Of a DNA stretch of 64,000 bases, positions 1 through 64,000 are shown one piece after another. The notes beneath the pieces are model-generated. The model ran no database searches, was not told where the DNA came from, and saw nothing but the letters and a program-made list of their open reading frames with translations. The position numbers and the translations under genes were made by a program. The number at the start of each line of letters is the position of its first letter. Position 1 is the stretch's first letter. This DNA is from Chloroflexota bacterium (lineage in GTDB: Bacteria > Chloroflexota > Anaerolineae > Anaerolineales > Villigracilaceae): assembly GCA_016223135.1 (NCBI GenBank), contig JACRPQ010000006.1:124001-188000 (forward strand), given 5' to 3'.

Positions 1-174
1 AATTTTCAACGGACATTGCCGTTCAGCAAACAATCCATCCTTTTGAAGTTGATGATAAAGTGCCTTTTCATAGACGCTCTCGAGGAAGCCGCTGCCCAGC
101 GTATTACTCACTTCGTACGCACAACCGATGATTTTCTTGGTAAGTTCGTCGAGAAGATCCTTCTCCTCGGTCAT
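1..174 (-). CDS. GxxExxY family protein, 3' end outside window
   Basis: Reading the minus strand from an ATG at 174 gives 58 codons open to the window edge. The product starts MTEEKDLLDELTKKIIGCAY and continues with the signature G-S-G-F-L-E-S-V-Y-E-K-A-L, the GxxExxY motif of a small family related to PD-(D/E)XK nuclease folds. Family members are usually about 120-140 aa, so less than half is present and any catalytic residues lie outside. It sits 16 bp downstream of the cysteine desulfurase stop on the same strand. A purine-rich GAGATGGA precedes the start. The biological role of the family is not established. The family assignment rests on the motif and the surrounding helix pattern. Confidence 0.8.
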   Translation of the reverse strand, partial: MTEEKDLLDELTKKIIGCAYEVSNTLGSGFLESVYEKALYHQLQKDGLFAERQCPLKI

Positions 175-190
175 ACTTATTCCATCTCTT

Positions 191-1345
191 TCATCCGTGG
201 TTCAAGAGGCGGGCTCTTTCGACAATACCCGGCAGAACGGCAAGAAATGACTCGACATCCTCGGCGGTTGTCCCCATACCCAGCGTCACCCGCAGCGACC
301 CCAATCCCCACTCCCGCTCCAGACCGATGGCATTCATCACCTCGCTGGGTTCGGGATTGCCAGTCTTGCAGGCGGAGCCGGAAGAACAGGCAAAGCCAGC
401 CGCATCCAGCAGGGTGAGCAGAAGGTTGCCATCCACGCCCTTGAAGACAAAACTGGCGTGATGCGGGAGGCGGATATTCATATCGCCGGTCAGGCGCGAG
501 TTGGGGATGGTTTCAAGCACTGTGCCGATAATTTTGTCGCGTAGCGGTTGGACGTGCGCCGCACGCTGCTCGCGTTCTTCGTGCGTCAGGCGCAGCGCTT
601 CCGCAAAGCCGACGATGTACGGCACGTTCTGTGTCCCCGCCCGCAGACCGAACTCCTGCCCGCCGCCCGTCAGATGAGGAACCAGCGGCGTCCCCTTGCG
701 AACGTACAACACGCCGACTCCTTTCGGACCGTAGAACTTGTGCGCCCCCAGCGACATCATATCCACGCCCAATTCTTGCACATCCAACGACAAATAGGCG
801 GCGGCTTGCACGGCGTCGGTGTGGAAAAGGATTTGGCGGGCGCGGCAGATTTCGGCGATGTCCCGAATCGGGTTGATGGTTCCAATCTCATTATTGGCAT
901 ACATCACAGAGACGAGGGCGGTCTCTTCACAAATCGCCCTCGAGACAACCTCCGGCGTCACCATCCCCTGTTCGTTCACATCCAGCCATTCGATTTGAAA
1001 TCCGTCGTATTTTTCCAATTGCAATAACGTTTTCGTCACGGCGGGATGTTCGGCGCGCGAAGCGAGAATCCAGCGGGCGCCGTTTTTTTCGCGCATGGCA
1101 TACGCCGCGCCGCGAATCGCAAGGTTATCTGACTCGGAGCCGCAGGAAGTAAAGATGATTTCATCGGGGCGGCAGTTGAGGATGCGCGCCACCGTCTCGC
1201 GCGCGGCATCCACAGCGGCTTCGGCTTGCTGTCCGTAGCGATGCACCGATGAAGGATTGCCGAACGAATCAGAGAAATACGGCTTCATGGCATCCAGAAC
1301 GCGGGCATCCACAGGGGTTGTGGCGGAGTAATCCAGATAAATCAT
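191..1345 (-). CDS. Cysteine desulfurase (NifS/IscS family)
   Basis: PLP enzyme of 384 aa that takes sulfur from L-cysteine to give alanine and an enzyme persulfide for Fe-S cluster and thiocofactor assembly. The start MIYLDYSATT is the conserved family N-terminus; an upstream in-frame start would add 22 unrelated residues. Visible residues include the PLP-stacking His100 (AEH), Asp177 and Gln180 (HTDAVQ), Schiff-base Lys203 in SLGAHKFYGPKG, and active-site Cys326 in SSGSACKTG. The short active-site loop with SSGSAC fits the group I (NifS/IscS-like) desulfurases. No iscU or nfu neighbour is visible, so the acceptor is unknown. It could feed the MoeB-rhodanese/MoaD system at 51.8-55.7 kb, but that is inference. 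Confidence 0.95.
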   Translation of the reverse strand: MIYLDYSATTPVDARVLDAMKPYFSDSFGNPSSVHRYGQQAEAAVDAARETVARILNCRPDEIIFTSCGSESDNLAIRGAAYAMREKNGARWILASRAEHPAVTKTLLQLEKYDGFQIEWLDVNEQGMVTPEVVSRAICEETALVSVMYANNEIGTINPIRDIAEICRARQILFHTDAVQAAAYLSLDVQELGVDMMSLGAHKFYGPKGVGVLYVRKGTPLVPHLTGGGQEFGLRAGTQNVPYIVGFAEALRLTHEEREQRAAHVQPLRDKIIGTVLETIPNSRLTGDMNIRLPHHASFVFKGVDGNLLLTLLDAAGFACSSGSACKTGNPEPSEVMNAIGLEREWGLGSLRVTLGMGTTAEDVESFLAVLPGIVERARLLNHG

Positions 1346-1449
1346 GGAAGCGATTATAGCATGTGGAGCGTAGGAACTTCGTAGGGGAATCGTACGTTTA
1401 ATGCCGAACAAATCCGCTTAAAATTGCGGCTCATTGATAAGGAGTGACC

Positions 1450-2193
1450 ATGAAACAAAAACTGACCATTTTTCTACTTGCAAGCCTTCTCATTCTAACA
1501 GCCTGCGGAGGCGGCAAAGCGGAACCTACGCCAACGCTGGATGCGAATCTGATTCAAACCCAGGCAATCGAGACTTTTTCGGCGGTTCTGACTCAGACCG
1601 CGCTTGCCGCGCCCACCCAAACCCCTCTTCCCACTCTGACCGCCTCGCCCACCTTTGCCCCATTTTCCACCAGCGCCGTCATGACCCTGCCTGCCGTCAC
1701 TCAAACGGTGGCAGGCGCTGCACCTACGGCATCCTGTTACCAACTGCGCTTCGTCAGCGACGTGACCATCCCCGACAATACCCCCATGGCGCCGGGGCAA
1801 GCCTTCACCAAGACCTGGCGGGTGCGAAACACCGGTTCTTGCGCTTGGGAGGCGGGCTTCAAATTTACCTTCGTCGGCGGGGAGCAGATGAACGGCGCGA
1901 CCTACACTCTGCCTTCGGCTGTGCCTGCCAACACCGAAATTGACATTTCCATTGCCATGGTTGCACCGACGAATAAGACCGGCGCTCTGCGCGGCAACTG
2001 GCGCATGCAAACCGCCACAGGACAGTGGTTCGGCGACGAGGTATATGTGATCATTGTCGTTGGCGGAGCGACGCTCACGCCCACAAAAGGCACACCCACC
2101 AACACAACGGTCCCGCCCACCGCCACCAGCACCAGCACCACCGCCCCGCCTACAGCGACGGAAACGCCTATACCCCCCATTTCCACGCCTTAG
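1450..2193 (+). CDS. Lipoprotein with NBR1-type Ig-like domain
   Basis: A 247-aa exported protein. The N-terminus is a lipoprotein signal: MKQK, a hydrophobic stretch, then the lipobox LTAC with the lipidated Cys near residue 17. A Thr/Pro/Ala-rich linker of about 75 residues follows. A beta-sandwich domain at roughly 95-205 contains KTWRVRNTGSCAWEAGF, the hallmark of the NBR1 Ig-like domain seen in many Anaerolineae surface proteins. The last 40 residues are again Pro/Thr-rich. AAGGAG at 1439-1444 lies 5 bp before ATG 1450 and rules out the upstream GTG at 1444, which is inside it. Likely anchored on the outer face of the membrane. The ligand is unknown. The gene ends just before a strong terminator. 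Confidence 0.8.
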   Translation: MKQKLTIFLLASLLILTACGGGKAEPTPTLDANLIQTQAIETFSAVLTQTALAAPTQTPLPTLTASPTFAPFSTSAVMTLPAVTQTVAGAAPTASCYQLRFVSDVTIPDNTPMAPGQAFTKTWRVRNTGSCAWEAGFKFTFVGGEQMNGATYTLPSAVPANTEIDISIAMVAPTNKTGALRGNWRMQTATGQWFGDEVYVIIVVGGATLTPTKGTPTNTTVPPTATSTSTTAPPTATETPIPPISTP

Positions 2194-2215
2194 CAATAAT
2201 CTGGCGCCGGACAGC

Positions 2216-2253
2216 AAAAAGCGGACGAGTTGCGACTCGTCCGCTTCGTTTTT
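2216..2253. terminator. Bidirectional intrinsic terminator
   Basis: A perfect 10-bp stem (GCGGACGAGT / ACTCGTCCGC) with a 4-nt loop is flanked by AAAAA on the left and TTCGTTTTT on the right. It sits between the convergent lipoprotein gene and DUF4404 gene, so it can end both transcripts. Confidence 0.9.
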
Positions 2254-2265
2254 GAATCGGGCTGG

Positions 2266-2526
2266 CTAAATCCCTGCGTTGCTCAGAGTGCGGAGCATTT
2301 GTGAGAGCGCGGCAGTGATGGCGGGATGCTTCGCTTCGAAATAGTCAATCGCCGCCTGCACGCGCTCCAGCAATGATTCCGGATTTTCCTGGGTGGGATC
2401 AAGGAATTTTTGGATGTCGGCTCTGAGGCGGGCAAGCATTTCGCGTCCCATTTCATCCACCGACTGAGTTCGGGCGAGTTCCTCGTGCAACTGTTCGAGC
2501 AGTTCGCGGAGCCTTTGTTCTGGCAT
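2266..2526 (-). CDS. DUF4404 family protein
   Basis: Small, charged, largely helical protein of 86 aa. The N-terminus MPEQRLRELLEQLHEELART, followed by SVDEMGREMLARLRADIQKFL, matches DUF4404 in length and sequence pattern. There are no catalytic motifs and no membrane segment. Two in-frame ATGs compete: the first (2532) is only 1-2 bp from AAGGAG, the second (2526) has ideal spacing and begins the conserved MPEQ, so 2526 is chosen. The gene is monocistronic and converges on the lipoprotein gene. Function of the family is unknown. Confidence 0.8.
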   Translation of the reverse strand: MPEQRLRELLEQLHEELARTQSVDEMGREMLARLRADIQKFLDPTQENPESLLERVQAAIDYFEAKHPAITAALSQMLRTLSNAGI

Positions 2527-2532
2527 AGGCAT

Positions 2533-2904
2533 TCTCCTTTCTGCCGGACGGCGATTTCAAACTTATTTTACAACTTTTTCAGCCAGTCACAATTGCTCTG
2601 TTGCAATCATCAAAAAAATCTGCGTAGTTTGCGCTCTCTTGCGCAAACCCGGCGGTAGAGACCGCCGAGTACGCTCGGAAAAATCCTTGCAACAGAGCGA
2701 TTTACCATGCCTATCTCATGTTTGCAACAGAGCGATTTACCATGCCTATCTCATGTTTGCAACAGAGCAAGTCACAATCCATTTTCAACAGCAGAGACCG
2801 CCAAATAGGCGCTTTCGTGAGGCGCTGAAACTTCATTCTAAGAGAACGAAAGTCATCAGGAAAAAACTCCTGTGGTATGCTTAAAGCCACTCAAGGAGTT
2901 GACC
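2533..2904. other. Gene-free spacer with repeats
   Basis: No credible gene. It holds a hairpin at 2628-2647 with a CTCT loop and TTTGCGCT/TGCGCAAA arms. It also holds a palindromic block near 2650-2680 (ggcggtagagaccgccg) that recurs at about 45383-45405, a 35-bp tandem repeat at 2689-2768, and a degenerate third copy of the agagaccgcc block near 2787. Confidence 0.7.
2689..2768. repeat. 35-bp tandem direct repeat, about 2.3 copies
   Basis: The unit begins GCAACAGAGCGATTTACCAT and repeats with an exact 35-bp period starting at 2689, 2724 and 2759, the last copy breaking off after about 9 bases. The same CAACAGAG word occurs at 45426-45433 after a related palindromic block. Too few units and no spacers, so not a CRISPR. 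Confidence 0.85.
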
Positions 2905-3210
2905 ATGACCATCGCGGTCGAAGTGCAGGGTGCCACAGCGCGCATCCACCTCTCAGGCGGGATAGACTATGCTTCCCAGGAGGAATTCAAGCGCGCCAAT
3001 CAACAGGCGCTTTCTGTAGAGGGCGTGCGTGAAATTTGCGTGGACTTTGCTCACGCAACATTTTTGGACTCCTCCGGCATCCGCGCCCTGCTCGACCTCC
3101 AAAAACGAGCGGATGCGGCAGGCAGGGCTCTGGTGCTGGTCAATTGCAATTCGCACTTGCGCGAAATTTTCGAAATCGGCGGCTTCGACAAAGTCTTCAG
3201 GTTTGGCTGA
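2905..3210 (+). CDS. STAS domain protein (anti-sigma factor antagonist type)
   Basis: Single STAS domain of 101 aa, the fold of SpoIIAA/RsbV-type switch proteins that bind anti-sigma kinases when unphosphorylated. The phosphorylation-site loop reads TFLDSSGIRALL, with candidate Ser56/Ser57 after Asp55, matching the DSSG motif. The start MTIAVEV is set by AAGGAG 7 bp upstream (CAAGGAGTTGACCATG); a longer in-frame extension upstream has no such support. It is followed 28 bp later by a second STAS gene, so the pair probably forms one transcript. No cognate HATPase anti-sigma kinase or sigma factor is visible nearby, so the regulated partner is unknown. Confidence 0.88.
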   Translation: MTIAVEVQGATARIHLSGGIDYASQEEFKRANQQALSVEGVREICVDFAHATFLDSSGIRALLDLQKRADAAGRALVLVNCNSHLREIFEIGGFDKVFRFG

Positions 3211-3238
3211 TACCACTCACACCACAGGGAAATAAACC

Positions 3239-3577
3239 ATGAAACTCGATTACACCGAATTGGAAAACGGCATCCGCCTCATCAAACTCGAAGGGAGACT
3301 CGATTTGAGTGGGACGTACAGTATCGAGGTCCAATTTGTGAACCGCTGTGCGGGCGACGGCGTCCGCGTTCTCGTGGACCTGTCCGGCGTCAGTTATGTG
3401 TCATCCGTAGGAATCCCCATGCTGGTCAACGCCGCCAAGTCGGTCGTCAACCGGGGCGGCAAGATGGCGTTCCTCAATCCCCAAGAAAATGTGACCAAAG
3501 TGCTGGATTTGGTGGGCATCCCCAATGTCATCCCCATTTACTACGACCAGCAAGCGGCAATCGAGGGCTTAAAATAG
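3239..3577 (+). CDS. STAS domain protein, second of pair
   Basis: 112-aa STAS protein with the pattern MKLDYTELENGIRLIKLEGR, a central beta strand VRVLVDLSG, and the switch loop YVSSVGIPML. Compared with its neighbour, the Asp of the DSSG motif is replaced (Y-V-S-S-V-G), although the two serines (55, 56) remain. It may therefore be phosphorylated differently, or act as a paralogue with another partner. Together with the upstream gene it makes a two-gene STAS cassette. A serine-phosphorylation switch is inferred from the family and not shown here. Confidence 0.85.
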   Translation: MKLDYTELENGIRLIKLEGRLDLSGTYSIEVQFVNRCAGDGVRVLVDLSGVSYVSSVGIPMLVNAAKSVVNRGGKMAFLNPQENVTKVLDLVGIPNVIPIYYDQQAAIEGLK

Positions 3578-3643
3578 CCTGGCACCCTCTTACAAATTAT
3601 ATATAATTTTCGTGGTACAATGGCGGCGAAACAGGAGCAAGCC

Positions 3644-3775
3644 ATGTACACAACAATACTTTTCATCCTGCCCATTGCGATTATCCTTTGGGCGCTTTCT
3701 AAAACCACCGAGAAAGTGCTTGCCATCCGCGAAAGCGAGCGCGAGGCAGGCAAGGAACCAGCCGTTTATCTGTAA
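3644..3775 (+). CDS. Small single-span membrane protein, 43 aa
   Basis: A short open frame starts at ATG 3644, 7 bp after AGGAG, and ends at a TAA just before a clear terminator. The product has one hydrophobic segment (TTILFILPIAIILWAL) directly after the N-terminus, followed by a charged, amphipathic tail (KTTEKVLAIRESEREAGKEP). The AT-rich stretch upstream (3590-3625) could hold a promoter. I do not recognise a family. The ribosome binding site, single transmembrane helix and terminator placement make it more likely real than chance, but conservation cannot be judged from this sequence. Confidence 0.5.
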   Translation: MYTTILFILPIAIILWALSKTTEKVLAIRESEREAGKEPAVYL

Positions 3776-3794
3776 ACTGGAATTGGTTTCATTA

Positions 3795-3828
3795 GGACGG
3801 CTCCGGAGGCAACTCCGGAGTCTTTTTA
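3795..3828 (+). terminator. Intrinsic terminator after the 43-aa gene
   Basis: Stem CTCCGGAG / CTCCGGAG, itself palindromic, extended by outer GGAC/GTC pairing, with a GCAA loop and then TTTTTATTT. Confidence 0.8.
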
Positions 3829-3953
3829 TTTCCGGATTCTTTACTGTACACACAGAAACCCTAAAGGTCTGCTTTCCCTTCGTGAATTTGAGAATTTCCA
3901 AAAAGACCTTTAGGGTTTTCCACGAGAGAAATGTACGGTAGAGAGTTTCCGGA
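3829..3953. mobile_element. MITE-like element, family 1, copy A, with 8-bp target duplication
   Basis: The element spans 3837-3945 (109 bp) and is flanked by the exact 8-bp direct repeat TTTCCGGA (3829-3836 and 3946-3953). Its ends are related inverted repeats (TTCTTTACTGTAC and, reversed, CTCTCTACCGTAC). The centre is a second, long inverted repeat, aaccctaaaggtct / agacctttagggtt. Near-identical copies lie at 16612-16862 and 55965-56071, each with its own 8-bp duplication. It encodes no protein. Confidence 0.9.
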
Positions 3954-3991
3954 CATTTTCCCGCTTCTTCCCTCGACGGAGGCAGATTCGG

Positions 3992-4261
3992 TCACGAACC
4001 GCCGCCCCTACTCTGATGCCTTTTACTCACCTCTCCGCCCTTCGCCCGATAAAACGCCGCCCAACGCCTGTTGACCTCTTCCGTGGCTTGCTGACGCGTG
4101 TATCCGTATTTGACCTGGAGCATGGTCAGGAACTTGTCCTGCTTGTCTGCCGCTTTGTCTATTTTCTTCAAATCGTGCTCACCCAAAAGGCTGAACCATT
4201 CCGCAGTTTGCCCGCGGATGATTTTCCATTTTTGGTCGAATTTCGATTTTTGCACTTTCAT
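3992..4261 (-). CDS. CsbD-like stress response protein
   Basis: 89-aa hydrophilic protein whose first two thirds fit the CsbD-like pattern: F-D-Q-K-W-K-I-I-R-G-Q, then W-F-S-L-L-G-E-H-D-L-K-K-I-D-K-A-A-D-K, then L-Q-V-K-Y-G-Y-T-R-Q-Q-A-T-E-E-V. CsbD proteins are abundant, general-stress-induced and of unknown mechanism. The start MKVQKSK at 4261 follows GAGGAG at good spacing; the longer frame upstream adds 38 residues of non-family sequence. The tail RHQSRGGGS is basic and probably disordered. No neighbouring gene suggests a partner. Confidence 0.8.
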   Translation of the reverse strand: MKVQKSKFDQKWKIIRGQTAEWFSLLGEHDLKKIDKAADKQDKFLTMLQVKYGYTRQQATEEVNRRWAAFYRAKGGEVSKRHQSRGGGS

Positions 4262-4712
4262 TACAATCTCCTCATAGAGCATAAAATTGGCTAGCCTCAG
4301 TTTGGAGTTTGCGAGATTTCGTTTCCTGCTGACCATCCATTCCCCCATTTGAATCGGCGCGAACAAAATTGTCAAACTCTTACTTGACTATTGTACTACG
4401 CGACTCGCTCAAAAGGGGTTTTATTGCATAAGTTGCCAAAAAGTAAACGGTCACGTAAATAGTACATCTCCAGACTATTTCGCGTGACCATCTCTCATCT
4501 CCCCCAAAGGTGAGAAGCCAAGACATGTCAAGCAAAATCTATCCTTAGAAAGTCAATAACCCACTACACACAAAAAACTCGACACCATGCTATTCTCTTT
4601 ACTAATTTTCGAATAGTATATGTTCTAAAGCAAAAGTGTTTTTAAATGGGGTTTTCTTTTTTCAAAATTCAGCCTGGGCAAGGTGCTCTCCCATACCTCC
4701 CAAAACTATTAT
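4262..4712. other. AT-rich spacer with an inverted repeat
   Basis: No gene seen. The only structure is an imperfect hairpin at 4449-4489 (GGTCACGtAAATAGT pairing with ACTATTTcgCGTGACC around a 10-nt loop). Base composition becomes AT-rich here and stays so through the next gene to about 6310, which marks a compositional island. Confidence 0.5.
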
Positions 4713-6215
4713 TTAGGGATACGGAATACAAAGCATTTGCCCTGCTTGAATATAGCGTGAATCACTGAGATTATTGGCAGCAACAATTTTGTCAACGGAT
4801 GTCGAGAAATTTATTGCCAATCTAAAAACATTATCTTTTGGCTGAACCAAATACGAACCTCCATTTTCAATGCCAATATGGGTACAGCAAGGGGCGCTTA
4901 TCCTCACCAATTGATTTACTACAAACACACCTTGACTGACACGAGCATCACTGCTTCGAATATCAGCTTCTGAAATATAAAACCAAGATGCGACACTCTG
5001 CAAAATATCATTAGGCTGAACAAGATACAAACAATAATTGGGCGAATTACTAATGTTGGAAGTTGCTGGGGCAAATGTTGCAGTAGCAGTTGTCGCAATC
5101 TCCAAGGGCGCGACTACTGTTACAAGCGCAACTGAGGTTGCCGTAGATGTCTGCGCGACATCTTGATGCAACAAATTACTTGGTGTGTTTAAAGGTAATG
5201 CAACTGTAGGTGTTGGTAATGGTTTTAGAAACCACACAGGCTTAAACAAAATTATTATGCACACAATCATCACCAATAAAACAGAGATGAAAATGACAGG
5301 CTTGAATTCAGCGGGAAGTACTGTTGGAGGAGCGTTAATAATTGCTTTTAGAATTGTCCCACCTGTCAATGTAACTAAGCTAAGACCAAAACTGCCTATA
5401 GTACCAGTCATCACACCAGTCACGGCAAGTTCTAAAGTTTCATCAAAAACTAATCCCTTCCACTCATCTTTTATACAGGTTAGTGTAAACCATTTCAGAA
5501 GATTTCTACTATATTGAATAATATTACCATCCAATTTCTCGTGAAGTTCACGTTTGCTCTTCCAATCTGAAATGATCTTAAAGGTTTCCTCACCTAAAGA
5601 CACACACATACGGCGAGGAGATGACACATTTGCTGCCCCAACTGACTCTGCATAAAACACTTGAGAGAAATACTGATCGTAAAGAGGATGTACAGGAAGA
5701 TTCAATTCACGGGTATAGATTTGTTGTAACTGCAATTGTTCTTCGTATGAAAATGATCCAATAAAATCATATCGCCTAATTGGGTATTCCGAATCATCAC
5801 TCTCATATTTATATTCTGGCTTATTTATATCGTCTAGCAAAGTAGCTTTTGGCGCAATATCAATAAGTGACGAGAATTCTTCAAAAAACCTTTGAGTAAT
5901 TCTCCAAGATTCCCACCTCACTTCATAATCACTACTATTAACCAATCTGGCGATCCGTGGATCGGTAATTTGTTTTGTCCTATATTTATTAATAGTTTTT
6001 ACCAACAATGCATAGATAAACAAGAACAATATTGGGCTACCCACCTTCGAATCTCGAAGCATTTGCACAAGTGCGCTCGGAACTTCAAGAATACGATCGC
6101 GAACCGATGCATTCTCCTTTATTTTATTTGCATCAAGCAAATCAAGGATAAAAAGTGACAGATCTAATAATATTGCTTGTCGTGGAGTATTATTTGAAGC
6201 CCGATCTTGTACCAT
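4713..6215 (-). CDS. Membrane protein with two C-terminal LysM domains
   Basis: 500-aa protein of unrecognised N-terminal type. Residues 1 to about 270 are helical and soluble-looking. A weakly hydrophobic stretch (GVMTGTIGSFGLSLVTLTGG) precedes a clear transmembrane helix near 320-345 (ISVLLVMIVCIIILFKPVWF). A Pro/Thr/Ala-rich linker of about 50 residues follows, then two LysM-like repeats, about 397-445 (YLVQPNDILQSVASWFYIS) and 453-500 (YLVQPKDNVFRLAINFSTSV). LysM binds N-acetylglucosamine polymers, so the C-terminus is probably outside, on the cell wall. Start MVQDRAS has AGGAGG 6 bp upstream. The gene is distinctly AT-rich beside its neighbours, which suggests transfer or relaxed selection. 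The N-terminal cytoplasmic part is unassigned. Confidence 0.65.
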   Translation of the reverse strand: MVQDRASNNTPRQAILLDLSLFILDLLDANKIKENASVRDRILEVPSALVQMLRDSKVGSPILFLFIYALLVKTINKYRTKQITDPRIARLVNSSDYEVRWESWRITQRFFEEFSSLIDIAPKATLLDDINKPEYKYESDDSEYPIRRYDFIGSFSYEEQLQLQQIYTRELNLPVHPLYDQYFSQVFYAESVGAANVSSPRRMCVSLGEETFKIISDWKSKRELHEKLDGNIIQYSRNLLKWFTLTCIKDEWKGLVFDETLELAVTGVMTGTIGSFGLSLVTLTGGTILKAIINAPPTVLPAEFKPVIFISVLLVMIVCIIILFKPVWFLKPLPTPTVALPLNTPSNLLHQDVAQTSTATSVALVTVVAPLEIATTATATFAPATSNISNSPNYCLYLVQPNDILQSVASWFYISEADIRSSDARVSQGVFVVNQLVRISAPCCTHIGIENGGSYLVQPKDNVFRLAINFSTSVDKIVAANNLSDSRYIQAGQMLCIPYP

Positions 6216-6312
6216 TTCAGTCCTCCTAGCCAACCCTACCCACGATAAAACGATAACATTATGGTTATATTATAACTTTAACCTCCTAAATCCAAATAAC
6301 AGGTTTACGAAT

Positions 6313-8682
6313 TTATTCTGCATCATTTTCCCACCATCCCATCAACTCGCTCAACGGCAAACTCGGCGTCGCATCGCCCTGCCTGCCGGTATTCCACGTC
6401 ACGATCAATTCGCGTTTGGCGCGCGTAATGCCCACGTAGAACAGACGCAGGCGTTCCTTGACGTAATCCAGCCGCGAGCGCAGGGTTGCTGTGCCTTCTT
6501 CGTACCAATCATACTCGCTTGTTGACTCCAGGGCGGTTAACTGCGCGAGCGCCTCCGCTTCGAGATTCAACCCGCCGCGAATAAACCACTTTTCCGAAAT
6601 AAATCTGTCGCCCGGCATGTTCGAGGGAAAGTCGTAATTGTTGACCGACATCAAGTACACGCGGTCCCACTCTAATCCCTTCGCCTTGTGCATTGTCGTC
6701 ACCACCACGCGCCCGCGATAATACTCGGGGTCGAAGCCCGAATCGTTCGACGAGAAGCCGATGAAGCGCCGTTCGTTTTTGGCAATCACTGCCAGTTCTG
6801 CGGTCAACTCGGGCAGCCGCCAGTCGGGATGATCGTCCGCCGCCTGCCTGAGCACGAGCGCCAGTTTATGCGCCAGCGCCAAATCCGATGCTTCGGTGAA
6901 GACATCCTGCGCGAGCGTGAGAATCAACTGGTCAATGGGAAGCGTGACCGCGTTCAACCAGCGCTGGACGACGACGCGGAACGCGTTAAATTCTTCGATG
7001 ACGCGCTCCATTTCTTCCCTCACCCCTACCCCCTCTTCCTGTGGGAGAGGGGAATTCGCGGCAGGGTGAGGGCTGACATACTCTTCCACCTTTCCAATCT
7101 TCCTCAGCACGCGCTCTACATCGCTCAGGAGAGCCATCTTTTCCGAGTCTTCTCTCCAATCCCTCCTCCACACTTCATACGCTTTCGCCAACTTTTTTGC
7201 AGAGCCTGGGTCCGCCAGGTATGACAGGAGATGACTCAACGACCCCGCCGCGGCGCGCGTCTCAGACGTGGATGAAATCAACTCAATCGGTTCGATGCCG
7301 CGCTGACGCAGTGCATTGACCACTTCCACGCCGCGCTGGTTGCGCGGGACAAGGATGGCAACCGTCGGCTGTTCTTCGATGGGACGCTCCGCAAACGAAT
7401 CGAGATAGTTCTTGACCGACTTGACCACCGCTTCGAGCTCCTGTTCGGGCGTGAACTTGGTGGGGATGAATTTGATGGCTTCGGGGTTATCGGGCGGATT
7501 CTGCTGGGGGTCATCGGCTGGGACAGGCTCGATGTGCGGCAGGGATAACGCTGTCCGCGCTGCGGGGACGGGATGGGAGGTCATCACCCAGTCAATGAGG
7601 TGGTTGGCAATAGCGATAATAGACGGCTGTGAGCGTCCCGACTCGGGCATGGGGATGCTGGGGTTGCTCTCGATGAACGCGCGCAGGAGGTCGGGGGAGG
7701 CGGTGGTGAAGGTCTCAAAGATGGCTTGATTGGGGTCGCCGACTCTAACCCAATTTCCTCCTAAATTGCTGGTTGAGTAGCGAGCGCTCGCTGCGAGCGC
7801 ATCGAAACCAGCAGTTTCATGCAACCCGCTGGTCTCGGTACGGTCTCGGCTATCGCCTCGACCTACTCGACCAGCGGATCCACCAGATAACAGAGATAAT
7901 ATCCTCTCCTGCGTCAAACTTGAATCCTGCGCTTCATCTTCGAGGATGAACGGATAGCGGTATTGCAGACGCGCAAGGTATTCTTCGTCGGTTTCAAGCA
8001 GAGTGAGGGCGAGGCGAATCAAGTCGTCGAAATCCACGGCGCCGCGATAGGCGAGGGCGCGCTGGTAGTCGGCGTAGATGCTCCAGCCGAGTTCGGCGAG
8101 AGGCAGGGGGGCGGGAGAGGTGTCGAGTTTGGCGCGCAGGCTTTCGGGAGTCAGGAGGCGGTCTTTGGCGGAGCGGATAAAAGCCAGGGCGAGGGAGTCC
8201 AGCAAATCAGGTAGTTGCTCGCGTTTGACCCAATCCCGTTTGGAATCTTCGAGGGCGGGGTCGAGGTAGTCATCCAATGAATTCGACGCCAGCCAGGCAT
8301 TGACCGCATCGCGGCGGATGAAGCCAGCCTCACGCTCGTCAATGATGCTGAAGCGTTCCTCCAGTCCCACGCGCGCCGGCTTCTCGCGGACGATGTCGTG
8401 CGCCAGTCCGTGCAGGGTGCGGACGCGGTATTTGTAGAGGGCTTGCAGAGGGTTATCGAAGAATTTTTTGATGCGCGCTTCGAAGTTGTCCACCGCCGAG
8501 TTGACGAGGGTGACGATGAGCACTTCCTGGTCGTCGCCAAGCCAGCCTTCGCGGATGATCTTCGCTGCCAGCGCGGAGAGGATTTGCGTCTTGCCTGCGC
8601 CGGGGACCGCGGCGATGCCGAGGCGTCCGCCGGTGTAGCGGAGGATTTGTTGTTGGGAGGGGCGAGGGGTGAAGTTAGTCAT
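6313..8682 (-). CDS. UvrD/Rep-like SF1 DNA helicase with two in-frame palindrome insertions
   Basis: 789-aa ATP-dependent 3'-5' helicase. Walker A is AVPGAGKT (about residue 27); motif II is EDEAQDSS; motif III reads VGDPNQAIFETF; the C-terminal motifs include VVTTMHKAKGLEWDRVYL and LFYVGITRAKRELIV. Between motifs II and III, where relatives have a short loop, lie about 36 extra residues (SAGRVGRGDSRDRTETSG and onward) encoded by a 108-bp palindromic repeat at 7768-7875. A second insertion (SPHPAANSPLPQEEGVGVRE) comes from a palindrome at 7017-7072. Both keep the frame. There is no good ribosome site; the start region is made of short CTGATGAC-type repeats. Likely in DNA repair or replication. 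Whether the inserted loop is tolerated is unknown. Confidence 0.88.
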   Translation of the reverse strand: MTNFTPRPSQQQILRYTGGRLGIAAVPGAGKTQILSALAAKIIREGWLGDDQEVLIVTLVNSAVDNFEARIKKFFDNPLQALYKYRVRTLHGLAHDIVREKPARVGLEERFSIIDEREAGFIRRDAVNAWLASNSLDDYLDPALEDSKRDWVKREQLPDLLDSLALAFIRSAKDRLLTPESLRAKLDTSPAPLPLAELGWSIYADYQRALAYRGAVDFDDLIRLALTLLETDEEYLARLQYRYPFILEDEAQDSSLTQERILSLLSGGSAGRVGRGDSRDRTETSGLHETAGFDALAASARYSTSNLGGNWVRVGDPNQAIFETFTTASPDLLRAFIESNPSIPMPESGRSQPSIIAIANHLIDWVMTSHPVPAARTALSLPHIEPVPADDPQQNPPDNPEAIKFIPTKFTPEQELEAVVKSVKNYLDSFAERPIEEQPTVAILVPRNQRGVEVVNALRQRGIEPIELISSTSETRAAAGSLSHLLSYLADPGSAKKLAKAYEVWRRDWREDSEKMALLSDVERVLRKIGKVEEYVSPHPAANSPLPQEEGVGVREEMERVIEEFNAFRVVVQRWLNAVTLPIDQLILTLAQDVFTEASDLALAHKLALVLRQAADDHPDWRLPELTAELAVIAKNERRFIGFSSNDSGFDPEYYRGRVVVTTMHKAKGLEWDRVYLMSVNNYDFPSNMPGDRFISEKWFIRGGLNLEAEALAQLTALESTSEYDWYEEGTATLRSRLDYVKERLRLFYVGITRAKRELIVTWNTGRQGDATPSLPLSELMGWWENDAE
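7017..7072. repeat. CCCTCACCC-type palindrome in frame in helicase gene
   Basis: Arms CCCTCACCC and GGGTGAGGG enclose a second inverted pair (CCCCTCTTCC / GGGAGAGGGG-like). The same kind of palindrome occurs between genes at 30272-30318, where it is clearly noncoding. Confidence 0.7.
7768..7875. repeat. 108-bp palindromic repeat inserted in frame in helicase gene
   Basis: Terminal inverted arms GCTGGTTGAGTAG and CTACTCGACCAGC (12 of 13 pair) bound exactly 108 bp, i.e. 36 codons. The interior contains further palindromes (gagcgctcgctgcgagcgc). It falls between helicase motifs II and III. Confidence 0.8.
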
Positions 8683-8683
8683 C

Positions 8684-8946
8684 AGTCATCAGTGATCAGT
8701 GATCAGTGGGCAGTTTTTTTTCGGAGACCTAGTCCGCTTTAGCGGGGTTTGTATGGATAGCACGGGGGTTCATCCCCGTGCGGACAGCAGGCGAGGGCAA
8801 TGCCCAATGGACAGGACATGCTTTCGGTAAGCCCGACGATAAACCGTCGGGCTATGCCTACGAAGGCGGCTAAAGCCGCCTCTCCCGCGCTCAGCCCGCT
8901 TGAGCGGGCTTTGTAGAAACAGCACGGGGGTTCATCCCCGTGCGGG
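8684..8946. repeat. String of hairpins downstream of the REP transposase
   Basis: The stretch starts with short tandem ATCAGTG repeats (8686-8712). It continues with perfect or near-perfect hairpins: GCACGGGG/CCCCGTGC around a short loop (twice, near 8760-8782 and 8922-8943), AAGCCCGACG/CGTCGGGCT, AGGCGGCTaaAGCCGCCT, and AGCCCGCTtgAGCGGGCT. It begins directly after the stop codon of the transposase gene, the usual place for REP-type repeats next to their transposase. Confidence 0.8.
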
Positions 8947-9357
8947 CTACACATCATCCATCCGCTCCATCGCCGCGATCAGCGTCCCGTCTGCGTGGTG
9001 CTGTTTCTGGTTATGAATATATCGTACCACCGAAGCGAGATTTCTTTCGCCGAAAGACAACACGCCGTATTCATCCTGCCAATAGAATTCAAAATCAGGT
9101 TTGATGACGTGGTTCACGTAATGCGAACTGTTCCCTTTCACATCGCCGATAAATTTTGCGGGCGCAAGTTTTGGAGGAAGGGAAACAGCGAGATGTACGT
9201 GGTCTTCCATCCCGCCGATGGCATGAACCAATCCGCCCATATCCTGAGCCTTTGCCGCAATCGCGCGGTATAACTCAGGCTCAAGAGACGAGTGGATCAA
9301 TGGAAGTCGGGTTTTCGTGCCCCAAACAAAATGATAGTAAAGTTTCCAGTATGGCAC
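8947..9357 (-). CDS. REP-associated tyrosine transposase (IS200/Y1 HUH family)
   Basis: 136-aa single-domain HUH transposase. It begins with the conserved PYWKLYYHFVWGTKTRLP, carries the metal-binding HUH motif in GGMEDHVHLAVSLPPKL, and has a C-terminal helix with the candidate nucleophile Tyr in VVRYIHNQKQHH. No tnpB or left/right end hairpins of a standard IS200 are visible; instead a string of palindromes follows, which fits the domesticated REP-associated (RAYT) group that acts on single-stranded hairpins. The start is GTG at 9357, 7 bp after an AAGG. It lies within a same-strand run of genes, between the CARDB gene and helicase A, and may have inserted there. Confidence 0.88.
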   Translation of the reverse strand: MPYWKLYYHFVWGTKTRLPLIHSSLEPELYRAIAAKAQDMGGLVHAIGGMEDHVHLAVSLPPKLAPAKFIGDVKGNSSHYVNHVIKPDFEFYWQDEYGVLSFGERNLASVVRYIHNQKQHHADGTLIAAMERMDDV

Positions 9358-9385
9358 AGTTAGCCTTTTCCGGACTTGACAGATG

Positions 9386-10099
9386 CTAATAGCAATATGG
9401 CGAAAAATATCTCGTCAACGAGTTGTTCGTCATGTCTTCTTCGCGCATGGGGTCATCTCCTGAATTGACGAGCACTTCGATGCCAAAGTTTTTGTTTCCT
9501 TTCAAATCAAGCACTACGGTCAATTTGATGTCTGAATTGGCATCGAGGCTTGAAATTTCCAAATTTGAAACGCCAATCACGCCGTTGAACTTCTGCGCCC
9601 ATTCGTCTAATGTATAGCGCTGCTGACCCAACAACAGAAACACATCCACGCGAAACGAACCGAAATACCGCGTGCCGGCGCGCCCAATGTTCCGAATGAA
9701 AATGCCGATTTCCAAAATCGTGCCTTTACGGTCTGGCACGCATGTTGGGTTGCTGATGCCGGTCACGGTGAGATCGGGCAGGAGCAATAGCGGGCTGTCA
9801 AACGCGATGGTGGGCAGGATGAACGGCGTCCGTGTGGGAAGAGGCGTATTGGTTGGCGTAGGCGTTGAGGTCCGTGTGGGAGGCGGAGTGTAGGTGAGAG
9901 GCGGCAAAACCTCCGGCTGGTACGAATCGGAGAAGGTCTCCGTCGGGCTCGAAATCGCCTGCCAAAGGGTTGGCGTCGGGGGAATATCCAGCGGCGAAAC
10001 AATGGTTGGAAAGGCGGCGGCAATGACGACAATGCCAATCACGCCAACGATAACAACAGCCGCGAGCCAACGGGGATAGGAGCGGTTGTTTTCTGTCAT
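9386..10099 (-). CDS. Membrane-anchored CARDB-like domain protein
   Basis: 237 aa. An N-terminal transmembrane helix (AAVVIVGVIGIVVIAAAFP) follows a short cytoplasmic NRSYPRW segment. A Pro/Thr-rich linker of about 70 residues follows (TPPPTRTSTPTPTNTPLPTR). The C-terminal beta domain, about 105-235, has LPDLTVTGISNP, then GTILEIGIFIRNIGRAGT and a final LTVVLDLKGNKNFGIEVLV, the pattern of a CARDB adhesion-like domain. It should display this domain outside the cell. Its ATG overlaps the stop of the upstream helicase-like gene by 4 bp (ATGA), so the two are co-transcribed and translationally coupled, an odd pairing of a surface protein with an intracellular ATPase. Confidence 0.75.
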   Translation of the reverse strand: MTENNRSYPRWLAAVVIVGVIGIVVIAAAFPTIVSPLDIPPTPTLWQAISSPTETFSDSYQPEVLPPLTYTPPPTRTSTPTPTNTPLPTRTPFILPTIAFDSPLLLLPDLTVTGISNPTCVPDRKGTILEIGIFIRNIGRAGTRYFGSFRVDVFLLLGQQRYTLDEWAQKFNGVIGVSNLEISSLDANSDIKLTVVLDLKGNKNFGIEVLVNSGDDPMREEDMTNNSLTRYFSPYCY

Positions 10100-12234
10100 G
10101 TTTCCTTGAAGCCCGACATGCTCAACACTTTTTGGAATGCCCGCAATAACTCGCCGCGCTGCTCGAATCCGCTTTCGCCAAGTTCAGAGAGACAGACATA
10201 GACGCGCTCGCGGCAGCGATGCAGCAGCCCCGAAACCAGCCGCGCCAGCGCCTCTTTGCCGTATTGAACGTCATCGGCGTCCGTCCATTGCGTTCCTGTT
10301 TTCCAGCCGCGTGCCAACACATAAGGGTGGGTCAAGGGCTGGGACAACCGTTCGTACCATCCGCTCGAACCGACGTCGAGCCAAAATTGAACCGTCACCG
10401 GGCGGTTCATCATCAGGAACGTGTGAGCGGGGGCGACCAAAACCGCATCTTTCTCCTCCGACTGCCAAGCCTCCACATAAGACGAAGCAATGACGCCATC
10501 TTGCAGCATTTGGATGTATTCGCGTCCAAGATTGGGCAATGGGTCAGCGGTAAGGGTCTCATTGAAGGTGGCTTCGAGCGATTGGCGGAACTTCTTCACC
10601 GATTCCACGAGGCTTGCCGCCACGCGCACCGAGTCGAAGTTGCGGTGATAGCCGAAGCCGGGCTGTGAGAGCACCTCGCCAAACAATTTACGGAAGAAGT
10701 GGTCGAGCGACAATGGATCGCTTTCACGGTAAGCCAACAACCAATCCCGCAGAATGGAGTAGCGGTTGCCAACGGAAAAAGTGATGCGGTCTTGAACTTC
10801 CTGTTTTATCTCGTCGAAAGCGGAAAGCCGAAGGTCGCGTTGACGATAGACAATTTCCGTAAGGAGTTGGGCGCGCACCAGGTCGAGCCCATCAATGGAT
10901 TGCATCAGCGCGTATGCCACGTCGAATTTGGGCGGGTGAATACCCCAATGCGGATGCGCCAAGGCGGCAAGGGTAATCAACGCATGAGAAGCCGGTTCAT
11001 CGCGCAGGGAACGGGAAGGGCGGTGCGAGCGCCAGGGAATTTTGCGTGCATCAAGGCGATTCGTAATGGAAAAACGCAGAGCATCGGAAAGATAGGGAGC
11101 AAGAATCACAATCTCGGAAGGCGGAATGCCGGGAGCAGAAACCAGTTGCTCAATCTCGTCCACAACCGCATCAAGGAGCTCAGGATAAAAATGTCTGGAA
11201 ACAATTTCCAAAGAGTCGCTCACCCCTTGACTATTGACGTCCGACTCAAAATTCGGAAGTATCGCTTTGGCGAGCGAGTCGCTCAACCCCGCCACACTCT
11301 CCGACATCACAAAACTCTCCTGCAGGCGCACATGCTCGTCACACAATTCGCGCAGCGCCCAGCCGGTGTGAACATCCGCGCCGAGGAAGTAGCGGAAGCC
11401 CGCACTTTCGTCATAGATCAGAAGCGCCGAATCAAATGACGGCAGCCACTCGCGGAGAATATCGTGCGCGCGGGGAACATCCTCCTCCACATTGTCATAG
11501 ATCAAGTGACGGTATGTCCGCATAAGGTAATCGCGGACAATATTATGCTCCCACAAGATATTGGTAAATATCTCGAACTGCAGGGAAAAATCGAGCAGAT
11601 TATGGTCGAGGCAATACTGACGAAAGCGATTGGCGCAGTCCTGCGCATCGGCATAGACGCGGCGCTGAGCGGGGTCGCCGAAATAAGCGGCATCGAGCCG
11701 TGCGCCAATTTCCGTGTGCGGGAATCCAATCACCGCCGCTTTATTGAGGTTGTCAATGATCTGCGAATACAGACGGTTGCGGTCAATCGTCACCGACTCG
11801 AAATAACCCGCGTCCAGCAATGGGCGGACGAGATGCGCCATGTAATATTGCGCGGTCTCCAGCGTGAGAAACACGGGCGGCTGGTCGGGATGGGCAAAGC
11901 CAGCCGCCTCCGCCGCCAGTGACCAGAACAAGTCGCACATGCGGCGCGCCAAACCGCCAAAGGTTGCGGGCGTCACTTCGCCGCCTGCGCTTCGCTCGGG
12001 GCTGTAAAGCAGATCGAGATACGGTTCCTGCAAAGAACGCTGGGGGGTGAGCAAAAGAATCTCCTCGCCGGGGACGCCCTGCGCCAGCAAATGCCGCATC
12101 CGCTCGACGGCAACGGTTGTTTTGCCGCAGCCGGCGGGACCGGAGAGGAAGAGTTTCCGGTCAAGGGGAGATTCGACAATTTGACGTTGAAGCAGGCTCA
12201 GGCTTGTCCTGAGCGAAGTCGAAGGGCTAGGCAT
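10096..12234 (-). CDS. UvrD/AddB-like SF1 helicase or ATPase, divergent
   Basis: 712 aa. Walker A is SGPAGCGKTTVAVERM near residue 33, followed by the Ia-like LLLTPQRSL. A probable motif II is LIYDNVEEDVPRAHDIL near 235-250. Later segments (VVDEIEQLVSAPGIPPSEIV, LVAPAHTFLMMNRPVTVQFW) recall the AddB/UvrD group, but canonical motifs V-VI are weak, so active unwinding is uncertain. The N-terminus PSPSTSLRTSLSLLQ is encoded by a cttcgacttcgctcagg-type repeat, so the true start may be the downstream TTG or CTG near QRQIVESPLD. No ribosome site precedes ATG 12234. It is coupled to the CARDB gene downstream. Role unknown; a DNA repair ATPase is the best guess. Confidence 0.7.
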   Translation of the reverse strand: MPSPSTSLRTSLSLLQRQIVESPLDRKLFLSGPAGCGKTTVAVERMRHLLAQGVPGEEILLLTPQRSLQEPYLDLLYSPERSAGGEVTPATFGGLARRMCDLFWSLAAEAAGFAHPDQPPVFLTLETAQYYMAHLVRPLLDAGYFESVTIDRNRLYSQIIDNLNKAAVIGFPHTEIGARLDAAYFGDPAQRRVYADAQDCANRFRQYCLDHNLLDFSLQFEIFTNILWEHNIVRDYLMRTYRHLIYDNVEEDVPRAHDILREWLPSFDSALLIYDESAGFRYFLGADVHTGWALRELCDEHVRLQESFVMSESVAGLSDSLAKAILPNFESDVNSQGVSDSLEIVSRHFYPELLDAVVDEIEQLVSAPGIPPSEIVILAPYLSDALRFSITNRLDARKIPWRSHRPSRSLRDEPASHALITLAALAHPHWGIHPPKFDVAYALMQSIDGLDLVRAQLLTEIVYRQRDLRLSAFDEIKQEVQDRITFSVGNRYSILRDWLLAYRESDPLSLDHFFRKLFGEVLSQPGFGYHRNFDSVRVAASLVESVKKFRQSLEATFNETLTADPLPNLGREYIQMLQDGVIASSYVEAWQSEEKDAVLVAPAHTFLMMNRPVTVQFWLDVGSSGWYERLSQPLTHPYVLARGWKTGTQWTDADDVQYGKEALARLVSGLLHRCRERVYVCLSELGESGFEQRGELLRAFQKVLSMSGFKET

Positions 12235-12386
12235 GAAGCGAGGGTACAGGAGAGAGAGATGTTTGTCAATATGCCAGCCAACTGTAAAATCTGACCGGCG
12301 TCCTATGCTTCATCCTGCCCAATCAGTAGCCCGCTTCATTCCTACGGGATGCCTGATACGGCAGCCCGAATTTTGTTGTGCAGCCG

Positions 12387-12415
12387 TTGACACATCCCCG
12401 GCGGGCATGTATAAT
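12387..12415 (+). promoter_or_regulatory. Consensus sigma70 promoter for rplU-rpmA-rpmE
   Basis: Perfect -35 TTGACA (12387-12392), 17-bp spacer, perfect -10 TATAAT (12410-12415). Transcription would start near 12422 and give a leader of about 135 nt. In the leader, GCCTCAGC (12428 on) pairs with GCGCTGAGGC just before 12454, possibly an L21 leader structure used for autoregulation. The rest of 12235-12386 holds nothing recognisable. Confidence 0.9.
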
Positions 12416-12558
12416 ACCGTCCGCTTCTGCCTCAGCAGTACGATGCGCTGAGGCGCTTGTTTGTCGAAAGGCAAACCACATCCCAGCTTCCCCGCCCGCC
12501 GGCGACGAGCGCTCACGCTCCGCAGGCATGCGGTGAAGTGAATGACTGGAGAACAAAA

Positions 12559-12936
12559 ATGAAATTTGCAATCGTGGAAAGCGGCGGCAAGCAATACCGC
12601 GCCGTCGAAGGGCGAGTTATCGAGGTGGATCGCCTGCCCGTGGAAGCGGGCGAACAACTCAACCTCGAGCGCGTTCTGCTCGTGGCAGACGGCGACGATG
12701 TGCTGGTCGGAACGCCCACTGTGGACGGCGTGGAAGTCAAAGCCACAGTGGTGGACCATGTCAAAGGTCCCAAATTGCTGTCATTCAAATACCGCCCGAA
12801 GAAGCGCATCCGCGTGCGCGGCGGTCACCGCCAGCAATACACCCGCCTGATGGTGGATTTCATCGGAAAAGCGGGCGAGGCAAAGGCTGAAGAGAAGAAA
12901 CCAGCCCGAGCGAAGAAAGAAACGAAGTCAGAATAA
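12559..12936 (+). CDS. rplU: 50S ribosomal protein L21
   Basis: 125 aa. MKFAIVESGGKQYRAVEGR and the C-terminal FKYRPKKRIRVRGGHRQQYT are the conserved L21 start and RNA-binding region. L21 is normally about 103 aa; here a lysine/alanine-rich tail (GEAKAEEKKPARAKKETKSE) adds about 20 residues. GGAG lies 8 bp before the ATG. First gene of a three-gene ribosomal operon driven by the consensus promoter, with rpmA 12 bp downstream. Confidence 0.97.
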   Translation: MKFAIVESGGKQYRAVEGRVIEVDRLPVEAGEQLNLERVLLVADGDDVLVGTPTVDGVEVKATVVDHVKGPKLLSFKYRPKKRIRVRGGHRQQYTRLMVDFIGKAGEAKAEEKKPARAKKETKSE

Positions 12937-12948
12937 GCAGAGGTAGCC

Positions 12949-13209
12949 ATGGCACATAAAAAAGGCGGCGGCTCCAGCCGCAACGGACGAGATTCCAATG
13001 CCCAGCGTTTGGGCGTGAAGCGTTTTGCCGGTGAGTTTGTGCTTTCCGGTCATATCCTTGTGCGTCAGCGCGGCACCAAAATCAAGCCGGGGCTGAATGT
13101 CAAAGTTGGCAAAGACGATACCCTGTTTGCGACCACAGATGGCGTCGTGATGTACGACATCGTCCGCGGACAGAAGCGCGCGAACGTCCTGCCGCAGGCG
13201 GAAGGCTAA
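12949..13209 (+). CDS. rpmA: 50S ribosomal protein L27
   Basis: 86 aa, the normal length. [20 protein letters not shown] is the classic N-terminus that reaches the peptidyl-transferase centre. It starts directly at MAHKK with no cleavable extension of the kind seen in Firmicutes. Position directly after rplU is the usual bacterial order. Only 2 bp separate it from rpmE. Confidence 0.98.
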
Positions 13210-13211
13210 TC

Positions 13212-13679
13212 ATGAAGAAAGACATCCATCCCACTTACTACCCCGAAGCCAAGGTCATTTGCTCCTCCTGCGGGCACACTTGGACAACCGGCTCCACCAA
13301 AAAAGAAATCCGCGTGGATTTGTGCTCGAACTGCCACCCGTTCTTTACCGGCGAAGCCCAGCGCATCCTCGACACTGAAGGTCAGGTGGACCGCTTCTAC
13401 AAGAAGTTGTCAGTGCGCCAGGCGTATGTGGAACAGCAGCGGGTCAAGGAAGAACTGAAGGGTTCCCCCGAACGCCCGATTGCCGAACTTGGTCTTCCCA
13501 CCCGCGCCACCGAAGCGCTCAAGGCAGCCGGCATCGAAAACGTCGGTCAGTTCCTCGAACGCCTCAGCGGCGGCAACCAGGCAGTGTTGGCAATTGCCGG
13601 CTTTGGTCAGGCTTCGCTGACCGCCGCAAAGAAAAAACTGCGCGCGCTCGGCTACGAAATCCCCGAAGCCGCGGCGTAA
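13212..13679 (+). CDS. rpmE: Ribosomal protein L31 fused to an alpha-CTD-like domain
   Basis: 155 aa, about twice the usual L31 length. Residues 1-70 are a zinc-type L31: MKKDIHPTYYPEAKVICSSC, with CSSC and CSNC supplying the four cysteines and the HPFFTG signature. A linker (VEQQRVKEELKGSPERP) leads to residues 95-155, which read I-A-E-L-G-L-P-T-R-A-T-E-A-L-K-A-A-G-I-E-N-V-G and later I-A-G-F-G-Q-A-S-L-T-A-A-K-K-K-L. That is the helix-hairpin-helix pattern of the RNA polymerase alpha C-terminal domain. Third gene of the operon, where rpoA is not normally found. The extra domain may bind DNA or RNA, or RNA polymerase partners; this is inference. It ends before a strong terminator. Confidence 0.92.
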   Translation: MKKDIHPTYYPEAKVICSSCGHTWTTGSTKKEIRVDLCSNCHPFFTGEAQRILDTEGQVDRFYKKLSVRQAYVEQQRVKEELKGSPERPIAELGLPTRATEALKAAGIENVGQFLERLSGGNQAVLAIAGFGQASLTAAKKKLRALGYEIPEAAA

Positions 13680-13736
13680 CTCTGCGGCGGGAGATTTCCC
13701 CAAGGGTTGCAGAAAACTTAATCTCAGGTAAACTTA

Positions 13737-13770
13737 CAGGCATGGCGCAGAACGCCGTGCCTGATTTTTT
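13737..13770 (+). terminator. Intrinsic terminator of the rplU operon
   Basis: 11-bp stem (CAGGCATGGCG / CGCCGTGCCTG, one G-U) with loop CAGAA, then ATTTTTT. It lies 28 bp upstream of tdk, so tdk must be read from its own promoter or by read-through. Confidence 0.85.
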
Positions 13771-13797
13771 GCCCCTCCATGCGGGGCAGGAGAAGAT

Positions 13798-14367
13798 ATG
13801 CGGCACACCAACGGTTCCATTGAAGTAGTCTGCGGTTCGATGTTCAGCGGTAAAACGGACGAATTGATCCGCCGCCTCGTGCGGGCAGTGATCGCCAAAC
13901 AAAAGGTGCAGGTCTTCAAACCCGCCATAGACGTGCGCTATGCCCTCGAAAAAGTCACCTCCCACACCGGCTCGAACTTCGACGCCATCCCTGTGGAAAA
14001 AGCCGCCGACATCCCCAAAAAACTCGAAGCAGACACCACCGTCGTCGGCATAGACGAAGCGCAGTTCTTCGACCCCGAAATCGTCATCGTGACGCAGAAA
14101 CTGGCGGAACGCGGCATCCGCGTCATCATCGCCGGGCTCGATATGGACTTCCGCGGCGAACCGTTTGGACCCATGCCAATCCTCATGTCCATGGCGGAAC
14201 GAGTGGATAAACTCCATGCCATCTGCATGGTCTGCGGCGACGAAGCCTCCCGCACACAAAGGCTGGTCAACGGCAAGCCTGCCCGCTACAACGACCCCGT
14301 CGTCATCGTCGGCGCGTCTGAGCTCTACGAAGCGCGCTGCCGCAAACACCACGAAGTTCCACGCTAG
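13798..14367 (+). CDS. tdk: Thymidine kinase, type II
   Basis: 189 aa, usual length for the TK1-like family. The P-loop is [14 protein letters not shown] (residues 13-26), the Walker B/DEAQFF segment is [12 protein letters not shown], the lasso region is [14 protein letters not shown], and the zinc site uses CMVCGD with the later C in EARCRKHH. It phosphorylates thymidine to dTMP for salvage. GAGGAG... (GGCAGGAGAAGATATG) precedes the start. The adjacent hpt makes this a nucleoside/base salvage pair. Confidence 0.96.
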
Positions 14368-14383
14368 AAAAGGGAGGTCAATC

Positions 14384-14941
14384 ATGCAAGACTATAAAGA
14401 CATCCTCGCCGAAATTCTGATAGACGAAAAAACGCTGCAAGCCCGCGTCAAGGAATTGGGAGCGCAAATCAGCGCCGACTATCCCGACGGCAACCTGCTC
14501 CTCATCTGCATTCTGCGCGGCGGCGTCCCCTTCTTGGTGGACCTCAGCCGCTGCATCACTTCCCCTCACACAGTGGACTACATGGCGGTTTCCTCCTACG
14601 GCGTCGGCAAACGCGAATCGAGTGGCACCGTCCGTGTGGCGATGGACCTGCAAACCGACATCAAGGACAAGGACGTACTCCTCGTCGAAGACATCGTGGA
14701 CAGCGGTCACACCATCGCCTACGTCCTCGAAATGCTTCAACTGCGCCAGCCCAAAAGCCTCAAAGTCTGCGCCCTGCTCGACAAAGCCGAACGCCGCGAA
14801 GCCGTCGTCCCCATTCACTATCGCGGCTTCAGCATTCCCAACAAATTCGTCTTCGGCTACGGGCTCGATATTGACGAATACTATCGCAACCTGCCCTTTA
14901 TTGGCGTGGTGGATTTGAAAAAATACCAGCCGCCCAAATAG
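14384..14941 (+). CDS. hpt: Hypoxanthine phosphoribosyltransferase
   Basis: 185 aa type I phosphoribosyltransferase that converts hypoxanthine or guanine plus PRPP to IMP or GMP. The PRPP-binding signature is VLLVEDIVDSGHTIAYV, the flexible loop contains SSYGVGKRESSGTV, and the base-recognition segment is NKFVFGYGLDIDEYYRNL. GGGAGGT lies 6 bp before ATG 14384, 16 bp after the tdk stop; the longer overlapping frame upstream is not coding. It continues the salvage operon and is followed 3 bp later by the CCA enzyme. Confidence 0.96.
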   Translation: MQDYKDILAEILIDEKTLQARVKELGAQISADYPDGNLLLICILRGGVPFLVDLSRCITSPHTVDYMAVSSYGVGKRESSGTVRVAMDLQTDIKDKDVLLVEDIVDSGHTIAYVLEMLQLRQPKSLKVCALLDKAERREAVVPIHYRGFSIPNKFVFGYGLDIDEYYRNLPFIGVVDLKKYQPPK

Positions 14942-14944
14942 GTC

Positions 14945-16597
14945 ATGCCAGACGACCCTCAAGCCTCATCAGCATACGCCGGGCGCTGGGTCGCCCGAGT
15001 ACACGGTCAGATCATTGCCCAGGGGGGAACGCCCGAACAGGCATTACGCGCCGCGCAAAAAAGCCGGCACAAGGAAAAACCCGACATTCTCTACATGCCT
15101 ACGCCTCTTCCCCTCCCTCCTCTACTCGATAAAATCCGCGACATCCTGGCGGAGGCGGAAGTATTCCTCGTCGGCGGCGCCGTGCGAGACATGCTCCTCA
15201 ACCGCCTCTCACGGGACCTCGACTTTGTCCTGCCATCCAACGGCATTGCCTCCGCCCGAAAAGTTGCCAACGCCCTCCACGCCGACTTCATGCCGCTCGA
15301 CAAAGAGCGCGACACCGGGCGCGTTATCCTCACCGACGCCGACGGCTCGCGCACCTTCCTCGACTTTGCCTCCTGGCGCGGCGCAACCCTCGAAGAAGAC
15401 CTCCGCAACCGCGACTTTACCCTCAACGCCATCGCCTTCGACATTCACACCCAAACCATCCACGACCCCCTCAACGGCGCCTCCGACCTGCACGCCAAAG
15501 TGATTCGCCCCTGCACCCCCGCATCCTTCACCGACGACCCCGTCCGCATCCTGCGCGCCGTCCGCCAGGCAGCGGAATTCGACCTCAAAATCGAACCCTC
15601 CGCCCGCCAAGCGATGAAGGCAGCCGCCGCCCTTCTCCCCAAAGTTTCCGCCGAGCGCAAAAGAGACGAGTTGTTCAAAATCCTCGCAGGTCCCAAACCC
15701 GATGCCGCCCTGCGCGCGCTCGACATGCTCGGTATCTTCCCTCACCTTCTCCCCGAACTCGCCGCCATGAAAGGCGTGACCCAATCCGAACCGCACATCT
15801 ACGACGTGTGGGAACACACCCTGAGCGCGCTCAAACATCTCGAAAGTCTCCTCGCCGCCCTGCGCATCGGCTACTCCGCCGAAGAGACCAACGACCTGTT
15901 CACCGGTCTGCTTACCCTGCGGCTGGGCAGGTTTCGAGAACAAATCGCCGCGCACTTCGCCCAATCCCTCAACGCCGACCGTTCCGTCCGCGCGGCGTTG
16001 TTTTTCGCGGCGTTGTATCACGATGTGGAGAAGCCCGCCTCGAGGTCCGTGGATGAAGCGGGGCGAATCCGCTTTTTCGATCACGACATCCGCGGCGCGG
16101 AAACCGCCTCCCGCCGGGCGCGCGACTTCAATCTCAGCAACGACGAAATCGAGCGCATCGAAAAAATCGTCCGTCATCACATGCGCTTTCACTTCTTCAC
16201 CAACCGCCTCGAAAACGAAGGGCAGGAACCCTCGCGCAAAGCCATCTACCGCTTCTTCCGCGACACAGGCGAAGCAGGCGTGGACCTCGTCCTGTTCGGT
16301 CTCGCCGACCTGCGCGGCACCCGCGGACCGACGCTCACGCAGGAAACCTGGAGCGCTGCGCTCGACATCGCCCGCCTCCTGCTCGAGAACTACTGGGAAA
16401 AGCCGCAAGAAACCGTCGCGCCGCCGCGTCTGCTGGATGGAAACGAATTGATGAAAGAATTACACCTCCAGCCGGGAAGAATCATCGGGCAGCTGCTCGA
16501 AGCCATTCAGGAAGCGCAGGCAACAGGAAAAATTTCCACCCGTGAGGAAGCCTTGCAATTCGCCCGCGACTGGCTTTCTGACAACCGTCAATCATAA
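14945..16597 (+). CDS. CCA tRNA nucleotidyltransferase / poly(A) polymerase family, with DUF5678-like N-terminus and HD domain
   Basis: 550 aa. Residues about 10-45 (YAGRWVARVHGQIIAQGG, TPEQALRAAQ) resemble the short DUF5678 module. The class II nucleotidyltransferase core starts near 70: FLVGGAVRDMLLNRLSRDLD supplies the catalytic carboxylates. RNRDFTLNAIAFD and DDPVRILRAVRQAAEFD are the RNA-binding and neck motifs. An HD phosphohydrolase domain follows (VWEHTLSALKH, FAALYHDVEKPAS, FFDHDIRGAE). It should add CCA to tRNA 3' ends; strict poly(A) polymerase function cannot be excluded. The N-terminal module on a CCA enzyme is unusual. It follows hpt by 3 bp, so it is in the same transcript. Confidence 0.9.
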   Translation: MPDDPQASSAYAGRWVARVHGQIIAQGGTPEQALRAAQKSRHKEKPDILYMPTPLPLPPLLDKIRDILAEAEVFLVGGAVRDMLLNRLSRDLDFVLPSNGIASARKVANALHADFMPLDKERDTGRVILTDADGSRTFLDFASWRGATLEEDLRNRDFTLNAIAFDIHTQTIHDPLNGASDLHAKVIRPCTPASFTDDPVRILRAVRQAAEFDLKIEPSARQAMKAAAALLPKVSAERKRDELFKILAGPKPDAALRALDMLGIFPHLLPELAAMKGVTQSEPHIYDVWEHTLSALKHLESLLAALRIGYSAEETNDLFTGLLTLRLGRFREQIAAHFAQSLNADRSVRAALFFAALYHDVEKPASRSVDEAGRIRFFDHDIRGAETASRRARDFNLSNDEIERIEKIVRHHMRFHFFTNRLENEGQEPSRKAIYRFFRDTGEAGVDLVLFGLADLRGTRGPTLTQETWSAALDIARLLLENYWEKPQETVAPPRLLDGNELMKELHLQPGRIIGQLLEAIQEAQATGKISTREEALQFARDWLSDNRQS

Positions 16598-16603
16598 ATC
16601 GAA

Positions 16604-16870
16604 AATCGGAACTCTCTACCGTACATTTCTCTCGTGAAAAACCCTAAGAGAGTTTTTTATAAATCGAGATTCACCACAGCTAAACGCAGATGAACGCTGA
16701 TTTTGATGAAAAACGTGATGAACTCACCATTAAATCCAATTTATCTGTGTTCATCTGTGGTTGGAAAATGAATTTCAAAACACTCTCTAAAGGTCTTTTT
16801 GGAAATTCTCAAATTCACGAAGGGAAAGCAGACCTTTAGGGTTTCTATGTAACAGTAAAGAAAATCGGAA
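16604..16870. mobile_element. MITE-like family 1, copy B, interrupted by a second small element
   Basis: The outer element spans 16612-16862, in reverse orientation to copy A, and is flanked by the exact 8-bp direct repeat AATCGGAA (16604-16611 and 16863-16870). Its inner palindrome is split at 16647: a 140-bp insert at 16648-16787 with ends GAGAGTTTTTT and AAAACACTCTC, bordered by TAA on both sides (16645-16647, 16788-16790), interrupts it. Removing the insert restores the ccctaaaggtct junction of copies A and C. Confidence 0.9.
16648..16787. mobile_element. 140-bp nested MITE-like insert
   Basis: Terminal inverted repeats GAGAGTttttt / GAGAGTgtttt (10 of 11) and a 3-bp TAA duplication. The interior has an imperfect palindrome (cacagctaaacgcagatgaac ... 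gtgttcatctgtgg). Its words resemble the interior of the family 2 elements at 45434-45551 and 55743-55858. Noncoding. Confidence 0.8.
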
Positions 16871-16877
16871 ATCAAAA

Positions 16878-17411
16878 ATGAACATTGTGTACTTTGATTT
16901 GGAAACGCAGAAGACCTTCGACGAAATCGGCGGACGCGAGGCAGGCAAACTCCGTCTCGCCTGTGGCGTGACCTGGTCCACCGCCCGCAGCGACTTTGCC
17001 GTCTATTGGGAAGCAGATGCGCCGGCGCTTATCGCCGAACTCAAAGCCGCCGACCGCGTCATCGGCTTCAACATCCTCAACTTCGACTACGAAGTCCTCA
17101 AGCCCTATGCCCCAAACGAAAACTTCCGCGCCATCCGCTCCACCGACATGCTGCAAGACATCTTCCGCGCGCTCGGCTTCCGCCTGAGCCTGGATAGCGT
17201 TGCCAAAGCCACCCTCGGCGCAACCAAAACCGCCGACGGATTGCAATCCGTGCAGTGGTTTCGGAACGGCGAATTGGACAAGGTGGCGGAATACTGCAAG
17301 TCAGATGTGGACATCACCCGCCGCGTCTATGAATTCGGGCGGGAGCATGGCTACATTCATTACTACTCCAAACTGGGCAGCAAACTGAAAGTGCCCGTCA
17401 ACTGGAAGTGA
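16878..17411 (+). CDS. DEDD-family 3'-5' exonuclease (RNase H-like fold)
   Basis: 177 aa stand-alone exonuclease domain. Exo I is NIVYFDLETQKTFDEIGG (Asp and Glu), Exo II is VIGFNILNFDYEVLKPY, and Exo III is EYCKSDVDITRRVYEFG, with Tyr-x3-Asp typical of the DEDDy subgroup. It probably degrades single-stranded DNA or RNA. A short region after Exo III (KLGSKLKVPVNWK) is all that follows, so there is no helicase or polymerase partner domain. The AAATCAAAAATG start has only a weak ribosome site, perhaps disturbed by the MITE that ends 15 bp upstream. The next gene follows 10 bp later. Confidence 0.8.
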   Translation: MNIVYFDLETQKTFDEIGGREAGKLRLACGVTWSTARSDFAVYWEADAPALIAELKAADRVIGFNILNFDYEVLKPYAPNENFRAIRSTDMLQDIFRALGFRLSLDSVAKATLGATKTADGLQSVQWFRNGELDKVAEYCKSDVDITRRVYEFGREHGYIHYYSKLGSKLKVPVNWK

Positions 17412-17421
17412 AAGGAACATC

Positions 17422-18189
17422 ATGCAAAAGGTACGCGTCAACGGCATCGAACTGGCATACGTCCGCCGCGGGCATGGACGACCGCTCGTACTTCTGCACG
17501 GTTACCCCCTCGACCACCACATCTGGGATGAAATCGCCCCGCTGCTCGAAGACAAATTCGACCTGCTCCTCCCAGACCTGCGCGGCTTTGGAGACTCCAC
17601 CAGCGTGGACACACCGCCTACGATGGACACCTACGCTTCAGACATCGCCGCCCTGCTGGATTCCCTCGGCATCGAGAAGACTGCCCTGGCGGGTCACTCG
17701 ATGGGCGGCTACGTGGCGCTGGCATTTGCCCGCCTCTTTCCGGACCGTCTGACGGGTCTCGGACTAATCGCCTCTCAAACGCTGGCAGATTCCCCCGACC
17801 GCAAAGAGGGACGCTACAAGTCTGCGGCGGAAGCGGCAGAGAAAGGCACCACTGGCATCGTGGAGGCAATGACCCCCAAATTCACCAGCAGCCCCACTCT
17901 TCAAGCCTTTGCCCGCCAGATAATGGAGCGTCAAACTCCTCAAGCCTGCATTGGCGCGCTCAAGGCAATGGCAGAACGCCCCGATTCCACCTCCCTGCTG
18001 GCGTCCCTGACCTGTCCGCTGGTCATCATCCACGGCGATACGGATGTGTTGATTCCCATCGAGCGGGCGCGGGAGGCAAAAGAAGCGGCGCCTCATGCTC
18101 TGCTGGTCGAGTTGGCGGGCGTCGGGCATTTGCCCATGCTGGAGGCAAAAGAGGAAACCGCGCGGGCATTATCCGCCCTGCATACGTGA
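17422..18189 (+). CDS. Alpha/beta hydrolase
   Basis: 255 aa. The oxyanion strand is LVLLHGYPLDHHIWDEIAPL, the nucleophile elbow is LAGHSMGGYVALAFA (Ser in GHSMG, about residue 95), the acid is in IIHGDTDVLIPIE and the base in LAGVGHLPMLEAKEE. This covers the full Ser-Asp-His triad of the fold. The closest general types are esterases, BioH-like or 3-oxoadipate enol-lactonase-like enzymes; the substrate cannot be told. AAAGGAACATC precedes the ATG. Ends shortly before a terminator. Confidence 0.92.
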   Translation: MQKVRVNGIELAYVRRGHGRPLVLLHGYPLDHHIWDEIAPLLEDKFDLLLPDLRGFGDSTSVDTPPTMDTYASDIAALLDSLGIEKTALAGHSMGGYVALAFARLFPDRLTGLGLIASQTLADSPDRKEGRYKSAAEAAEKGTTGIVEAMTPKFTSSPTLQAFARQIMERQTPQACIGALKAMAERPDSTSLLASLTCPLVIIHGDTDVLIPIERAREAKEAAPHALLVELAGVGHLPMLEAKEETARALSALHT

Positions 18190-18195
18190 GCAGTG

Positions 18196-18211
18196 GACGT
18201 TCTCTAACGTC
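18196..18211. repeat. AGAG-loop hairpin (GACGTT arms)
   Basis: GACGTT-CTCT-AACGTC, one of at least ten short hairpins in the window that share the AGAG/CTCT tetraloop. Confidence 0.8.
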
Positions 18212-18234
18212 AACGAGTACCGTTTCATACAGCA

Positions 18235-18275
18235 ACCATCCCGTCGCGGCTTGGGCGGCGGGATGGTTTGTTTTG
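18235..18275 (+). terminator. Intrinsic terminator after the hydrolase gene
   Basis: 13-bp stem ACCATCCCGTCGC / GCGGCGGGATGGT (one G-U), loop GGCTTGG, then TTGTTTTG. Confidence 0.85.
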
Positions 18276-18311
18276 TAGAATCAGGCTCGGGCGGGGAATG
18301 AAGCGTCGAGT

Positions 18312-18740
18312 CTATGTCGCGGGAAGCGGTTTTGAAGGATTGGTCTTTATGCTGACATCGGCTGAAAGCGGCGCAGTCCCGTTGCGGCGAAGAAGACGAT
18401 TAATATGCGCCACCAGGATGCGGCTGGGAGTCGGTTTGGTGAGGTAATCGTCTGCGCCGGCATCGAGGACGCTCGCCACCATGGAGGGATCATTGAGTGC
18501 AGAAAGCACAATGATGGGCACCTGGCTGAAGGAACGTACTTCTTTGCAGATTTCCCAACCGTCCATATCGGGCATCATCAAGTCGAGGACGACAAGGTCG
18601 AAATGCTCCTCCCGAATGAGGCTCATGCCTTCGGTGCTGCTGTTGGTGGCGCGCACCTCGAAACCATGCGAGCGCAAAAGCGCAGAGAGAAGGTCAGTTA
18701 CTGCAGTATCGTCGTCAATGACAATGATTTTTGTGGTCAT
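18312..18740 (-). CDS. Single-domain response regulator (CheY-like)
   Basis: 142 aa: a receiver domain over residues 4-120 and a short unstructured tail. The acidic pair is in IIVIDDDTAVTD, the phospho-acceptor Asp in LVVLDLMMPDMDGWEI (about residue 54), the switch Thr/Ser in IIVLSALND, and the conserved Lys in DYLTKPTPSRIL. There is no output domain, so it must act through protein partners, or its tail. No histidine kinase is adjacent. TAGGAAAACGCTATG supplies a ribosome site. It is transcribed toward the terminator at 18235-18275, which may serve both strands. Confidence 0.93.
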   Translation of the reverse strand: MTTKIIVIDDDTAVTDLLSALLRSHGFEVRATNSSTEGMSLIREEHFDLVVLDLMMPDMDGWEICKEVRSFSQVPIIVLSALNDPSMVASVLDAGADDYLTKPTPSRILVAHINRLLRRNGTAPLSADVSIKTNPSKPLPAT

Positions 18741-19338
18741 AGCGTTTTCCTATACGCGTCTATTATCCTCTAATTTTTCACAGATGCACTTTGCAGGATA
18801 TTTACAGAATTATAGGCGATTTGTTCATTTGCAATCATGAGAAAACTCTATGAAATTTGCGCTCTTCAGAAAACGTCTTTCATGCTTCGTTTTACGATGT
18901 TTTGGGGGACAAGACAGTTAAAAACATGCTTTTCAATTGTAGCGCGATATATTGCAGATTAACAATTTAACCTGCCCCCTTTTTTTGGCATCGCACGGGG
19001 ATTAATCCCCGTGCTATTCTTACCAAGTCCGCTCAAGCGGACTAGTCCCGCCAAGGCGGGACTTTGCACGAATAGCACGGACGCCTGCCCTGAGCCGCCG
19101 GGCTGAGTTTATCGAAGCCCTGTCGAAGGGTTCACGTCCGTGCGGGCATGGCAGATACCGCACTGGTTTTATCAGAATAATTGGGAAAAATACAACATGT
19201 CGCGCTACATCTGGGGCAGGCAGTCACAATTTTTCATTTACCCCTGACAAATGAACACCAAAAAAATAACTTTTGTTCTGGTTGTTTGTGGTAAACTTCA
19301 CACAATTAGTAGAAATTCTTATCCATGTTGGAGGTCAC
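18741..19338. other. 598-bp gene-free region holding a composite repeat element
   Basis: No open frame with coding character. 18939-19208 is a composite palindromic element (listed separately). The flanks are AT-rich and should contain the divergent promoters of the response regulator and ppdK; I see no confident -35/-10 pair. Confidence 0.6.
18939..19208. mobile_element. Composite palindromic element with GTAGCGCGAYA ends
   Basis: Ends GTAGCGCGATA and TGTCGCGCTAC form an inverted repeat. Inside are tandem perfect hairpins: GCACGGGGattaatCCCCGTGC (18993-19014), AGTCCGCTcaAGCGGACT (19026-19043), AGTCCCGCCaaGGCGGGACT (19044-19063). A longer one follows, bounded by GCACGGACG and CGTCCGTGC. A shortened, inverted copy lies at 50060-50191, and a copy of the central 165 bp lies at 63309-63477. 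Confidence 0.85.
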
Positions 19339-22170
19339 ATGAAAGCAAAAATCTCACCCAAAAAGACCGGGAAAAAAGTAGTCAAACAAACTCCAGCCGC
19401 AAAGAAGACGGCTGCGCACAAATGGGTTTATCTTTTTGGAGAGGTGAAGGCTGCCGAGAAATATGCCGGCTCATGGGAGGGTGTCCGCGCTCTGTTGGGT
19501 GGAAAAGGCTCCGGGCTGGCAGATATGACCCGCGCAGGGGTTCCCGTCCCGCCCGGTTTCACGGTCACGACCGAGGCGTGCAACGAGTACCGCAAGAATG
19601 GCAAGTTCCCGCCCGGAATGTGGGAGCAAGCGCTCAACGCCATGAAGCAAATCGAAAAGGCAACCGGCAAGAAATTTGGCGACCCGAACAATCCTCTGCT
19701 GGTTTCCTGCCGCTCGGGGGCGAAGTTCTCGATGCCCGGCATGATGAACACCATCCTCAACATCGGTTTGAACGATGAAGTCGTTGAGGGCATGATCAAG
19801 TTGACAAACAATCCGCGCTTCGTGTGGGACTTGTACCGCCGCCTGGTCGAAATGTTCGGCACCACCGTCTTCAACCTCGAGGATGAGGTCTTTGAACACC
19901 CAATGGCGGAGTACAAGGAAAAGCGCGGCTACAAGGTGGACACCGACATGACCGCGGAGGACTGGAAGGAACTCACCCACACGTTCAAGAATGTCTTCAA
20001 AGAATTAGTGGGCTTCGACTTCCCGCAGGATGTGTACAAACAGCTCGAACTCGCCACCAAAGCCGTGTTCGAATCCTGGAACGGCAAACGCGCCGTGGAT
20101 TACCGCCGCGCCACCGGCATTTCGGACGACCTGGGTACCGCCGTCAACATTGTGACGATGGTCTTTGGCAATATGGGCAACGATTCAGGCACGGGCGTGG
20201 CGTTCACGCGCGACCCGTCCACCGGCGAGAAAAAGATGCTGGGCGAATACCTGTTGAACGCACAGGGCGAGGACGTCGTGGCGGGCATCCGCAATGCGGA
20301 ACCCATTGAAAAACTTGCCAAAGAGATGCCCAAAGCCTACAAGCAGTTCATGGACATTACCAAAAAATTGGAGAAGCACTACAAAGACATGCAGGATGTC
20401 GAGTTCACCATCGAACGCGGCAAACTGTGGATGCTCCAGACCCGCAACGGCAAGCGCACCGCCAAAGCCGCCGTCAAAATTGCGGTGGACATGGCGAAGG
20501 AAAAACTCATCACCAAAGAAGAAGCCGTTTTGCGCGTCACACCCGAGAACGTGGATTCTCTCCTCCACCCGCAATTCGATGATGCGGCGATGAAAAAAGC
20601 CGAGAGCGACGGTTCCTTCTTTGCCAAGGGCGTCAACGCGTCGCCCGGCGCGGCAGTCGGTCAGGTCTATTTCGACGCCGACACCGCCGAGAGAATGGCA
20701 AAGGAAGAAAAACAACAGACCATCATGGTGCGTCCCTTCACCAAGCCCGATGACGTTCACGGCATGATTGCCTCGCAGGGCGTGCTCACCAGCGAAGGCG
20801 GCGCCACCTCGCACGCGGCGGTGGTCGCCCGTCAGTTCGGCATCCCTTGCGTAGTCGGCGCATCGGCAATCAAGATAGACCTTGAGAAGCGCATGATGTC
20901 CGTAAACGGCAAGGTCGTCCGTGAAGGGGCTTGGATTTCAGTGGACGGCACGACCGGCAAAGTCTTCATCGGCAAAATCCCCACCACCTCGCCCTCCCTC
21001 GAGGAACAGACCGACCTGCTCACCCTGTTGAAATGGGCAGATGAAATTTGCGCCCGCAAAGACATCCGCAAAGCGCCCAAAGGCTGGCCCACGCGCGGAT
21101 TGCAGGTTTGGGCAAATGCGGATTATCCGAAGGACGCGCGCCGCGCCCGCTCGTATGGCGCTGTGGGCATCGGTCTGTGCCGGACCGAGCACATGTTCTT
21201 CGAACCCGAGCGTCTGCCCATCGTCCAGCGCATGATTCTGGCAAAGACCAGCGACGAGCGCACCGCCGCCCTGAACGAACTGCTCCCCTACCAGCGCCGC
21301 GACTTCGACGGTCTCTTTGAGGCGATGGACGGTTACCCGGTCATCATCCGCCTGATTGACCCGCCTCTGCATGAGTTCATGCCCGATGAGGAAAAACTCC
21401 TCGAAGAGGTCATCACGATGCGCGTCAAAGGCGAAACCGAGGGACTGAAAGAAAAGGAAGACCTCCTGCGCGCCGTCAAGGGAATGCACGAATCGAACCC
21501 GATGATGGGTCTGCGCGGCGTGCGCCTGAGCATTGCCATGCCCGAAATCGTGGAGATGCAGGTCCGCGCCATCTTCGAAGCGGCGGCAGATTGCACCCTG
21601 CGCGGCATTGTGGTCAAGCCTGAGGTCATGATCCCGCTGACCGGCACGGTCAAGGAATTGGAATGGATTCAGCCGAGACTGGAGCGCATTGCCACGACCG
21701 TGATGGAAGAGAAGAAGGTCAAGTTCGATTACAAGTTCGGCACGATGATTGAAATCCCGCGCGCGGCAGTCACGGCGGAAGAAATTGCCCAGCGCGCCGA
21801 ATTCTTCTCCTTCGGCACAAACGACCTGACGCAGATGACCTACGGCTATTCCCGCGACGACGCCGAGCGCAACTTCCTCATCACCTATCAGGAACAGGGT
21901 ATCCTCGAAAAGAACCCCTTCCAGACGCTCGACCGCGCGGGCGTGGGCAGGTTGATGCAATGGGCAATCACCGAAGGACGCAAGACCCGCCCGAACCTTG
22001 AAGTGGGCATCTGCGGCGAACACGGCGGCGACCCCGACTCCATCGAATGGTGCCACATCATCGGTAACAACTACGTTTCGTGTTCACCGTTCCGTGTGCC
22101 GGTGGCGCGTCTTGCCGCAGCACATGCGGCGCTGAAGCACAGCGGAAAGAGTATTGCAGAAGAGAAGTAG
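19339..22170 (+). CDS. ppdK: Pyruvate, phosphate dikinase
   Basis: 943 aa enzyme that interconverts pyruvate + ATP + Pi and PEP + AMP + PPi. Nucleotide-binding N-terminal domain: GGKGSGLADMTRAGVPVPPG, then SCRSGAKFSMPGMMNTILN. Phosphohistidine swivel domain: LTSEGGATSHAAVVARQFGI, with the catalytic His. PEP/pyruvate barrel: GLCRTEHMFFEPERL and VGICGEHGGDPDSIEW with the active-site Cys. GGAGGT 5 bp before ATG 19339 sets the start. About 28 Lys/Ala-rich residues (KKTGKKVVKQTPAAKKTAAH) precede the family core, an N-terminal extension not needed for catalysis. PPDK in an anaerobe usually serves PPi-linked glycolysis or gluconeogenesis. Confidence 0.97.
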   Translation: MKAKISPKKTGKKVVKQTPAAKKTAAHKWVYLFGEVKAAEKYAGSWEGVRALLGGKGSGLADMTRAGVPVPPGFTVTTEACNEYRKNGKFPPGMWEQALNAMKQIEKATGKKFGDPNNPLLVSCRSGAKFSMPGMMNTILNIGLNDEVVEGMIKLTNNPRFVWDLYRRLVEMFGTTVFNLEDEVFEHPMAEYKEKRGYKVDTDMTAEDWKELTHTFKNVFKELVGFDFPQDVYKQLELATKAVFESWNGKRAVDYRRATGISDDLGTAVNIVTMVFGNMGNDSGTGVAFTRDPSTGEKKMLGEYLLNAQGEDVVAGIRNAEPIEKLAKEMPKAYKQFMDITKKLEKHYKDMQDVEFTIERGKLWMLQTRNGKRTAKAAVKIAVDMAKEKLITKEEAVLRVTPENVDSLLHPQFDDAAMKKAESDGSFFAKGVNASPGAAVGQVYFDADTAERMAKEEKQQTIMVRPFTKPDDVHGMIASQGVLTSEGGATSHAAVVARQFGIPCVVGASAIKIDLEKRMMSVNGKVVREGAWISVDGTTGKVFIGKIPTTSPSLEEQTDLLTLLKWADEICARKDIRKAPKGWPTRGLQVWANADYPKDARRARSYGAVGIGLCRTEHMFFEPERLPIVQRMILAKTSDERTAALNELLPYQRRDFDGLFEAMDGYPVIIRLIDPPLHEFMPDEEKLLEEVITMRVKGETEGLKEKEDLLRAVKGMHESNPMMGLRGVRLSIAMPEIVEMQVRAIFEAAADCTLRGIVVKPEVMIPLTGTVKELEWIQPRLERIATTVMEEKKVKFDYKFGTMIEIPRAAVTAEEIAQRAEFFSFGTNDLTQMTYGYSRDDAERNFLITYQEQGILEKNPFQTLDRAGVGRLMQWAITEGRKTRPNLEVGICGEHGGDPDSIEWCHIIGNNYVSCSPFRVPVARLAAAHAALKHSGKSIAEEK

Positions 22171-22197
22171 GAGCGGAAAGTAGAAAGTAGTGAATCG

Positions 22198-22229
22198 AAC
22201 ATGGGACTCGTTTCTGCGAGTCCCATGTT
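22198..22229 (+). terminator. Hairpin after ppdK, probable terminator
   Basis: Perfect 13-bp stem AACATGGGACTCG / CGAGTCCCATGTT with loop TTTCTG. The following T tract (GACTTTAT) is poor, so termination may be partial. A TATAAT hexamer at 22256-22261 may belong to the promoter of the next gene, though no -35 at proper spacing is convincing. Confidence 0.65.
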
Positions 22230-22305
22230 GACTTTATGGCATGGACTGGCGGGCTTATAATGGACGAGCAAGCAGGGTGCAACTTTAAAATGACGGAGGA
22301 AGGAT

Positions 22306-23034
22306 ATGATCCCAGATATTACCAGTCCGCTTCCAACTCTGGCGACCATTTTTATTGCAGGCGGCGTTTTTCTCCTGCTAATTGGCGTCAACATTCTAAA
22401 GATTGAAAAAATCTCGATCGTGCCCGGAAAAAAGACAGTCATCACTGGCTCTTTGCTCACCTTTGTTGGAGTATTTTTTCTCATAGGAGATATTTTTCTC
22501 CATCAACAACAAAGCCTTATTGCCGCAAATGCACTTACTCCCACTGCTTCCATCACTCCCACTCCGGCGCCTCCAACAAGTACATTCACCCCATTCAATC
22601 CTCAAGTACCTCCAACCAACACTCCAGTGATTGTTTTACCAACATTAACTGTCACTCCCAGCTTTACCCCAGCGCCAACGAACACCCCATCCCCAACATT
22701 TACGATACCGGCATACTCGCCAGAACTGGCAATTCGAGACTATTACTCCTTAATCAATTCACGGAATTATGCACAGGCATGGACTTGGCTAAGCGAACGA
22801 TTTAGAAGTGGGGTTGATTACGAGAAAGGCTATGTAGGTTTTTGGAACACAATTGAATCTGTTAGCATTGACCAAACTGCTCTTTTGGAAATTTCACCTA
22901 CCAAAGCAAAAATTCTAGTTGAAATGACGTATTACAAGAAAAACGGGCAGGTCGTAAGAGACCGTGATTTTCAAGTAGAATTTATCTGGGATCCATTCCG
23001 CTTATTATGGATAATAGATCATACCGAAACCTGA
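22306..23034 (+). CDS. Membrane protein with Pro/Thr-rich linker and NTF2-like extracellular domain
   Basis: 242 aa. Two hydrophobic helices near residues 10-27 (LATIFIAGGVFLLLIGVNIL) and 45-63 (TGSLLTFVGVFFLIGDIFL) form a hairpin in the membrane. A Thr/Pro-rich linker of about 65 residues follows. The C-terminal 100 residues (RDYYSLINSRNYAQAWTWLS, then FRSGVDYEKGYVGFWNTIES and VEMTYYKKNGQVVRDRDFQV) resemble the cone-shaped NTF2-like / DUF4878-type fold. GGAGGAAGG precedes the start. It is AT-richer than its surroundings, like the LysM gene at 4.7 kb. Its last 16 bp overlap the 3' end of the convergent DUF2877 gene. Function unknown. Confidence 0.7.
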   Translation: MIPDITSPLPTLATIFIAGGVFLLLIGVNILKIEKISIVPGKKTVITGSLLTFVGVFFLIGDIFLHQQQSLIAANALTPTASITPTPAPPTSTFTPFNPQVPPTNTPVIVLPTLTVTPSFTPAPTNTPSPTFTIPAYSPELAIRDYYSLINSRNYAQAWTWLSERFRSGVDYEKGYVGFWNTIESVSIDQTALLEISPTKAKILVEMTYYKKNGQVVRDRDFQVEFIWDPFRLLWIIDHTET

Positions 23035-23921
23035 AAGACCTCATTCCAAACAGTCATTCCCATCAACAAACCGGTAACCGCGTCCATCCCTGAAGTGTGA
23101 CCGGTCTGCATGACGGCTTGGGCGGCGGTGAGCAGGCGCTCGCTATTTTCGCCATGCGAGATGACCTGCGCCAAATCCAGCAGGCGGCTGGAGACTTTGC
23201 CGCGCGCGGCATGTATCAAGTAGGTGCGGCTGATGTCGTTCGTGCGAGGCGAGAGGGCAATCACGGCTTCGCCCAGCCGTGAAAGAAAATCAAGACGTTC
23301 CTTTTGTTCCAAGATCGCACACCACAGCCCCGCCAGAAAGCCCACCACCAAATCGTCGCCGCTGGGGGTGAGACCGGAGCCAAGACCAATCAGCGCAGTC
23401 AGCGGCGGAGGCAGGGCGGCTGTGTCGAGATGACGGGCGGCAGTGATGAGCGAACGCAGGGCGGATGCGGCGATGCTGGATACTGACGAGCGGGACAAAT
23501 CAGCGGTCAACAAATTCTCTGCGATAATGTCTGCCTGCGTTTGAATCTGCCGTGCGTTGAGCGCACGCCAGACGATTCGCCAGGCGGCGGTCACTTGCGG
23601 GTTGGTTAAGTCGGTTCGGAGGGCTGGCAGGCTGCAGGTCCAGCGGGAGGCGGGGCGCAGGTCAATGGTCAGGGAGGCGAGGTGCAGCAATCCGTCATGG
23701 CAGGAGGCGGGTTCGGCAGGCTGAAGCGTCTCGAAGGAAAAGGCGGCGGGCGTGTCCACGCGAATCCCCTGCGGCAAATCCGCTTCGTCTGATGTGACCA
23801 GCGTGAGCAAACCATCTCCCCTATTCAAACGCAAATTTACGGCGGAGCGGAAAACGCTGTGGACGACGGCGTCGAACTCCGCCGGAACTGCTTCGCCAAT
23901 GGTGAGGGCGGCGAGGTTCAT
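23019..23921 (-). CDS. DUF2877 protein (YlbF/AllH-like carbamoyltransferase component)
   Basis: 300 aa. The C-terminal half has the family signature LIGLGSGLTPSGDDLVVGFL and later RTYLIHAARGKVSSRLLDL and TGHTSGMDAVTGLLMGMT. DUF2877 genes are found with fdrA and DUF1116 genes; in E. coli the three are the subunits assigned to oxamate carbamoyltransferase of allantoin breakdown. Here all three occur, but DUF2877 is separated from the others by about 16 kb of the same-strand cluster. The start at 23921 overlaps the stop of the DUF35 gene by 4 bp (ATGA), which shows translational coupling and rejects the longer upstream frame. Last gene of the block. Confidence 0.85.
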   Translation of the reverse strand: MNLAALTIGEAVPAEFDAVVHSVFRSAVNLRLNRGDGLLTLVTSDEADLPQGIRVDTPAAFSFETLQPAEPASCHDGLLHLASLTIDLRPASRWTCSLPALRTDLTNPQVTAAWRIVWRALNARQIQTQADIIAENLLTADLSRSSVSSIAASALRSLITAARHLDTAALPPPLTALIGLGSGLTPSGDDLVVGFLAGLWCAILEQKERLDFLSRLGEAVIALSPRTNDISRTYLIHAARGKVSSRLLDLAQVISHGENSERLLTAAQAVMQTGHTSGMDAVTGLLMGMTVWNEVFQVSV

Positions 23922-24274
23922 GTTTCCAGCGGTTCGAACTTCAGCCCAAACACGACGCCCTCGGGCTGGGAGCGAATCGGTTCCCAGACGGCTTTGACGG
24001 TCATGCCCGCCTTGAGTTGATTCACCGATTGGGCTTTGATTTGCCCGAGGGCTTTGACTTTGTTTTCGAACTCCGCGATGCCGAGGATAAGGGATTGCTG
24101 GTCGAAGCCGTAGGGCAGGTTGAAGATGGCGGTGTAGGTCAGAAGCCTGGCGCTGCCTTGTGGGTGAATTTCTTCGAACTCGCGCCCTCTGCATTCGAGG
24201 CAGCGGTCATGAAAGGGATAGTGAATGTGTCCGCAGTTTTTGCAGCGATAGGCGGTCAGGGGGAGTTCGCTCAC
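23918..24274 (-). CDS. DUF35 Zn-ribbon/OB-fold protein, thiolase partner
   Basis: 118 aa. N-terminal rubredoxin-like zinc ribbon with YRCKNCGHIHYP and DRCLECRGREFEE (four cysteines), followed by an OB-fold (GSARLLTYTAIFNLPYGF, GMTVKAVWEPI). DUF35 proteins bind acyl-CoA and form complexes with thiolase-superfamily enzymes. The preferred start is GTG 24274, whose bases overlap the thiolase stop (GTGA), with AGGAGA 8 bp upstream; a longer version from ATG 24301 would overlap the thiolase by 31 bp. Coupled on both sides, so stoichiometric expression with the thiolase homologue is likely. Confidence 0.88.
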   Translation of the reverse strand: MSELPLTAYRCKNCGHIHYPFHDRCLECRGREFEEIHPQGSARLLTYTAIFNLPYGFDQQSLILGIAEFENKVKALGQIKAQSVNQLKAGMTVKAVWEPIRSQPEGVVFGLKFEPLET

Positions 24275-25461
24275 GGCTCTGCTCTCCTGAGGATGAAGCA
24301 CAGGACGTTGTTGGCAAAACCGCCAAAGTTGAGGGTGAGTCCGGTTTGGGCGTTTGGCACCTGACGGTTTTCGGGCAGTTCATGGCGCAATTGCCAGACG
24401 ATTTCGACGATTTGCGCCACGCCCGTTGCGCCCATGGGATGACCGCGCGCTTTCAGCCCGCCTGAGATGTTGATCGGTATCGAACCTCCGAGGCGGGTCT
24501 GCCCTTTGAGGGCAGCCTCGCCGCCTGCGCCTTTTGGAAAGAAGCCCACGCATTCGCTTTCGGCAATTTCGAGGATGGTAAAGGCGTCATGCAGTTCCGC
24601 CACGTGGATGTCGGACGGGCGCAGGTTTGCCTGGGTAAAGGCTTGCTGTGCGGCGAGAGTGACGGCTTTGAGCTCGGTGGGGTCGGCGCGTTCGGCGAGG
24701 GTCTGGGTGTCGGTGGCTTGACCGAATCCCGCGATGACAACATAGGGTCTGCCCAGCTTGCGGGCAACGTCCACGCTCGATAGGACGAGGGCGGCGGCGC
24801 CGTCGCTGGTGGGGCAAAGGTCATACAGCCGCAGAGGGTCCGCCACAATCGGGTTATGGAGAGCGGCTTGCGGTCCGTCGAAGATTTCCTGGCGGTTGAT
24901 GGGTTTACGGAAGTGGGCGTACGGATTCAACGCGCCCATCTCGTGATTTTTGATGGAGACGGCTTGCAGGTGTTCGGCGGTCAGGTTGTATTTTTGCATG
25001 TAGAGGCGGGCGAACATGCCTGCCAGCCCGGGCATGGTGACGCCGTAGGGATATTCTGCCTGCGGATGGGTCATGGTGGAGGCGAAGTCGGTGGTGTGCG
25101 CCCCATCGCCTGCGCGCATTTTTTCGCCGCCCGCCACCAGGACGGTTTCGTAATAGCCGGAAGCAATCCCCAACAGACCCGCCTTGACGGCGGATGAGCC
25201 GGAGGCGGGTCCGTTTTCGATGGTTTCGGCGGCGGCGGGCAGCAGGCTGAGGCGGTCTGCCAGCGAACTGGCGATGGCGGTTTGATGCTGGAGTATTCCG
25301 CCGCCCACGTTGGCGACGTACAGCGCGTCCACGCTTTGATTGCCCAGCCCGGCGTCATCCAAGGCTTTGAGCGAGGCAGATGCCAGCATATCGAGCAGGG
25401 AATCTTCGTAGCGCCTGCCAAAGGGAATCATGCCCGCGCCGATGATGGCAACATCTCTCAT
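24271..25461 (-). CDS. Thiolase-superfamily protein lacking the nucleophilic Cys
   Basis: 396 aa, SCP-x/lipid-transfer-type thiolase: MRDVAIIGAGMIPFGRRYED, VAELHDAFTILEIAESECVG, ISGGLKARGHPMGATGVAQI. The usual acyl-accepting Cys in the N-terminal half (pattern E-N-x-C-A-S-G) is replaced: the sequence reads TIENGPASGSSAVKAG, with Pro in that place. The C-terminal His motif GHPMGATG is intact. Such Cys-less homologues paired with a DUF35 protein include retro-aldolases such as Ltp2 of steroid side-chain breakdown, so a C-C lyase on a CoA ester is a better guess than a true thiolase. Start 25461 is by homology; ATG 25470 is also possible. Neither has a clear ribosome site. Confidence 0.85.
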   Translation of the reverse strand: MRDVAIIGAGMIPFGRRYEDSLLDMLASASLKALDDAGLGNQSVDALYVANVGGGILQHQTAIASSLADRLSLLPAAAETIENGPASGSSAVKAGLLGIASGYYETVLVAGGEKMRAGDGAHTTDFASTMTHPQAEYPYGVTMPGLAGMFARLYMQKYNLTAEHLQAVSIKNHEMGALNPYAHFRKPINRQEIFDGPQAALHNPIVADPLRLYDLCPTSDGAAALVLSSVDVARKLGRPYVVIAGFGQATDTQTLAERADPTELKAVTLAAQQAFTQANLRPSDIHVAELHDAFTILEIAESECVGFFPKGAGGEAALKGQTRLGGSIPINISGGLKARGHPMGATGVAQIVEIVWQLRHELPENRQVPNAQTGLTLNFGGFANNVLCFILRRAEP

Positions 25462-25486
25462 AAGGGGCATTGGCGGTGAAGTTGGG

Positions 25487-26368
25487 TTATTCGAGATTTT
25501 GGCGGCTGAGTTTGTTGAGGCGTTCGACATGCGCCGGGTCATAGGCGTCGCCGAATTTGGTCTTCGGCAGGGAGGCTTTCTTCGCCATCAGCGCCTCATA
25601 TTCGACATCGTCCACCATCGCCACACAGCGCCCGATGCTGGCTTCGCCATCCACAAAGCGCCAGGGGAAGAATCCGACCGTGACGCGGCGGTTGAGCAGC
25701 AGGTCAATGTCGCCGCCCAGGCATTCGGCGTGGATGATGCCATAGGGGAACATTTCGAGGTGCATGAGTTGGTATTTGCTGTCGTCGAAGAACTCTGCCA
25801 GCGGCTTGCCGAATTTCTTTTGGAAGACGCGTTCCGCCTGCCGCGCCTGACGCGGCATCCAATCGCGGATGATGGTGTTCATGGGGTGGTCGGCGCTGCC
25901 GCAATCCACGCCGATCCAGCGCAGTTTTTTGGCTTTTGCCCAATCGGCGAATTCACGGTCGGGACCGGGGTGCTGTACCATGTAGCGGACTTCGTTGGCG
26001 AAAGGCGAATCCCAGCCAAAGTGATGGTAGCCGGTGTGGATGATGAGGATGTCGCCTTCGCGCACTTCGACGCGTTCCTCCACCATTTTGCTGGTGTACA
26101 CGTCGTAATCGCCGCACGCGTCGCTCAAGTCCACGACCGCGGCTTCATGAACGAGGAAATCCATGTCGAGCGAGGCGATGTCTTTGCCGGGGGTGTGGAA
26201 GTGGATTTCGCCATCCAGGTGGGTGCCGAGGTGGTTGGAATGGGTGAGCAATTGTCCATTGGCGCCGTTGGGAGCCAGCCGCTTGAAGTACTTCACTTGC
26301 AGCGGCTCGTAGGTGGGCCAAGGCGGCGTGGCGACGCCGAGAGGGATGGTGAGGTCAATGAATTTCAT
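25487..26368 (-). CDS. Cyclase family protein (kynurenine formamidase-like metal hydrolase)
   Basis: 293 aa. Metal site LTHSNHLGTHLDGEIHFHTP contains the HxGTHxDxxxHF motif, and a downstream VDCGSADHPMNT supplies further ligands. The family (PF04199) includes kynurenine formamidase and isatin hydrolase, which open amide bonds in rings or formamides using Mn or Zn. AAGGAGCCTTCC precedes the ATG. It is clearly homologous to the tandem protein at 37756-39429 (shared VRYMVQHPGPDREFADWAKA-like block). Position between the ABC importer and the thiolase homologue suggests a ring-opening or deacylating step. Substrate unknown. Confidence 0.9.
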   Translation of the reverse strand: MKFIDLTIPLGVATPPWPTYEPLQVKYFKRLAPNGANGQLLTHSNHLGTHLDGEIHFHTPGKDIASLDMDFLVHEAAVVDLSDACGDYDVYTSKMVEERVEVREGDILIIHTGYHHFGWDSPFANEVRYMVQHPGPDREFADWAKAKKLRWIGVDCGSADHPMNTIIRDWMPRQARQAERVFQKKFGKPLAEFFDDSKYQLMHLEMFPYGIIHAECLGGDIDLLLNRRVTVGFFPWRFVDGEASIGRCVAMVDDVEYEALMAKKASLPKTKFGDAYDPAHVERLNKLSRQNLE

Positions 26369-26547
26369 GGAAGGCTCCTTGTTAGTCTTTCGTCTTATAG
26401 TCTCTAGTCTTATAGTCTTATAGGCTGATAGTCTCGTTGGCTCATGGTCACATCATGCAGCCATCTGCCTTTGCTGGCGAACAGTCTGTGGAGACGCCCG
26501 ACTACACTTATGAGACTATGAGACTCTGAAACTATCCGACTATAAGA
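26369..26547. repeat. Spacer with tagtctta-type imperfect inverted repeat
   Basis: Runs of CTTATAGTC/TATAGTCTTATAG at 26391-26432 are mirrored by GACTATGAGACT and GACTATAAGACTA at 26512-26548. The whole could fold as a long, imperfect cruciform. No gene. Confidence 0.6.
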
Positions 26548-27420
26548 CTACTTTTCATACGGCAGTCCCAGCGCTTCGGGTCTGGCGGCGCCCCAGCGGG
26601 AACTGAACCATTTGGTGGACATCAAAATCAGCACGATGACGGTGATGACAAAGGGAAAGGTTCGCCAGATGTAGCGCGAGAAGATGTTGGGCAAGAGCGC
26701 CTCGGGATTGAGGGAAACCTGCCACAACGCGCCGAACAAAATCGAACCGCCCAGCAGCAGGAAGGGATTCCACATCGAGAAGAAGACGAGCGCCAAGGCG
26801 ATGAAGCCCCAGCCCATCAGAAAGTTGTAGTTCCAGACCGGATTGTAATCCAATGCGTAGATGGAGCCAGCCAGTCCCATCAGCGCGCCGCTGAACATGA
26901 CGCTGGCATAGCGCGTGCGCACCACATTGATGCCCGAAACCTCCGCCACCGAGGGATTTTCGCCCACCGAACGCAGTTTCAACCCGGCGTGCGTCTTGAA
27001 CAGGAAAAACCAAATGCCCGCCGCCAGAAGGAGAGAAAGCAAAAAGAAAGGCGAAAGCCCGTTAATGGCTGGCAGGCGCGGCAGTCCGAGCGGACCCGTG
27101 TAAGGGTAGCCGATGTAGGCGGTTAACCCAAAGCCGAGAATCCAAATGCCCATGCCGTTCACTACCTGGTCGCCGCCTAGCGTGACCGAGAAAAAGGCGT
27201 GCAGCAATCCAATCAATGCGCCGACGGCGATGCCCGCCAAAAAGCCCAGCAGGTAACTCCCGGTGGTCTTGGTGACAATAAAACTGATGGTGGCGCCAAA
27301 GAGCATGGCGCCTTCCACGCCCACGTTCATGATGCCGGCGCGCTGACCGATAATTTCGCCCAGCGCGGCAACGGTGAAAATCGTCGAAGCGTTCAGGCTC
27401 CGCACCCAAAATTCCCACAT
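26548..27420 (-). CDS. BMP-type ABC transporter permease (second)
   Basis: 290 aa hydrophobic protein with about eight membrane segments. AALGEIIGQRAGIMNVGVEG is the hallmark of the nucleoside/ribose-type permeases (NupQ/YufQ), and the cytoplasmic loop RSVGENPSVAEVSGINVVRT is the coupling helix contacting the ATPase. GGAGG lies upstream of ATG 27420; the longer frame (MSSKKRRR) is excluded by this. It begins 1 bp after the stop of the first permease. Part of the importer 26548-31629. Confidence 0.92.
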   Translation of the reverse strand: MWEFWVRSLNASTIFTVAALGEIIGQRAGIMNVGVEGAMLFGATISFIVTKTTGSYLLGFLAGIAVGALIGLLHAFFSVTLGGDQVVNGMGIWILGFGLTAYIGYPYTGPLGLPRLPAINGLSPFFLLSLLLAAGIWFFLFKTHAGLKLRSVGENPSVAEVSGINVVRTRYASVMFSGALMGLAGSIYALDYNPVWNYNFLMGWGFIALALVFFSMWNPFLLLGGSILFGALWQVSLNPEALLPNIFSRYIWRTFPFVITVIVLILMSTKWFSSRWGAARPEALGLPYEK

Positions 27421-27421
27421 G

Positions 27422-28525
27422 CTATGCCTCCTTCTCTTTTTTGAAGACAACCCGATAACGGAAGAAAAATTGAAACGCCACCAGGATGATCATCAGCACG
27501 CCCAGCATGGCGTAATCAATGCCAAAGCCCAACTGCAATTTGCCCTGCACAAAGCGCCCGCCGCTGGTCAAGCCGCCGAATAACACCGCCAGCGGAATGG
27601 CAGCCAGCGGGTTGCCCTGCGAGATCAAACCGCAGATGATGCCGTAAAATGCCAGGTCGCCGAAGTCGCCGTAATTCTTGGGGATTTTGAACAGTCCCGG
27701 CACGGTGGCGAAGTAATGATAGCCCGCCAAGCCGGCAATCACCCCGCCGGCAACGAACACCAGCACGGAAATCTTGAACGGGTCCACGCCGGCGTAACGC
27801 GCCGCGGCAGGACTGGCGCCAAACGACCGAATCTCATAGCCGATGCGGGTTTTGGTGAATACGAATTGGAGCAAAGCGGTCAAGCCGAGCGCAAACCAAA
27901 TGGTGAAAGGCATGCCCAGGAACAGCCCCGGCTGCAACACGGGCGGAAGTTTGAAGCCCTCTCCTTCGCCGCCGGAACCCATAAACGGACCGCCTTCCTT
28001 GATCATGTGCGCCGTCACCCAGAAGGCGATGAAATTCAGCATCATGGTCACGACGATTTCATTGGTGTTGAATTTGCCCTTCAAGAAACCGGGGATCAGC
28101 CCCATCAACCCGCCGCCTGCCATCGCCGCCAGGATCATCAGCGGCAGGACGATTCCCGCCGGGACGTCCGGGTTGGTGCGCGCTCCAAAAGCATACGCCA
28201 CTCCGAAAGCCGCCAGCGCGCCCGCGTACAACTGTCCCGCCATGCCGATGTTCCACAACCCCGCCCGCATCGGCAAAATGAACGCGAACGTGCAAAGCAG
28301 CAGGAAGATGGCGCGGTTGATGGTAAGCGGCACGCCAAACGAATTGATAAAGGCATAGGAGAAAATTTCCGCATAGCCTTTGGCGGGATCCACGCCCGCC
28401 TGCAAAAAGATAAAGCCGACCAGGAAGAGCGCCACCACCACCGCAAGGACGGAGAGCGCCGCCGCTTCCAGCCCGCTGAAACTTGTTTTTTTCTCGAGTT
28501 TGATTTTGTAGCCTGCGATGTTCAT
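27422..28525 (-). CDS. BMP-type ABC transporter permease (first)
   Basis: 367 aa, NupP/YufP-like permease. Several transmembrane helices, with RAGLWNIGMAGQLYAGALAA as the conserved equivalent of the sister permease motif, and RSFGASPAAARYAGVDPFKI as the coupling loop. The start overlaps the ATPase stop (ATGA). The two permeases should form a heterodimer carrying the substrate presented by the lipoprotein at 30334-31629. Confidence 0.93.
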   Translation of the reverse strand: MNIAGYKIKLEKKTSFSGLEAAALSVLAVVVALFLVGFIFLQAGVDPAKGYAEIFSYAFINSFGVPLTINRAIFLLLCTFAFILPMRAGLWNIGMAGQLYAGALAAFGVAYAFGARTNPDVPAGIVLPLMILAAMAGGGLMGLIPGFLKGKFNTNEIVVTMMLNFIAFWVTAHMIKEGGPFMGSGGEGEGFKLPPVLQPGLFLGMPFTIWFALGLTALLQFVFTKTRIGYEIRSFGASPAAARYAGVDPFKISVLVFVAGGVIAGLAGYHYFATVPGLFKIPKNYGDFGDLAFYGIICGLISQGNPLAAIPLAVLFGGLTSGGRFVQGKLQLGFGIDYAMLGVLMIILVAFQFFFRYRVVFKKEKEA

Positions 28526-30078
28526 TGCTCTGCCGCCTTTTGCCGGATTCCAGCCATCAATGCGCCGACGATTTCCCGTTCCGCTTCGCCGCCGGGCAGG
28601 ATGTCCATAAAGCGCCCCTCATACATCGGCGCGATGCGGTCGCTCAATGCCAGGACCTCATCCAGGTCCTCCGAAATGAGCAAAACCGCCGCCCCGGCTT
28701 TTTTCGCTTCCAACAGTTTGTTTTGCACAAATTCGGTCGCGCCCACGTCCAAGCCCTGGGTGGGCAGGTTGGCGATGATCAGGCGCGGTTGACGCGAGAG
28801 AACGCGCGCCAGAATCAATTTTTGCAGGTTTCCGCCCGAAAGGTTTTTTGCAAGCACATCCACGCTGGGAGTCGCCACGCCATACTCGGCAACGAGTTCT
28901 TCGGCGCGGGCGCGGATCTTTTTGGCGTCAATGACGCCGCGCCTGCAAAATTCATCGTCATAGTAATAACTCATCAGGATATTTTCCACCAGCGAGAAAT
29001 CGCCAATCGAACCCACCGCCCTTTGCTCGGAGGGAATGTAGCCGATGCCTCGCTTCCAGCGTTCCATGCTCGAAAGGCGGGTAATCTCGCTGCCATCCAG
29101 CAATACCCTGCCTTCCGCCGCCTTGCGCAGACCTGCCAGCGCCTCCGCCAGCGGCTGCTGCCCGTTGCCCGACACGCCGGCAATGCCGAAGATTTCGCCC
29201 TCATGCACGCTGAACGAAACGTCCTTGACTGCTTTCATCCCCTTTTCGTCATAGACCGAAAGATTTTGGACTTCCAAAACCGCTTTGCCGCGCTCCACTT
29301 GGGCGCGCTCCAGGTTGAACATCACTTCGCGCCCGACCATTTCGCGGGCGAGCATCTGCTCGGTGGCTTCGCGCGTATTCAGCCGCGCCACCACTTTGCC
29401 GCGCCGCAGCACCGTCACACGCTGACTGACCGACAACACCACCGGCAGTTTATGCGTGATGAAGGGGACGATGGCAAGTTCATCCCTCGTCATGATCTGG
29501 ATGGTCTCCAGCAGTTTCTTCGTTTCCGGCGGGGCAAGCGAGGAGGTCGGTTCGTCCAGGATAAGAATCCGCGCGCCGCGATAAAGCGCCTTGAGAATTT
29601 CCACCATCTGCTTTTCCCCCTCCGAAAGATGCCAAACCTTGTCGTTCAAGTTAAGTTTGTATTCATAGCGGTCGCACAAGCGCGCCACCTCTTCAGCCGC
29701 CTTTTTGAAATCCAGGATGACGCCGGTTTTGGGATGTCCCAGCAGGATATTTTCCAGAACGGTATGCGCCGCCACCAGTTTGCGGGTCTGATGCACCATC
29801 CCGATGCCCAGTTTGATCGCGTCCAGCGGCGACTTGAAATTGACCTTCTTGCCGAAGACGTAAATCTCGCCTTCGTCCGGGCGCACCAGCCCAAAAAGGA
29901 TGCTCATCAGCGTGGTTTTGCCCGCCCCGTTTTCGCCCAAAATGGCATGAATTTCGCCGGCGCGGACTTCAAAATCCACGTGGTCGTTTGCAACCAGCCC
30001 CGGATAGCGTTTGGTAATGCCGCGCGCCTCCAAAACGACATCGCCATGTTTTATCTCGTTGGTACTCAAAACGTCCAT
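28522..30078 (-). CDS. BMP-type ABC transporter ATPase with two nucleotide-binding domains
   Basis: 518 aa, sugar/nucleoside-type double ABC protein. First domain: Walker A ILGENGAGKTTLMSILFGLV, signature LSEGEKQMVEILKAL, Walker B ILILDEPTSSLAP. Second domain: degenerate Walker A (GIAGVSGNGQQPLAEALAGL), signature LSGGNLQKLILARVL and LIIANLPTQGLDVGA, in which the Walker B Asp-Glu is replaced by Ala-Asn. The asymmetry is normal for this class in which only one site hydrolyses ATP. Start ATG 30078 follows GAGGA; the TTG upstream is less likely. Coupled to the first permease. Confidence 0.93.
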   Translation of the reverse strand: MDVLSTNEIKHGDVVLEARGITKRYPGLVANDHVDFEVRAGEIHAILGENGAGKTTLMSILFGLVRPDEGEIYVFGKKVNFKSPLDAIKLGIGMVHQTRKLVAAHTVLENILLGHPKTGVILDFKKAAEEVARLCDRYEYKLNLNDKVWHLSEGEKQMVEILKALYRGARILILDEPTSSLAPPETKKLLETIQIMTRDELAIVPFITHKLPVVLSVSQRVTVLRRGKVVARLNTREATEQMLAREMVGREVMFNLERAQVERGKAVLEVQNLSVYDEKGMKAVKDVSFSVHEGEIFGIAGVSGNGQQPLAEALAGLRKAAEGRVLLDGSEITRLSSMERWKRGIGYIPSEQRAVGSIGDFSLVENILMSYYYDDEFCRRGVIDAKKIRARAEELVAEYGVATPSVDVLAKNLSGGNLQKLILARVLSRQPRLIIANLPTQGLDVGATEFVQNKLLEAKKAGAAVLLISEDLDEVLALSDRIAPMYEGRFMDILPGGEAEREIVGALMAGIRQKAAEQ

Positions 30079-30333
30079 GCTCGTCCTCAACTCACGGTTG
30101 CCAAACCGATATGATATTTGACCTCTTGCATAAGTCAGCCGACGTTAGAGAACGTCTTCTACGCAAGAGCGTATTGTGCGCTCTCTAGCGCGCTTTTGCA
30201 AGAAGTCTATTCAGCAGGCGCACGTCTTGCCAATCCTCCCGCGCGCCTGCTGAGTTTTCCAGTGCGCTTTCCCTCACCCCGTCCCATCTCCCATAAGGGA
30301 AAGGGTCAGGGTGAGGGTTACAAAAGGCGACGG
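30079..30333. repeat. Spacer with AGAG-loop hairpins and a CCCTCACCC palindrome
   Basis: GACGTT-AGAG-AACGTC at 30141-30156 and GCGCT-CTCT-AGCGC at 30178-30191 belong to the dispersed AGAG-loop family. At 30272-30318, CCCTCACCC and GGGTGAGGG bracket an inner TCTCCC/GGGAAA-like pair, the same palindrome type that is found in frame in helicase A. No gene; some of these hairpins could end transcription of the upstream binding-protein gene or protect its mRNA. Confidence 0.7.
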
Positions 30334-31629
30334 TTATTTCAGGATGATTGTCCCTAGCAGGTCAAAGTTGAACTGCGAAAGCAGGAATTCAATCGTGGCT
30401 TCCTGACCGGCCGGCTTGACAACGGTGCCTTCGGGAGGAATCGGCAAGCCGCTGAGTTCCAGCCCTGTGCCGTTGCTCACCAGTTCGTGGTCAGTGAAGG
30501 GGTCCCACTCGCCTTTCATCATCTGCTCGCGGCGCTGTTTGACCAAGTCAATGATGGATTGCGGGATGAGCGGCAGCGCCTTGGGGCTGATGGCATCCAC
30601 GCCGACCTTGCCGTCGTTCATCAGGTCCACCGTCGGGATGACCGTGCCGTCCTTCAAGGTCATGGTGGTTTCCATGCCGGGATAGAGGATGGTGGGCGGC
30701 GTCTTGTTGCCCTTCATGAATTCCTGAAGGATGAGGTTGTAGCCGACCTCCCAGCGCGTATCGAAGGAAACCGCCACCGTATCGGTGCTGGACCAGCCGT
30801 ACTCGCCGACAATGTCCATATCCTTGCCCACAAACCAGATGCCCTTCTCCTGCGCCACGTCCAGCGCGGAGCCGGAGTCGGTTTGCTGGGTCAGCACGTC
30901 CACGTTGTATTGATCTACCAGCGTGGTGGCGATGTCGCGCTCTTCCTGCGGCAGATACCAGTCACCGGCGTATTTGACGTAGACATTGACTTCCTTGTTC
31001 AGCAGTTTTGCCGCATCCTGCACGCCCAGCACAAAGCCGGCTGTGCGGCGCAGCACCTGAACGTTGGGGAAGGCAGAGACGATACCGATGTTACCCGTCT
31101 GGGTCAACGCGCCGGCAATCAAACCTTCGAGGTACAACGCCTGATACTGGCGCGGGAAGTAACGGATGAAGTTTGGCTCGGTGCTTAAATCGCTGGCGAT
31201 GATGGAGACAAAGTACACATCCGGATATTTGGCGGCGATGTCTTTGAGGGGCATGCCCATGAATTCGGCGTTGCCGACCACGATGTTGGCGCCCTGGGCG
31301 ATCATCTCTTCCGCAAACGGCACCGACTGATCGGGCGCCACGCTCTCGCGGTAGATGTATTCGACGTTGTCATAGGTCTCCGCCAACCGCTTGCCGGCGC
31401 GGTCGTGCGCGCCAGACCAGGTGGTTCCGGCGATGACGCTGAAGTGTTCGATTGCCAGGGTGACCTTCGGCTCGCCCGCGGGCGGTTGTTCGCCGCCGCT
31501 GGCAGGCTGAGTTGCCACTGGTTCTTCGGCAGGCGCTTGTGTAGTAGCAGCCTTCCCGCCGCACGCCGCCAGAATCATGCTGAGCACGACCAGCAACGCG
31601 GCGAGTGTGTAAAGGTTGTTGCGTTTCAT
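30334..31629 (-). CDS. BMP family substrate-binding lipoprotein
   Basis: 431 aa. Lipoprotein signal MKRNNLYTLAALLVVLSMIL followed by AACGG, a short Ala/Pro/Gln-rich linker, then a periplasmic-binding-protein fold of the BMP/PnrA type: NVEYIYRESVAPDQSVPFAE, GANIVVGNAEFMGMPLKDIA, EGLIAGALTQTGNIGIVSAF, and GKDMDIVGEYGWSSTDTVAV. BMP relatives bind nucleosides or purines, and some of this subgroup bind other heterocycles, which suits the catabolic genes around. AAGGAGGAAGAAAGT precedes ATG 31629. It is first in the importer order and separated from the ATPase by a hairpin-rich gap, which fits higher expression of the binding protein. Confidence 0.93.
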   Translation of the reverse strand: MKRNNLYTLAALLVVLSMILAACGGKAATTQAPAEEPVATQPASGGEQPPAGEPKVTLAIEHFSVIAGTTWSGAHDRAGKRLAETYDNVEYIYRESVAPDQSVPFAEEMIAQGANIVVGNAEFMGMPLKDIAAKYPDVYFVSIIASDLSTEPNFIRYFPRQYQALYLEGLIAGALTQTGNIGIVSAFPNVQVLRRTAGFVLGVQDAAKLLNKEVNVYVKYAGDWYLPQEERDIATTLVDQYNVDVLTQQTDSGSALDVAQEKGIWFVGKDMDIVGEYGWSSTDTVAVSFDTRWEVGYNLILQEFMKGNKTPPTILYPGMETTMTLKDGTVIPTVDLMNDGKVGVDAISPKALPLIPQSIIDLVKQRREQMMKGEWDPFTDHELVSNGTGLELSGLPIPPEGTVVKPAGQEATIEFLLSQFNFDLLGTIILK

Positions 31630-31720
31630 ACTTTCTTCCTCCTTGAGATTGGTTGAAAACGAAGTTTTAGTGAGGGGCGTGTCTTGTCTATTTGATGGCG
31701 ATAAGCACTCTCCTTTCGTA

Positions 31721-31749
31721 ATCATAGTGTAGCATCCAGCCGCGACCAA
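31721..31749 (-). promoter_or_regulatory. Possible sigma70 promoter for the importer genes
   Basis: On the minus strand: -35 TTGGTC (31744-31749), 17-bp spacer, -10 TATGAT (31721-31726). Moderate match, located about 90 bp upstream of the binding-protein start. Confidence 0.4.
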
Positions 31750-31756
31750 ACTTGCC

Positions 31757-31875
31757 TGTCATTGCGAGGAGTGGCGCAGGGCGCCACGACGAAGCGTCGC
31801 GTGGCGCCGTGGCGACACAATTTCCCCATGGGCAGGGATGGCTTCGTGACGCCAAGGCGCCACTCGCAATGACGA
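31757..31875. repeat. Dispersed TCATTGCGAG-type palindromic repeat
   Basis: Outer arms GTCATTGCGAGGAGTGGCG and CGCCACTCGCAATGAC pair over most of their length. The interior holds further hairpins (GGGCGCCACGacg / cgtgGCGCC). A degenerate partial copy is seen at about 61632-61708 upstream of zwf. Related repeats are common between genes in many bacteria. Confidence 0.8.
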
Positions 31876-31892
31876 GATGATAAGAGCATGGC

Positions 31893-32345
31893 TCAAGCCG
31901 CCATCCTCTTGACCAGAATATCGTTCAGTTTATCGAGCCCCTGCTTAATCATGCCCTTGCTGACCGAATCGAACAGACGCTGCCCCACGCTGGCAACCTT
32001 GCCGCCAATTTGCGCTTCGCCGCTGTATTTCATCAGCGTTTTGCCGCCGTCCTGCTCCACCAGCACGACATTGCCCACACCTTTCAGGAAGCCGATTTTG
32101 CCGGTCCCTTCCACGGTCAGCGTGCAACTCTCGGGCGGAACTTCGTTGCCGACCGTAACGCGACCACCGAACGCGCCGCTGAGCGGACCGATGCGCAGGA
32201 CAATTTCGCCGGTAAATTCATTCTCGTTCACCTTGCTGACGCTCTGTACGCTGGGGACGCAGGTCGTCAGCACCTCCGGGTCGCGCACCACTTTCCAGAC
32301 TTCCTCGCGCGGAGCGTCAAACACATATTCGCCTTCGATTTTCAT
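31893..32345 (-). CDS. CoxG-like SRPBCC protein
   Basis: 150 aa with the START-like SRPBCC fold of the CO dehydrogenase subunit G family: MKIEGEYVFDAPREEVWKVV, CVPSVQSVSKVNENEFTGEI, and a final amphipathic helix GMIKQGLDKLNDILVKRMAA. CoxG-like proteins accompany molybdenum hydroxylases and are thought to recruit or mature them, possibly at the membrane. It lies directly downstream of the three hydroxylase subunits with a hairpin pair in the 90-bp gap. GGAGGAGAAACCTG precedes the start. Confidence 0.92.
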   Translation of the reverse strand: MKIEGEYVFDAPREEVWKVVRDPEVLTTCVPSVQSVSKVNENEFTGEIVLRIGPLSGAFGGRVTVGNEVPPESCTLTVEGTGKIGFLKGVGNVVLVEQDGGKTLMKYSGEAQIGGKVASVGQRLFDSVSKGMIKQGLDKLNDILVKRMAA

Positions 32346-32387
32346 TCAGGTTTCTCCTCCAGGCTTTACGCCAAACTTTGCACAGTG

Positions 32388-32435
32388 CGCGTTCTCTAAC
32401 GCGTTGAGCAGACCATTGGCGTTAGAGAACGCCAA
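32388..32435. repeat. Pair of AGAG-loop hairpins
   Basis: CGCGTT-CTCT-AACGCG at 32388-32403 and TTGGCGTT-AGAG-AACGCCAA at 32416-32435. The second ends at the stop codon of the molybdopterin subunit gene. The stems differ but pair perfectly. Confidence 0.85.
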
Positions 32436-34793
32436 TTACACGGATTTCTCGTTCTCTTGCGCTTCACGCAGCAATTCGAACAGACGGTTGGGGCTGAGCG
32501 GCATTTCCAGCACTTCCAGTTTGCGGTCATAGAACGCATTCTCCAGCGCCTGGGCAAACAGGGCAGGCACGGGAATGGCTCCCGCCTCGCCCACGCCCTT
32601 GGCGCCCAGTTCGTTGAGCGGCGAGGGCGTTTCGAGATGCGCCACCTCGATGCGCGGCATTTCGGTGGACGAGACCAGCAGATAGTCCGCGAAAGAGGCG
32701 TTGAGCAGCTGCCCGTTTTCGTCCACGTGAAGTTTTTCGTAGTAGGCGTTGCCCAATCCCATCGAAACGCCGCCGTGAATCTGCCCCTCCAAAATCAACG
32801 GGTTGAGAACCGTACCGCAGTCCTCCGCCACCACGTAGCGGCGGATTTTGATCATCATCGTCTGCGGATCCACCTCCAAAATCATGGCATGGGTTCCGAA
32901 CGCCGTCGCTCCATATTGCGGACCGTAATAGGATGTGGATTCCAACCCCGGCTCGGTGCCCGGTTCGACCGCTCCCCGCAGCGGGTTCGCCAAAACCGCC
33001 AACTCGCCCAGGCTGATGGATTTCTGCGGAATGTCTGCCACGCGCACTGCGCCGTCTTCCAGTTCCAATTCCTCTTCGGGCGCTTCCAAGACCTTGCTGG
33101 CAAGTTTCAGCACTTTTTGCCGCACCGACTTTGCCGCGGCATGGACAGCGCTGCCCGCCACCACCGCCCCGCGGCTGGCAAACGTGCCGGTGCCCCAATG
33201 AAACTCGGAGGTATCACCGGTCACAATACGCACATCGCTGACCTTCACGCCCAACTGCTCGGCGACGATTTGGGCAAAGGAGGTGAAATGTCCCTGCCCC
33301 TGTGTGCCGATGCCGGTCGTGACGTTGACCTTGCCGCTGGCTTCCACCGTCACCCGCGCCCCTTCGTACGGACCGACGCCCGTCGTCTCGATGAAGGGAA
33401 CCACGCCGATGCCCACATACTTCCCTTCGCGGCGCAGGCGGGGTTGTTCCTCCTTGATGAATTTTTCGTAGCCGATGATTTCCAGCGCTTTGTCCACCAC
33501 GGCTTTGTAGTTTCCGCTGTCCAGAATGAGCGGCGCAAACGCCTGGTCAATGATTTGATGCTCGTAGGGGAAGGCGTCCGGCGGAATCAGGTTGCGCTTG
33601 CGAAGTTCGATTGGGTCCATGCCCAGTTCGCGGGCGGCGGCATCCATCATGCGCTCGATGACGAAGATGCCGTGCGGTCTGCCCGCGCCGCGCACCGGCG
33701 TGGCAATGATGCGGTTGGTGAAGACCACCTTGAATTCCGACGAGTAGTTGCGGATGTCGTAGCCGCCCATGTTGTGGCTTTGCGTGTTGAGCGGAATGGT
33801 CAAGCCGTAGGGGTCGTAGGCGCCGGTGTCGTGCAGGAAGTCGTCCTTCAAGCCCAGCACGCGTCCGTCGCGGCTGAGCGCCATTTCCACATCGTGAATC
33901 TGACCGCGCTCCTGCGTGGTGGCGTAGAAGTTTTCGCGGCGGTCTTCGATCCATTTGACCGGGCGGTTGAGCTGCTTCGCCGCCCACGGGATGACCATCT
34001 CTTCGGGGTAGAACATCATGATTTTGGGACCGAACCCGCCGCCGATAAACGGCGCGATGACCCGCACCTGATGTTCCGAGAGACCCAGCCGCGCCGCCGT
34101 CCCGTTGCGGATGGGGATGGGCGCCTGCGTGGTATCCCAGATGGTGAGATGTTCGCTCTGCGCATCCCAGTGCGCCACGATGCCGCGATTTTCCATCGCC
34201 GCCGCCGCGCCGCGTTCGATGACGATGCGGCGTTTGACGATCACATCCGCCTGCCGGCGCGCCGCTTCGTAATCGCCTTTCTTCTGGCTGAGCCGCGCCG
34301 CAAGGTTGGACTCCAAATCGTCATGGACGAGGGGGCTGTCTGGTTGCAGAGCCTGTTCGAGGTCCAGAACGACCGGCAGCGGTTCATACTCGACCTCGAT
34401 CTCTTCCACCGCGTCCTCGGCAATATAGCGGCTTTCGGCGATGACCACCGCAATCGCTTCGCCCGCGTGCCGAATCTTGTCTTTGGCGAGCGGAACCTGC
34501 CGCCGCGAGTGGAAGACCACATCCTTGACCGTCGGCGGAGGCGAAACCAGCGGCGGACCGGGGAACCAGTCCTTGCCCATATCTTCCGCCGTGAACACTG
34601 CCACCACGCCAGGATGTTGCCGCGCTTTTGAGACGTCCACTTTGAGCAGGCGGGCGTGAGCGTATTCACTGCGCAGGAAGGCGGCGTGCAGCATACCGGG
34701 CAGATGCACATCGTCCACAAATTGCGCGTGACCGGTCAGCAGGCGGGGATCTTCATTGCGGACGACACGTTTGCCAATCAGTTTTCTATCCAT
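32436..34793 (-). CDS. Molybdopterin-binding subunit of a xanthine dehydrogenase-family hydroxylase
   Basis: 785 aa large subunit. KRVVRNEDPRLLTGHAQFVD and DDVHLPGMLHAAFLRSEYAH are the usual N-terminal motifs. GGGFGPKIMMFYPEEMVIPW, TPVRGAGRPHGIFVIERMMD, TGIGTQGQGHFTSFAQIVAE and AKGVGEAGAIPVPALF line the molybdenum site; the Glu of GVGEAG is the expected catalytic base. The V-R-G-A-G-R loop marks it as form II, not the true aerobic CO dehydrogenase (which has a Cys in A-Y-x-C-S-F-R). It should hydroxylate an N-heterocycle or aldehyde using water. The small and FAD subunits are directly upstream. Substrate cannot be assigned. Confidence 0.94.
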   Translation of the reverse strand: MDRKLIGKRVVRNEDPRLLTGHAQFVDDVHLPGMLHAAFLRSEYAHARLLKVDVSKARQHPGVVAVFTAEDMGKDWFPGPPLVSPPPTVKDVVFHSRRQVPLAKDKIRHAGEAIAVVIAESRYIAEDAVEEIEVEYEPLPVVLDLEQALQPDSPLVHDDLESNLAARLSQKKGDYEAARRQADVIVKRRIVIERGAAAAMENRGIVAHWDAQSEHLTIWDTTQAPIPIRNGTAARLGLSEHQVRVIAPFIGGGFGPKIMMFYPEEMVIPWAAKQLNRPVKWIEDRRENFYATTQERGQIHDVEMALSRDGRVLGLKDDFLHDTGAYDPYGLTIPLNTQSHNMGGYDIRNYSSEFKVVFTNRIIATPVRGAGRPHGIFVIERMMDAAARELGMDPIELRKRNLIPPDAFPYEHQIIDQAFAPLILDSGNYKAVVDKALEIIGYEKFIKEEQPRLRREGKYVGIGVVPFIETTGVGPYEGARVTVEASGKVNVTTGIGTQGQGHFTSFAQIVAEQLGVKVSDVRIVTGDTSEFHWGTGTFASRGAVVAGSAVHAAAKSVRQKVLKLASKVLEAPEEELELEDGAVRVADIPQKSISLGELAVLANPLRGAVEPGTEPGLESTSYYGPQYGATAFGTHAMILEVDPQTMMIKIRRYVVAEDCGTVLNPLILEGQIHGGVSMGLGNAYYEKLHVDENGQLLNASFADYLLVSSTEMPRIEVAHLETPSPLNELGAKGVGEAGAIPVPALFAQALENAFYDRKLEVLEMPLSPNRLFELLREAQENEKSV

Positions 34794-34802
34794 CGCTTCC
34801 TC

Positions 34803-35279
34803 CTAGCCCCTCATCTTCTCAGCGGCTAATTCGACGGCTTCGATGATATGTTGATACCCCGTACAGCGGCAGAGATTACCCGAAAGCGCCTCGCGGATTT
34901 CTTCCTCGCTGGGGTTGGGGTTCTGTTCCAGAAACGCTTTGACGGTGGTCAGAATGCCGGGCGTGCAAAAGCCGCATTGCAGTCCATGCGCCTCCTGAAA
35001 GGCTTGCTGAATGGGGTGGAGTTCATCTCTCGTCCCCAGTCCTTCCACGGTGGTGATTTCATGTCCGTGCGCCTGCACAGCGAACATCAGGCACGAGCGA
35101 ACGGGTTGTCCGTCCATCAGCACCGAACAGGCGCCGCACACCCCATGCTCACAGCCGACGTGCGTGCCGGTCAGCCCCAGGTTGTGGCGCAGAAAATCGC
35201 TCAACAGCGTGCGCGGTTCCACGCTGCGCTCGTAGCGCGTTCCGTTGACGGTGATGGTCAGGTCGAATGTAGTTGGCAT
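34803..35279 (-). CDS. 2Fe-2S subunit of the molybdenum hydroxylase
   Basis: 158 aa. Plant-type ferredoxin domain GCEHGVCGACSVLMDGQPVR (Cys 4Cx2C) with a further Cys in VRSCLMFAVQ, then the C-terminal helical 2Fe-2S domain with QCGFCTPGILTTVKAFLEQN and GNLCRCTGYQHIIEAV. Both clusters are complete. Start ATG 35279 is 1 bp after the FAD subunit stop, with AGGAGGG upstream. Transfers electrons from the molybdenum centre to FAD. Confidence 0.96.
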   Translation of the reverse strand: MPTTFDLTITVNGTRYERSVEPRTLLSDFLRHNLGLTGTHVGCEHGVCGACSVLMDGQPVRSCLMFAVQAHGHEITTVEGLGTRDELHPIQQAFQEAHGLQCGFCTPGILTTVKAFLEQNPNPSEEEIREALSGNLCRCTGYQHIIEAVELAAEKMRG

Positions 35280-35280
35280 A

Positions 35281-36171
35281 TCAGCCCTCCTGCTTGGTTT
35301 CTGCGGCGCGTTGAAAAGCCTGCTCGAGTGCGCGGCGGGTGAGAACGTTTGCCAGATGACGGCGGAATTCCGCCGTGGCGTGGATGTCGCTGCTGGGGTC
35401 AATTTCCTGCATCGAAGCGATTTCCGCCGCTTCTTCCATGACCTTTGAACTGGGCGCCTGACCCTTGAGCGACTCGGCGGCTCGTTCCGCCGCAATCGGG
35501 CGGTCGCCCGCGCTGATGAAGACCAGCCGCGCTCCATCGCACACCCCCTTTTCGTTCAGCGTGACCACCGCCGCCACGCCCATCAACGCGAAGTCATGCG
35601 GGCGGCGGGCAACTTCCTGCAAAGACCAGCCTGAGCGCGGCGGCATGGGCGGGATGGACGCCTCCACCAGCAATTCATCGGGTTCGAGCACGGTGGTGAA
35701 CAGGCTGACGAAGAAATCTTCCGCCGCCACCCAGCGCTCCCCCCGTTGACTGCGGAGGCGGAATTTGCCTCCCAGCGCAAGGCTGAGCGCGGGCAGTTCC
35801 GCCGAAGGGTCCGCGTGAGAAACGCTCCCGCCAAACGTGCCGCGCGTGCGCACCTGTGGATAGGCAATCTTGGACATGGCGACATGGATGAGGGGGGCGC
35901 GTTCCGCCGCCAGCGGGCTGGTCTCCACCTGGCGATGACGGGTCATCGCTCCAATGCGTAAACCGCCATCATCCCCCTCGCGGATGTAGGCGAGTTCCGC
36001 AATGTTGTTCAAATCCACCAGAATGGACGGTTGAACCAGGCGGAAGTTCATCATGGGAATCAGGCTTTGTCCGCCTGCCAACACTTTGGCGTCGTAGCCG
36101 TGTTCCGCCAACAGAGACAGGGCTTCGTCCGTGCTGGCAGGGGCGAAATATTCGAATGGCGCTGGCTTCAT
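35281..36171 (-). CDS. FAD-binding subunit of the molybdenum hydroxylase
   Basis: 296 aa medium (CoxM/XdhB-type) subunit. MKPAPFEYFAPASTDEALSL, the FAD-binding KVLAGGQSLIPMMNFRLVQP, and TRGTFGGSVSHADPSAELPA are typical, followed by the C-terminal domain (PPRSGWSLQEVARRPHDFAL). ATG 36171 follows AGGAG; the longer reading frame is not needed. Gene order FAD, 2Fe-2S, Mo matches the cox arrangement of this enzyme family. Confidence 0.95.
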   Translation of the reverse strand: MKPAPFEYFAPASTDEALSLLAEHGYDAKVLAGGQSLIPMMNFRLVQPSILVDLNNIAELAYIREGDDGGLRIGAMTRHRQVETSPLAAERAPLIHVAMSKIAYPQVRTRGTFGGSVSHADPSAELPALSLALGGKFRLRSQRGERWVAAEDFFVSLFTTVLEPDELLVEASIPPMPPRSGWSLQEVARRPHDFALMGVAAVVTLNEKGVCDGARLVFISAGDRPIAAERAAESLKGQAPSSKVMEEAAEIASMQEIDPSSDIHATAEFRRHLANVLTRRALEQAFQRAAETKQEG

Positions 36172-36225
36172 GAAATTTCTCCTCGATTGGTCGTTTCGTT
36201 GAGGCAAAGAATCGCTCTTGTTTTT

Positions 36226-36279
36226 GCGTAGAATGCGCTCTCTAGCGCATTCAGGGACGTTAGAGAACGTCCCCTACGC
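36226..36279. repeat. Y-shaped element: two AGAG-loop hairpins inside an outer stem
   Basis: GCGTAG ... CTACGC form the outer arms. Inside are AATGCGCT-CTCT-AGCGCATT (36232-36251) and GGGACGTT-AGAG-AACGTCCC (36254-36273), both perfect 8-bp stems. The shape resembles paired REP units. Confidence 0.85.
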
Positions 36280-36307
36280 GCCAGAATTTTTCCAGACGAG
36301 CCTTACA

Positions 36308-36814
36308 TCATCCGGGCGGCAGGCGTTCCGTCCACCACGGCGAGGGAACGGCTTTGCCGCCCGCCCATAATTGATAAGTGATTTGCATGTGTCCCAGGTG
36401 CAGGGAGGTGTGGTCAATGACATGTAAAACACACCAACGCACGGGAACGATACGTTCCTGTACCTGGCGCGTGGCGTTCAAATCCGATTCGCTCAGCGTG
36501 GAAAGCACCTCGCGGGTCTCCTGCGCCGTCCGCTCCAGCAGTTGGACGAGTTCGGAGGCGGAGACAGCGGTTGCGGCAAACTCCGCCTCGCGGTTGCGCG
36601 TCGCGGGGCGACCTCCCACCACTTCGGCAATCCAGAAATGTTCCGCGCCGGCGGCGTGGGCGGTCAACACCGCCAGCGAGTTGGTGACGTGTTCGTCCCC
36701 GCCCTGAATGGGACGCCAGTTCAAAGCCTCGGCGGGCAGATCGGCGATCAGGCGGGTCATTTGTCCGCGCAGGTCTTCGATGCGTTGGAGGTAGTTATTC
36801 AATTCAGTAAGCAT
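36308..36814 (-). CDS. DinB family protein
   Basis: 168 aa four-helix bundle of the DinB/YfiT type. Putative metal ligands are His in LAVLTAHAAGAEHFW, then two more in CVLHVIDHTSLHLGHMQITY. Such proteins are metal-dependent transferases or hydrolases in thiol and stress metabolism. It starts 11 bp inside the 3' end of the NmrA-like gene, so the two are coupled. Its tie to the surrounding catabolic genes is unclear. Confidence 0.85.
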   Translation of the reverse strand: MLTELNNYLQRIEDLRGQMTRLIADLPAEALNWRPIQGGDEHVTNSLAVLTAHAAGAEHFWIAEVVGGRPATRNREAEFAATAVSASELVQLLERTAQETREVLSTLSESDLNATRQVQERIVPVRWCVLHVIDHTSLHLGHMQITYQLWAGGKAVPSPWWTERLPPG

Positions 36815-37673
36815 GGTTTTGTTCCCAAATGGTTCTTTCTATAAAATCCTCGAATGAGGCAGGCGGACGCCGCAGCAGACATTTCAACACGCTGGGGCTG
36901 CCAATCAACCCGTGCCGGGCGTAATAACGGAACATCTGCATCAGCGCCGTTATCTGATACTCGCCCATGCCGCTGGAACGGGCGTTTTGCTCCCACGTTT
37001 CCAGCGGAACGGCGGCGGCGCGGACGGGGCGATTCAGCCGCCGGCTCAATATCTCCGCCAAATCGGTCTGTGAAAGAGGCGCCGTCCCCACCAATTCGAG
37101 CGTAGCGCCAAGCCAGCCGCCCTCCGTCAGGACCAGCGCGGCGGCTTCCGCCACATCTTCCAAATCCACCAGGCTCAGGCGCGTCTGCGGCGGGTAAGGG
37201 ACGGCGTACACGCCCTGCTCGCGGATGCTTTGCCAATAGGCAAGGATGTTCTGCATGTACGCCGTCGGCTGCAGGATGGTAAAGGGCAGACCCGATTCAA
37301 AGAGCAGTTCCTCCACGCGCATCTTCTGCCAGTGATGCGGCATGGCTTCGACTTGCGGATGCAGCACCGAGTGGAAGACGAAGCGCTCCACCTGTGCGGA
37401 CTTTGCGGCGGCGATGACGTTCCTGCCGATGGCAACCTCATGTGGATTGACATTGGGCGCGATGTGATACACCGCCCGCGCCCCCTGAACCGCCCGCTTC
37501 ATCTCTGGACCGTCAAGCAGGTCGCCGACAATGACCTCTTCCACGCCCAAGGCTTTGAGAGCGTCTGCCTGTTCGGGGCGGCGCGCCACAGCCCGCAGCG
37601 CTTCACCGCGTTTGCGAAGCGCGCGAATGATTGCCTGCCCCGTCTTTCCAGCCGCGCCTGTGATGAGGATCAT
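36804..37673 (-). CDS. NmrA/NAD(P)-binding Rossmann-fold protein
   Basis: 289 aa atypical short-chain dehydrogenase. MILITGAAGKTGQAIIRALR has the G-x-x-G-x-x-G dinucleotide motif, and later VGDLLDGPEMKRAVQGARAV, FHSVLHPQVEAMPHHWQKMR and LPFTILQPTAYMQNILAYWQ fit the NmrA/QOR2 type. The Tyr-x3-Lys catalytic pair is absent or shifted, as in NmrA regulators, so redox sensing or a reductase role are both possible. Start 37673 is the first ATG in homologous register. Overlaps the DinB gene by 11 bp. Confidence 0.85.
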   Translation of the reverse strand: MILITGAAGKTGQAIIRALRKRGEALRAVARRPEQADALKALGVEEVIVGDLLDGPEMKRAVQGARAVYHIAPNVNPHEVAIGRNVIAAAKSAQVERFVFHSVLHPQVEAMPHHWQKMRVEELLFESGLPFTILQPTAYMQNILAYWQSIREQGVYAVPYPPQTRLSLVDLEDVAEAAALVLTEGGWLGATLELVGTAPLSQTDLAEILSRRLNRPVRAAAVPLETWEQNARSSGMGEYQITALMQMFRYYARHGLIGSPSVLKCLLRRPPASFEDFIERTIWEQNHAY

Positions 37674-37685
37674 GAGACTAGTGTA

Positions 37686-37727
37686 GGGCAAGTCTCTGAC
37701 TTGCCCGCACAAATCGGAGATTTGCGC
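37686..37727. repeat. Two GCAAGTC/GCAAATC hairpins
   Basis: GGGCAAGTC-TCT-GACTTGCCC (37686-37706) followed directly by GCACAAATC-GGA-GATTTGCGC (37707-37727, one mismatch). Same family as 42023-42094. Confidence 0.85.
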
Positions 37728-37755
37728 CACAGCCCGAATTTTCGGCTCTGGTCTC

Positions 37756-39429
37756 TCACGCGCCTTCCTTGAACGCCACGAAGCGCGCCCACATGGATTC
37801 GGCTTCCATGGCTTTCTGCGGATAACAGCCGATGTAGTAGCGTCCGCTTGGAGCATTGGCGATGTCGCCGCCCAGGTTCTCGGCGTGGACGATCTTCTTC
37901 GGGAACAGGTTGAGGTGCATATCCTGGTAGTAGTCTTCCAGCGGATACATCTCATCCCAATCCTTGCCAAAGTCGTGTTTGAGTTTGGCATTGGCTTCGG
38001 CAAAGGTCTTGGGATGCCAGATGCGCATGATGGTGTTCATGGGGTGATCGGCAGAGACGGCATCCACGCCGATCCATTTGAGCTGCATCTCCGCCGCCCA
38101 GCGCGAAAAATCGGCGGAGGGACCCGGGTGCTTGACCATGTAGCGGAACTCGTCCGAGTCCGGGCTGTACCAGCCGTACTTGTTCCAGCCCGTCTTGATG
38201 ACCAGAATATCGCCTTTGCGGATGTCCACCACATCCTGAATCATCTTCGGCGTATAGACGCTCGAATCGCTGACGAGATGAGAGATGTCGGCAATCACGC
38301 CGGGACCGACCCACTCCGAGAGCGGCACTTGCCCGATGGTGCGTCCGTTGGGATAGAAATGCTTTTCGCCGTCCATGTGCGTGGCAAGGTGAATGCTGGC
38401 GTTGCAAATCGAGCCGTTGCGCCCCATGCCAAAGTATTGTCCGCCGACGCGCTTGGTGTACGTGACGCTCAACGGGACATAGTTCAGCCACTGCGGAGTC
38501 TGAACGCTGAATGGGACGGTCAGATCAAGCATTTCGGCTTTTTCCATCGCGGCAAAGAATTCATCGTCGCTCATGCCGTCGGGCGCCGTCAAGGCAGAGA
38601 CGCGCGCCCAAGCGGTTTCCACTTCCATGAAGGGGATGGGCATGATTTGAATCCAGGCGCGTTTGTTCTTCAGTTTGTCAATTTCGCCCACGATGGATTC
38701 CACCAGGAGGAGATGCGCCTTCGGCATGGTGATGTGCGTGAGTTCATAATATTCGCCCTGCGGGAAGGTCTCGTCCCAGCTTTTGCCGGTTTCCTTTTTG
38801 AGTTTTTCCTCCGCCAGTTTGAAGTGGTTTTCGTGCATGCGGCGGATGGGCGTGTTCATGGGATGTTCTGCCGCGCCGCAATCCACACCGATGACCTTGA
38901 GCTTCATATCCAGCGCCCAGCGATAGAACTCCATCGAGGGACCCGGATGGCGGACGAGGAAACCAAATTCCATCGATTCCACGCCGCCCTGCGCCTTGGG
39001 GTTGTTGACCTGCGGCTGATCCCAGGAATATTTGTGATAGCCGGTGTTGATGATCAGAATGTCGCCTTGTTTGACTTCGGCTTTCTTCGTAATCATCTCC
39101 GGCGTGATGATGCTGTAATCCGAAACCATGTCCGAGATGTCCACGATCACGCCCGGACCGTTCAGGTCTCTCAGCGGAATGTCGGCAATGGCACGTCCGC
39201 CGGAGTGGAAGGCGCGCTCCCCCACCAGGTGCGTGCCGACCGTGTTGCTCCAATTGAGGATCTGTCCATTCGCTCCCTGCCCGCCGCCGTATGCGCCCGT
39301 GACGCGCTTGAAGAAATGCACCTCCAGCGCCTTTTCGCCGGGCCACGGCGGGGTGAAGATACTGCAATCCTGAGTGAGGTCATAGAGTTTTGCCTCGCTC
39401 ATCATTTTGATGAAACTCTCTCGGTCCAT
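37756..39429 (-). CDS. Tandem cyclase-family protein with one degenerate half
   Basis: 557 aa made of two cyclase/formamidase domains, about 1-275 and 285-557, each beginning with a similar A-E-x-L-D-L-T (KLYDLTQDCSIFTPPWPGEK; EMLDLTVPFSVQTPQWLNYV). The second half keeps the metal motif ASIHLATHMDGEKHF. In the first half the equivalent is SNTVGTHLVGERAF: the first His, the Asp and the last His are lost, so it probably cannot bind the metal and may serve structure or regulation. Both halves retain GVDCGAAEHPMNT / GVDAVSADHPMNT. Homologous to the single-domain gene at 25487-26368. Likely hydrolyses a cyclic amide or formamide in the same pathway. Confidence 0.88.
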   Translation of the reverse strand: MDRESFIKMMSEAKLYDLTQDCSIFTPPWPGEKALEVHFFKRVTGAYGGGQGANGQILNWSNTVGTHLVGERAFHSGGRAIADIPLRDLNGPGVIVDISDMVSDYSIITPEMITKKAEVKQGDILIINTGYHKYSWDQPQVNNPKAQGGVESMEFGFLVRHPGPSMEFYRWALDMKLKVIGVDCGAAEHPMNTPIRRMHENHFKLAEEKLKKETGKSWDETFPQGEYYELTHITMPKAHLLLVESIVGEIDKLKNKRAWIQIMPIPFMEVETAWARVSALTAPDGMSDDEFFAAMEKAEMLDLTVPFSVQTPQWLNYVPLSVTYTKRVGGQYFGMGRNGSICNASIHLATHMDGEKHFYPNGRTIGQVPLSEWVGPGVIADISHLVSDSSVYTPKMIQDVVDIRKGDILVIKTGWNKYGWYSPDSDEFRYMVKHPGPSADFSRWAAEMQLKWIGVDAVSADHPMNTIMRIWHPKTFAEANAKLKHDFGKDWDEMYPLEDYYQDMHLNLFPKKIVHAENLGGDIANAPSGRYYIGCYPQKAMEAESMWARFVAFKEGA

Positions 39430-39710
39430 CGCAGCCTCCGTTTTTGTTTGTGACTCTACTGCAAAAACCTTGCATTCTCACCACTGAGACACAGAGTCAC
39501 GAAGTTCTTTTTCATCTTTGTCTCGGTGTCTCCGTGTCTTCGTGGTTTGATTTTTGCCTTTTTGCAGTGGATTCCATTTGTAACGCGACATTTATGTCGC
39601 TTTGGATGCGCGGCAAATCAATGCCGTAACCGCGTCGCGTAGTTGGCGTTCTCTAACGCCAACGTTTGTTTTTTCCTTTGTGTTTCTTCGTGACCTTCGC
39701 GGTGAAGTTC
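39430..39710. repeat. Spacer with three kinds of palindromic repeat
   Basis: 39478-39553 is an imperfect palindrome (gagacacagagtcacgaag / cttcgtggttt words) related to 55864-55942. GCGACAT-TT-ATGTCGC is at 39585-39600, and TTGGCGTT-CTCT-AACGCCAA at 39643-39662 is an AGAG-loop hairpin. No gene. Confidence 0.75.
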
Positions 39711-40952
39711 TTAGAAGCCGTACTTCTCCGCAAACGCGACCAGCGCCTCTTCGAATGGACCCATCGGCATCGAGACAACGCCCGCGCCGACCTGTCCGAT
39801 ACCGGGGTCTTTGTGAGCGACGCCGGTATTGACGCGCGGAGTGATCTGCTTCTCGACCACCTTGCGGATGTCAATGCCGGTCGGCGTGCCTCGGAAATCC
39901 AGGAAGGGGATGGTGAAATACTTGTGTTCAGTGTGAGTGATTTCGTACATGTCGAGCGTGGTGTTGATGGCGTCCTGTGGCTTGCCGCCGATGAACGTCA
40001 CCAGGGCGGGAGCGGTCGCCATGGCAAAGCCGCCGATGCCGGCTGTTTCGGTGATGACGCTGTCACCGATGTCGCGGCAGGCGTCCGCTTCGGTGAAGCC
40101 AGGGAAGTACAGCGCCTTGACCACCGGCGCTTGCGCCGTGAACCACCGATCCCCCAACCCGCTGACCTTGAGACCAAAGTCGGTGCCGTTGCGCGCCATG
40201 ATGGTCACGATGGTGCTGCCCTCGATGTTGTGCGCCGCGGCGGTCATGGACTTGCAGCCCGCCATGACAGGGTTGAGAACGCTCAGGGCATTCTCGCCCA
40301 GGAACTTGATGGTTTCATAAGCAGTGGCGCTGTCTTTGGCGGTTTTGGCGATATAGGGCGCCAGTTGCGTCGTCCAAAGAATGGAAGCGGCGTCCAGGCG
40401 GTTATGCCCGTCATCGCCCATGTGCAGTGCCTTGGCGAGCAGGGTGCGAATGTCCACGCCGCCCATCGCCTCCAGCGCGGCTTTGATGGTCGGTCCCAAA
40501 GTGGATTCCATCCAGTGCAGTTTTTCGATGACTTCCGGACTGTAGGCGCCCATCCGCAGGACTTTGCCGCGTCCCTCGTTGAGATTGGAGAAACACTTGA
40601 TGCCGTGCGTTTGATTCTCCACCACGTACACCTGCATCGAAGGCGAAATCACGCCTGCCATGGGACCGGTGCACATGTGTTCATGGCACGGCGAAAACTC
40701 GATCTTGCCCGAAGCAAGCAGTTTCTCCGCTTCTTCAGCGTTTTTGGCTTTGCCCTCGAAAATCAACGCCCCGATCATCGCGCCTCGCATCGGACCCGAC
40801 ATCCGCTCCCACGTCACCGGCGGACCGGCGTGCAGCAGCATGTTCTCGTGCATGCCCGGCACGGTCTCCAGCGCTTTCCCCAGCGTGATGACAACGGGAC
40901 GCCCCTCCATCATGCGATTGACCGCCTCGCTGTTGGCTTTCTCGATATCCAT
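39711..40952 (-). CDS. DUF1116 protein (YlbE/AllG-like carbamoyltransferase component)
   Basis: 413 aa. MDIEKANSEAVNRMMEGRPV, GPPVTWERMSGPMRGAMIGA, FSPCHEHMCTGPMAGVISPS and MGDDGHNRLDAASILWT are typical of DUF1116, normally 400-470 aa and found beside fdrA. In E. coli the YlbE member belongs to the oxamate carbamoyltransferase complex with FdrA and DUF2877. Together these proteins would move a carbamoyl group to phosphate and give carbamoyl phosphate. No carbamate kinase gene is present in the window, so ATP recovery would need one elsewhere. GGAGATGCGACC precedes the start. Confidence 0.92.
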   Translation of the reverse strand: MDIEKANSEAVNRMMEGRPVVITLGKALETVPGMHENMLLHAGPPVTWERMSGPMRGAMIGALIFEGKAKNAEEAEKLLASGKIEFSPCHEHMCTGPMAGVISPSMQVYVVENQTHGIKCFSNLNEGRGKVLRMGAYSPEVIEKLHWMESTLGPTIKAALEAMGGVDIRTLLAKALHMGDDGHNRLDAASILWTTQLAPYIAKTAKDSATAYETIKFLGENALSVLNPVMAGCKSMTAAAHNIEGSTIVTIMARNGTDFGLKVSGLGDRWFTAQAPVVKALYFPGFTEADACRDIGDSVITETAGIGGFAMATAPALVTFIGGKPQDAINTTLDMYEITHTEHKYFTIPFLDFRGTPTGIDIRKVVEKQITPRVNTGVAHKDPGIGQVGAGVVSMPMGPFEEALVAFAEKYGF

Positions 40953-40979
40953 GGTCGCATCTCCTTTTATGTGGTTATC

Positions 40980-41050
40980 CGTAGCGCAGAATTTATTCTG
41001 CCTGTCTGCCGCAGTCAGGCACCCAACGGCGACATGAATGTCGCGCTACG
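40980..41050. repeat. Y-shaped hairpin element with CGTAGCGC ends
   Basis: Outer arms CGTAGCGC and GCGCTACG enclose GCAGAAT-TT-ATTCTGC and GCGACAT-GA-ATGTCGC plus a weaker CTG/CAG stem. Same plan as the cores of 51734-51817 and 53666-53749. A relic GAAACCctaaaGGTTTC palindrome of MITE family 1 follows at the end of the next gene (41080-41098). Confidence 0.8.
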
Positions 41051-41089
41051 AACTTTTCGCAGTAAACCCAAGATGTTTTCAAGAAACCT

Positions 41090-41998
41090 TTAGGGTTTCC
41101 TCTCTTCTGTTTCGAGCCGCGGCAGGCGCTTCCCAATCTCGAAGCGCGAACGCGCCTCCACCAGGCTTTCGCGGTACAGTTCCAGGTTGCGGTCTTCGAG
41201 ATGGTCGAACATTTGCAGGCTTTTGCTGCCCGTCGTCACATAGCGCAGCGGATCGGGGTCCAGTTTGGCGGCGATGATTTCCTCCGAGCCGCGCGCCTGC
41301 GCCAGCCGCCAGGCAATCGGGTTGACGATCATGCTGTGTCCGAAGTAGTACCCGCCCCCGGCGTCCGGACCGACCGAGTTGGTCGCCACCATGTACACAT
41401 GATTGTCGTAGGCGCGGGCGCTGTTGGTCAGGTGCCAAATATCGAAACTCCTGAGCAGCGCCGAGGGGCGCGTGATGACCTCCGCGCCCTTCACCGCCAA
41501 AATGCGCGAGAGTTCGGGAAAGTCGCCGTCGTAGCAGATAATCATGCCGATACTGCCAAGCGCGGTTTCATAGACCTCGGCGCGGTTGCCCACCGTCACC
41601 CAGCCGCCGCACATGGCGCGCTCCAACGGAAACGGATGCGTTTTATCGTAGATGCCGATGATTTCACCATCGGGACCGATCAGGATGGACGAGTTGTAGA
41701 TAATCCCCCGTTCGGGTCCGCGGCGATACGTGGGCCACACCACATGAACGCCATGCGCCTTTGCCGCCTTTTGAATATCGGCGGTGATGCGTCCGGGCGC
41801 GTCGTCCAGCAAATCCCAGAGTTCGTTGACTTCGAGATTGGTCACGAAGCCCGTCGTCACCGTTTCGGGGAAAACAATCAACTCGGCGTCGTTTTCCTTG
41901 ACGGCTTTCTCCAGCCACACCACCGACTTTTCAATGTTTGCCTTGATGTCATTGGGTGCGATTGCGATTTGTACGCACGCGGCGATAAATTCTTTCAT
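41090..41998 (-). CDS. Carbon-nitrogen hydrolase (nitrilase superfamily)
   Basis: 302 aa. The Glu-Lys-Cys triad is visible: ELIVFPETVTTGF (Glu), IGIYDKTHPFPLE (Lys), IGMIICYDGDFPELSRIL (Cys in ICYDGDFPE). The superfamily includes N-carbamoyl amino acid amidohydrolases, beta-ureidopropionase and amidases. Within this cluster a carbamoyl- or amide-cleaving step after ring opening is plausible. The last residues (EERKP) are encoded by a relic of the MITE family 1 palindrome, so the C-terminus may have been changed by that element. AGGAGAGAGAGC precedes the ATG. Confidence 0.93.
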   Translation of the reverse strand: MKEFIAACVQIAIAPNDIKANIEKSVVWLEKAVKENDAELIVFPETVTTGFVTNLEVNELWDLLDDAPGRITADIQKAAKAHGVHVVWPTYRRGPERGIIYNSSILIGPDGEIIGIYDKTHPFPLERAMCGGWVTVGNRAEVYETALGSIGMIICYDGDFPELSRILAVKGAEVITRPSALLRSFDIWHLTNSARAYDNHVYMVATNSVGPDAGGGYYFGHSMIVNPIAWRLAQARGSEEIIAAKLDPDPLRYVTTGSKSLQMFDHLEDRNLELYRESLVEARSRFEIGKRLPRLETEERKP

Positions 41999-42022
41999 GC
42001 TCTCTCTCCTTTTGGCTTGTGG

Positions 42023-42094
42023 GGCAAATCTCCGATTTGCCTGCGCAAGTCAAAGACTTGCGCTACGAGTTGCTTGTGCGAGTCAGAGACTCGC
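42023..42094. repeat. Three hairpins with 3-nt loops and TC/GA closing pairs
   Basis: GGCAAATC-TCC-GATTTGCC, GCGCAAGTC-AAA-GACTTGCGC and GCGAGTC-AGA-GACTCGC in 72 bp. Loops differ, stems pair perfectly. The group ends 1 bp before the stop codon of fdrA. Confidence 0.9.
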
Positions 42095-42095
42095 G

Positions 42096-43823
42096 TTACG
42101 TCTTGCTTTTCATGCGCGCCAGAATGTTCATCAATTTTTCATTGCCGCCCGCCGCCGGTCTCCAGTCCACGTGAACCACTTCGGCTTTTTGCGCGGCAAG
42201 GCTCTCGGTAAACGACTCCAGCCCGACGTTGATCGCCGCCAGCGGCTCTTTGATGGCGGAAAGATTTACCTCCGCAAATGCGGACGGCGCGGTCTGACCT
42301 GCGGGATTCAACGCCCGCAGCAAACGACCGACGCGGCGCGCCGCGGCGTCATTGCTCGTCTCGACGACCGCGCCCGCTTCTTTCAACGCCCGAACCTGCT
42401 CCGCCATATTTTGCGGATCCTCATCCGTGCCTGAGACGACCGCCACCACCTCCAGGTGACGTCCGTTCTCCGCAGCGGCGCGGCGGGCTTTGGCAATGGC
42501 AGGCGCCAGTTCGCCGGCGGGGTCGGGATGCGCGCCATAGCCGAGGACCACATCCAGCAGGATGACCGCCACTTCAGGGTCAGCCGCTTCCTTTTCCAGG
42601 CGGCGGATGCGCAGGTCGTTGTCCATCATCGGGTGCAGCCGCCCGACGGTGAATTCGTCTTCGCCCAAATCAATCAGCGTGTGTTCCTGGCTGGTCAGGG
42701 AATCTTTCAGGCGCAGTTCCTTGTTCAGCGGCGCGTTGGAATAGACGGCGGGCAGATATTCGCGCAAAACCAGTTGCGCCTCGTATGCCAGCGTGCCTCC
42801 CGAAAACAACCCGCGCAGGTAACGCTGTCCCGGCGCAAACAGGGCGGGGTTGAAATCGTCTTCTTTCTGCGCGGTCGTTTTGGAAAGATGAACGGCGAGT
42901 TCGGCGGCTTCGTCGAAGGTCGTCACGAAGGTGACGTTGTCAACTCTGCGCATGGCGGTGGCGTACCCGATGAAATCCACAACGACGGGCTTTCCCGTCC
43001 GGCGCGCGGCTTCGATGAGTTCACCCGCCACTTTGGGCGAGGGCGGCTTGGAGACAAGCACAATGACGCGGGTGTCGGGGTCGCGGCGCAGCAAGTCCAA
43101 TGCCTGGCGCGCCGTGATGGCATTGACCGCCTCGGAGAGGTCGCGTCCGCCGGTGCCGAGCGCGTGGGTGACGCCGCCGCCCATCTGGTGGATGCGAACC
43201 GTCACCTGCTGGAGTCCCGTCCCCGAAGCGGCGACCAAGCCAATCGGTCCGCGCCGAACCTTGTTGGCAAATCCCAAGCCAACACCGTTGACGATGGCGG
43301 TGCCGCAGTCGGGTCCCATCACCAGCAAGCCTTTTTGCGCGGCTTCCTGTTTCAATGAAATTTCATCCTCGAGGGGAACGTTGTCGCTGTAAAGGAAGAC
43401 GTGCTTGTTCATGCCGAGCGCTTCGCGGGTCACGCCGGCGGCGTAACGCCCGGGGACGGAGACGAGCACCCATCCCGCCGAGGGCAGGCGCTTGGCGGCG
43501 GATTCCATGCTCTGCGAGCGGTACTCCTGCGAGACGCCCTCGCTGCGCCGCGCCGCGATGAGTTCGTCCACTCTTTGCAGAGCCATTTGCGCCGCCGCTT
43601 CGCTCTCGCCTTTGACGACGATCGCCAAGTCGTTGACGCCCGCCCCTTTGATTTCATCCGCCAGCAAGCCGGCTTGCGCCAGCAGGTCCTTGTTGGCTTC
43701 GGTTGCCATCACCACCCCGGCGTCCAGCACGCCGGGCAGGTCTGCCAGCGAGCGCTGCAATTTCATCAGCACGGCAGAATCGTAATAAACACCAGAACGA
43801 ATTTCAGATTTGATGAAGGTCAT
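42096..43823 (-). CDS. fdrA: FdrA family protein (succinyl-CoA synthetase-like)
   Basis: 575 aa. The N-terminal part (IKSEIRSGVYYDSAVLMKLQ, MATEANKDLLAQAGL) and the central LLVMGPDCGTAIVNGVGLGF, GLVAASGTGLQQVTVRIHQM and THALGTGGRDLSEAV are diagnostic for FdrA. The second half resembles a CoA-ligase-type domain (VILLDVVLGYGAHPDPAGEL). FdrA is one of the E. coli oxamate carbamoyltransferase subunits. Start choice is uncertain: ATG 43823 (MTFIKSE) fits homologues best, while 43835 and 43883 are in frame, none with a good ribosome site. A palindrome (ACGCAgaaagTGCGT) lies just upstream. Works with DUF1116 and DUF2877 of the same block. Confidence 0.93.
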   Translation of the reverse strand: MTFIKSEIRSGVYYDSAVLMKLQRSLADLPGVLDAGVVMATEANKDLLAQAGLLADEIKGAGVNDLAIVVKGESEAAAQMALQRVDELIAARRSEGVSQEYRSQSMESAAKRLPSAGWVLVSVPGRYAAGVTREALGMNKHVFLYSDNVPLEDEISLKQEAAQKGLLVMGPDCGTAIVNGVGLGFANKVRRGPIGLVAASGTGLQQVTVRIHQMGGGVTHALGTGGRDLSEAVNAITARQALDLLRRDPDTRVIVLVSKPPSPKVAGELIEAARRTGKPVVVDFIGYATAMRRVDNVTFVTTFDEAAELAVHLSKTTAQKEDDFNPALFAPGQRYLRGLFSGGTLAYEAQLVLREYLPAVYSNAPLNKELRLKDSLTSQEHTLIDLGEDEFTVGRLHPMMDNDLRIRRLEKEAADPEVAVILLDVVLGYGAHPDPAGELAPAIAKARRAAAENGRHLEVVAVVSGTDEDPQNMAEQVRALKEAGAVVETSNDAAARRVGRLLRALNPAGQTAPSAFAEVNLSAIKEPLAAINVGLESFTESLAAQKAEVVHVDWRPAAGGNEKLMNILARMKSKT

Positions 43824-43930
43824 AATGGAATCCATTCCTGCAGCAGTGCGCCGCACTACACGGTTGATATTTACTTTGACCATGAAAGCGCTACGCACTT
43901 TCTGCGTAACATCTATAAGGGGTTATTCTG

Positions 43931-45139
43931 CTAAATTGCTTTTTGGGCTTTCAACGATTCGATTTCTTCGGGGGCATAACCGAGCAAAGCAGAAAGCACT
44001 TCTTCGGTGTGCTGTCCCAGCGCCGGCGGAGGAGCGTGGATTTCGGCGGGCGTTTCCGAAAGTTTATAGGGAAAGCCCGTCAGTTTGACCGCGCCCGCTG
44101 TCGGATGTTCCGTTTCGAGTATCATGTCCCGCGCCTGCGTTTGTGGGTGGGCGAACGCTTGCGGGATGGAGTTGATGGGTCCGCAGGGCAGACCTGCTTT
44201 GGCAATATCCGCCAGCCATTCGTCCACGCAGCGCTGGGAAAAGATTTTGTTGAGTTCCTCCACAAGGACTTCGCGGTGGGCAACCCGCGCCCCGTTGGTG
44301 GCGAAGCGGGGGTCGGCTTTTAATTCCGGGTGATTGAGAAGATTGCACAGGGTATCCCATTGGCGCTCGTTGGCAACTCCCAAAATGAACCAGCCGTCGC
44401 GCGCGGTGAACGCTTCGTATGGCGCAAGGTTGGGATGCGCGTTGCCGAGTCGGCGGGGCGGGTTGCCTCCCACCAGATAGTTGGAGGCGACGTTGGTCAG
44501 CAGAGCCAGGTGCGAATCGAAGAGGGAAATATCCACCAACTGCCCTTCGCCGGTCAGGTCGCGGGCGCGCAGTGCGGCGAGGATGGCGGTGGCGGCAAAC
44601 ATGCCGGCGGTGATGTCAATGATGGGAATGCCGACGCGTGAGGGAGGTCCCTCCACGGGACCGGTGATGCTCATCATCCCGCCTTCCGCTTGGAGAATGG
44701 CGTCGTAGCCGGGGCGCTCGGCGTAAGGTCCCGTGCGACCGTAGCCGCTGATGGAGCAGTAAATCAATGTGGGATACAGACGATGCAAATCGTTGTACCC
44801 AAGCCCAAGTTTATCCAAATCGCCCGTGCGATAGTTCTCAACCAGCACATCTGAGATGCCCGCCAGCCGGCGGACGATCTCCTGCCCTTCGGCGCTTTGG
44901 ATGTTGACGGTGATGCTGCGCTTGTTGCGGTTGGCGGCGATGAAATACGCCGATTCGCCCGGATACGGACCGTAGGGCTTGCCGACAAACGGCGGACCCC
45001 AGCCGCGGCTTTCGTCGCCGCTGATGGGACGCTCAACTTTAATTACATCCGCGCCCAAGTCCCCCAGCATCATGGTGCAGTAGGGACCAGCAAGGGCGCG
45101 GGTGATGTCTAAAATTCGAATGTTATGAAGGGGACGCAT
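43931..45139 (-). CDS. CaiB/BaiF family (class III) CoA transferase
   Basis: 402 aa. GPYCTMMLGDLGADVIKVER and SITVNIQSAEGQEIVRRLAG are conserved; the catalytic Asp is in ERPGYDAILQAEGGMMSITG. HPNLAPYEAFTARDGWFILG and CVDEWLADIAKAGLPCGPIN complete the interlocked dimer fold. Class III enzymes swap CoA between carboxylic acids such as oxalate, formate, succinate or carnitine. Because oxalyl/oxamyl compounds are handled by FdrA-type systems, oxalyl-CoA chemistry is a tempting but unproven link. First gene of the block, behind a promoter at 45170-45197. AAGAGA serves as a weak ribosome site. Confidence 0.93.
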   Translation of the reverse strand: MRPLHNIRILDITRALAGPYCTMMLGDLGADVIKVERPISGDESRGWGPPFVGKPYGPYPGESAYFIAANRNKRSITVNIQSAEGQEIVRRLAGISDVLVENYRTGDLDKLGLGYNDLHRLYPTLIYCSISGYGRTGPYAERPGYDAILQAEGGMMSITGPVEGPPSRVGIPIIDITAGMFAATAILAALRARDLTGEGQLVDISLFDSHLALLTNVASNYLVGGNPPRRLGNAHPNLAPYEAFTARDGWFILGVANERQWDTLCNLLNHPELKADPRFATNGARVAHREVLVEELNKIFSQRCVDEWLADIAKAGLPCGPINSIPQAFAHPQTQARDMILETEHPTAGAVKLTGFPYKLSETPAEIHAPPPALGQHTEEVLSALLGYAPEEIESLKAQKAI

Positions 45140-45169
45140 GGTCTCTTTTCGCAGCGATTGGATGGGTTG

Positions 45170-45197
45170 ATTATATACAATTCAGTCAGTTCCGCAA
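45170..45197 (-). promoter_or_regulatory. Sigma70-like promoter for the 22-kb catabolic block
   Basis: On the minus strand: -35 TTGCGG (45192-45197), 16-bp spacer, -10 TATAAT (45170-45175), about 30 bp upstream of the CoA transferase start. No obvious operator palindrome overlaps it. Confidence 0.65.
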
Positions 45198-45582
45198 GTA
45201 TATTTGTCTGTTCAATCGCAATGGGAGGGAAAGCAAACTTTTAGGGTTTTGTGTACGGTAAAGAATTCTCAAAAACCTTTGCCGCAAAGCATGGGTATAA
45301 TCTTCAGAAAGTTGCCAGGGGGTTGAAAATTGTAGAACGCTCAGTTGTGTATTTTGCACTCTTTGCGCAGCACACAAAAGCGGCGGCAGAGACCGCCGAG
45401 TATGCGCTTGGAAAATTTTTGTTTGCAACAGAGCTAGCGACCCGACAGTTTCAAATGGGACGCTGAAAAACGCAGATAAACGCAGAAAAAAAAACTAACT
45501 CAGCGTAAATCAGCGTTCATCTGCGTCCCAAAACAAAAGTGTCGGGTTAGTAACAGAGTAATTTTAGAACAGCGAGGCAGAG
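45198..45582. other. Repeat-filled gap between divergent genes
   Basis: Contains a half copy of MITE family 1 (about 45232-45272: gggaaagcaaacttttaggg ... gtgtacggtaaagaa). A block near 45350-45433 is related to 2640-2700, and a family 2 element lies at 45434-45551. No gene. The promoter of xdhC must be in or beside these elements. Confidence 0.65.
45427..45558. mobile_element. MITE-like family 2, copy A, with 7-bp target duplication
   Basis: Element 45434-45551, flanked by AACAGAG (45427-45433 and 45552-45558). Ends ACCCGACAGTTTcaaaTGGGACGC and, reversed, ACCCGACACTTTtgttTTGGGACGC are inverted repeats. Against the 55.7-kb copy both arms carry the same T-to-C change (CCCGACA instead of CCTGACA), so pairing is kept. 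Confidence 0.85.
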
Positions 45583-46659
45583 ATGCGAGAAGTGATTGCA
45601 GAAATCGAGACCTGGCGCAAGGCAGGCAAACAAATTGCCCTGGCAATGAATGTCCGAAAAGACGGCACGTCGCTGCGTCCGCTGGGCGCCAAAATGGCAA
45701 TGACCAGCAATATGGAAATTGCCGGCTCGCTGACGGGCGGCTGTATCGAAGGGGCGGTGTATGAGGAGGCGCAGGTTGTCATGCGGGAGGGGACGCCGAG
45801 GTTGATTCGTTATGGCGTGCCAGACGATGAACGTCCCTGGGAAATCGGTCTGAGCTGCGGCAGTTCGCTGGAAGTGTTCATTGAATCGTTGGATTCGCCC
45901 GCATGGCGCGCGCTGTATCCGCCGCTGAAAGCCTGCCTCGATGAAAATCAACTGGCGGCAGTGGTGACAGTCATTGCGGGAGAGGGGCTGGGGAATAAAC
46001 TTCTCGTCCGCTCGGATGGGCGCAGGCTGGGGAGTCTCGGGTCGGCAGCGCTGGATGCGGATGCGGCGGCTTGGGCGCAGGAACAGATGAGGGTTCAAGA
46101 ATCAGGCTGGAGGGAGTTCGAGGCGCGGCAGGTCTTTGTGGATGTCCTGCCGCCGCCGGCGCGTCTGATCATCATTGGGGCAGTGCATATTGCCATCCCG
46201 TTGGTGACGCTGGCAAAGACGCTCGGCTTCCGCACGATTGTGGTGGATCCGCGCACAGCCTTCGCCACACGCGAACGTTTTCCTCATGCGGACGAATTGC
46301 TTGTTGAGTGGACCTCTGATGCGCTGAAGAGGCTGCGCCTCGACGAGAATACGTATGTCGCCGCGCTCAGCCATGATGAAAAGTTGGATAATCCTGCCTT
46401 GCAGGTTGCGCTTTCGAGTCCCGCGCGTTATGTGGGGGTGTTGGGCGCGCGCAAGAACATCAGCAAACGGCTGGATGCGCTGCGCGAAATGGGCGTGACG
46501 GAGGAGCAGTTATCCCGTTTGCAGGCGCCGATTGGGCTGCGGCTTGGGGCAGTGGACGCGGAGGAAATTGCGTTGTCCATTCTGGCGGCGATGGTGGCGG
46601 CAAAGCATGGAGCGCTGGAAGCGAATGAACGTCGGCACCTCTTGCAGGCACACCAATAA
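45583..46659 (+). CDS. xdhC: XdhC/CoxF family molybdenum hydroxylase maturation protein
   Basis: 358 aa. N-terminal XdhC domain: RKDGTSLRPLGAKMAMTSNM, AGSLTGGCIEGAVYEEAQ, EIGLSCGSSLEVFIE, with the two conserved cysteines in GGCIE and LSCGS. C-terminal Rossmann domain: RLIIIGAVHIAIPLVTLA, AALSHDEKLDNPALQVAL, YVGVLGARKNISKRLDAL. XdhC binds and sulfurates the molybdenum cofactor and inserts it into the large subunit, here presumably the one at 32436-34793. It is transcribed divergently from the catabolic block. GAGGCAGAG precedes the ATG. Confidence 0.93.
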   Translation: MREVIAEIETWRKAGKQIALAMNVRKDGTSLRPLGAKMAMTSNMEIAGSLTGGCIEGAVYEEAQVVMREGTPRLIRYGVPDDERPWEIGLSCGSSLEVFIESLDSPAWRALYPPLKACLDENQLAAVVTVIAGEGLGNKLLVRSDGRRLGSLGSAALDADAAAWAQEQMRVQESGWREFEARQVFVDVLPPPARLIIIGAVHIAIPLVTLAKTLGFRTIVVDPRTAFATRERFPHADELLVEWTSDALKRLRLDENTYVAALSHDEKLDNPALQVALSSPARYVGVLGARKNISKRLDALREMGVTEEQLSRLQAPIGLRLGAVDAEEIALSILAAMVAAKHGALEANERRHLLQAHQ

Positions 46660-46669
46660 AAAGTGTCCC

Positions 46670-46699
46670 TTGACGAATTCTCGTGAGCGGGAGTATAGT
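46670..46699 (+). promoter_or_regulatory. Sigma70-like promoter of the NitT/Tau-type transporter
   Basis: -35 TTGACG (46670-46675), 18-bp spacer, -10 TATAGT (46694-46699). Transcription should begin near 46706, giving a leader of about 150 nt before the permease start. Confidence 0.75.
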
Positions 46700-46705
46700 C
46701 GCGCA

Positions 46706-46858
46706 GATTATGGATAGCTTGCCTTCGCTTGATTCTGATCATAGTACCACTCGAAATCCCAGCCAGTTGGAAACGCTGGGGCGGGTTTAACCTGCCTCGA
46801 ACAGGTCGCCTCCTGCCCTGTGCCCCAACTGGCGCAGGGCATTTTATTTGGAGGTGAC
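46706..46858 (+). promoter_or_regulatory. Structured leader with terminator/antiterminator switch, candidate riboswitch
   Basis: An 11-bp terminator hairpin (TGCCCTGTGCC 46814-46824, loop CCAACT, GGCGCAGGGCA 46831-46841) is followed by TTTTATTT. Its loop and right arm CCAACTGGC (46825-46833) are exactly complementary to GCCAGTTGG (46762-46770), an antiterminator. GCCAGTTGG in turn overlaps a 6-bp hairpin CCCAGC / GCTGGG (46758-46763, 46775-46780). Between them is GGCGGG-tttaa-CCTGCC. The ribosome site GGAGGTGA lies right after the T tract. I could not match it to TPP, guanidine, SAM, fluoride, Mn or T-box consensus. Confidence 0.7.
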
Positions 46859-48583
46859 ATGGGATTGCTTCAAAACACAGCAGTACCGCCCAAAGAACGC
46901 CTCGAGCGTTCCTTCACAGGGGGCGACGCAATCGTCATCCTTTTTCTTGTCGCGCTGCTTTATGGAGGCGCGCGGCTCGCGTTTGACGCGCCCGCTTTCA
47001 TTGAAGGTCCGCAGATTTCGCTGAAACCGTCCACTCTGCCGTGGTACACCCTGCTTTCGGTGGGACGGATGCTGGCGGCATACCTCCTCTCGCTATTATT
47101 CACGCTCACCTATGGACGGATGGCGGCATACAATCGCCGCGCCGAATCCATCCTCATGCCTTTGCTGGATGTCTTGCAGAGCGTGCCGATTCTTTCCTTC
47201 CTGCCTGTCGTCCTGCTGGGCTTGAACGCCATCCTGCCCCAGCGGACTGCCGCCGAACTGGCGTCCATTGTGTTGATCTTTACCAGTCAGGCATGGAACA
47301 TGACCTTCGGCTGGTATCAATCGCTCACCACAATTCCAAAAGAATTGCGCGAGGCAAGTTCAATCTTCCGCCTGAATGCCTGGCTGCGTTTCAAGCGGCT
47401 GGAACTGCCCTTCGCCATGATCGGGCTGATTTGGAACAGCATCATGTCATGGGCAGGCGGCTGGTTTTTCCTCATGGCGGCGGAGATTTTCACAGTGGGA
47501 TCGAAGGACTTTCGCCTGCCCGGTTTAGGCGCGTATCTTCACGAAGCCGCCAACCAGGGCGACTTTCGCGCAATCGCCTTCGGCTTGATTGCTTTGATAC
47601 TCACCATCGTCGCCCTCGATCAGTTTCTATGGCGTCCGCTCCTGGTTTGGGCAGACCGCTTCAAAGTGGAAATGACGGAGAGCGATGAACCGCCAACCTC
47701 GTGGTTTTATGATCTGATTCACACATCCCGCTTGTTCCTATGGTTTGGTTCGCTATTCGAAAAGGCAAATGAAGGATTCGATCACTGGATGATTCGCCGC
47801 GCGCCGATGAAAGCGGACTGGGACGAAAACGGCTCGAAACTGAACTGGAGGTTGGTCGCCTTCTATTTGCTGATCGGCGCCTTTATCATCTACGGCGGCT
47901 ATCGCGCCGTAGAGATGCTGCTCTCCGTCCCCCTGCCGCAATGGGGTCAGATTGGGACGGGCGTGCTGGCTACAGCCCTGCGCGTGGGCGTCTCGCTGGT
48001 CATCGCGCTATTGTGGACCATCCCCGTCGGCGTCGCCATCGGAACGAATCGCCGCGTCGCCACAGTCCTCCAGCCCATTGTTCAGGTCACTGCCGCGGTG
48101 CCAGCAACCGCCATTTTCCCCATCCTTCTGCTCTTCTTCATCAACATGACAGGCGGATTGAACCTCGCCGCCATCTTCCTGATGCTGATGGGCACGCAGT
48201 GGTATCTGCTCTTCAACGTCATTGCGGGCGCAAGCGCCATTCCGCAGGATTTGAAGCACACGTCTTCTTTACTGGGTCTTTCGCGCTGGGAACGGTGGCG
48301 CACGCTGATCCTGCCCGCGTTATTTCCATACATCATCACGGGTTCCATCACCGCCAGCGGCGGCGCATGGAACGCCAGCATCGTGGCAGAGTATGTTCAC
48401 TTCGGCGGGCAGACGTTGTTTGCCACAGGCATCGGCTCGCTGATCTCGCAAGCAACCGCCCATGGCGATTACCCTTTGCTGCTTGCCTCCACGCTGAGCA
48501 TGATTTTGGCAGTCGTCCTTGCCAATCGTCTGTTCTGGCGGCGGCTGTATCGGATCGCCGAAGAAAAATATCGTCTGGAATAA
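46859..48583 (+). CDS. NitT/Tau-type ABC transporter, double permease
   Basis: 574 aa with two binding-protein-dependent permease domains in one chain, about 20-260 and 330-574. Coupling-loop motifs appear twice: TIPKELREASSIFRLNAWLR in the first and ASAIPQDLKHTSSLLGLSRW in the second. GGAGGTGAC before ATG 46859 sets the start. Unlike the common single-domain SsuC/TauC proteins, the fused form pairs with ATPases bearing an AAA-associated C-terminus, as here. No substrate-binding protein gene is visible in the window. Substrate unknown; nitrate, sulfonates, thiamine precursors or metals are transported by relatives. Confidence 0.88.
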   Translation: MGLLQNTAVPPKERLERSFTGGDAIVILFLVALLYGGARLAFDAPAFIEGPQISLKPSTLPWYTLLSVGRMLAAYLLSLLFTLTYGRMAAYNRRAESILMPLLDVLQSVPILSFLPVVLLGLNAILPQRTAAELASIVLIFTSQAWNMTFGWYQSLTTIPKELREASSIFRLNAWLRFKRLELPFAMIGLIWNSIMSWAGGWFFLMAAEIFTVGSKDFRLPGLGAYLHEAANQGDFRAIAFGLIALILTIVALDQFLWRPLLVWADRFKVEMTESDEPPTSWFYDLIHTSRLFLWFGSLFEKANEGFDHWMIRRAPMKADWDENGSKLNWRLVAFYLLIGAFIIYGGYRAVEMLLSVPLPQWGQIGTGVLATALRVGVSLVIALLWTIPVGVAIGTNRRVATVLQPIVQVTAAVPATAIFPILLLFFINMTGGLNLAAIFLMLMGTQWYLLFNVIAGASAIPQDLKHTSSLLGLSRWERWRTLILPALFPYIITGSITASGGAWNASIVAEYVHFGGQTLFATGIGSLISQATAHGDYPLLLASTLSMILAVVLANRLFWRRLYRIAEEKYRLE

Positions 48584-48594
48584 CTTACACAAAA

Positions 48595-48649
48595 CGTCCC
48601 GAAGGCTTTCGTAAATCAGGCTTGGTTTTCTGTCAAAGCCTTCGGGACG
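48595..48649 (+). promoter_or_regulatory. Long hairpin between permease and ATPase genes
   Basis: Perfect 15-bp stem CGTCCCGAAGGCTTT / AAAGCCTTCGGGACG around a 25-nt loop, with no T tract behind it. Better suited to mRNA stabilisation or processing than to termination, giving unequal expression of the two genes. Confidence 0.75.
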
Positions 48650-48674
48650 GTGCAAACATGATGGAGTAATTTTT

Positions 48675-50006
48675 ATGGCAACCAATATCGCCAACGCTGC
48701 TTTGCTCAAACTGCGTCACGTCCAGCAGGTTTATACCAACGGACAGCGCCGTTTCATCGCCGTGCAGGATGTCAATCTGACCATCTCCGAGGGTGAATTC
48801 GTCGCTTTACTCGGACCTTCCGGCTGCGGTAAAAGCACCCTCCTGCGGATTATCACCGGGCTTCAGAAACCGTCCGAAGGAAAAGTGCTATATCGCGACC
48901 AGCCGCTGCGCGGGGTCAATCCACATGCAACCATCGTTTTCCAGACCTTTGCCCTGTTCCCCTGGCTGACGGTGTTTGAGAATGTGGACTTGGCGCTGAA
49001 AGCGCGCGGGCTCCCGGCGAACATCCGCACGCCTCGCGCCCTTGACTTGATTGACCGCGTCGGCTTGGACGGCTTCGAGACCGCCTACCCGCGAGAACTT
49101 TCCGGCGGGATGCGCCAGAAAGTGGGTTTTGCGCGCGCCATGGCGGTGGAGCCCGAACTGCTCTGCCTCGACGAACCGTTCTCCGCGCTGGATGTGCTTT
49201 CCGCCGAATCCCTGCGCGGCGAGCTGCTGGAACTGTGGACAAGCGGCAGCATTCCCACCAAAGCGATTCTCATGGTGAGCCACAACATCGAAGAAGCGGT
49301 CTTCATGGCAGATCGCATCGTCGTCATGGACAAAGAACCGGGGCGCATCATCGCAGAAGTGAAGGTGGCATTGCCGCATCCGCGCCAGCGCAAATCGGAG
49401 GAGTTTCAAAAAATGGTGGATGAAGTCTATGCCATGCTGGCTGGTCAAACGCAGCCCGAAGCCGTGGAATTGGGGAGCGCGCCCGGTGAGCAGGGACACA
49501 CCCGCGCCTTGCCCAAGATCGCCATCTCCGATCTGGCTGGCTTGCTCGAATATCTCTCCGAACTCCCCTCCAACAGGCAGGACATCTACCGCCTGCCTGA
49601 AGAACTGAACGTTGACCCCAACCACATCTTCAGCCTGACCGAAGCGGCGGAGATTTTGGGCTTTGCTTACGTTGAAAAAGGCGACATCATCCTGACCTCC
49701 CTCGGCGAGACCTTTGCCGAAGCCAGCATTCAGGCGCGCAAGGAAATCTTCGCCACCCGCATCCGCCGCCTGCCGCTCTTCCGCTGGCTGACAACGCTGT
49801 TATCGCGCGCCGAAAATCACGCGCTCGATTGGGACGTGATCCACACCGCGCTGGAACTGGAATTTCCCAAAGATGAAGCCGAGAAACAGCTCGACACTCT
49901 CATCAACTGGGGACGCTATGCCGAATTACTGTCGTATAACGACGATAAAGCGCTGGTCTATCTCGAAACGCCGCCCCAGCCTGCGACGCCATCCGGCAGG
50001 CAATAG
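48675..50006 (+). CDS. NitT/Tau-type ABC transporter ATPase with AAA-associated C-terminal domain
   Basis: 443 aa. ABC domain (about 1-265): Walker A LLGPSGCGKSTLLRIITGLQ, signature ELSGGMRQKVGFARAM, Walker B LLCLDEPFSALDVLS, switch His in MVSHNIEEAVFMADR. The C-terminal 160 residues (LAGLLEYLSELPSNRQDIYR, LTEAAEILGFAYVEKGDIIL, LTSLGETFAEASIQARKEIF) form the helical AAA-associated domain, probably a regulatory winged-helix-like unit. It is the partner of the double permease upstream. No ribosome site of strength is seen (GGAGTAATTTTT is acceptable). Confidence 0.92.
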   Translation: MATNIANAALLKLRHVQQVYTNGQRRFIAVQDVNLTISEGEFVALLGPSGCGKSTLLRIITGLQKPSEGKVLYRDQPLRGVNPHATIVFQTFALFPWLTVFENVDLALKARGLPANIRTPRALDLIDRVGLDGFETAYPRELSGGMRQKVGFARAMAVEPELLCLDEPFSALDVLSAESLRGELLELWTSGSIPTKAILMVSHNIEEAVFMADRIVVMDKEPGRIIAEVKVALPHPRQRKSEEFQKMVDEVYAMLAGQTQPEAVELGSAPGEQGHTRALPKIAISDLAGLLEYLSELPSNRQDIYRLPEELNVDPNHIFSLTEAAEILGFAYVEKGDIILTSLGETFAEASIQARKEIFATRIRRLPLFRWLTTLLSRAENHALDWDVIHTALELEFPKDEAEKQLDTLINWGRYAELLSYNDDKALVYLETPPQPATPSGRQ

Positions 50007-50059
50007 AGGAGCACAATTTGGCGCGTAAAATCTGAGCAACAGGCAGGTATTCAGACAGT

Positions 50060-50191
50060 GCAGCGCGACATTTTGTGCTTTTCCCAATTATTCTGACAAA
50101 ACCAGTATCTGCCATGCCCGCACGAGGATTAATCCCCGTGCGGCGCCAAGAGCAGGGAGAAAATTGTTAATCTGCAAAATGTCGCGCTACC
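50060..50191. mobile_element. Composite palindromic element, short inverted copy
   Basis: Ends GCAGCGCGACATTTTG and CAAAATGTCGCGCTAC form an inverted repeat. Inside is the single hairpin GCACGAGG-ATTAAT-CCCCGTGC. Sequence outside the hairpin is nearly identical, reversed, to both flanks of the element at 18939-19208, which carries a longer hairpin string at the same spot. It ends 2 bp before the stop of the CBS-domain gene. Confidence 0.85.
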
Positions 50192-50193
50192 GC

Positions 50194-51603
50194 CTATATC
50201 TTCCCCGCCACATAATCCAGCACATCTATCTTTGTCAAAATGCCGATGGGCTTGCTATTCTCAACGACGATCAAAGCCAGCCCCAATTTCAGCGAGGGCA
50301 TGGCTTCTTCCAGGGAAGTTTCGGCGGGAAAGACAGCGTTGGCATTTTGCACAAGCGCATCAATCGGCTCATCGTGGCTGTGCTCATGCCTCTCAAGCAT
50401 GTGATTGAGCAAATCCACCTCCTCGATGAGACCAACCAGCGTGCCGTCTGCGCCAACAACCGGCATCTGCGAAACAGCGTTCTGGTGCATGACCGATACC
50501 ACCTTACGGATTGAATCGCCCAATGCAGCGGTGAACAAAGCCTTGTTTGGCTTGGCAATCAACAGATCGCCGAGGGCGGTTTCGCCGAATTCCATCGAGA
50601 GAAAGCCGAATTCGCGCATCCATTTGTCGTCGTAAAACTTCGAGAGGTAGCGCGAACCCGAATCGGGCAGGATGACCACAGCCAGACGGTCCGGGGTGAG
50701 GCGGCGGCAGTATTTGAGCGCGCCCGCAATGGCAGAGCCAGACGAGCCGCCCGCAAAAATTCCCTCCTGCCGAACCAATTGACGCGCCCACAAAAAGGAT
50801 TCCTTGTCGCCTGCGCGCTCAATCCAATCCACCACCGAAAGGTCGGTTGCAGAGGGTAAAAAGTCCTCGCCGATACCCTCGACTTTGTACGTCTTCGGAT
50901 ACGCGCCTTCCGGGATTTTCCCTTTGTTTTGCCAGATCTCCGTAAGAATGGACCCCTCGATATCCACACCGACGATTTTGACATTCGGATTTTTGGATTT
51001 GAGATACCGCCCCACGCCGGAAATCGTCCCGCCGGTGCCCATTCCGATGATGACATCGGTCACGCGCCCATCGGTCTGTTCCCAGATTTCGGGACCGGTG
51101 CTTAATTCGTGCGTGAGGGGATTGTCGGGGTTGTGATATTGGTTTGCCAAAATTGCATTGGGGGTCTCGCGCGCCAACCGCTTTGCCACTTCGTAATACG
51201 AGCGCGGGTCATCGGGCGCAACGGCTGTGGGGGTGATGACTACTTTTGCTCCATAAGCCCGCAAAAGCAATATTTTCTCGTTGCTCATTTTGTCGGGCAT
51301 AACGAAGATGGTGTGATAGCCCTTGAGGGCTGCGGCAATGGCAAGACCGACGCCAGTGTTGCCGCTGGTCGCTTCAACAATCGTCCCGCCCTGCCTGAGT
51401 TCCCCGCGTTTTTCCGCCTGTTCGATGATGAACGCCCCCACCCGGTCCTTGATGGAGCCGCCCGGATTCATCAACTCCAATTTTGCATACAGCGGACAGG
51501 GCAAATCGCGCCCAATCCGTTTCAGCCGCACAAGCGGCGTATTTCCAATCGCGCCCAAGATATTGTCAAAGACTCTTTTTTCCGAAGATACGGGCAATCC
51601 CAT
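50194..51603 (-). CDS. Cystathionine beta-synthase-type PLP enzyme with CBS domains
   Basis: 469 aa. Fold-type II PLP core (1 to about 325): IGNTPLVRLKRIG, Schiff-base Lys in LMNPGGSIKDRVGAF, phosphate loop EATSGNTGVGLAIAA, and MGTGGTISGVGRYLKSKNP. Two CBS motifs follow (GDSIRKVVSVMHQNAVSQMP, then AVFPAETSLEEAMPSLKLGL), which usually sense adenosyl ligands. It may condense serine with homocysteine or act as a cysteine synthase. It lies on the same strand just downstream of the CysO-type sulfur genes, separated by a MITE. AGGAGAGAGAATG is the ribosome site. Confidence 0.92.
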   Translation of the reverse strand: MGLPVSSEKRVFDNILGAIGNTPLVRLKRIGRDLPCPLYAKLELMNPGGSIKDRVGAFIIEQAEKRGELRQGGTIVEATSGNTGVGLAIAAALKGYHTIFVMPDKMSNEKILLLRAYGAKVVITPTAVAPDDPRSYYEVAKRLARETPNAILANQYHNPDNPLTHELSTGPEIWEQTDGRVTDVIIGMGTGGTISGVGRYLKSKNPNVKIVGVDIEGSILTEIWQNKGKIPEGAYPKTYKVEGIGEDFLPSATDLSVVDWIERAGDKESFLWARQLVRQEGIFAGGSSGSAIAGALKYCRRLTPDRLAVVILPDSGSRYLSKFYDDKWMREFGFLSMEFGETALGDLLIAKPNKALFTAALGDSIRKVVSVMHQNAVSQMPVVGADGTLVGLIEEVDLLNHMLERHEHSHDEPIDALVQNANAVFPAETSLEEAMPSLKLGLALIVVENSKPIGILTKIDVLDYVAGKI

Positions 51604-51726
51604 TCTCTCTCCTTTAGTGAAGTGAGGGTATTTTACCGCACCGATAAAGAAACTTCCGAGTTCTTGGCAAACTCGGAAGTCTTATTGTCGGTGTTTATCT
51701 GTGGCAAATCCTGATTCTCAAAACAC

Positions 51727-51824
51727 TCACTAACTCACCTTACGCCGTAGCGCGAGATTTATCTCGCGTTTTCAGGCGACATGAATGTCGCACTACGAAG
51801 AAACCGCGTAACATGAGTCACTAA
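51727..51824. mobile_element. MITE-like family 3, copy A (84 bp)
   Basis: Element 51734-51817 between direct repeats TCACTAA (51727-51733 and 51818-51824). Ends CTCACCTTACGC and, reversed, CTCATGTTACGC. The core is a Y of GCGAGAT-TT-ATCTCGC and GCGACAT-GA-ATGTCGC within CGTAG/CTACG. The right duplication overlaps the stop codon of the moeB-rhodanese gene. The rest of 51604-51726 holds no gene. Confidence 0.85.
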
Positions 51825-52975
51825 TATATTGGCAGAGAAGGATCCACTTCCCTTGCCCAGGCGTTGATTCCGCCTTTGAGATTCTTGACCTTCTTGAAGC
51901 CGGCGCTCGCCAGCAGTTCCAGCGCCCGCGCCGAGCGTGTGCCGCCTTTGCAGAAGACCACCATCTCCTCCGCCGAATCCAGTTCGGAGAGCCGCGCCGC
52001 GAGTTGACCCAACGGGATGTTCACCGCGCCCGGTAAAGCGGAGATCTCCAACTCATGCGGCTCGCGCACATCCAGCAGTTTGAGATGGTTCGTCTGCAGG
52101 CGCTCGGCGAGTTCCGCGGCGGTAATGTCGAGACCCTCGCCGGCAGAACCTTCCTCACCGTGATCGTGACCCGGCACGCCGCAAAACTCCTCGTAATCAA
52201 TCAACTCCTTGATGTCGGCGTTTGGTCCGCACACGCGGCAGTTGGGATTCTTCTTGAGCGTGACAAAATCGAACGACATGTCGAGCGCGTTGTAGAGAAG
52301 CAGTTTACCGATGAGCGGCGTGCCAATGCCCAGCAAAACCTTCAACGCTTCGGTCGCCTGAATGGTGCCGATGGTGCCCGGCAGGACGCCCAGCACGCCT
52401 CCCTCCGCACACGAAGGGACAAGCCCCGGCGGAGGCGGCTCGGGGAAGAGACAGCGGTAGCACGGTCCTTCCTTGGCGTAGAAGACGCTCACCTGCCCGT
52501 CAAAGCGGAAGATGGAGCCATAGATGTTCGGCTTGCCGAGGAAGACCGACACGTCGTTGGTAAGGTAGCGGGTAGGAAAATTGTCGGTGCCGTCAATGAT
52601 GATGTCGTAGTCCGCGGCGATGCGCATGGCGTTCGCAGAAGTGTACGGCTCGTTATAGACATCTACTTCAATATCGGGATTCAAGTCCAGCAATTTGGCT
52701 TTTGCGCTTTCCACCTTCAACTTCCCAATCGTGGATGTGCCGTGAATGACCTGCCGCTGAAGGTTGGACGAATCGACCACATCGTAGTCCACCAGCCCGA
52801 TGCGACCCACGCCCGCCGCCGCCAGATAGAGCGCAACCGGCGAACCCAGTCCGCCCGTGCCAATCACCAGCGCCGACGACGCCTTGAGCTTGCGCTGTCC
52901 CTCCAGCCCCACTTCAGGGATGAGCAAATGGCGTGAATAGCGCAAAATTTCATCGTGTGTCAGATTTGGAAGCAT
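51821..52975 (-). CDS. moeB: MoeB/ThiF-type E1-like enzyme fused to rhodanese
   Basis: 384 aa. Adenylation domain: NLTHDEILRYSRHLLIPEVG, nucleotide loop ALVIGTGGLGSPVALYLAAA, DGTDNFPTRYLTNDV, and zinc cysteines in CYRCLFPEPP and NCRVCGPN. C-terminal rhodanese domain, about 285-384: LKLLDVREPHELEISALPGA with the active-site loop VVFCKGGTRSARA (Cys). It adenylates the C-terminal Gly-Gly of a MoaD/CysO-type carrier and then thiocarboxylates it. ATG 52975 follows AGGAGGCTGAT and starts 1 bp after the MoaD-like stop, so the two are co-translated. Comparable to mycobacterial MoeZ. Confidence 0.95.
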   Translation of the reverse strand: MLPNLTHDEILRYSRHLLIPEVGLEGQRKLKASSALVIGTGGLGSPVALYLAAAGVGRIGLVDYDVVDSSNLQRQVIHGTSTIGKLKVESAKAKLLDLNPDIEVDVYNEPYTSANAMRIAADYDIIIDGTDNFPTRYLTNDVSVFLGKPNIYGSIFRFDGQVSVFYAKEGPCYRCLFPEPPPPGLVPSCAEGGVLGVLPGTIGTIQATEALKVLLGIGTPLIGKLLLYNALDMSFDFVTLKKNPNCRVCGPNADIKELIDYEEFCGVPGHDHGEEGSAGEGLDITAAELAERLQTNHLKLLDVREPHELEISALPGAVNIPLGQLAARLSELDSAEEMVVFCKGGTRSARALELLASAGFKKVKNLKGGINAWAREVDPSLPIY

Positions 52976-52976
52976 A

Positions 52977-53249
52977 TCAGCCTCCTGCAATTGAGGGAAT
53001 CAAAATCAGGCGGTCGTCTTCGCTCAGGGGTGTATCGAGTCCCTGCAAGTCTTTGACGTTATGCTCGCCCAAAAACAAATTGACGAAGGGGCGCAGTTCG
53101 CCCTGCTCGTTGAAGAGATGAGGCTTGAGCGCGGGATACTGCTCGATCAAACTGGAGAGCGCCGAAGCGACCGTCCCGCCGTTAACCGAGACTTCCGCCC
53201 GGCCGTTAGTGTAAGAACGCAAAGGTGTGGGTATTTTCAAAATGGACAT
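52977..53249 (-). CDS. MoaD/ThiS/CysO-like sulfur carrier
   Basis: 90 aa ubiquitin-fold protein ending in IAGG, the Gly-Gly tail that becomes a thiocarboxylate. MSILKIPTPLRSYTNGRAEV, VASALSSLIEQYPALKPHLF, LFLGEHNVKDLQGLDTPLSE fit the CysO-like subgroup rather than short ThiS. Coupled to the MoeB-rhodanese gene. ATG 53249 is the family start, although ATG 53255 and 53264 are in frame. Confidence 0.92.
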   Translation of the reverse strand: MSILKIPTPLRSYTNGRAEVSVNGGTVASALSSLIEQYPALKPHLFNEQGELRPFVNLFLGEHNVKDLQGLDTPLSEDDRLILIPSIAGG

Positions 53250-53287
53250 AATCATCTTTCTCATTCTGCTGCAGAATTTTACTTCTT

Positions 53288-53593
53288 TCACGCCGGTACT
53301 GGATCGCAGCCCTGGCGCTCGACGACGGCTTCGCATGTGGATGCGGGATGAATTTCCACGGAGCCAGCCATTGCAAACGGCTGCATAAACTGCTCAACAT
53401 GTTGTTGATCTTCGGCTTCGACAATCAATACGAATGTGTGCTGACCATCCAGCACGGCGTCGCCGAGGATTTCCACGCCGAATTTGCGGGCGTTTTTCCT
53501 GTTCACGTGCTGAATAAGCATCTGACCCATTTCAGGATTTTTCGCCGGGCAGGTCTCTGCCGCATGCTGATGACGAACAAAATAGAGTGACAT
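53288..53593 (-). CDS. Small conserved protein of unknown function
   Basis: 101 aa. MSLYFVRHQHAAETCPAKNP, FGVEILGDAVLDGQHTFVLI, EQFMQPFAMAGSVEIHPAST suggest a ferredoxin-like alpha-beta fold similar to DUF3303/DUF4242-type small dimeric proteins. Two cysteines sit in conserved-looking settings (ETCPAK near residue 15, STCEAVV near 87) and several His near the N-terminus could bind a metal. It lies between the carrier protein and the JAMM peptidase of a sulfur-transfer cluster, so a role in sulfur or metal handling is possible. GGAGAAACTATC precedes the start. I cannot name the family with confidence. Confidence 0.7.
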   Translation of the reverse strand: MSLYFVRHQHAAETCPAKNPEMGQMLIQHVNRKNARKFGVEILGDAVLDGQHTFVLIVEAEDQQHVEQFMQPFAMAGSVEIHPASTCEAVVERQGCDPVPA

Positions 53594-53658
53594 GATAGTT
53601 TCTCCTTTGGTTTTGATGGTAATGGAACCAGCGGCGGGCTTTCCATATAAATTTCATC

Positions 53659-53756
53659 TTGCTCGTTCACCTTACGCGGTAGCGCGAGATTTATCTCGCG
53701 TTTTCAGGCGACATAAATGTCGCCCTACGAAGAAACTGTGTAAGGTGAGTTACTCG
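53659..53756. mobile_element. MITE-like family 3, copy B (84 bp)
   Basis: Element 53666-53749, the same length as copy A, between TTGCTCG and TTACTCG (6 of 7). Ends TTCACCTTACGC and, reversed, CTCACCTTACAC. Core GCGAGAT-TT-ATCTCGC and GCGACAT-AA-ATGTCGC within GTAG/CTAC. Confidence 0.85.
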
Positions 53757-53781
53757 ATCAACGCCGCCATATCAAGACCAT

Positions 53782-54204
53782 CTATAAGATTTCAATTTTT
53801 TCTTCCTCAAACTGCGAGCGGTCTTCCTTCAACAACCACGAACGGCTTCCGCGCGCCTTTCCTTTTTCCACGCTCGTAATCACATACGAAAAGTGGGGCT
53901 GCGCCCATTCGCGGTCGAACTCAGACGGCTGGTTTGGATGATCGGGATGCGAATGGAAGACGCCAATCAAACTCAATCCCAGCCGCTCCGCCTCCAATTC
54001 TGCTTGGAGATAATCTTCGGGGGCGATCAAATAACGATTGTGCCTCGCGCCGTCCTCGCGCACATTCGGCAAAGCCAGGACATTCGTCACGGTCTTTTCT
54101 TCGCCGTCCATGCCGAGCAGAAAGCCCGCGCCCTCTTCGGGATATGCCTGCTCCCCATGCGCGTGGATTTGCGCCAGCGCTTCACGCCAAATTCGCAATT
54201 TCAT
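53782..54204 (-). CDS. JAMM/MPN+ metallopeptidase (Mec+-like)
   Basis: 140 aa. The JAMM zinc site is complete: Glu in YPEEGAGFLLG, then GVFHSHPDHPNQPSEFD giving H-x-H-P-x7-S-x2-D. Stand-alone JAMM proteins next to cysM and a CysO-like gene (Mec+) release cysteine from the carrier adduct. ATG 54204 overlaps the cysM stop (ATGA) with GGAGG upstream, so it is coupled to cysM exactly as this role would predict. Deampylation of other carrier conjugates is an alternative. Confidence 0.92.
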   Translation of the reverse strand: MKLRIWREALAQIHAHGEQAYPEEGAGFLLGMDGEEKTVTNVLALPNVREDGARHNRYLIAPEDYLQAELEAERLGLSLIGVFHSHPDHPNQPSEFDREWAQPHFSYVITSVEKGKARGSRSWLLKEDRSQFEEEKIEIL

Positions 54205-55151
54205 TTTGCCTCCCACAATGCCTTGTCGCTCAAATATTTATAGCCCGCATCGGGGAAGACGGTGACTACAATCCCCTCTTCCAACTTACTGGCTACGCGC
54301 AAAGCGGCGACTGCCGCCGCGCCGGACGAAATTCCCACGAACAGACCCTCCTCCCGCGCCAGCCGCTTCACCATCTCGTGCGCCGCTTCGGTCTGGACCT
54401 CAATCTGCTCATCCGCCAAGGACTCATCATAAATCCCCGGCTTGATCGCCGTAGGCATGTGCTTCAAGCCTTCCAGTCCGTGAAAGGGAGCATCCGGCTG
54501 AAAGGCGATAATTTTCACCTGCGGCAGATGTTCGCGCAGATAACGTCCTGTCCCCATCAGCGTTCCCGACGTGCCAAGCCCGGCGACAAAGTGTGTGACG
54601 CGTCCGTCGGTCTGGCGGAGAATCTCGGGTCCTGTGGATTTGTAATGTGCCTCCCAGTTGGCGGGGTTGTTGTACTGGTCTGCATACCAATACAGATTTG
54701 GGTGCTTCGCGGCAAGTTCACGCGCTTTGAGGATTGCGCCGTCCGAGCCTTCCAGCGGATCGGAGAGAATCAATTCGGCGCCCAAGGCTTTCAAAATGGA
54801 CATCCGCTCCGGGCTGGCGTTGGCAGGAATGACAATCGTCACCGGAATGCCCAGCGCCGCGCCAAAGGTGGCGTAGGAAATGCCCATGTTGCCGGAGGTT
54901 GAGTCGAGCAGGCGCTTGCCTTTGCCAAGGTCTCCGTTTGCCAATGCGGTTTGGATGATGTTCAGGGCGGGTCTATCCTTGACGGAACCGCCGGGGTTGA
55001 ACCATTCAGCCTTGGCAAAGACCTGGATACGAGGCGACAGGTCCCGGGTCAGGCGGCGAAGCGGAAGAAGAGGCGTGTTGCCCACACAGGCGGCAAGTCC
55101 GTCCAATTCCAGAGAAGTTGTTTCGGTAATTCGGTAGTCAAACAGGGTCAT
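54201..55151 (-). CDS. cysM: Cysteine synthase, CysM type
   Basis: 316 aa fold-type II PLP enzyme. VGNTPLLPLRRLTRD, Lys in WFNPGGSVKDRPALN, phosphate loop LLDSTSGNMGISYATFG, and GLGTSGTLMGTGRYLREHL. The C-terminal FHGLEGLKHMPTAIKPGIYD is typical of the CysM branch that uses O-phosphoserine and a thiocarboxylated carrier in mycobacteria. With MoeB-rhodanese, two carriers and Mec+ around it, this reading is favoured over sulfide-dependent synthesis. It has a long structured leader and an AGAG-loop hairpin (55172-55187) just upstream. Confidence 0.94.
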   Translation of the reverse strand: MTLFDYRITETTSLELDGLAACVGNTPLLPLRRLTRDLSPRIQVFAKAEWFNPGGSVKDRPALNIIQTALANGDLGKGKRLLDSTSGNMGISYATFGAALGIPVTIVIPANASPERMSILKALGAELILSDPLEGSDGAILKARELAAKHPNLYWYADQYNNPANWEAHYKSTGPEILRQTDGRVTHFVAGLGTSGTLMGTGRYLREHLPQVKIIAFQPDAPFHGLEGLKHMPTAIKPGIYDESLADEQIEVQTEAAHEMVKRLAREEGLFVGISSGAAAVAALRVASKLEEGIVVTVFPDAGYKYLSDKALWEAK

Positions 55152-55171
55152 AAAATCCTCTTTGCGCAGGC

Positions 55172-55187
55172 GACGTTCTCTAACGTC
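55172..55187. repeat. AGAG-loop hairpin upstream of cysM
   Basis: GACGTT-CTCT-AACGTC, identical in sequence to the hairpin at 18196-18211, 21 bp before the cysM start. Confidence 0.8.
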
Positions 55188-55204
55188 AGCCGTGCATTAA
55201 ATCA

Positions 55205-55370
55205 AAAGCAGCCAGCAGGGAAACAAAAAGACGGCGAACGAACGCCACACGCTGCAATGTTTTGCACGCGGGGTCGTCCTGCCGTCTGAGGTCTGCTGAC
55301 TGCGGTGAGGTCTCAGGCGGCGGTTACGAACCCCGCCGGAGACACAAGCAATAGGTAAATGTGTTCATGG
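55205..55370 (-). promoter_or_regulatory. GC-rich structured leader of cysM
   Basis: On the minus strand: a hairpin GTCTCCGGCGGGG / CCGCCGCCTGAGAC, a repeated AGACCTCA, then GACGGC...GCCGTC pairing around GACCCCGCGTGC, ending at GTCTTTTTG near 55223. The end recalls a T-box (ACCGCG plus GTC and T tract), but the UGGN that would pair with the tRNA end is missing. A cysteine-responsive attenuator of another kind is possible. Confidence 0.45.
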
Positions 55371-55426
55371 TGTTGTACTTGATGACTGCTATTTTATGAA
55401 TCTTACCAATTTTGTCAACATAAAAA

Positions 55427-55699
55427 TTACCCGCCTGCCGCCGACGCCATGAGGACGACCTTGTCGCTCTCCTGCAGAGGCGTTTCCACGCCCTTCAGTT
55501 CGCGGACATGCACGCCGTTGACGAACACATTGAAGTAGCGGCGCAGTTTGCCGTTTGAGTCGAACAGGTGGGTTTTGAAGGAGGGATACCGAGCGGCAAC
55601 GTTCTCGAGGAGTTCGGCAACCGTCGCGCCCTGTATCTCGAACTCATTCTGGTTGTCCACGTAAAATTTCAGCGGGGCAGGGATTTTGACAATGGGCAT
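55427..55699 (-). CDS. MoaD/CysO-like sulfur carrier, second copy
   Basis: 90 aa ending in SAAGG. MPIVKIPAPLKFYVDNQNEF, VAELLENVAARYPSFKTHLF and VFVNGVHVRELKGVETPLQE align throughout with the carrier at 52977-53249, including the same length. It precedes cysM on the same strand with the structured leader in between. Two carriers for one MoeB-rhodanese suggests different end users, for example CysM and the molybdopterin or tungsten cofactor pathway. No strong ribosome site is visible (ATACCGCCATG). Confidence 0.9.
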   Translation of the reverse strand: MPIVKIPAPLKFYVDNQNEFEIQGATVAELLENVAARYPSFKTHLFDSNGKLRRYFNVFVNGVHVRELKGVETPLQESDKVVLMASAAGG

Positions 55700-55731
55700 G
55701 GCGGTATTTTAATGCAGAAATGCAAAGGTCA

Positions 55732-55869
55732 AAAACGAACCAGCGACCTGACAGTTTCAAATGGGACGCTGAAAAACGCAGATAAACGCAGAAAAAAACT
55801 TAAATCAGCGTAAATCAGGGTTCATCTGCGTCCCAAAACAAAAGTGTCAGGTGGCTAGAAAACGAACCA
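55732..55869. mobile_element. MITE-like family 2, copy B
   Basis: Element 55743-55858 between 11-bp direct repeats AAAACGAACCA (55732-55742 and 55859-55869). Ends ACCTGACAGTTTcaaaTGGGACGC and, reversed, ACCTGACACTTTtgttTTGGGACGC. Confidence 0.85.
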
Positions 55870-55956
55870 CAAAGACACGGAGACACCGAGATGACAAGGA
55901 AAAGGAACTCCGTGACTGTTTGTCCTCGTGGTTCAAGGGTTTGCGCTTATAATCTC

Positions 55957-56079
55957 ATCATCCATTCTTTACCGTACACAGAAACCCTAAAGGTCTGCTT
56001 TCCCTTCGTGAATTTGAGAATTTCCAAAAAGACCTTTAGGGTTTTTCACGAGAGAAAGGTACGGTAGAGAGATCATCCA
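55957..56079. mobile_element. MITE-like family 1, copy C, with 8-bp target duplication
   Basis: Element 55965-56071 (107 bp) between exact repeats ATCATCCA (55957-55964 and 56072-56079). Same orientation as copy A and nearly identical. The right duplication is followed at once by the ribosome site AAAGGAGGCAGGC of the next gene, so the insertion lies in that gene's promoter or leader. Confidence 0.9.
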
Positions 56080-56091
56080 AAGGAGGCAGGC

Positions 56092-56931
56092 ATGGCGCAA
56101 TATAAAGTCATCGCAGGGACATTTCACGTCAAGGGGTTTCAGCCCGACGGCGACTCAATCCGCTTTCAGGCAAATAAACCCGAGCATTGGGATTTTTTCA
56201 AATGGAGCAGCGAAGCGGAGAAAAGCGCAAAAAAGAAACAGCTGCGCATCGAGGCAATTGACGCGCTGGAGACTCACTACGAAGGCTGGCATCAGCCGCG
56301 TCCGTTTGCGCTGGCGGCGCTCGAATCGCTGCTGGAACTGCTCAACATCACCGAGGTGGTGTACAGCCTGAGCGTGACGCAGATCGTGGACGCCAACGAC
56401 GGCAAAGCGGGCTACATCGCTTCCGCCACCACCGACCGCTACGGGCGCCCCGTAAGTTACGTCTTCCCCAAATCGGCAAAACTCACCGACGGCGCGGTTC
56501 TCGATTCCGCCGACCTGCCGGTCGAAAAATCGGTCAACTTTTTGCTGGCGCGCGAGGGATTGGCTTACCCGACGTTTTACACCACCACCGACCGCACCTT
56601 TGCCGAGAAGATTCGCGCTGTGGTTGCCCGCGCCCGCAAGACCAAGCGCGGCATCTGGTCCATTGACCGCACCTCCGATTTTACGATGTGGGATGTCCGC
56701 ACCATTCAGGAGGACATTTTGCTTCTGCCCAAGTTGTTCCGCCGCCTGGTTGGGTTCTTCGACCAATACGCCGAATTCGACAAACTGCCGGCTTACATGG
56801 CAAAACAGCGTGATAATCTCGTCCTGTGGGACGGCACGAAGAAAAAATCGTTTGCCGATTTGATGGAGTTCAAGGGCAGGCGTATTCTGATGAAGACCCC
56901 TGTGGAGGATATTTTGTTCGCGCCGAAGTGA
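56092..56931 (+). CDS. Staphylococcal nuclease-like domain protein
   Basis: 279 aa. The N-terminal half has the SNase/OB-fold pattern: GTFHVKGFQPDGDSIRFQAN, KKKQLRIEAIDALETHY, TDRYGRPVSYVFPKS, NFLLAREGLAYPTFYTTTD, ARKTKRGIWSIDRTSDF. Conserved acidic and Arg positions (DGDS, R in LRIEAID, R in DRYGR) are present, so nuclease activity is possible. The region 25-75 is longer than in classic thermonucleases. The C-terminal 90 residues (LPKLFRRLVGFFDQYAEFDK) form an extra helical part of unknown role. No signal peptide, so probably cytoplasmic. AAAGGAGG gives a strong start. Confidence 0.82.
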   Translation: MAQYKVIAGTFHVKGFQPDGDSIRFQANKPEHWDFFKWSSEAEKSAKKKQLRIEAIDALETHYEGWHQPRPFALAALESLLELLNITEVVYSLSVTQIVDANDGKAGYIASATTDRYGRPVSYVFPKSAKLTDGAVLDSADLPVEKSVNFLLAREGLAYPTFYTTTDRTFAEKIRAVVARARKTKRGIWSIDRTSDFTMWDVRTIQEDILLLPKLFRRLVGFFDQYAEFDKLPAYMAKQRDNLVLWDGTKKKSFADLMEFKGRRILMKTPVEDILFAPK

Positions 56932-56947
56932 GAGAAGCAGGTACACG

Positions 56948-57000
56948 GGTATACAGGTACACAGGTATACAGGTATACAGGTATACAAGTATACAAGTAC
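56948..57000. repeat. 8-bp tandem repeat, GTATACAG type, about 6.5 copies
   Basis: Successive units GGTATACAG, GTACACAG, GTATACAG, GTATACAG, GTATACAA, GTATACAA, GTAC. Each unit contains the palindrome GTATAC. Located between the SNase stop and a terminator. Confidence 0.9.
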
Positions 57001-57005
57001 AAAAG

Positions 57006-57037
57006 AAAAGTCCCGCAGCAGCCGCTTCGGGACTTTT
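57006..57037. terminator. Bidirectional intrinsic terminator
   Basis: AAAAGTCCCG / CGGGACTTTT stem with loop CAGCAGCCGCTT, flanked by A and T tracts. It separates the convergent SNase and EF-G-like genes. Confidence 0.9.
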
Positions 57038-57068
57038 TGATTCAATGACCAAATCGCCAATTACCAGC

Positions 57069-59150
57069 CTATTCTTCCTTCTTGGCTTCCATTTCCTTCT
57101 TGTGCGCTTCGATGATTTGCTGGGCGATGTGGTTCGGGACGATGTCGTAGTGGTCGAACTCCATCGTGAAGTAGCCGCGCCCGCCGGTCAACGAACGGAT
57201 TTGGGTGGTGTAGCGGGTCATCTCTGCCAGTGGAACGTGGGCAATGATGACCGTCATACCATGTTCCGATTCTGTGCCTTGAACGCGCCCGCGGCGGCTG
57301 TTGAGATCGCTCATCACGTCGCCCATGTTCGCATCCGGCACCGTCACGCGGACGTTCATAATCGGCTCGAACAGCACCGGACCCGCATCCTGTACTGCCA
57401 ATTTGAACGCTTCGCGCCCGGCGATTTCGAACGCCACCGGCTTCGAGTCCACTTCGTGTTCCTTGCCGTCATAGACGATGACCTTGACGTTGCTCATCGG
57501 GTAGCCGGCAAACGCGCCGCGTTCCATCGTCGCTTTGATGCCTTTTTCGATGGACGGCAGGTAGGAACGGGAAAGGTTCATACCAACCAGTTCGTCGGTA
57601 AATTCGAATTCGGCATCCGGCAAAGGTTCGATGCGCAGATGCACTTCGCCAAATTGACCCGCGCCGCCGGTCTGCTTTTTGTGACGGTATTGGGCGGAGG
57701 CTTTGCGGGTGATACCTTCGCGGTAGGGAATCTTCGGTTCGTGAATGTTCAAGCCCACCTGGAACTTGGTCTGGGCGCGGGTGATGGCAACGTCAATGTG
57801 CTGGTCGCCCATGCCTTGTAAGACCGTCTCGTGTGTGATGGGGTCGTTGAACCATGAGAGGGTCATATCCTCTTCGCACAGGCGGGTGAGGGTCGGCGTG
57901 ATTTTTGCGGCGTCTGCCTGAGTCTTGGGCGAGACCGCCACGCGGTAGAGCGCCGCAGGATATTTGGGCGGCGCAATGGTCAACGGGTGACCTTTATCGC
58001 AGAAGGTGTCGCCCGTCACGGTAACGGTCAACTTGGAGACAACAGCAAGATCGCCGGCATGGACAATTTTCGTCGGGATGGCTTCCTTGCCGCGCTGGAA
58101 ATGCAGACCCGACATGCGTTCGTCTGCGCCTTTGTTTTGATTCCACACGTGCGCATCTGCCTGAATGCTGCCGGAGAAGAGACGGAAATAGGTCATCTTG
58201 CCGACGAACGGGTCGGCGGTGGTCTTCCACACATAAGCCGCCAGCGGAGCGGAGTCGGAAGGCTTCAGTTCCTCCTCCCCATCTTTGCCCTGGGCGGTGC
58301 GCTTGGGGGCGTTCAACGGCGAGGGCATGAGGTCAATGATGTCGTTGAGCAGGGCAATGATGCCAATCTCGCGCCCGCCCGCCGCGCAAAAGACCGGGAC
58401 AAAGGCTCCAGAGTAGACAATGTCTTTGAGTCCGCGCACCATTTCTTCGTCTGAGAGAGAACCGTTTTCGAGATACTTCTCCATCAGTTCGTCTTCCCCC
58501 TCCGCCGCGGCTTCCACAAGGTCAAAGTGGGCTTTATCCGCCGCTTCCTTCAAGTTGGCGGGGATTTCGGCAATCGTCTTACCGTCGCCCATGTACGCCT
58601 TCATGCCAATGACATCCACCACGCCTTTGAAATCCTGCTTTTCGCCGATGGGCAGATGCACCTTGATTGTGCGTTTGCCGCGCCCGCGCACGAACTCCTC
58701 CACTGCCGCATAGACCTTTGCGAAGTCGGCGTTTTCACGGTCCATCTTGTTGATGACGATGAAGCGCGGCAGGTTGAACTGGTCGGCGTATTTCCACGCC
58801 AGTTCAGTGCCGACTTCAATGCCTGCCACCGCGTCCACCAAAAGAACCGCGCCGTCAGCTACACTCAGGGCGGAAATCATCTCGCCCACGAAATCGGTGT
58901 AGCCCGGCGCGTCAATGACGTTGATCTTGTGATCGCGGTGTTCGACGGGAATTACGCTTGCATAGAGGGAGATCTTGCGGCGGTGTTCCTCGTCGTCATA
59001 ATCCGACACCGTGGTCCCATCCTCCACTCTGCCCAACCTGGTGGTAGCCCCCGTCGCATGAAGAAACGCCTCCGCCAGCATCGTCTTTCCCGCTCCCCCA
59101 TGCGAGACCAGTGCAACGTTGCGGAGAAACTCAGTGGTATACTCTTTCAT
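57069..59150 (-). CDS. Elongation factor G-like GTPase (EF-G homologue)
   Basis: 693 aa with all five EF-G domains. G1 is VSHGGAGKTMLAEAFL, G3 is VIDAPGYTDFVGEM, G4 is VINKMDRENADF; domain IV carries the RHKKQTGGAGQFGEVHLRI segment and domain V has SDLNSRRGRVQGTESEHGMT. The P-loop G-G-A-G-K-T and the charged C-terminal tail (EAHKKEMEAKKEE) fit the EF-G2/FusA-like paralogues, not the main EF-G, and it is not next to rpsL-rpsG-tuf. Roles proposed for such paralogues include ribosome recycling or slow translocation. Domain IV tip residues differ from canonical EF-G, so the function is not certain. Confidence 0.9.
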   Translation of the reverse strand: MKEYTTEFLRNVALVSHGGAGKTMLAEAFLHATGATTRLGRVEDGTTVSDYDDEEHRRKISLYASVIPVEHRDHKINVIDAPGYTDFVGEMISALSVADGAVLLVDAVAGIEVGTELAWKYADQFNLPRFIVINKMDRENADFAKVYAAVEEFVRGRGKRTIKVHLPIGEKQDFKGVVDVIGMKAYMGDGKTIAEIPANLKEAADKAHFDLVEAAAEGEDELMEKYLENGSLSDEEMVRGLKDIVYSGAFVPVFCAAGGREIGIIALLNDIIDLMPSPLNAPKRTAQGKDGEEELKPSDSAPLAAYVWKTTADPFVGKMTYFRLFSGSIQADAHVWNQNKGADERMSGLHFQRGKEAIPTKIVHAGDLAVVSKLTVTVTGDTFCDKGHPLTIAPPKYPAALYRVAVSPKTQADAAKITPTLTRLCEEDMTLSWFNDPITHETVLQGMGDQHIDVAITRAQTKFQVGLNIHEPKIPYREGITRKASAQYRHKKQTGGAGQFGEVHLRIEPLPDAEFEFTDELVGMNLSRSYLPSIEKGIKATMERGAFAGYPMSNVKVIVYDGKEHEVDSKPVAFEIAGREAFKLAVQDAGPVLFEPIMNVRVTVPDANMGDVMSDLNSRRGRVQGTESEHGMTVIIAHVPLAEMTRYTTQIRSLTGGRGYFTMEFDHYDIVPNHIAQQIIEAHKKEMEAKKEE

Positions 59151-59296
59151 GAGCAGCCCTTCCTGACGTAGGATGTAAGTAAAGCCGAGTGATTGTAAAA
59201 GAACTCATTTGAATTGTCAAAGTGACAACCTTCGCAAATTTTGTGTGACGCCGCGAGCGCGGCAGGCGCGGCAAGCGCAATAAACTTTACAGCCTC

Positions 59297-59860
59297 ATGT
59301 TTCAACGCCTGCTTTTCAACCTCTGGTATCTTCGCAAGCCGCCCTGGGACAGCGGCATTTCCCCTCCCGAACTCATCGAATTCATCCGAACTCATCCGCC
59401 CGGTCGAGCCATTGACCTCGGCTGCGGCACCGGCACCAACGTCATCACGCTGGCAAAGGCAGGCTGGCAAGTCTGCGGCGTGGATTTTGCTTCCCGCGCC
59501 ATCCGTCTGGCAAAAACAAAACTCAAACGCGAACGCCTCACGGCAGACTTGCGCGTGGGCGATGTGACCCGCCTGAACGGCATCAACGCTCCCTTCGACC
59601 TCGCTCTCGACATCGGATGTTTTCACAGCCTCAGCGCAGCAGGAAAACGGGATTATCTGACTCAACTGGAGCGTATTCTCGCCCCCGGCGGATTCTGGCT
59701 CCTGTATGCCTTCTTCAAAACAGACACGCTTCAACCCGGACCTGGGCTTACCGAGGCGGACCTCAACCTTATCTCCCCTGTGCTTCTCCTCCGCTCCCGC
59801 CAAGACGGCTTCGACCGCCGCGGGCGTCCCTCCGCATGGTTTCTATTTCAAAAGTCTTGA
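59297..59860 (+). CDS. Class I SAM-dependent methyltransferase
   Basis: 187 aa. Motif I is GRAIDLGCGTGTNVITLAKA (SAM loop), followed by VCGVDFASRAIRLAKTKL and LALDIGCFHSLSAAGKRDYL, then the post-motif ILAPGGFWLLYAFF. The arrangement resembles the TehB/thiopurine-type small-molecule methyltransferases that act on metals or halides and thiols. The N-terminus MFQRLLFNLWYLRKPPWDSG is also seen in that group. No ribosome site of note. Ends 37 bp before pgl on the same strand. Confidence 0.85.
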   Translation: MFQRLLFNLWYLRKPPWDSGISPPELIEFIRTHPPGRAIDLGCGTGTNVITLAKAGWQVCGVDFASRAIRLAKTKLKRERLTADLRVGDVTRLNGINAPFDLALDIGCFHSLSAAGKRDYLTQLERILAPGGFWLLYAFFKTDTLQPGPGLTEADLNLISPVLLLRSRQDGFDRRGRPSAWFLFQKS

Positions 59861-59897
59861 ATCTCTTCGTGTTCTTCGTGGTAAAAAATAACGGCGT

Positions 59898-60659
59898 ATG
59901 AATTTCCAAATCCGCATCTTCAAAGACATGGAAAAATTGAGCCGCGCCGCGGCGGAACTTTTCACCGAGACAGCCGACGAATCCATTAGCGCACGCGGGC
60001 GCTTTCTGGTGGCGCTCAGCGGTGGCAGCGCTCCAACCCGCCTCTTTCAACTGCTTGCGGCGAACTACGCCGACAAAGTGGATTGGCAGCACGTCCATGT
60101 GTTTTGGGGCGATGAACGCTGCGTTCCTCCGGAAGATGTCGGATCGAATTACCGGCAGGCATGGGATGCGTTCCTCAGCCGCGTTCCCATCCCCCAGGCG
60201 AACATCCATCGCATCAAAGGGGAACTGGAACCGGCGGAGGCAGCGAGGGACTATGCCCTCACTTTGAGCCGCTTCGCCTCCCCGCCGCTGGCGTTTCCGC
60301 GCTTCGACCTGGTCTATCTCGGCATGGGCGAGGACGGGCACACCGCCTCGCTCTTCCCCGGCTCGCCGCTGGATGTGAGCGAACCGGCGCTCCCCGTCAC
60401 TGCGCAGTATCAAGACCGCCCCGCCGATCGCGTCACCCTGACGCCGCTCGTCTTCAATCAGGCGCGGAATGTGGCGTTCATGGTGAGCGGCGAAAAGAAA
60501 GCAAAAACACTGGCGGAGGTGTTGAGCGACAGGTATGACCCCGAACGATTGCCCGCCCAACGCATCAACCCGAAGAACGGCAATTTGCTCTGGCTGGCGG
60601 ACGAGGAGGCGGCAGGCAGACTGCCAAGGGAATTGACAAGAGGTTTTTGTGAAGGATAA
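59898..60659 (+). CDS. pgl: 6-phosphogluconolactonase
   Basis: 253 aa. RFLVALSGGSAPTRLFQLLA is the phosphate-binding loop; VHVFWGDERCVPPEDVGSNY and LGMGEDGHTASLFPGSP are the catalytic signatures of the DevB-type family (His in GEDGHTAS). Hydrolyses 6-phosphoglucono-lactone to 6-phosphogluconate. First of three oxidative pentose phosphate genes on this strand (pgl, gnd, zwf). Confidence 0.95.
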   Translation: MNFQIRIFKDMEKLSRAAAELFTETADESISARGRFLVALSGGSAPTRLFQLLAANYADKVDWQHVHVFWGDERCVPPEDVGSNYRQAWDAFLSRVPIPQANIHRIKGELEPAEAARDYALTLSRFASPPLAFPRFDLVYLGMGEDGHTASLFPGSPLDVSEPALPVTAQYQDRPADRVTLTPLVFNQARNVAFMVSGEKKAKTLAEVLSDRYDPERLPAQRINPKNGNLLWLADEEAAGRLPRELTRGFCEG

Positions 60660-60721
60660 TCTTTCACCGCAAAGGACACAAATTGCGGCTTCGCGGTGAT
60701 AAAAAATCAAGGAGCAACTCA

Positions 60722-61630
60722 ATGGAACTTGCAATCATCGGTTTGGGAAAGATGGGTATGAACATGGCAACCCGCCTCGTGCGCGGCGGTCATCGCGTGG
60801 TCGGATTCGCGCGCACCGCTGCGACTGTGGACGAAGCGGTCAGCCACGGCATCGAGGGGGCGTATTCGCTTGAGGAGGCGGTGGGCAAACTCCATGCGCC
60901 GCGCATCGTGTGGGTGATGGTGCCGGCAGGCAAAGCCACCGACGACACGATTCATCAACTCTCGAATTTACTGGGCAAAGGCGACATCATCATTGACGGC
61001 GGCAACTCGAATTACAAGGATTCCGCCCGTCACGCCGCAGAGTTGGAGCCGAAGGGCATCGAGTTTTTGGATTGCGGCACCAGCGGCGGCATTTGGGGTC
61101 TCAGCGAAGGCTACAGCCTGATGATCGGAGGCAAGCCCGAGGTCGTGGAAAAGATGCGTCCCATTTTCGAGGCGCTGGCTCCCGCGCCCGATAAAGGCTG
61201 GGGCTGGATGGGTCCGCATGGCGCCGGTCATTTCGTCAAGATGGTGCATAACGGCATCGAGTATGGCATGATGCAGGCGTTTGCCGAGGGCTTCAGTATC
61301 ATGAAGGCAAAGAAGGAATTCAACCTCGACTTGGCGAAGATTTCGCACGTCTGGCAGCATGGCAGCGTGGTGCGCTCGTGGCTGTTGGACCTCGCCGCCA
61401 ACGCTCTGGACGAAGACGCTCAACTCACGGACATCAAGCCCTGGGTGGCGGATTCGGGCGAGGGACGCTGGACGGTGTTCGAATCGATTGACCTCGACGT
61501 GCCGGCGCCGGTCATCACGCTGGCTTTGCAGATGCGCTTCGTCAGCCGCGACGAGGAAAACTACGCGGCGCGGATGTTGGCAGCCTTGAGGAATCAATTT
61601 GGCGGGCATGCAATCAAGAAAGCAGAGTAA
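60722..61630 (+). CDS. gnd: 6-phosphogluconate dehydrogenase, short decarboxylating type
   Basis: 302 aa, the short form (about 300 aa) rather than the 470-aa E. coli type. NAD(P) loop MELAIIGLGKMGMNMATRLV; GDIIIDGGNSNYKDSARHA; FLDCGTSGGIWGLSEGYSLM; catalytic Lys/Asn in GAGHFVKMVHNGIEYGMMQA. Short forms are often NAD-preferring; the motif after the first strand (VVGFARTAATVDE, Arg after the second strand) leaves the cofactor open. AAGGAGC before ATG 60722 sets the start. The middle of the pgl-gnd-zwf set. Confidence 0.95.
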   Translation: MELAIIGLGKMGMNMATRLVRGGHRVVGFARTAATVDEAVSHGIEGAYSLEEAVGKLHAPRIVWVMVPAGKATDDTIHQLSNLLGKGDIIIDGGNSNYKDSARHAAELEPKGIEFLDCGTSGGIWGLSEGYSLMIGGKPEVVEKMRPIFEALAPAPDKGWGWMGPHGAGHFVKMVHNGIEYGMMQAFAEGFSIMKAKKEFNLDLAKISHVWQHGSVVRSWLLDLAANALDEDAQLTDIKPWVADSGEGRWTVFESIDLDVPAPVITLALQMRFVSRDEENYAARMLAALRNQFGGHAIKKAE

Positions 61631-61721
61631 CGTCATGCGAGCAAATGCAGTGAGCCAAGCAATCCCCTTGCGTTGTTCGAGATTGTGTCGCCACTCCTCC
61701 CAATGACGAGTTGTGATTATT

Positions 61722-63182
61722 ATGAGCAACGGTTTACCCACCACCATCGTTATTTTCGGCGCTTCCGGCGACCTGACACAGCGTAAACTCGTGCCGTCGC
61801 TGTTCAACCTGTACCGCAAGGGACGCCTGCCGAAGCAGTTCCGCATCGTCGGTTACGGCAATACCGCCTTTTCGGATGAGGAGTTTCGCGCGCATCTTGA
61901 AAAGGGGATGAAACAGTTTGCGCCCTTTGAATACAAGGATGACGACTGGCGGGCGTTTGCCGCCAATCTCGCCTACCTGCAGGGACGCTACACCGACCTC
62001 GCCGATTTCAAAAAACTCGCTGGTTTCCTCAAGGACTGGGAAATCAGTTCGGGCAACCGCATCTACTACATGGCAACGCCGCCCGGCGTCTTCCCCAATA
62101 TTATTGACCTGCTCGGTCTCACCGACCAGTTGACCGAGTACAACGGCTGGCGGCGGGTGGTCATCGAGAAACCGTTCGGCACAGACCTCGAATCTGCCCG
62201 CAGTTTGAATCAGCAAATCCACAAGACGCTGAACGAAAAGCAGATTTATCGCATTGACCACTATCTCGGCAAGGAAACGGTTCAAAACATCCTGGTGACG
62301 CGCTTTGCCAATACCATCTTCGAGCCGCTCTGGAACCGCAATTACATTGACCACGTGGAAATCACCGTCGCCGAAAAGGTCGGCGTGGAACACCGCGGAC
62401 GGTTCTATGACAGCGTTGGCGTCCTGCGCGATATGTTCCAAAATCATTTGCTGCAACTGCTGACGCTGGTCGCCATGGAGCCGCCCGCTTCCTTCGAGGC
62501 GAACGCCCTGCGCAACGAAAAGGTCAAGGTGTTGAGTTCCATCCGCCCGATGAAGGCGGAGGAGGTGGCGCAGAAAACGGTGCGGGCGCAGTACGCAGGC
62601 TATCGTCAGGAAAGCGGCGTGGATCCCGAATCCACCACGCCCACCTACGCGGCAATCAAGCTGCAGGTTGACAACTGGCGCTGGCAGGGCGTGCCGTTTT
62701 ATCTGCGCTCGGGTAAGAACCTCAAGGAAAAACTTTCGCAGGTGACGATTCAATTCAAGGAACCGCCGCATCTGCTCTTCCCCACCAAAGAGGGGCGCAT
62801 CACGCCGAACATGCTGGTGCTGTATCTTCAGCCCGACGAGGGCATTCACTGGCGGTTTGAGGCGAAGGTTCCCGATACGGTTTCGGATTTGCGCTCGGTG
62901 GATATGGAATTCCATTACGCGGACTCATTCGGCAAGACGGCGATTCCCGACGCCTACGAACGCCTCCTGCTGGACACGCTGACGGGGGACGCCTCCCTGT
63001 TCACCCGCGCCGACGAGGTGGAGACCGCCTGGGGGCTGATGGACCCGATTTTGGAGGCGTGGAAGTCAAACGGTCAGCCGCTGGCGGTGTATGAGCCGGG
63101 CACATGGGGTCCCATCGAAGCGGACGAACTGCTCGCCCGCGATGGGCGCAGGTGGAATACGTGGGATGGCAGAATCGAATAA
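61722..63182 (+). CDS. zwf: Glucose-6-phosphate 1-dehydrogenase
   Basis: 486 aa. NADP loop IVIFGASGDLTQRKLVPSLF; substrate-binding RIDHYLGKETVQNILVTRFA with the catalytic His region; VIEKPFGTDLESARSL; and C-terminal VPFYLRSGKNLKEKLSQVTI. Oxidises glucose 6-phosphate to 6-phosphoglucono-lactone. ATG 61722 is chosen; GTG 61713 is in frame. The ribosome site is poor because the 90 bp between gnd and zwf consist of a degraded copy of the TCATTGCGAG-type repeat. Confidence 0.96.
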   Translation: MSNGLPTTIVIFGASGDLTQRKLVPSLFNLYRKGRLPKQFRIVGYGNTAFSDEEFRAHLEKGMKQFAPFEYKDDDWRAFAANLAYLQGRYTDLADFKKLAGFLKDWEISSGNRIYYMATPPGVFPNIIDLLGLTDQLTEYNGWRRVVIEKPFGTDLESARSLNQQIHKTLNEKQIYRIDHYLGKETVQNILVTRFANTIFEPLWNRNYIDHVEITVAEKVGVEHRGRFYDSVGVLRDMFQNHLLQLLTLVAMEPPASFEANALRNEKVKVLSSIRPMKAEEVAQKTVRAQYAGYRQESGVDPESTTPTYAAIKLQVDNWRWQGVPFYLRSGKNLKEKLSQVTIQFKEPPHLLFPTKEGRITPNMLVLYLQPDEGIHWRFEAKVPDTVSDLRSVDMEFHYADSFGKTAIPDAYERLLLDTLTGDASLFTRADEVETAWGLMDPILEAWKSNGQPLAVYEPGTWGPIEADELLARDGRRWNTWDGRIE

Positions 63183-63216
63183 AACCACCGCCCGGTCAGA
63201 CCGGGCGGTGGTTTTA
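63182..63216. terminator. Bidirectional intrinsic terminator after zwf
   Basis: Perfect 16-bp stem AAAACCACCGCCCGGT / ACCGGGCGGTGGTTTT with loop CAG, starting at the zwf stop codon. Confidence 0.95.
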
Positions 63217-63487
63217 TAGTCTGGACTTACGCAAATTGCTTTCTTGTCTGCTAATCTGCACCAATCTTCGCGAATTTTGAACGCATTAGCGCAGATTAGC
63301 GAAGCGCCGCATGGGGATTCCCCCCCGTGCTATTCCTGCCAAGCCCGCTCAAGCGGACTAGTCCCGCCGAGGCGGGACTTTGTATGAATAGCACGGACGC
63401 CCGCCCTGAGCCGCCGAGCTGAGTTTATCGAAGCCCTGCCGAAGGGTTCACGTCTGTGCGGGCATGGCAGATACCGCAAAAGTCGCA
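63217..63487. repeat. Gap with a copy of the composite hairpin element core
   Basis: 63309-63477 closely matches the centre of 18939-19208 in the same orientation (CCCGCTCAAGCGGACTAG, CCCGCC-GA-GGCGGG, GCACGGACG ... GTCTGTGC, GGGCATGGCAGATACCGCA), but lacks the GTAGCGCG ends. Some stems have decayed. No gene in the interval. Confidence 0.8.
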
Positions 63488-64000
63488 TTACTGCATTTTG
63501 GAAATGATCACCCACGCGCTGAAATCTTCCGAAACGATTTCGGCGCTCCCGCCGGAAAACAACGAGGCAATTTGCAAGGGGGAAAGGAAATGACTCCGCA
63601 TGAGCAGCAGTTTTTCCGCCAGCGCAATCAGTTTGACGGCGAAGGTGTTGATGTCGGGTTCTTCGATGACGATGCGCCCGCCGGGCTTTAGCACGCGGAA
63701 CATTTCGCGCGCTGTGACAGGCTGGTCAATTACGTGGTGCAGGGCATCCACCATGATGACGCGCTCGAAGAAGTTGTCGGGGAAGGGAAGCGTTTCGGAG
63801 AGGGAGCAAACAGGCTTGAGCGCAGAGCGAGGCGTCTGTCGCAGCATGCCCATCGAAACGTCGGCGACGATGACCTCGTCCACGTCGTTCAAAAGAGCGG
63901 AAGCGACGCGTCCCGTGCCGCCGCCGATGTCGAGCAAACGTCCCTTGACGGGCAGGGCGGCAAGTTCTCGCATTTTCTCGCGCGCAGAATAAGTCACCCG
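63488..64000 (-). CDS. SAM-dependent methyltransferase, 5' end outside window
   Basis: 171 codons are visible, read from the window edge. Motif I is LLDIGGGTGRVASALL, followed by VIVADVSMGMLRQTP, the motif ALHHVIDQPVTAREMFRVLK and PGGRIVIEEPDINTF. This is the UbiE/small-molecule type (methyltransf_11). The first residues, R-V-T-Y-S-A-R-E-K-M, correspond to the region after the usual N-terminal helix, so the real start is probably upstream beyond 64000 and not the GTG at 63997. Confidence 0.85.
   Translation of the reverse strand, partial: RVTYSAREKMRELAALPVKGRLLDIGGGTGRVASALLNDVDEVIVADVSMGMLRQTPRSALKPVCSLSETLPFPDNFFERVIMVDALHHVIDQPVTAREMFRVLKPGGRIVIEEPDINTFAVKLIALAEKLLLMRSHFLSPLQIASLFSGGSAEIVSEDFSAWVIISKMQ

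Follow-up and report, generated by a model that had tools for sequence, protein, structure and literature searches.

Organization of the leader and the transporter genes

The window (the whole stretch of 64,000 nucleotides that was analysed, from a Chloroflexota bacterium) carries a gene for a double-length ABC permease and a gene for an ABC ATPase, and the permease gene is preceded by a promoter, a short upstream ORF and several alternative RNA hairpins (Table 1). Among proteins of solved structure, the permease is closest to CmpB and NrtB, which transport bicarbonate and nitrate. Anions are the usual cargo of the NitT-like fold, which normally works with a binding protein; no binding-protein gene was evident beside the permease and ATPase genes of the window. 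No paper on the function of PF09821 was found in the literature searched. Upstream of the leader (42096-46659) are genes for an FdrA-like CoA ligase and a class III CoA transferase, both on the minus strand, and for XdhC, which have no visible link to Mg2+.

Table 1. Features of the leader and of the genes that follow it, in window coordinates.
Feature	Position	Strand	Basis
sigma70-type promoter, -35 TTGACG, 18-bp spacer, -10 TATAGT	46670..46699	+	scan; same type and same place in orthologs
upstream ORF, leader peptide MDSLPSLDSDHSTTRNPSQLETLGRV	46710..46790	+	sequence; frame and acidic motif conserved across orthologs
Asp8-Ser9-Asp10 codons, putative ribosome-destabilising acidic motif	46731..46739	+	DxD/DPD/EPD recurrent in orthologous leader ORFs
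CCCAGC/GCTGGG hairpin able to hold R2 (arms 46758-46763 and 46775-46780)	46758..46780	+	sequence; weak fold; variable in relatives
R2, antiterminator 5' arm GCCAGTTGG, within the upstream ORF	46762..46770	+	covarying pairing with R3
middle hairpin GGCGGGT-TTA-ACCTGCC	46780..46796	+	fold only
anti-Shine-Dalgarno arm GTCGCCTCC	46805..46813	+	covarying pairing with 46850-46858
intrinsic-terminator-like hairpin (46814-46841; 11 bp, 6-nt loop) with U-rich tail TTTTATTT	46814..46849	+	scan; fold
R3, antiterminator 3' arm CCAACTGGC, in terminator loop and 3' arm	46825..46833	+	covariation; 9-mer count
Shine-Dalgarno region GGAGGTGAC of the permease gene	46850..46858	+	sequence; covarying helix
double-length ABC permease, NitT/NrtB/CmpB-like; candidate Mg2+ importer	46859..48583	+	PF00528, two stretches
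ABC ATPase with C-terminal AAA-associated domain	48675..50006	+	PF00005 and PF09821

An earlier, sequence-only reading of the locus had described an 11-bp terminator with the ribosome site just past its T tract, and both were recovered, the hairpin by a scan and the Shine-Dalgarno region at the expected place. The CCCAGC/GCTGGG hairpin of that reading is likewise present in the window, but its fold is weak and varies among relatives. Two elements had been overlooked, namely the upstream ORF and the helix formed by the Shine-Dalgarno region with the anti-Shine-Dalgarno arm. The fold of the leader was 4.5 standard deviations better than that of shuffled sequences. The leader could not be fitted to a known class before, and this still holds: no family of Rfam 15 exceeded its gathering score in a search of the window leader, sub-threshold matches at permissive thresholds look like chance, and the M-box covariance model (RF00380) gave no match.

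Conservation and covariation of the alternative helices

R2 and R3, which had been proposed to pair, are exact complements by sequence. The 9-mer GCCAGTTGG or its complement occurs at only two places in the 64 kb on either strand; at least two matches were, however, also obtained in 17 of 100 shuffles, so that the pair alone is not significant. Since the complementarity alone could be due to chance, the decision lies with the relatives. The comparison drew on 80 loci from public genomes that code for the same double permease, and on gene places throughout the class from 396 genomes.

The alternative pairings were conserved with covariation across 16 orthologous leaders, which bears out the terminator/antiterminator architecture of the sequence-only reading by the very check it had named. 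Compensatory pair types were present in all nine R2:R3 columns, with variants such as CCGGTTCG/CGAACCGG, CTGGTTCG/CGAACCAG, CGGTTGA/TCAACCG and CTAGGTGGG/CCCGCCTAG. The arms of the 16 leaders were aligned and picked by hand with the pairing in view, which biases the proportions upward; R2:R3 pairing was kept in 130 of 144 cells, and the helix between the Shine-Dalgarno region and 46805-46813, which encloses the terminator, in 123 of 135. Cognate R2 and R3 arms formed 8.12 pairs and swapped arms 5.17 (permutation p <= 5e-5, a value that is optimistic because the 16 leaders include near-identical ones). An alignment-free duplex test of R2:R3 reached p <= 0.05 in 16 of 31 leaders, with a combined p of 2e-12 over related and thus non-independent sequences. 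The Shine-Dalgarno helix showed compensatory changes in four columns, its variation being limited by the Shine-Dalgarno sequence itself. In an automatic duplex test this helix did not differ significantly from shuffles (combined p 0.097), likely because the shuffles keep the CT-rich composition and several hairpins were mis-picked. The stronger argument for pairing is that different compensatory types occur in separate clades.

It is also conceivable that the hairpin just terminates transcription of xdhC, which ends about 155 nt before it, and that the complementarity is due to chance, given that such a 9-mer pair is by itself not rare; this appears extremely unlikely, since a promoter is located between xdhC and the hairpin and the pairing covaries across orthologs that have different upstream genes.

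Some orthologs have poor U tracts. In the close relatives L005 and L006 (G007, G001) the leader is missing and the permease gene directly follows the apparent 3' end of an obg-type GTPase gene, probably under the control of another promoter. In L193 and L197 (G243, G111) the leader ORFs have EPDSP/EADS motifs, and the alternative hairpins behind them are G+C-rich, very stable and arranged differently.

The upstream ORF and its acidic motif

The upstream ORF comprises 26 codons and contains R2. In the window it has no Shine-Dalgarno sequence of its own, and its ATG lies 10 nt after the strong -10 box, which probably makes the mRNA leaderless or almost leaderless. Such an ORF next to a strong promoter was found in about 30 orthologs, with early Asp/Glu/Pro motifs that read DSD (residues 8-10 in the window peptide), DPDH, DTDH, NPD or EPD. 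Examples of the leader peptides are MDGLLSLDPDHSTARTPSQLETLRQV (L002), MGIPVSSDPDHSAMQ (L003), MDENPSDLDTDHQQTRIRTLRSS (L042), MDEIVGLDSDYHSCTLLPHDISG (L048), MTDLDPYATNLPIPVRMD (L046), MKTDDPHLTLSFFKLPVCV (L009), MTTSLDTDHRQSPTSHPAERSTCRL (L179) and MLALSSNPDVAGDADIDPPSPDDHRSLPNSLM (L083); those of the orthologs L041 (MNPHSTTLL) and L103 (MEPYQRSR) are hardly acidic.

Acidity was tested with an automatic ORF rule on one sequence per clade, using short ORFs behind promoter-like sites as controls. Of the first 17 residues, 14.7% were acidic in leader ORFs compared with 6.2% in the controls (p 1.5e-4); a stretch of three positions holding two acidic residues was present in 11 of 18 leader ORFs and in 4 of 24 controls (p 0.004). 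The codons of the acidic motif differ mostly at silent positions, for instance in LDSDYHS of L048 and L058. Over the whole ORF the differences at codon positions 1, 2 and 3 numbered 24, 28 and 39, a modest excess at the third position and thus a weak bias. The leader ORF of L032 is broken after five codons near a homopolymer, with LADSDHST still readable downstream in another frame, which reflects either a sequencing error or decay.

The architecture had previously been taken to fit a riboswitch or a protein-bound attenuator, with xanthine, guanidine and thiamine precursors among the ligands to be probed. A new metabolite or metal riboswitch would have its aptamer in the 5' part of the leader (the conserved CATAGTACC stretch), the ORF being incidental. 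The nucleotides around GATCATAGTACC are indeed conserved in the closest orthologs, and L032 retains them despite its early ORF break; outside the closest clade, however, the acidic ORF is conserved and the nucleotides are not. No conserved aptamer fold was seen 5' of R2, Rfam gave no match, and the same kind of ORF with unrelated nucleotides precedes a CorA gene (see below). A riboswitch is thus considered unlikely, and the leader is probably not an aptamer. The evidence favours a ribosome-driven attenuator based on the short acidic ORF over a riboswitch or protein-bound attenuator for the ligands named earlier.

Classical attenuation has the same architecture, and an attenuator of the trp/his type could sense an amino acid, tRNA charging or general translation speed, and the transporter would then carry an organic solute, for example a sulfonate or an amino acid; the proline codons of MgtL itself matter for its response (PMC11552253). 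Yet a run of one regulatory codon type was found in none of about 30 leader ORFs, the residues shared across clades are Asp, Glu and Pro, and the M-box and the MgtC, Nramp and MgtE partners described below indicate Mg2+. An attenuator of this type is therefore judged distinctly improbable.

Folding with and without a ribosome

When the transcript was ended at 46849 in the U tract and no ribosome was present, the minimum-energy fold of the window leader was the antiterminator (-53.6 kcal/mol), while masking of the nucleotides that a ribosome at the ORF stop would cover led to the terminator fold. In ensemble calculations with 21 leaders the mean probability of the terminator at the U tract was 0.37 with no ribosome, 0.94 with a ribosome at the stop and 0.55 with a ribosome at codon 9, and 15 of the 21 leaders switched state. 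For the window alone the probability was 0.87 without a ribosome, a value that is sensitive to the chosen ends, versus 0.06 with a ribosome stalled at codon 9. The modelled folds are consistent with control by a ribosome and do not amount to proof, as masking of any stretch containing R2 would favour the terminator. In the full window leader without a ribosome, the sequestered state was favoured at equilibrium once the Shine-Dalgarno sequence had been transcribed; because the sequestered form is the more stable one, antitermination and with it the ON state must be kinetic. Covariation and the state model together give mutually exclusive structures, one of which overlaps the ORF, as in leaders of the MgtL type.

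Association with magnesium genes in related genomes

A 63%-identical ortholog of the permease (L099) has an M-box (RF00380, 122 bits) just upstream of its gene, and its operon (L099:2489-7468) is composed of M-box, double permease, ATPase with the AAA_assoc_C domain and MgtE. In L094 (L094:1640-7456) the order is Nramp, double permease, ATPase and MgtE, with no Rfam-detectable M-box. Among the 396 genomes of the class 35 M-boxes were found. Comparison of gene places, followed by reading of the genes behind the M-boxes, placed an M-box upstream and on the same strand of the same permease, or of one of its close paralogs, in about a dozen genomes (G150, which is apparently the same genome as L099, G302, G274, G138, G380, G176, G158, G264, G244, G202, G310 and G263). 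The gene that separates the M-box from the permease gene encodes MgtC in G158 and G264 and an Nramp in G202. Other M-boxes of the class are found before genes for MgtE, P-type cation ATPases and Nramp.

In a tree of the permeases, L099 was nested among the orthologs with leader ORFs, and the other M-box permeases (about 45% identical) formed an outer clade. The nesting of L099 indicates that M-box and leader ORF appear to have swapped before the same gene. Apart from tRNA and tmRNA, Rfam searches of 59 homolog loci yielded only the M-box of L099 and a fluoride riboswitch (RF01734) in L057 of Anaerolinea thermolimosa; the latter (L057:857-919) is about 2 kb upstream of the permease gene and unrelated.

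The genome of the window has two CorA genes, and no M-box, MgtE or MgtC was found in it. A conserved acidic/Pro-Pro leader ORF with the motif [Asp/Glu]-x-[Gln/Asn]-Pro-Pro-Ser, in which the codons of shared residues vary at silent positions, precedes one of the CorA genes (G000:C3:212659) as well as the orthologs of this gene in about 20 relatives; more distant CorA relatives have leader ORFs beginning MLPDSDSDLDPDDKQG and MEVDSSLDIDP. In this lineage acidic leader ORFs are thus found before two unrelated transporters, one of which belongs to an established Mg2+ channel family. In the CorA leader (L229:1301-1437, G000:C3) alternative hairpins lie behind the ORF MFTNESASGNTESQPPSTDGVYALRHP, close to the ribosome site, and the ORF is kept by orthologs in the genus and family. 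The two P-type ATPase genes of this genome showed no obvious acidic leader ORF by eye.

The sequence-only reading had expected the signal of the leader to reveal the transporter substrate and had listed metals for probing; with the M-boxes and Mg2+ genes of the relatives, Mg2+ is now the likely signal. Because of this M-box and operon context, the transporter is best read as an Mg2+ uptake system, or at least as part of the Mg2+-starvation response. Caution over Mg2+ as the substrate is advised chiefly because the nearest solved relatives of the permease are CmpB and NrtB. Leader and transporter might answer Mg2+ starvation while the cargo is something else, such as a polyamine or an Mg2+ chelate, a view that agrees with the favoured explanation as far as regulation is concerned. 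NitT/CmpB-like permeases of known function do carry anions, and polyamines are reportedly made by Mg2+-starved Salmonella (PMC12421838). M-box genes are nearly always Mg2+ transporters, however, and the same reasoning rightly predicted NrmT (PMC4072509). Another cargo is therefore regarded as somewhat unlikely.

Proposed mechanism

Taken together, we consider it likely that the leader is an attenuator of the MgtL kind, in which a leader peptide senses low Mg2+ via the ribosome and controls a candidate Mg2+ ABC importer. The computations gave alternative structures with covariation, a conserved acidic ORF and associations with M-boxes and Mg2+ operons; from such sequence-derived data we infer translation of the ORF, the response to Mg2+, ribosome drop-off and Mg2+ transport. 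At sufficient Mg2+ the ribosome would reach the end of the 26-codon ORF, where it would cover R2 or stand just past it, so that the terminator could form, and in transcripts that read through, the Shine-Dalgarno sequence would be held by 46805-46813. At low Mg2+ the ribosome would drop off early at the acidic Asp-Ser-Asp stretch. Once R3 has been transcribed, the freed R2 would pair with it at once, the terminator would be blocked, and the permease and ATPase genes would be expressed.

The leader that fitted no class would thereby gain a likely signal, and the transporter, annotated only as nitrate/taurine-like, a likely substrate. If this is true, a phylum distant from E. coli uses the ribosome itself to gauge Mg2+, the output being set differently, by an intrinsic terminator and Shine-Dalgarno pairing, and an M-box and a leader peptide have been exchanged for one another before the same gene. 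A broader reading, for which we see the case as evenly balanced, is that the NitT/CmpB-like double permease and the AAA-associated ATPase form an unrecognised class of bacterial Mg2+ importer, placed in some genomes under an M-box and in others under an independently evolved acidic leader attenuator that also governs corA, and that ribosome-destabilising Mg2+ sensing is widespread outside enterobacteria.

Comparison with known systems

The lists of prokaryotic Mg2+ transporters that were consulted (CorA, MgtA/B, MgtE, CorB/C and NrmT) contain no ABC system (PMC9276622, PMC4072509), and the literature searched yielded no report of an M-box before such an ABC system or of MgtL-like leaders in Chloroflexi. 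NrmT, an Nramp-related protein, was recognised as a new class of Mg2+ transporter through its M-box, which provides a direct precedent for inferring a substrate from an M-box (PMC4072509). Nramp genes also adjoin the present ABC system in L094 and G202; NrmT, however, is a secondary transporter, whereas the system of the window is an ABC transporter of the NitT/CmpB type. In related genomes, orthologs of the same transporter are under the control of the M-box (ykoK, RF00380), but this is an aptamer that binds Mg2+ directly, and the window leader does not match its model.

In E. coli and Salmonella, ribosomes fall off at the acidic/proline motif of MgtL at low Mg2+ and mgtA is switched on, an effect that is abolished when both acidic residues of EPDP are replaced (PMC11282234). 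Like mgtL of mgtA, the window leader has a short acidic/proline-rich ORF and alternative RNA structures before an Mg2+ transporter gene, here a candidate one, and the proposed logic is the same, efficient translation being OFF and abortive translation ON (PMC11282234, PMC11552253). It differs from mgtL, which uses Rho-dependent termination, by its intrinsic terminator-like hairpin and Shine-Dalgarno pairing, as well as by its unrelated sequence, phylum and transporter. A related principle operates at the mgtB ribosome site in the mgtCBRU operon, where the acidic ORF mgtQ controls the release of the ribosome site of an Mg2+ transporter (PMC8092293); unlike the window leader, mgtQ is intergenic, has 8 codons and acts only at the level of translation, and ribosome occupancy of the ORF favours the open form. 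The leader ORF corL acts before corA, and its translation lowers the expression of an Mg2+ transporter gene (PMC11552253). Control by corL is Rho-dependent and its acidic and proline codons are fewer, whereas the corA leader ORFs of the lineage studied here are richer in both.
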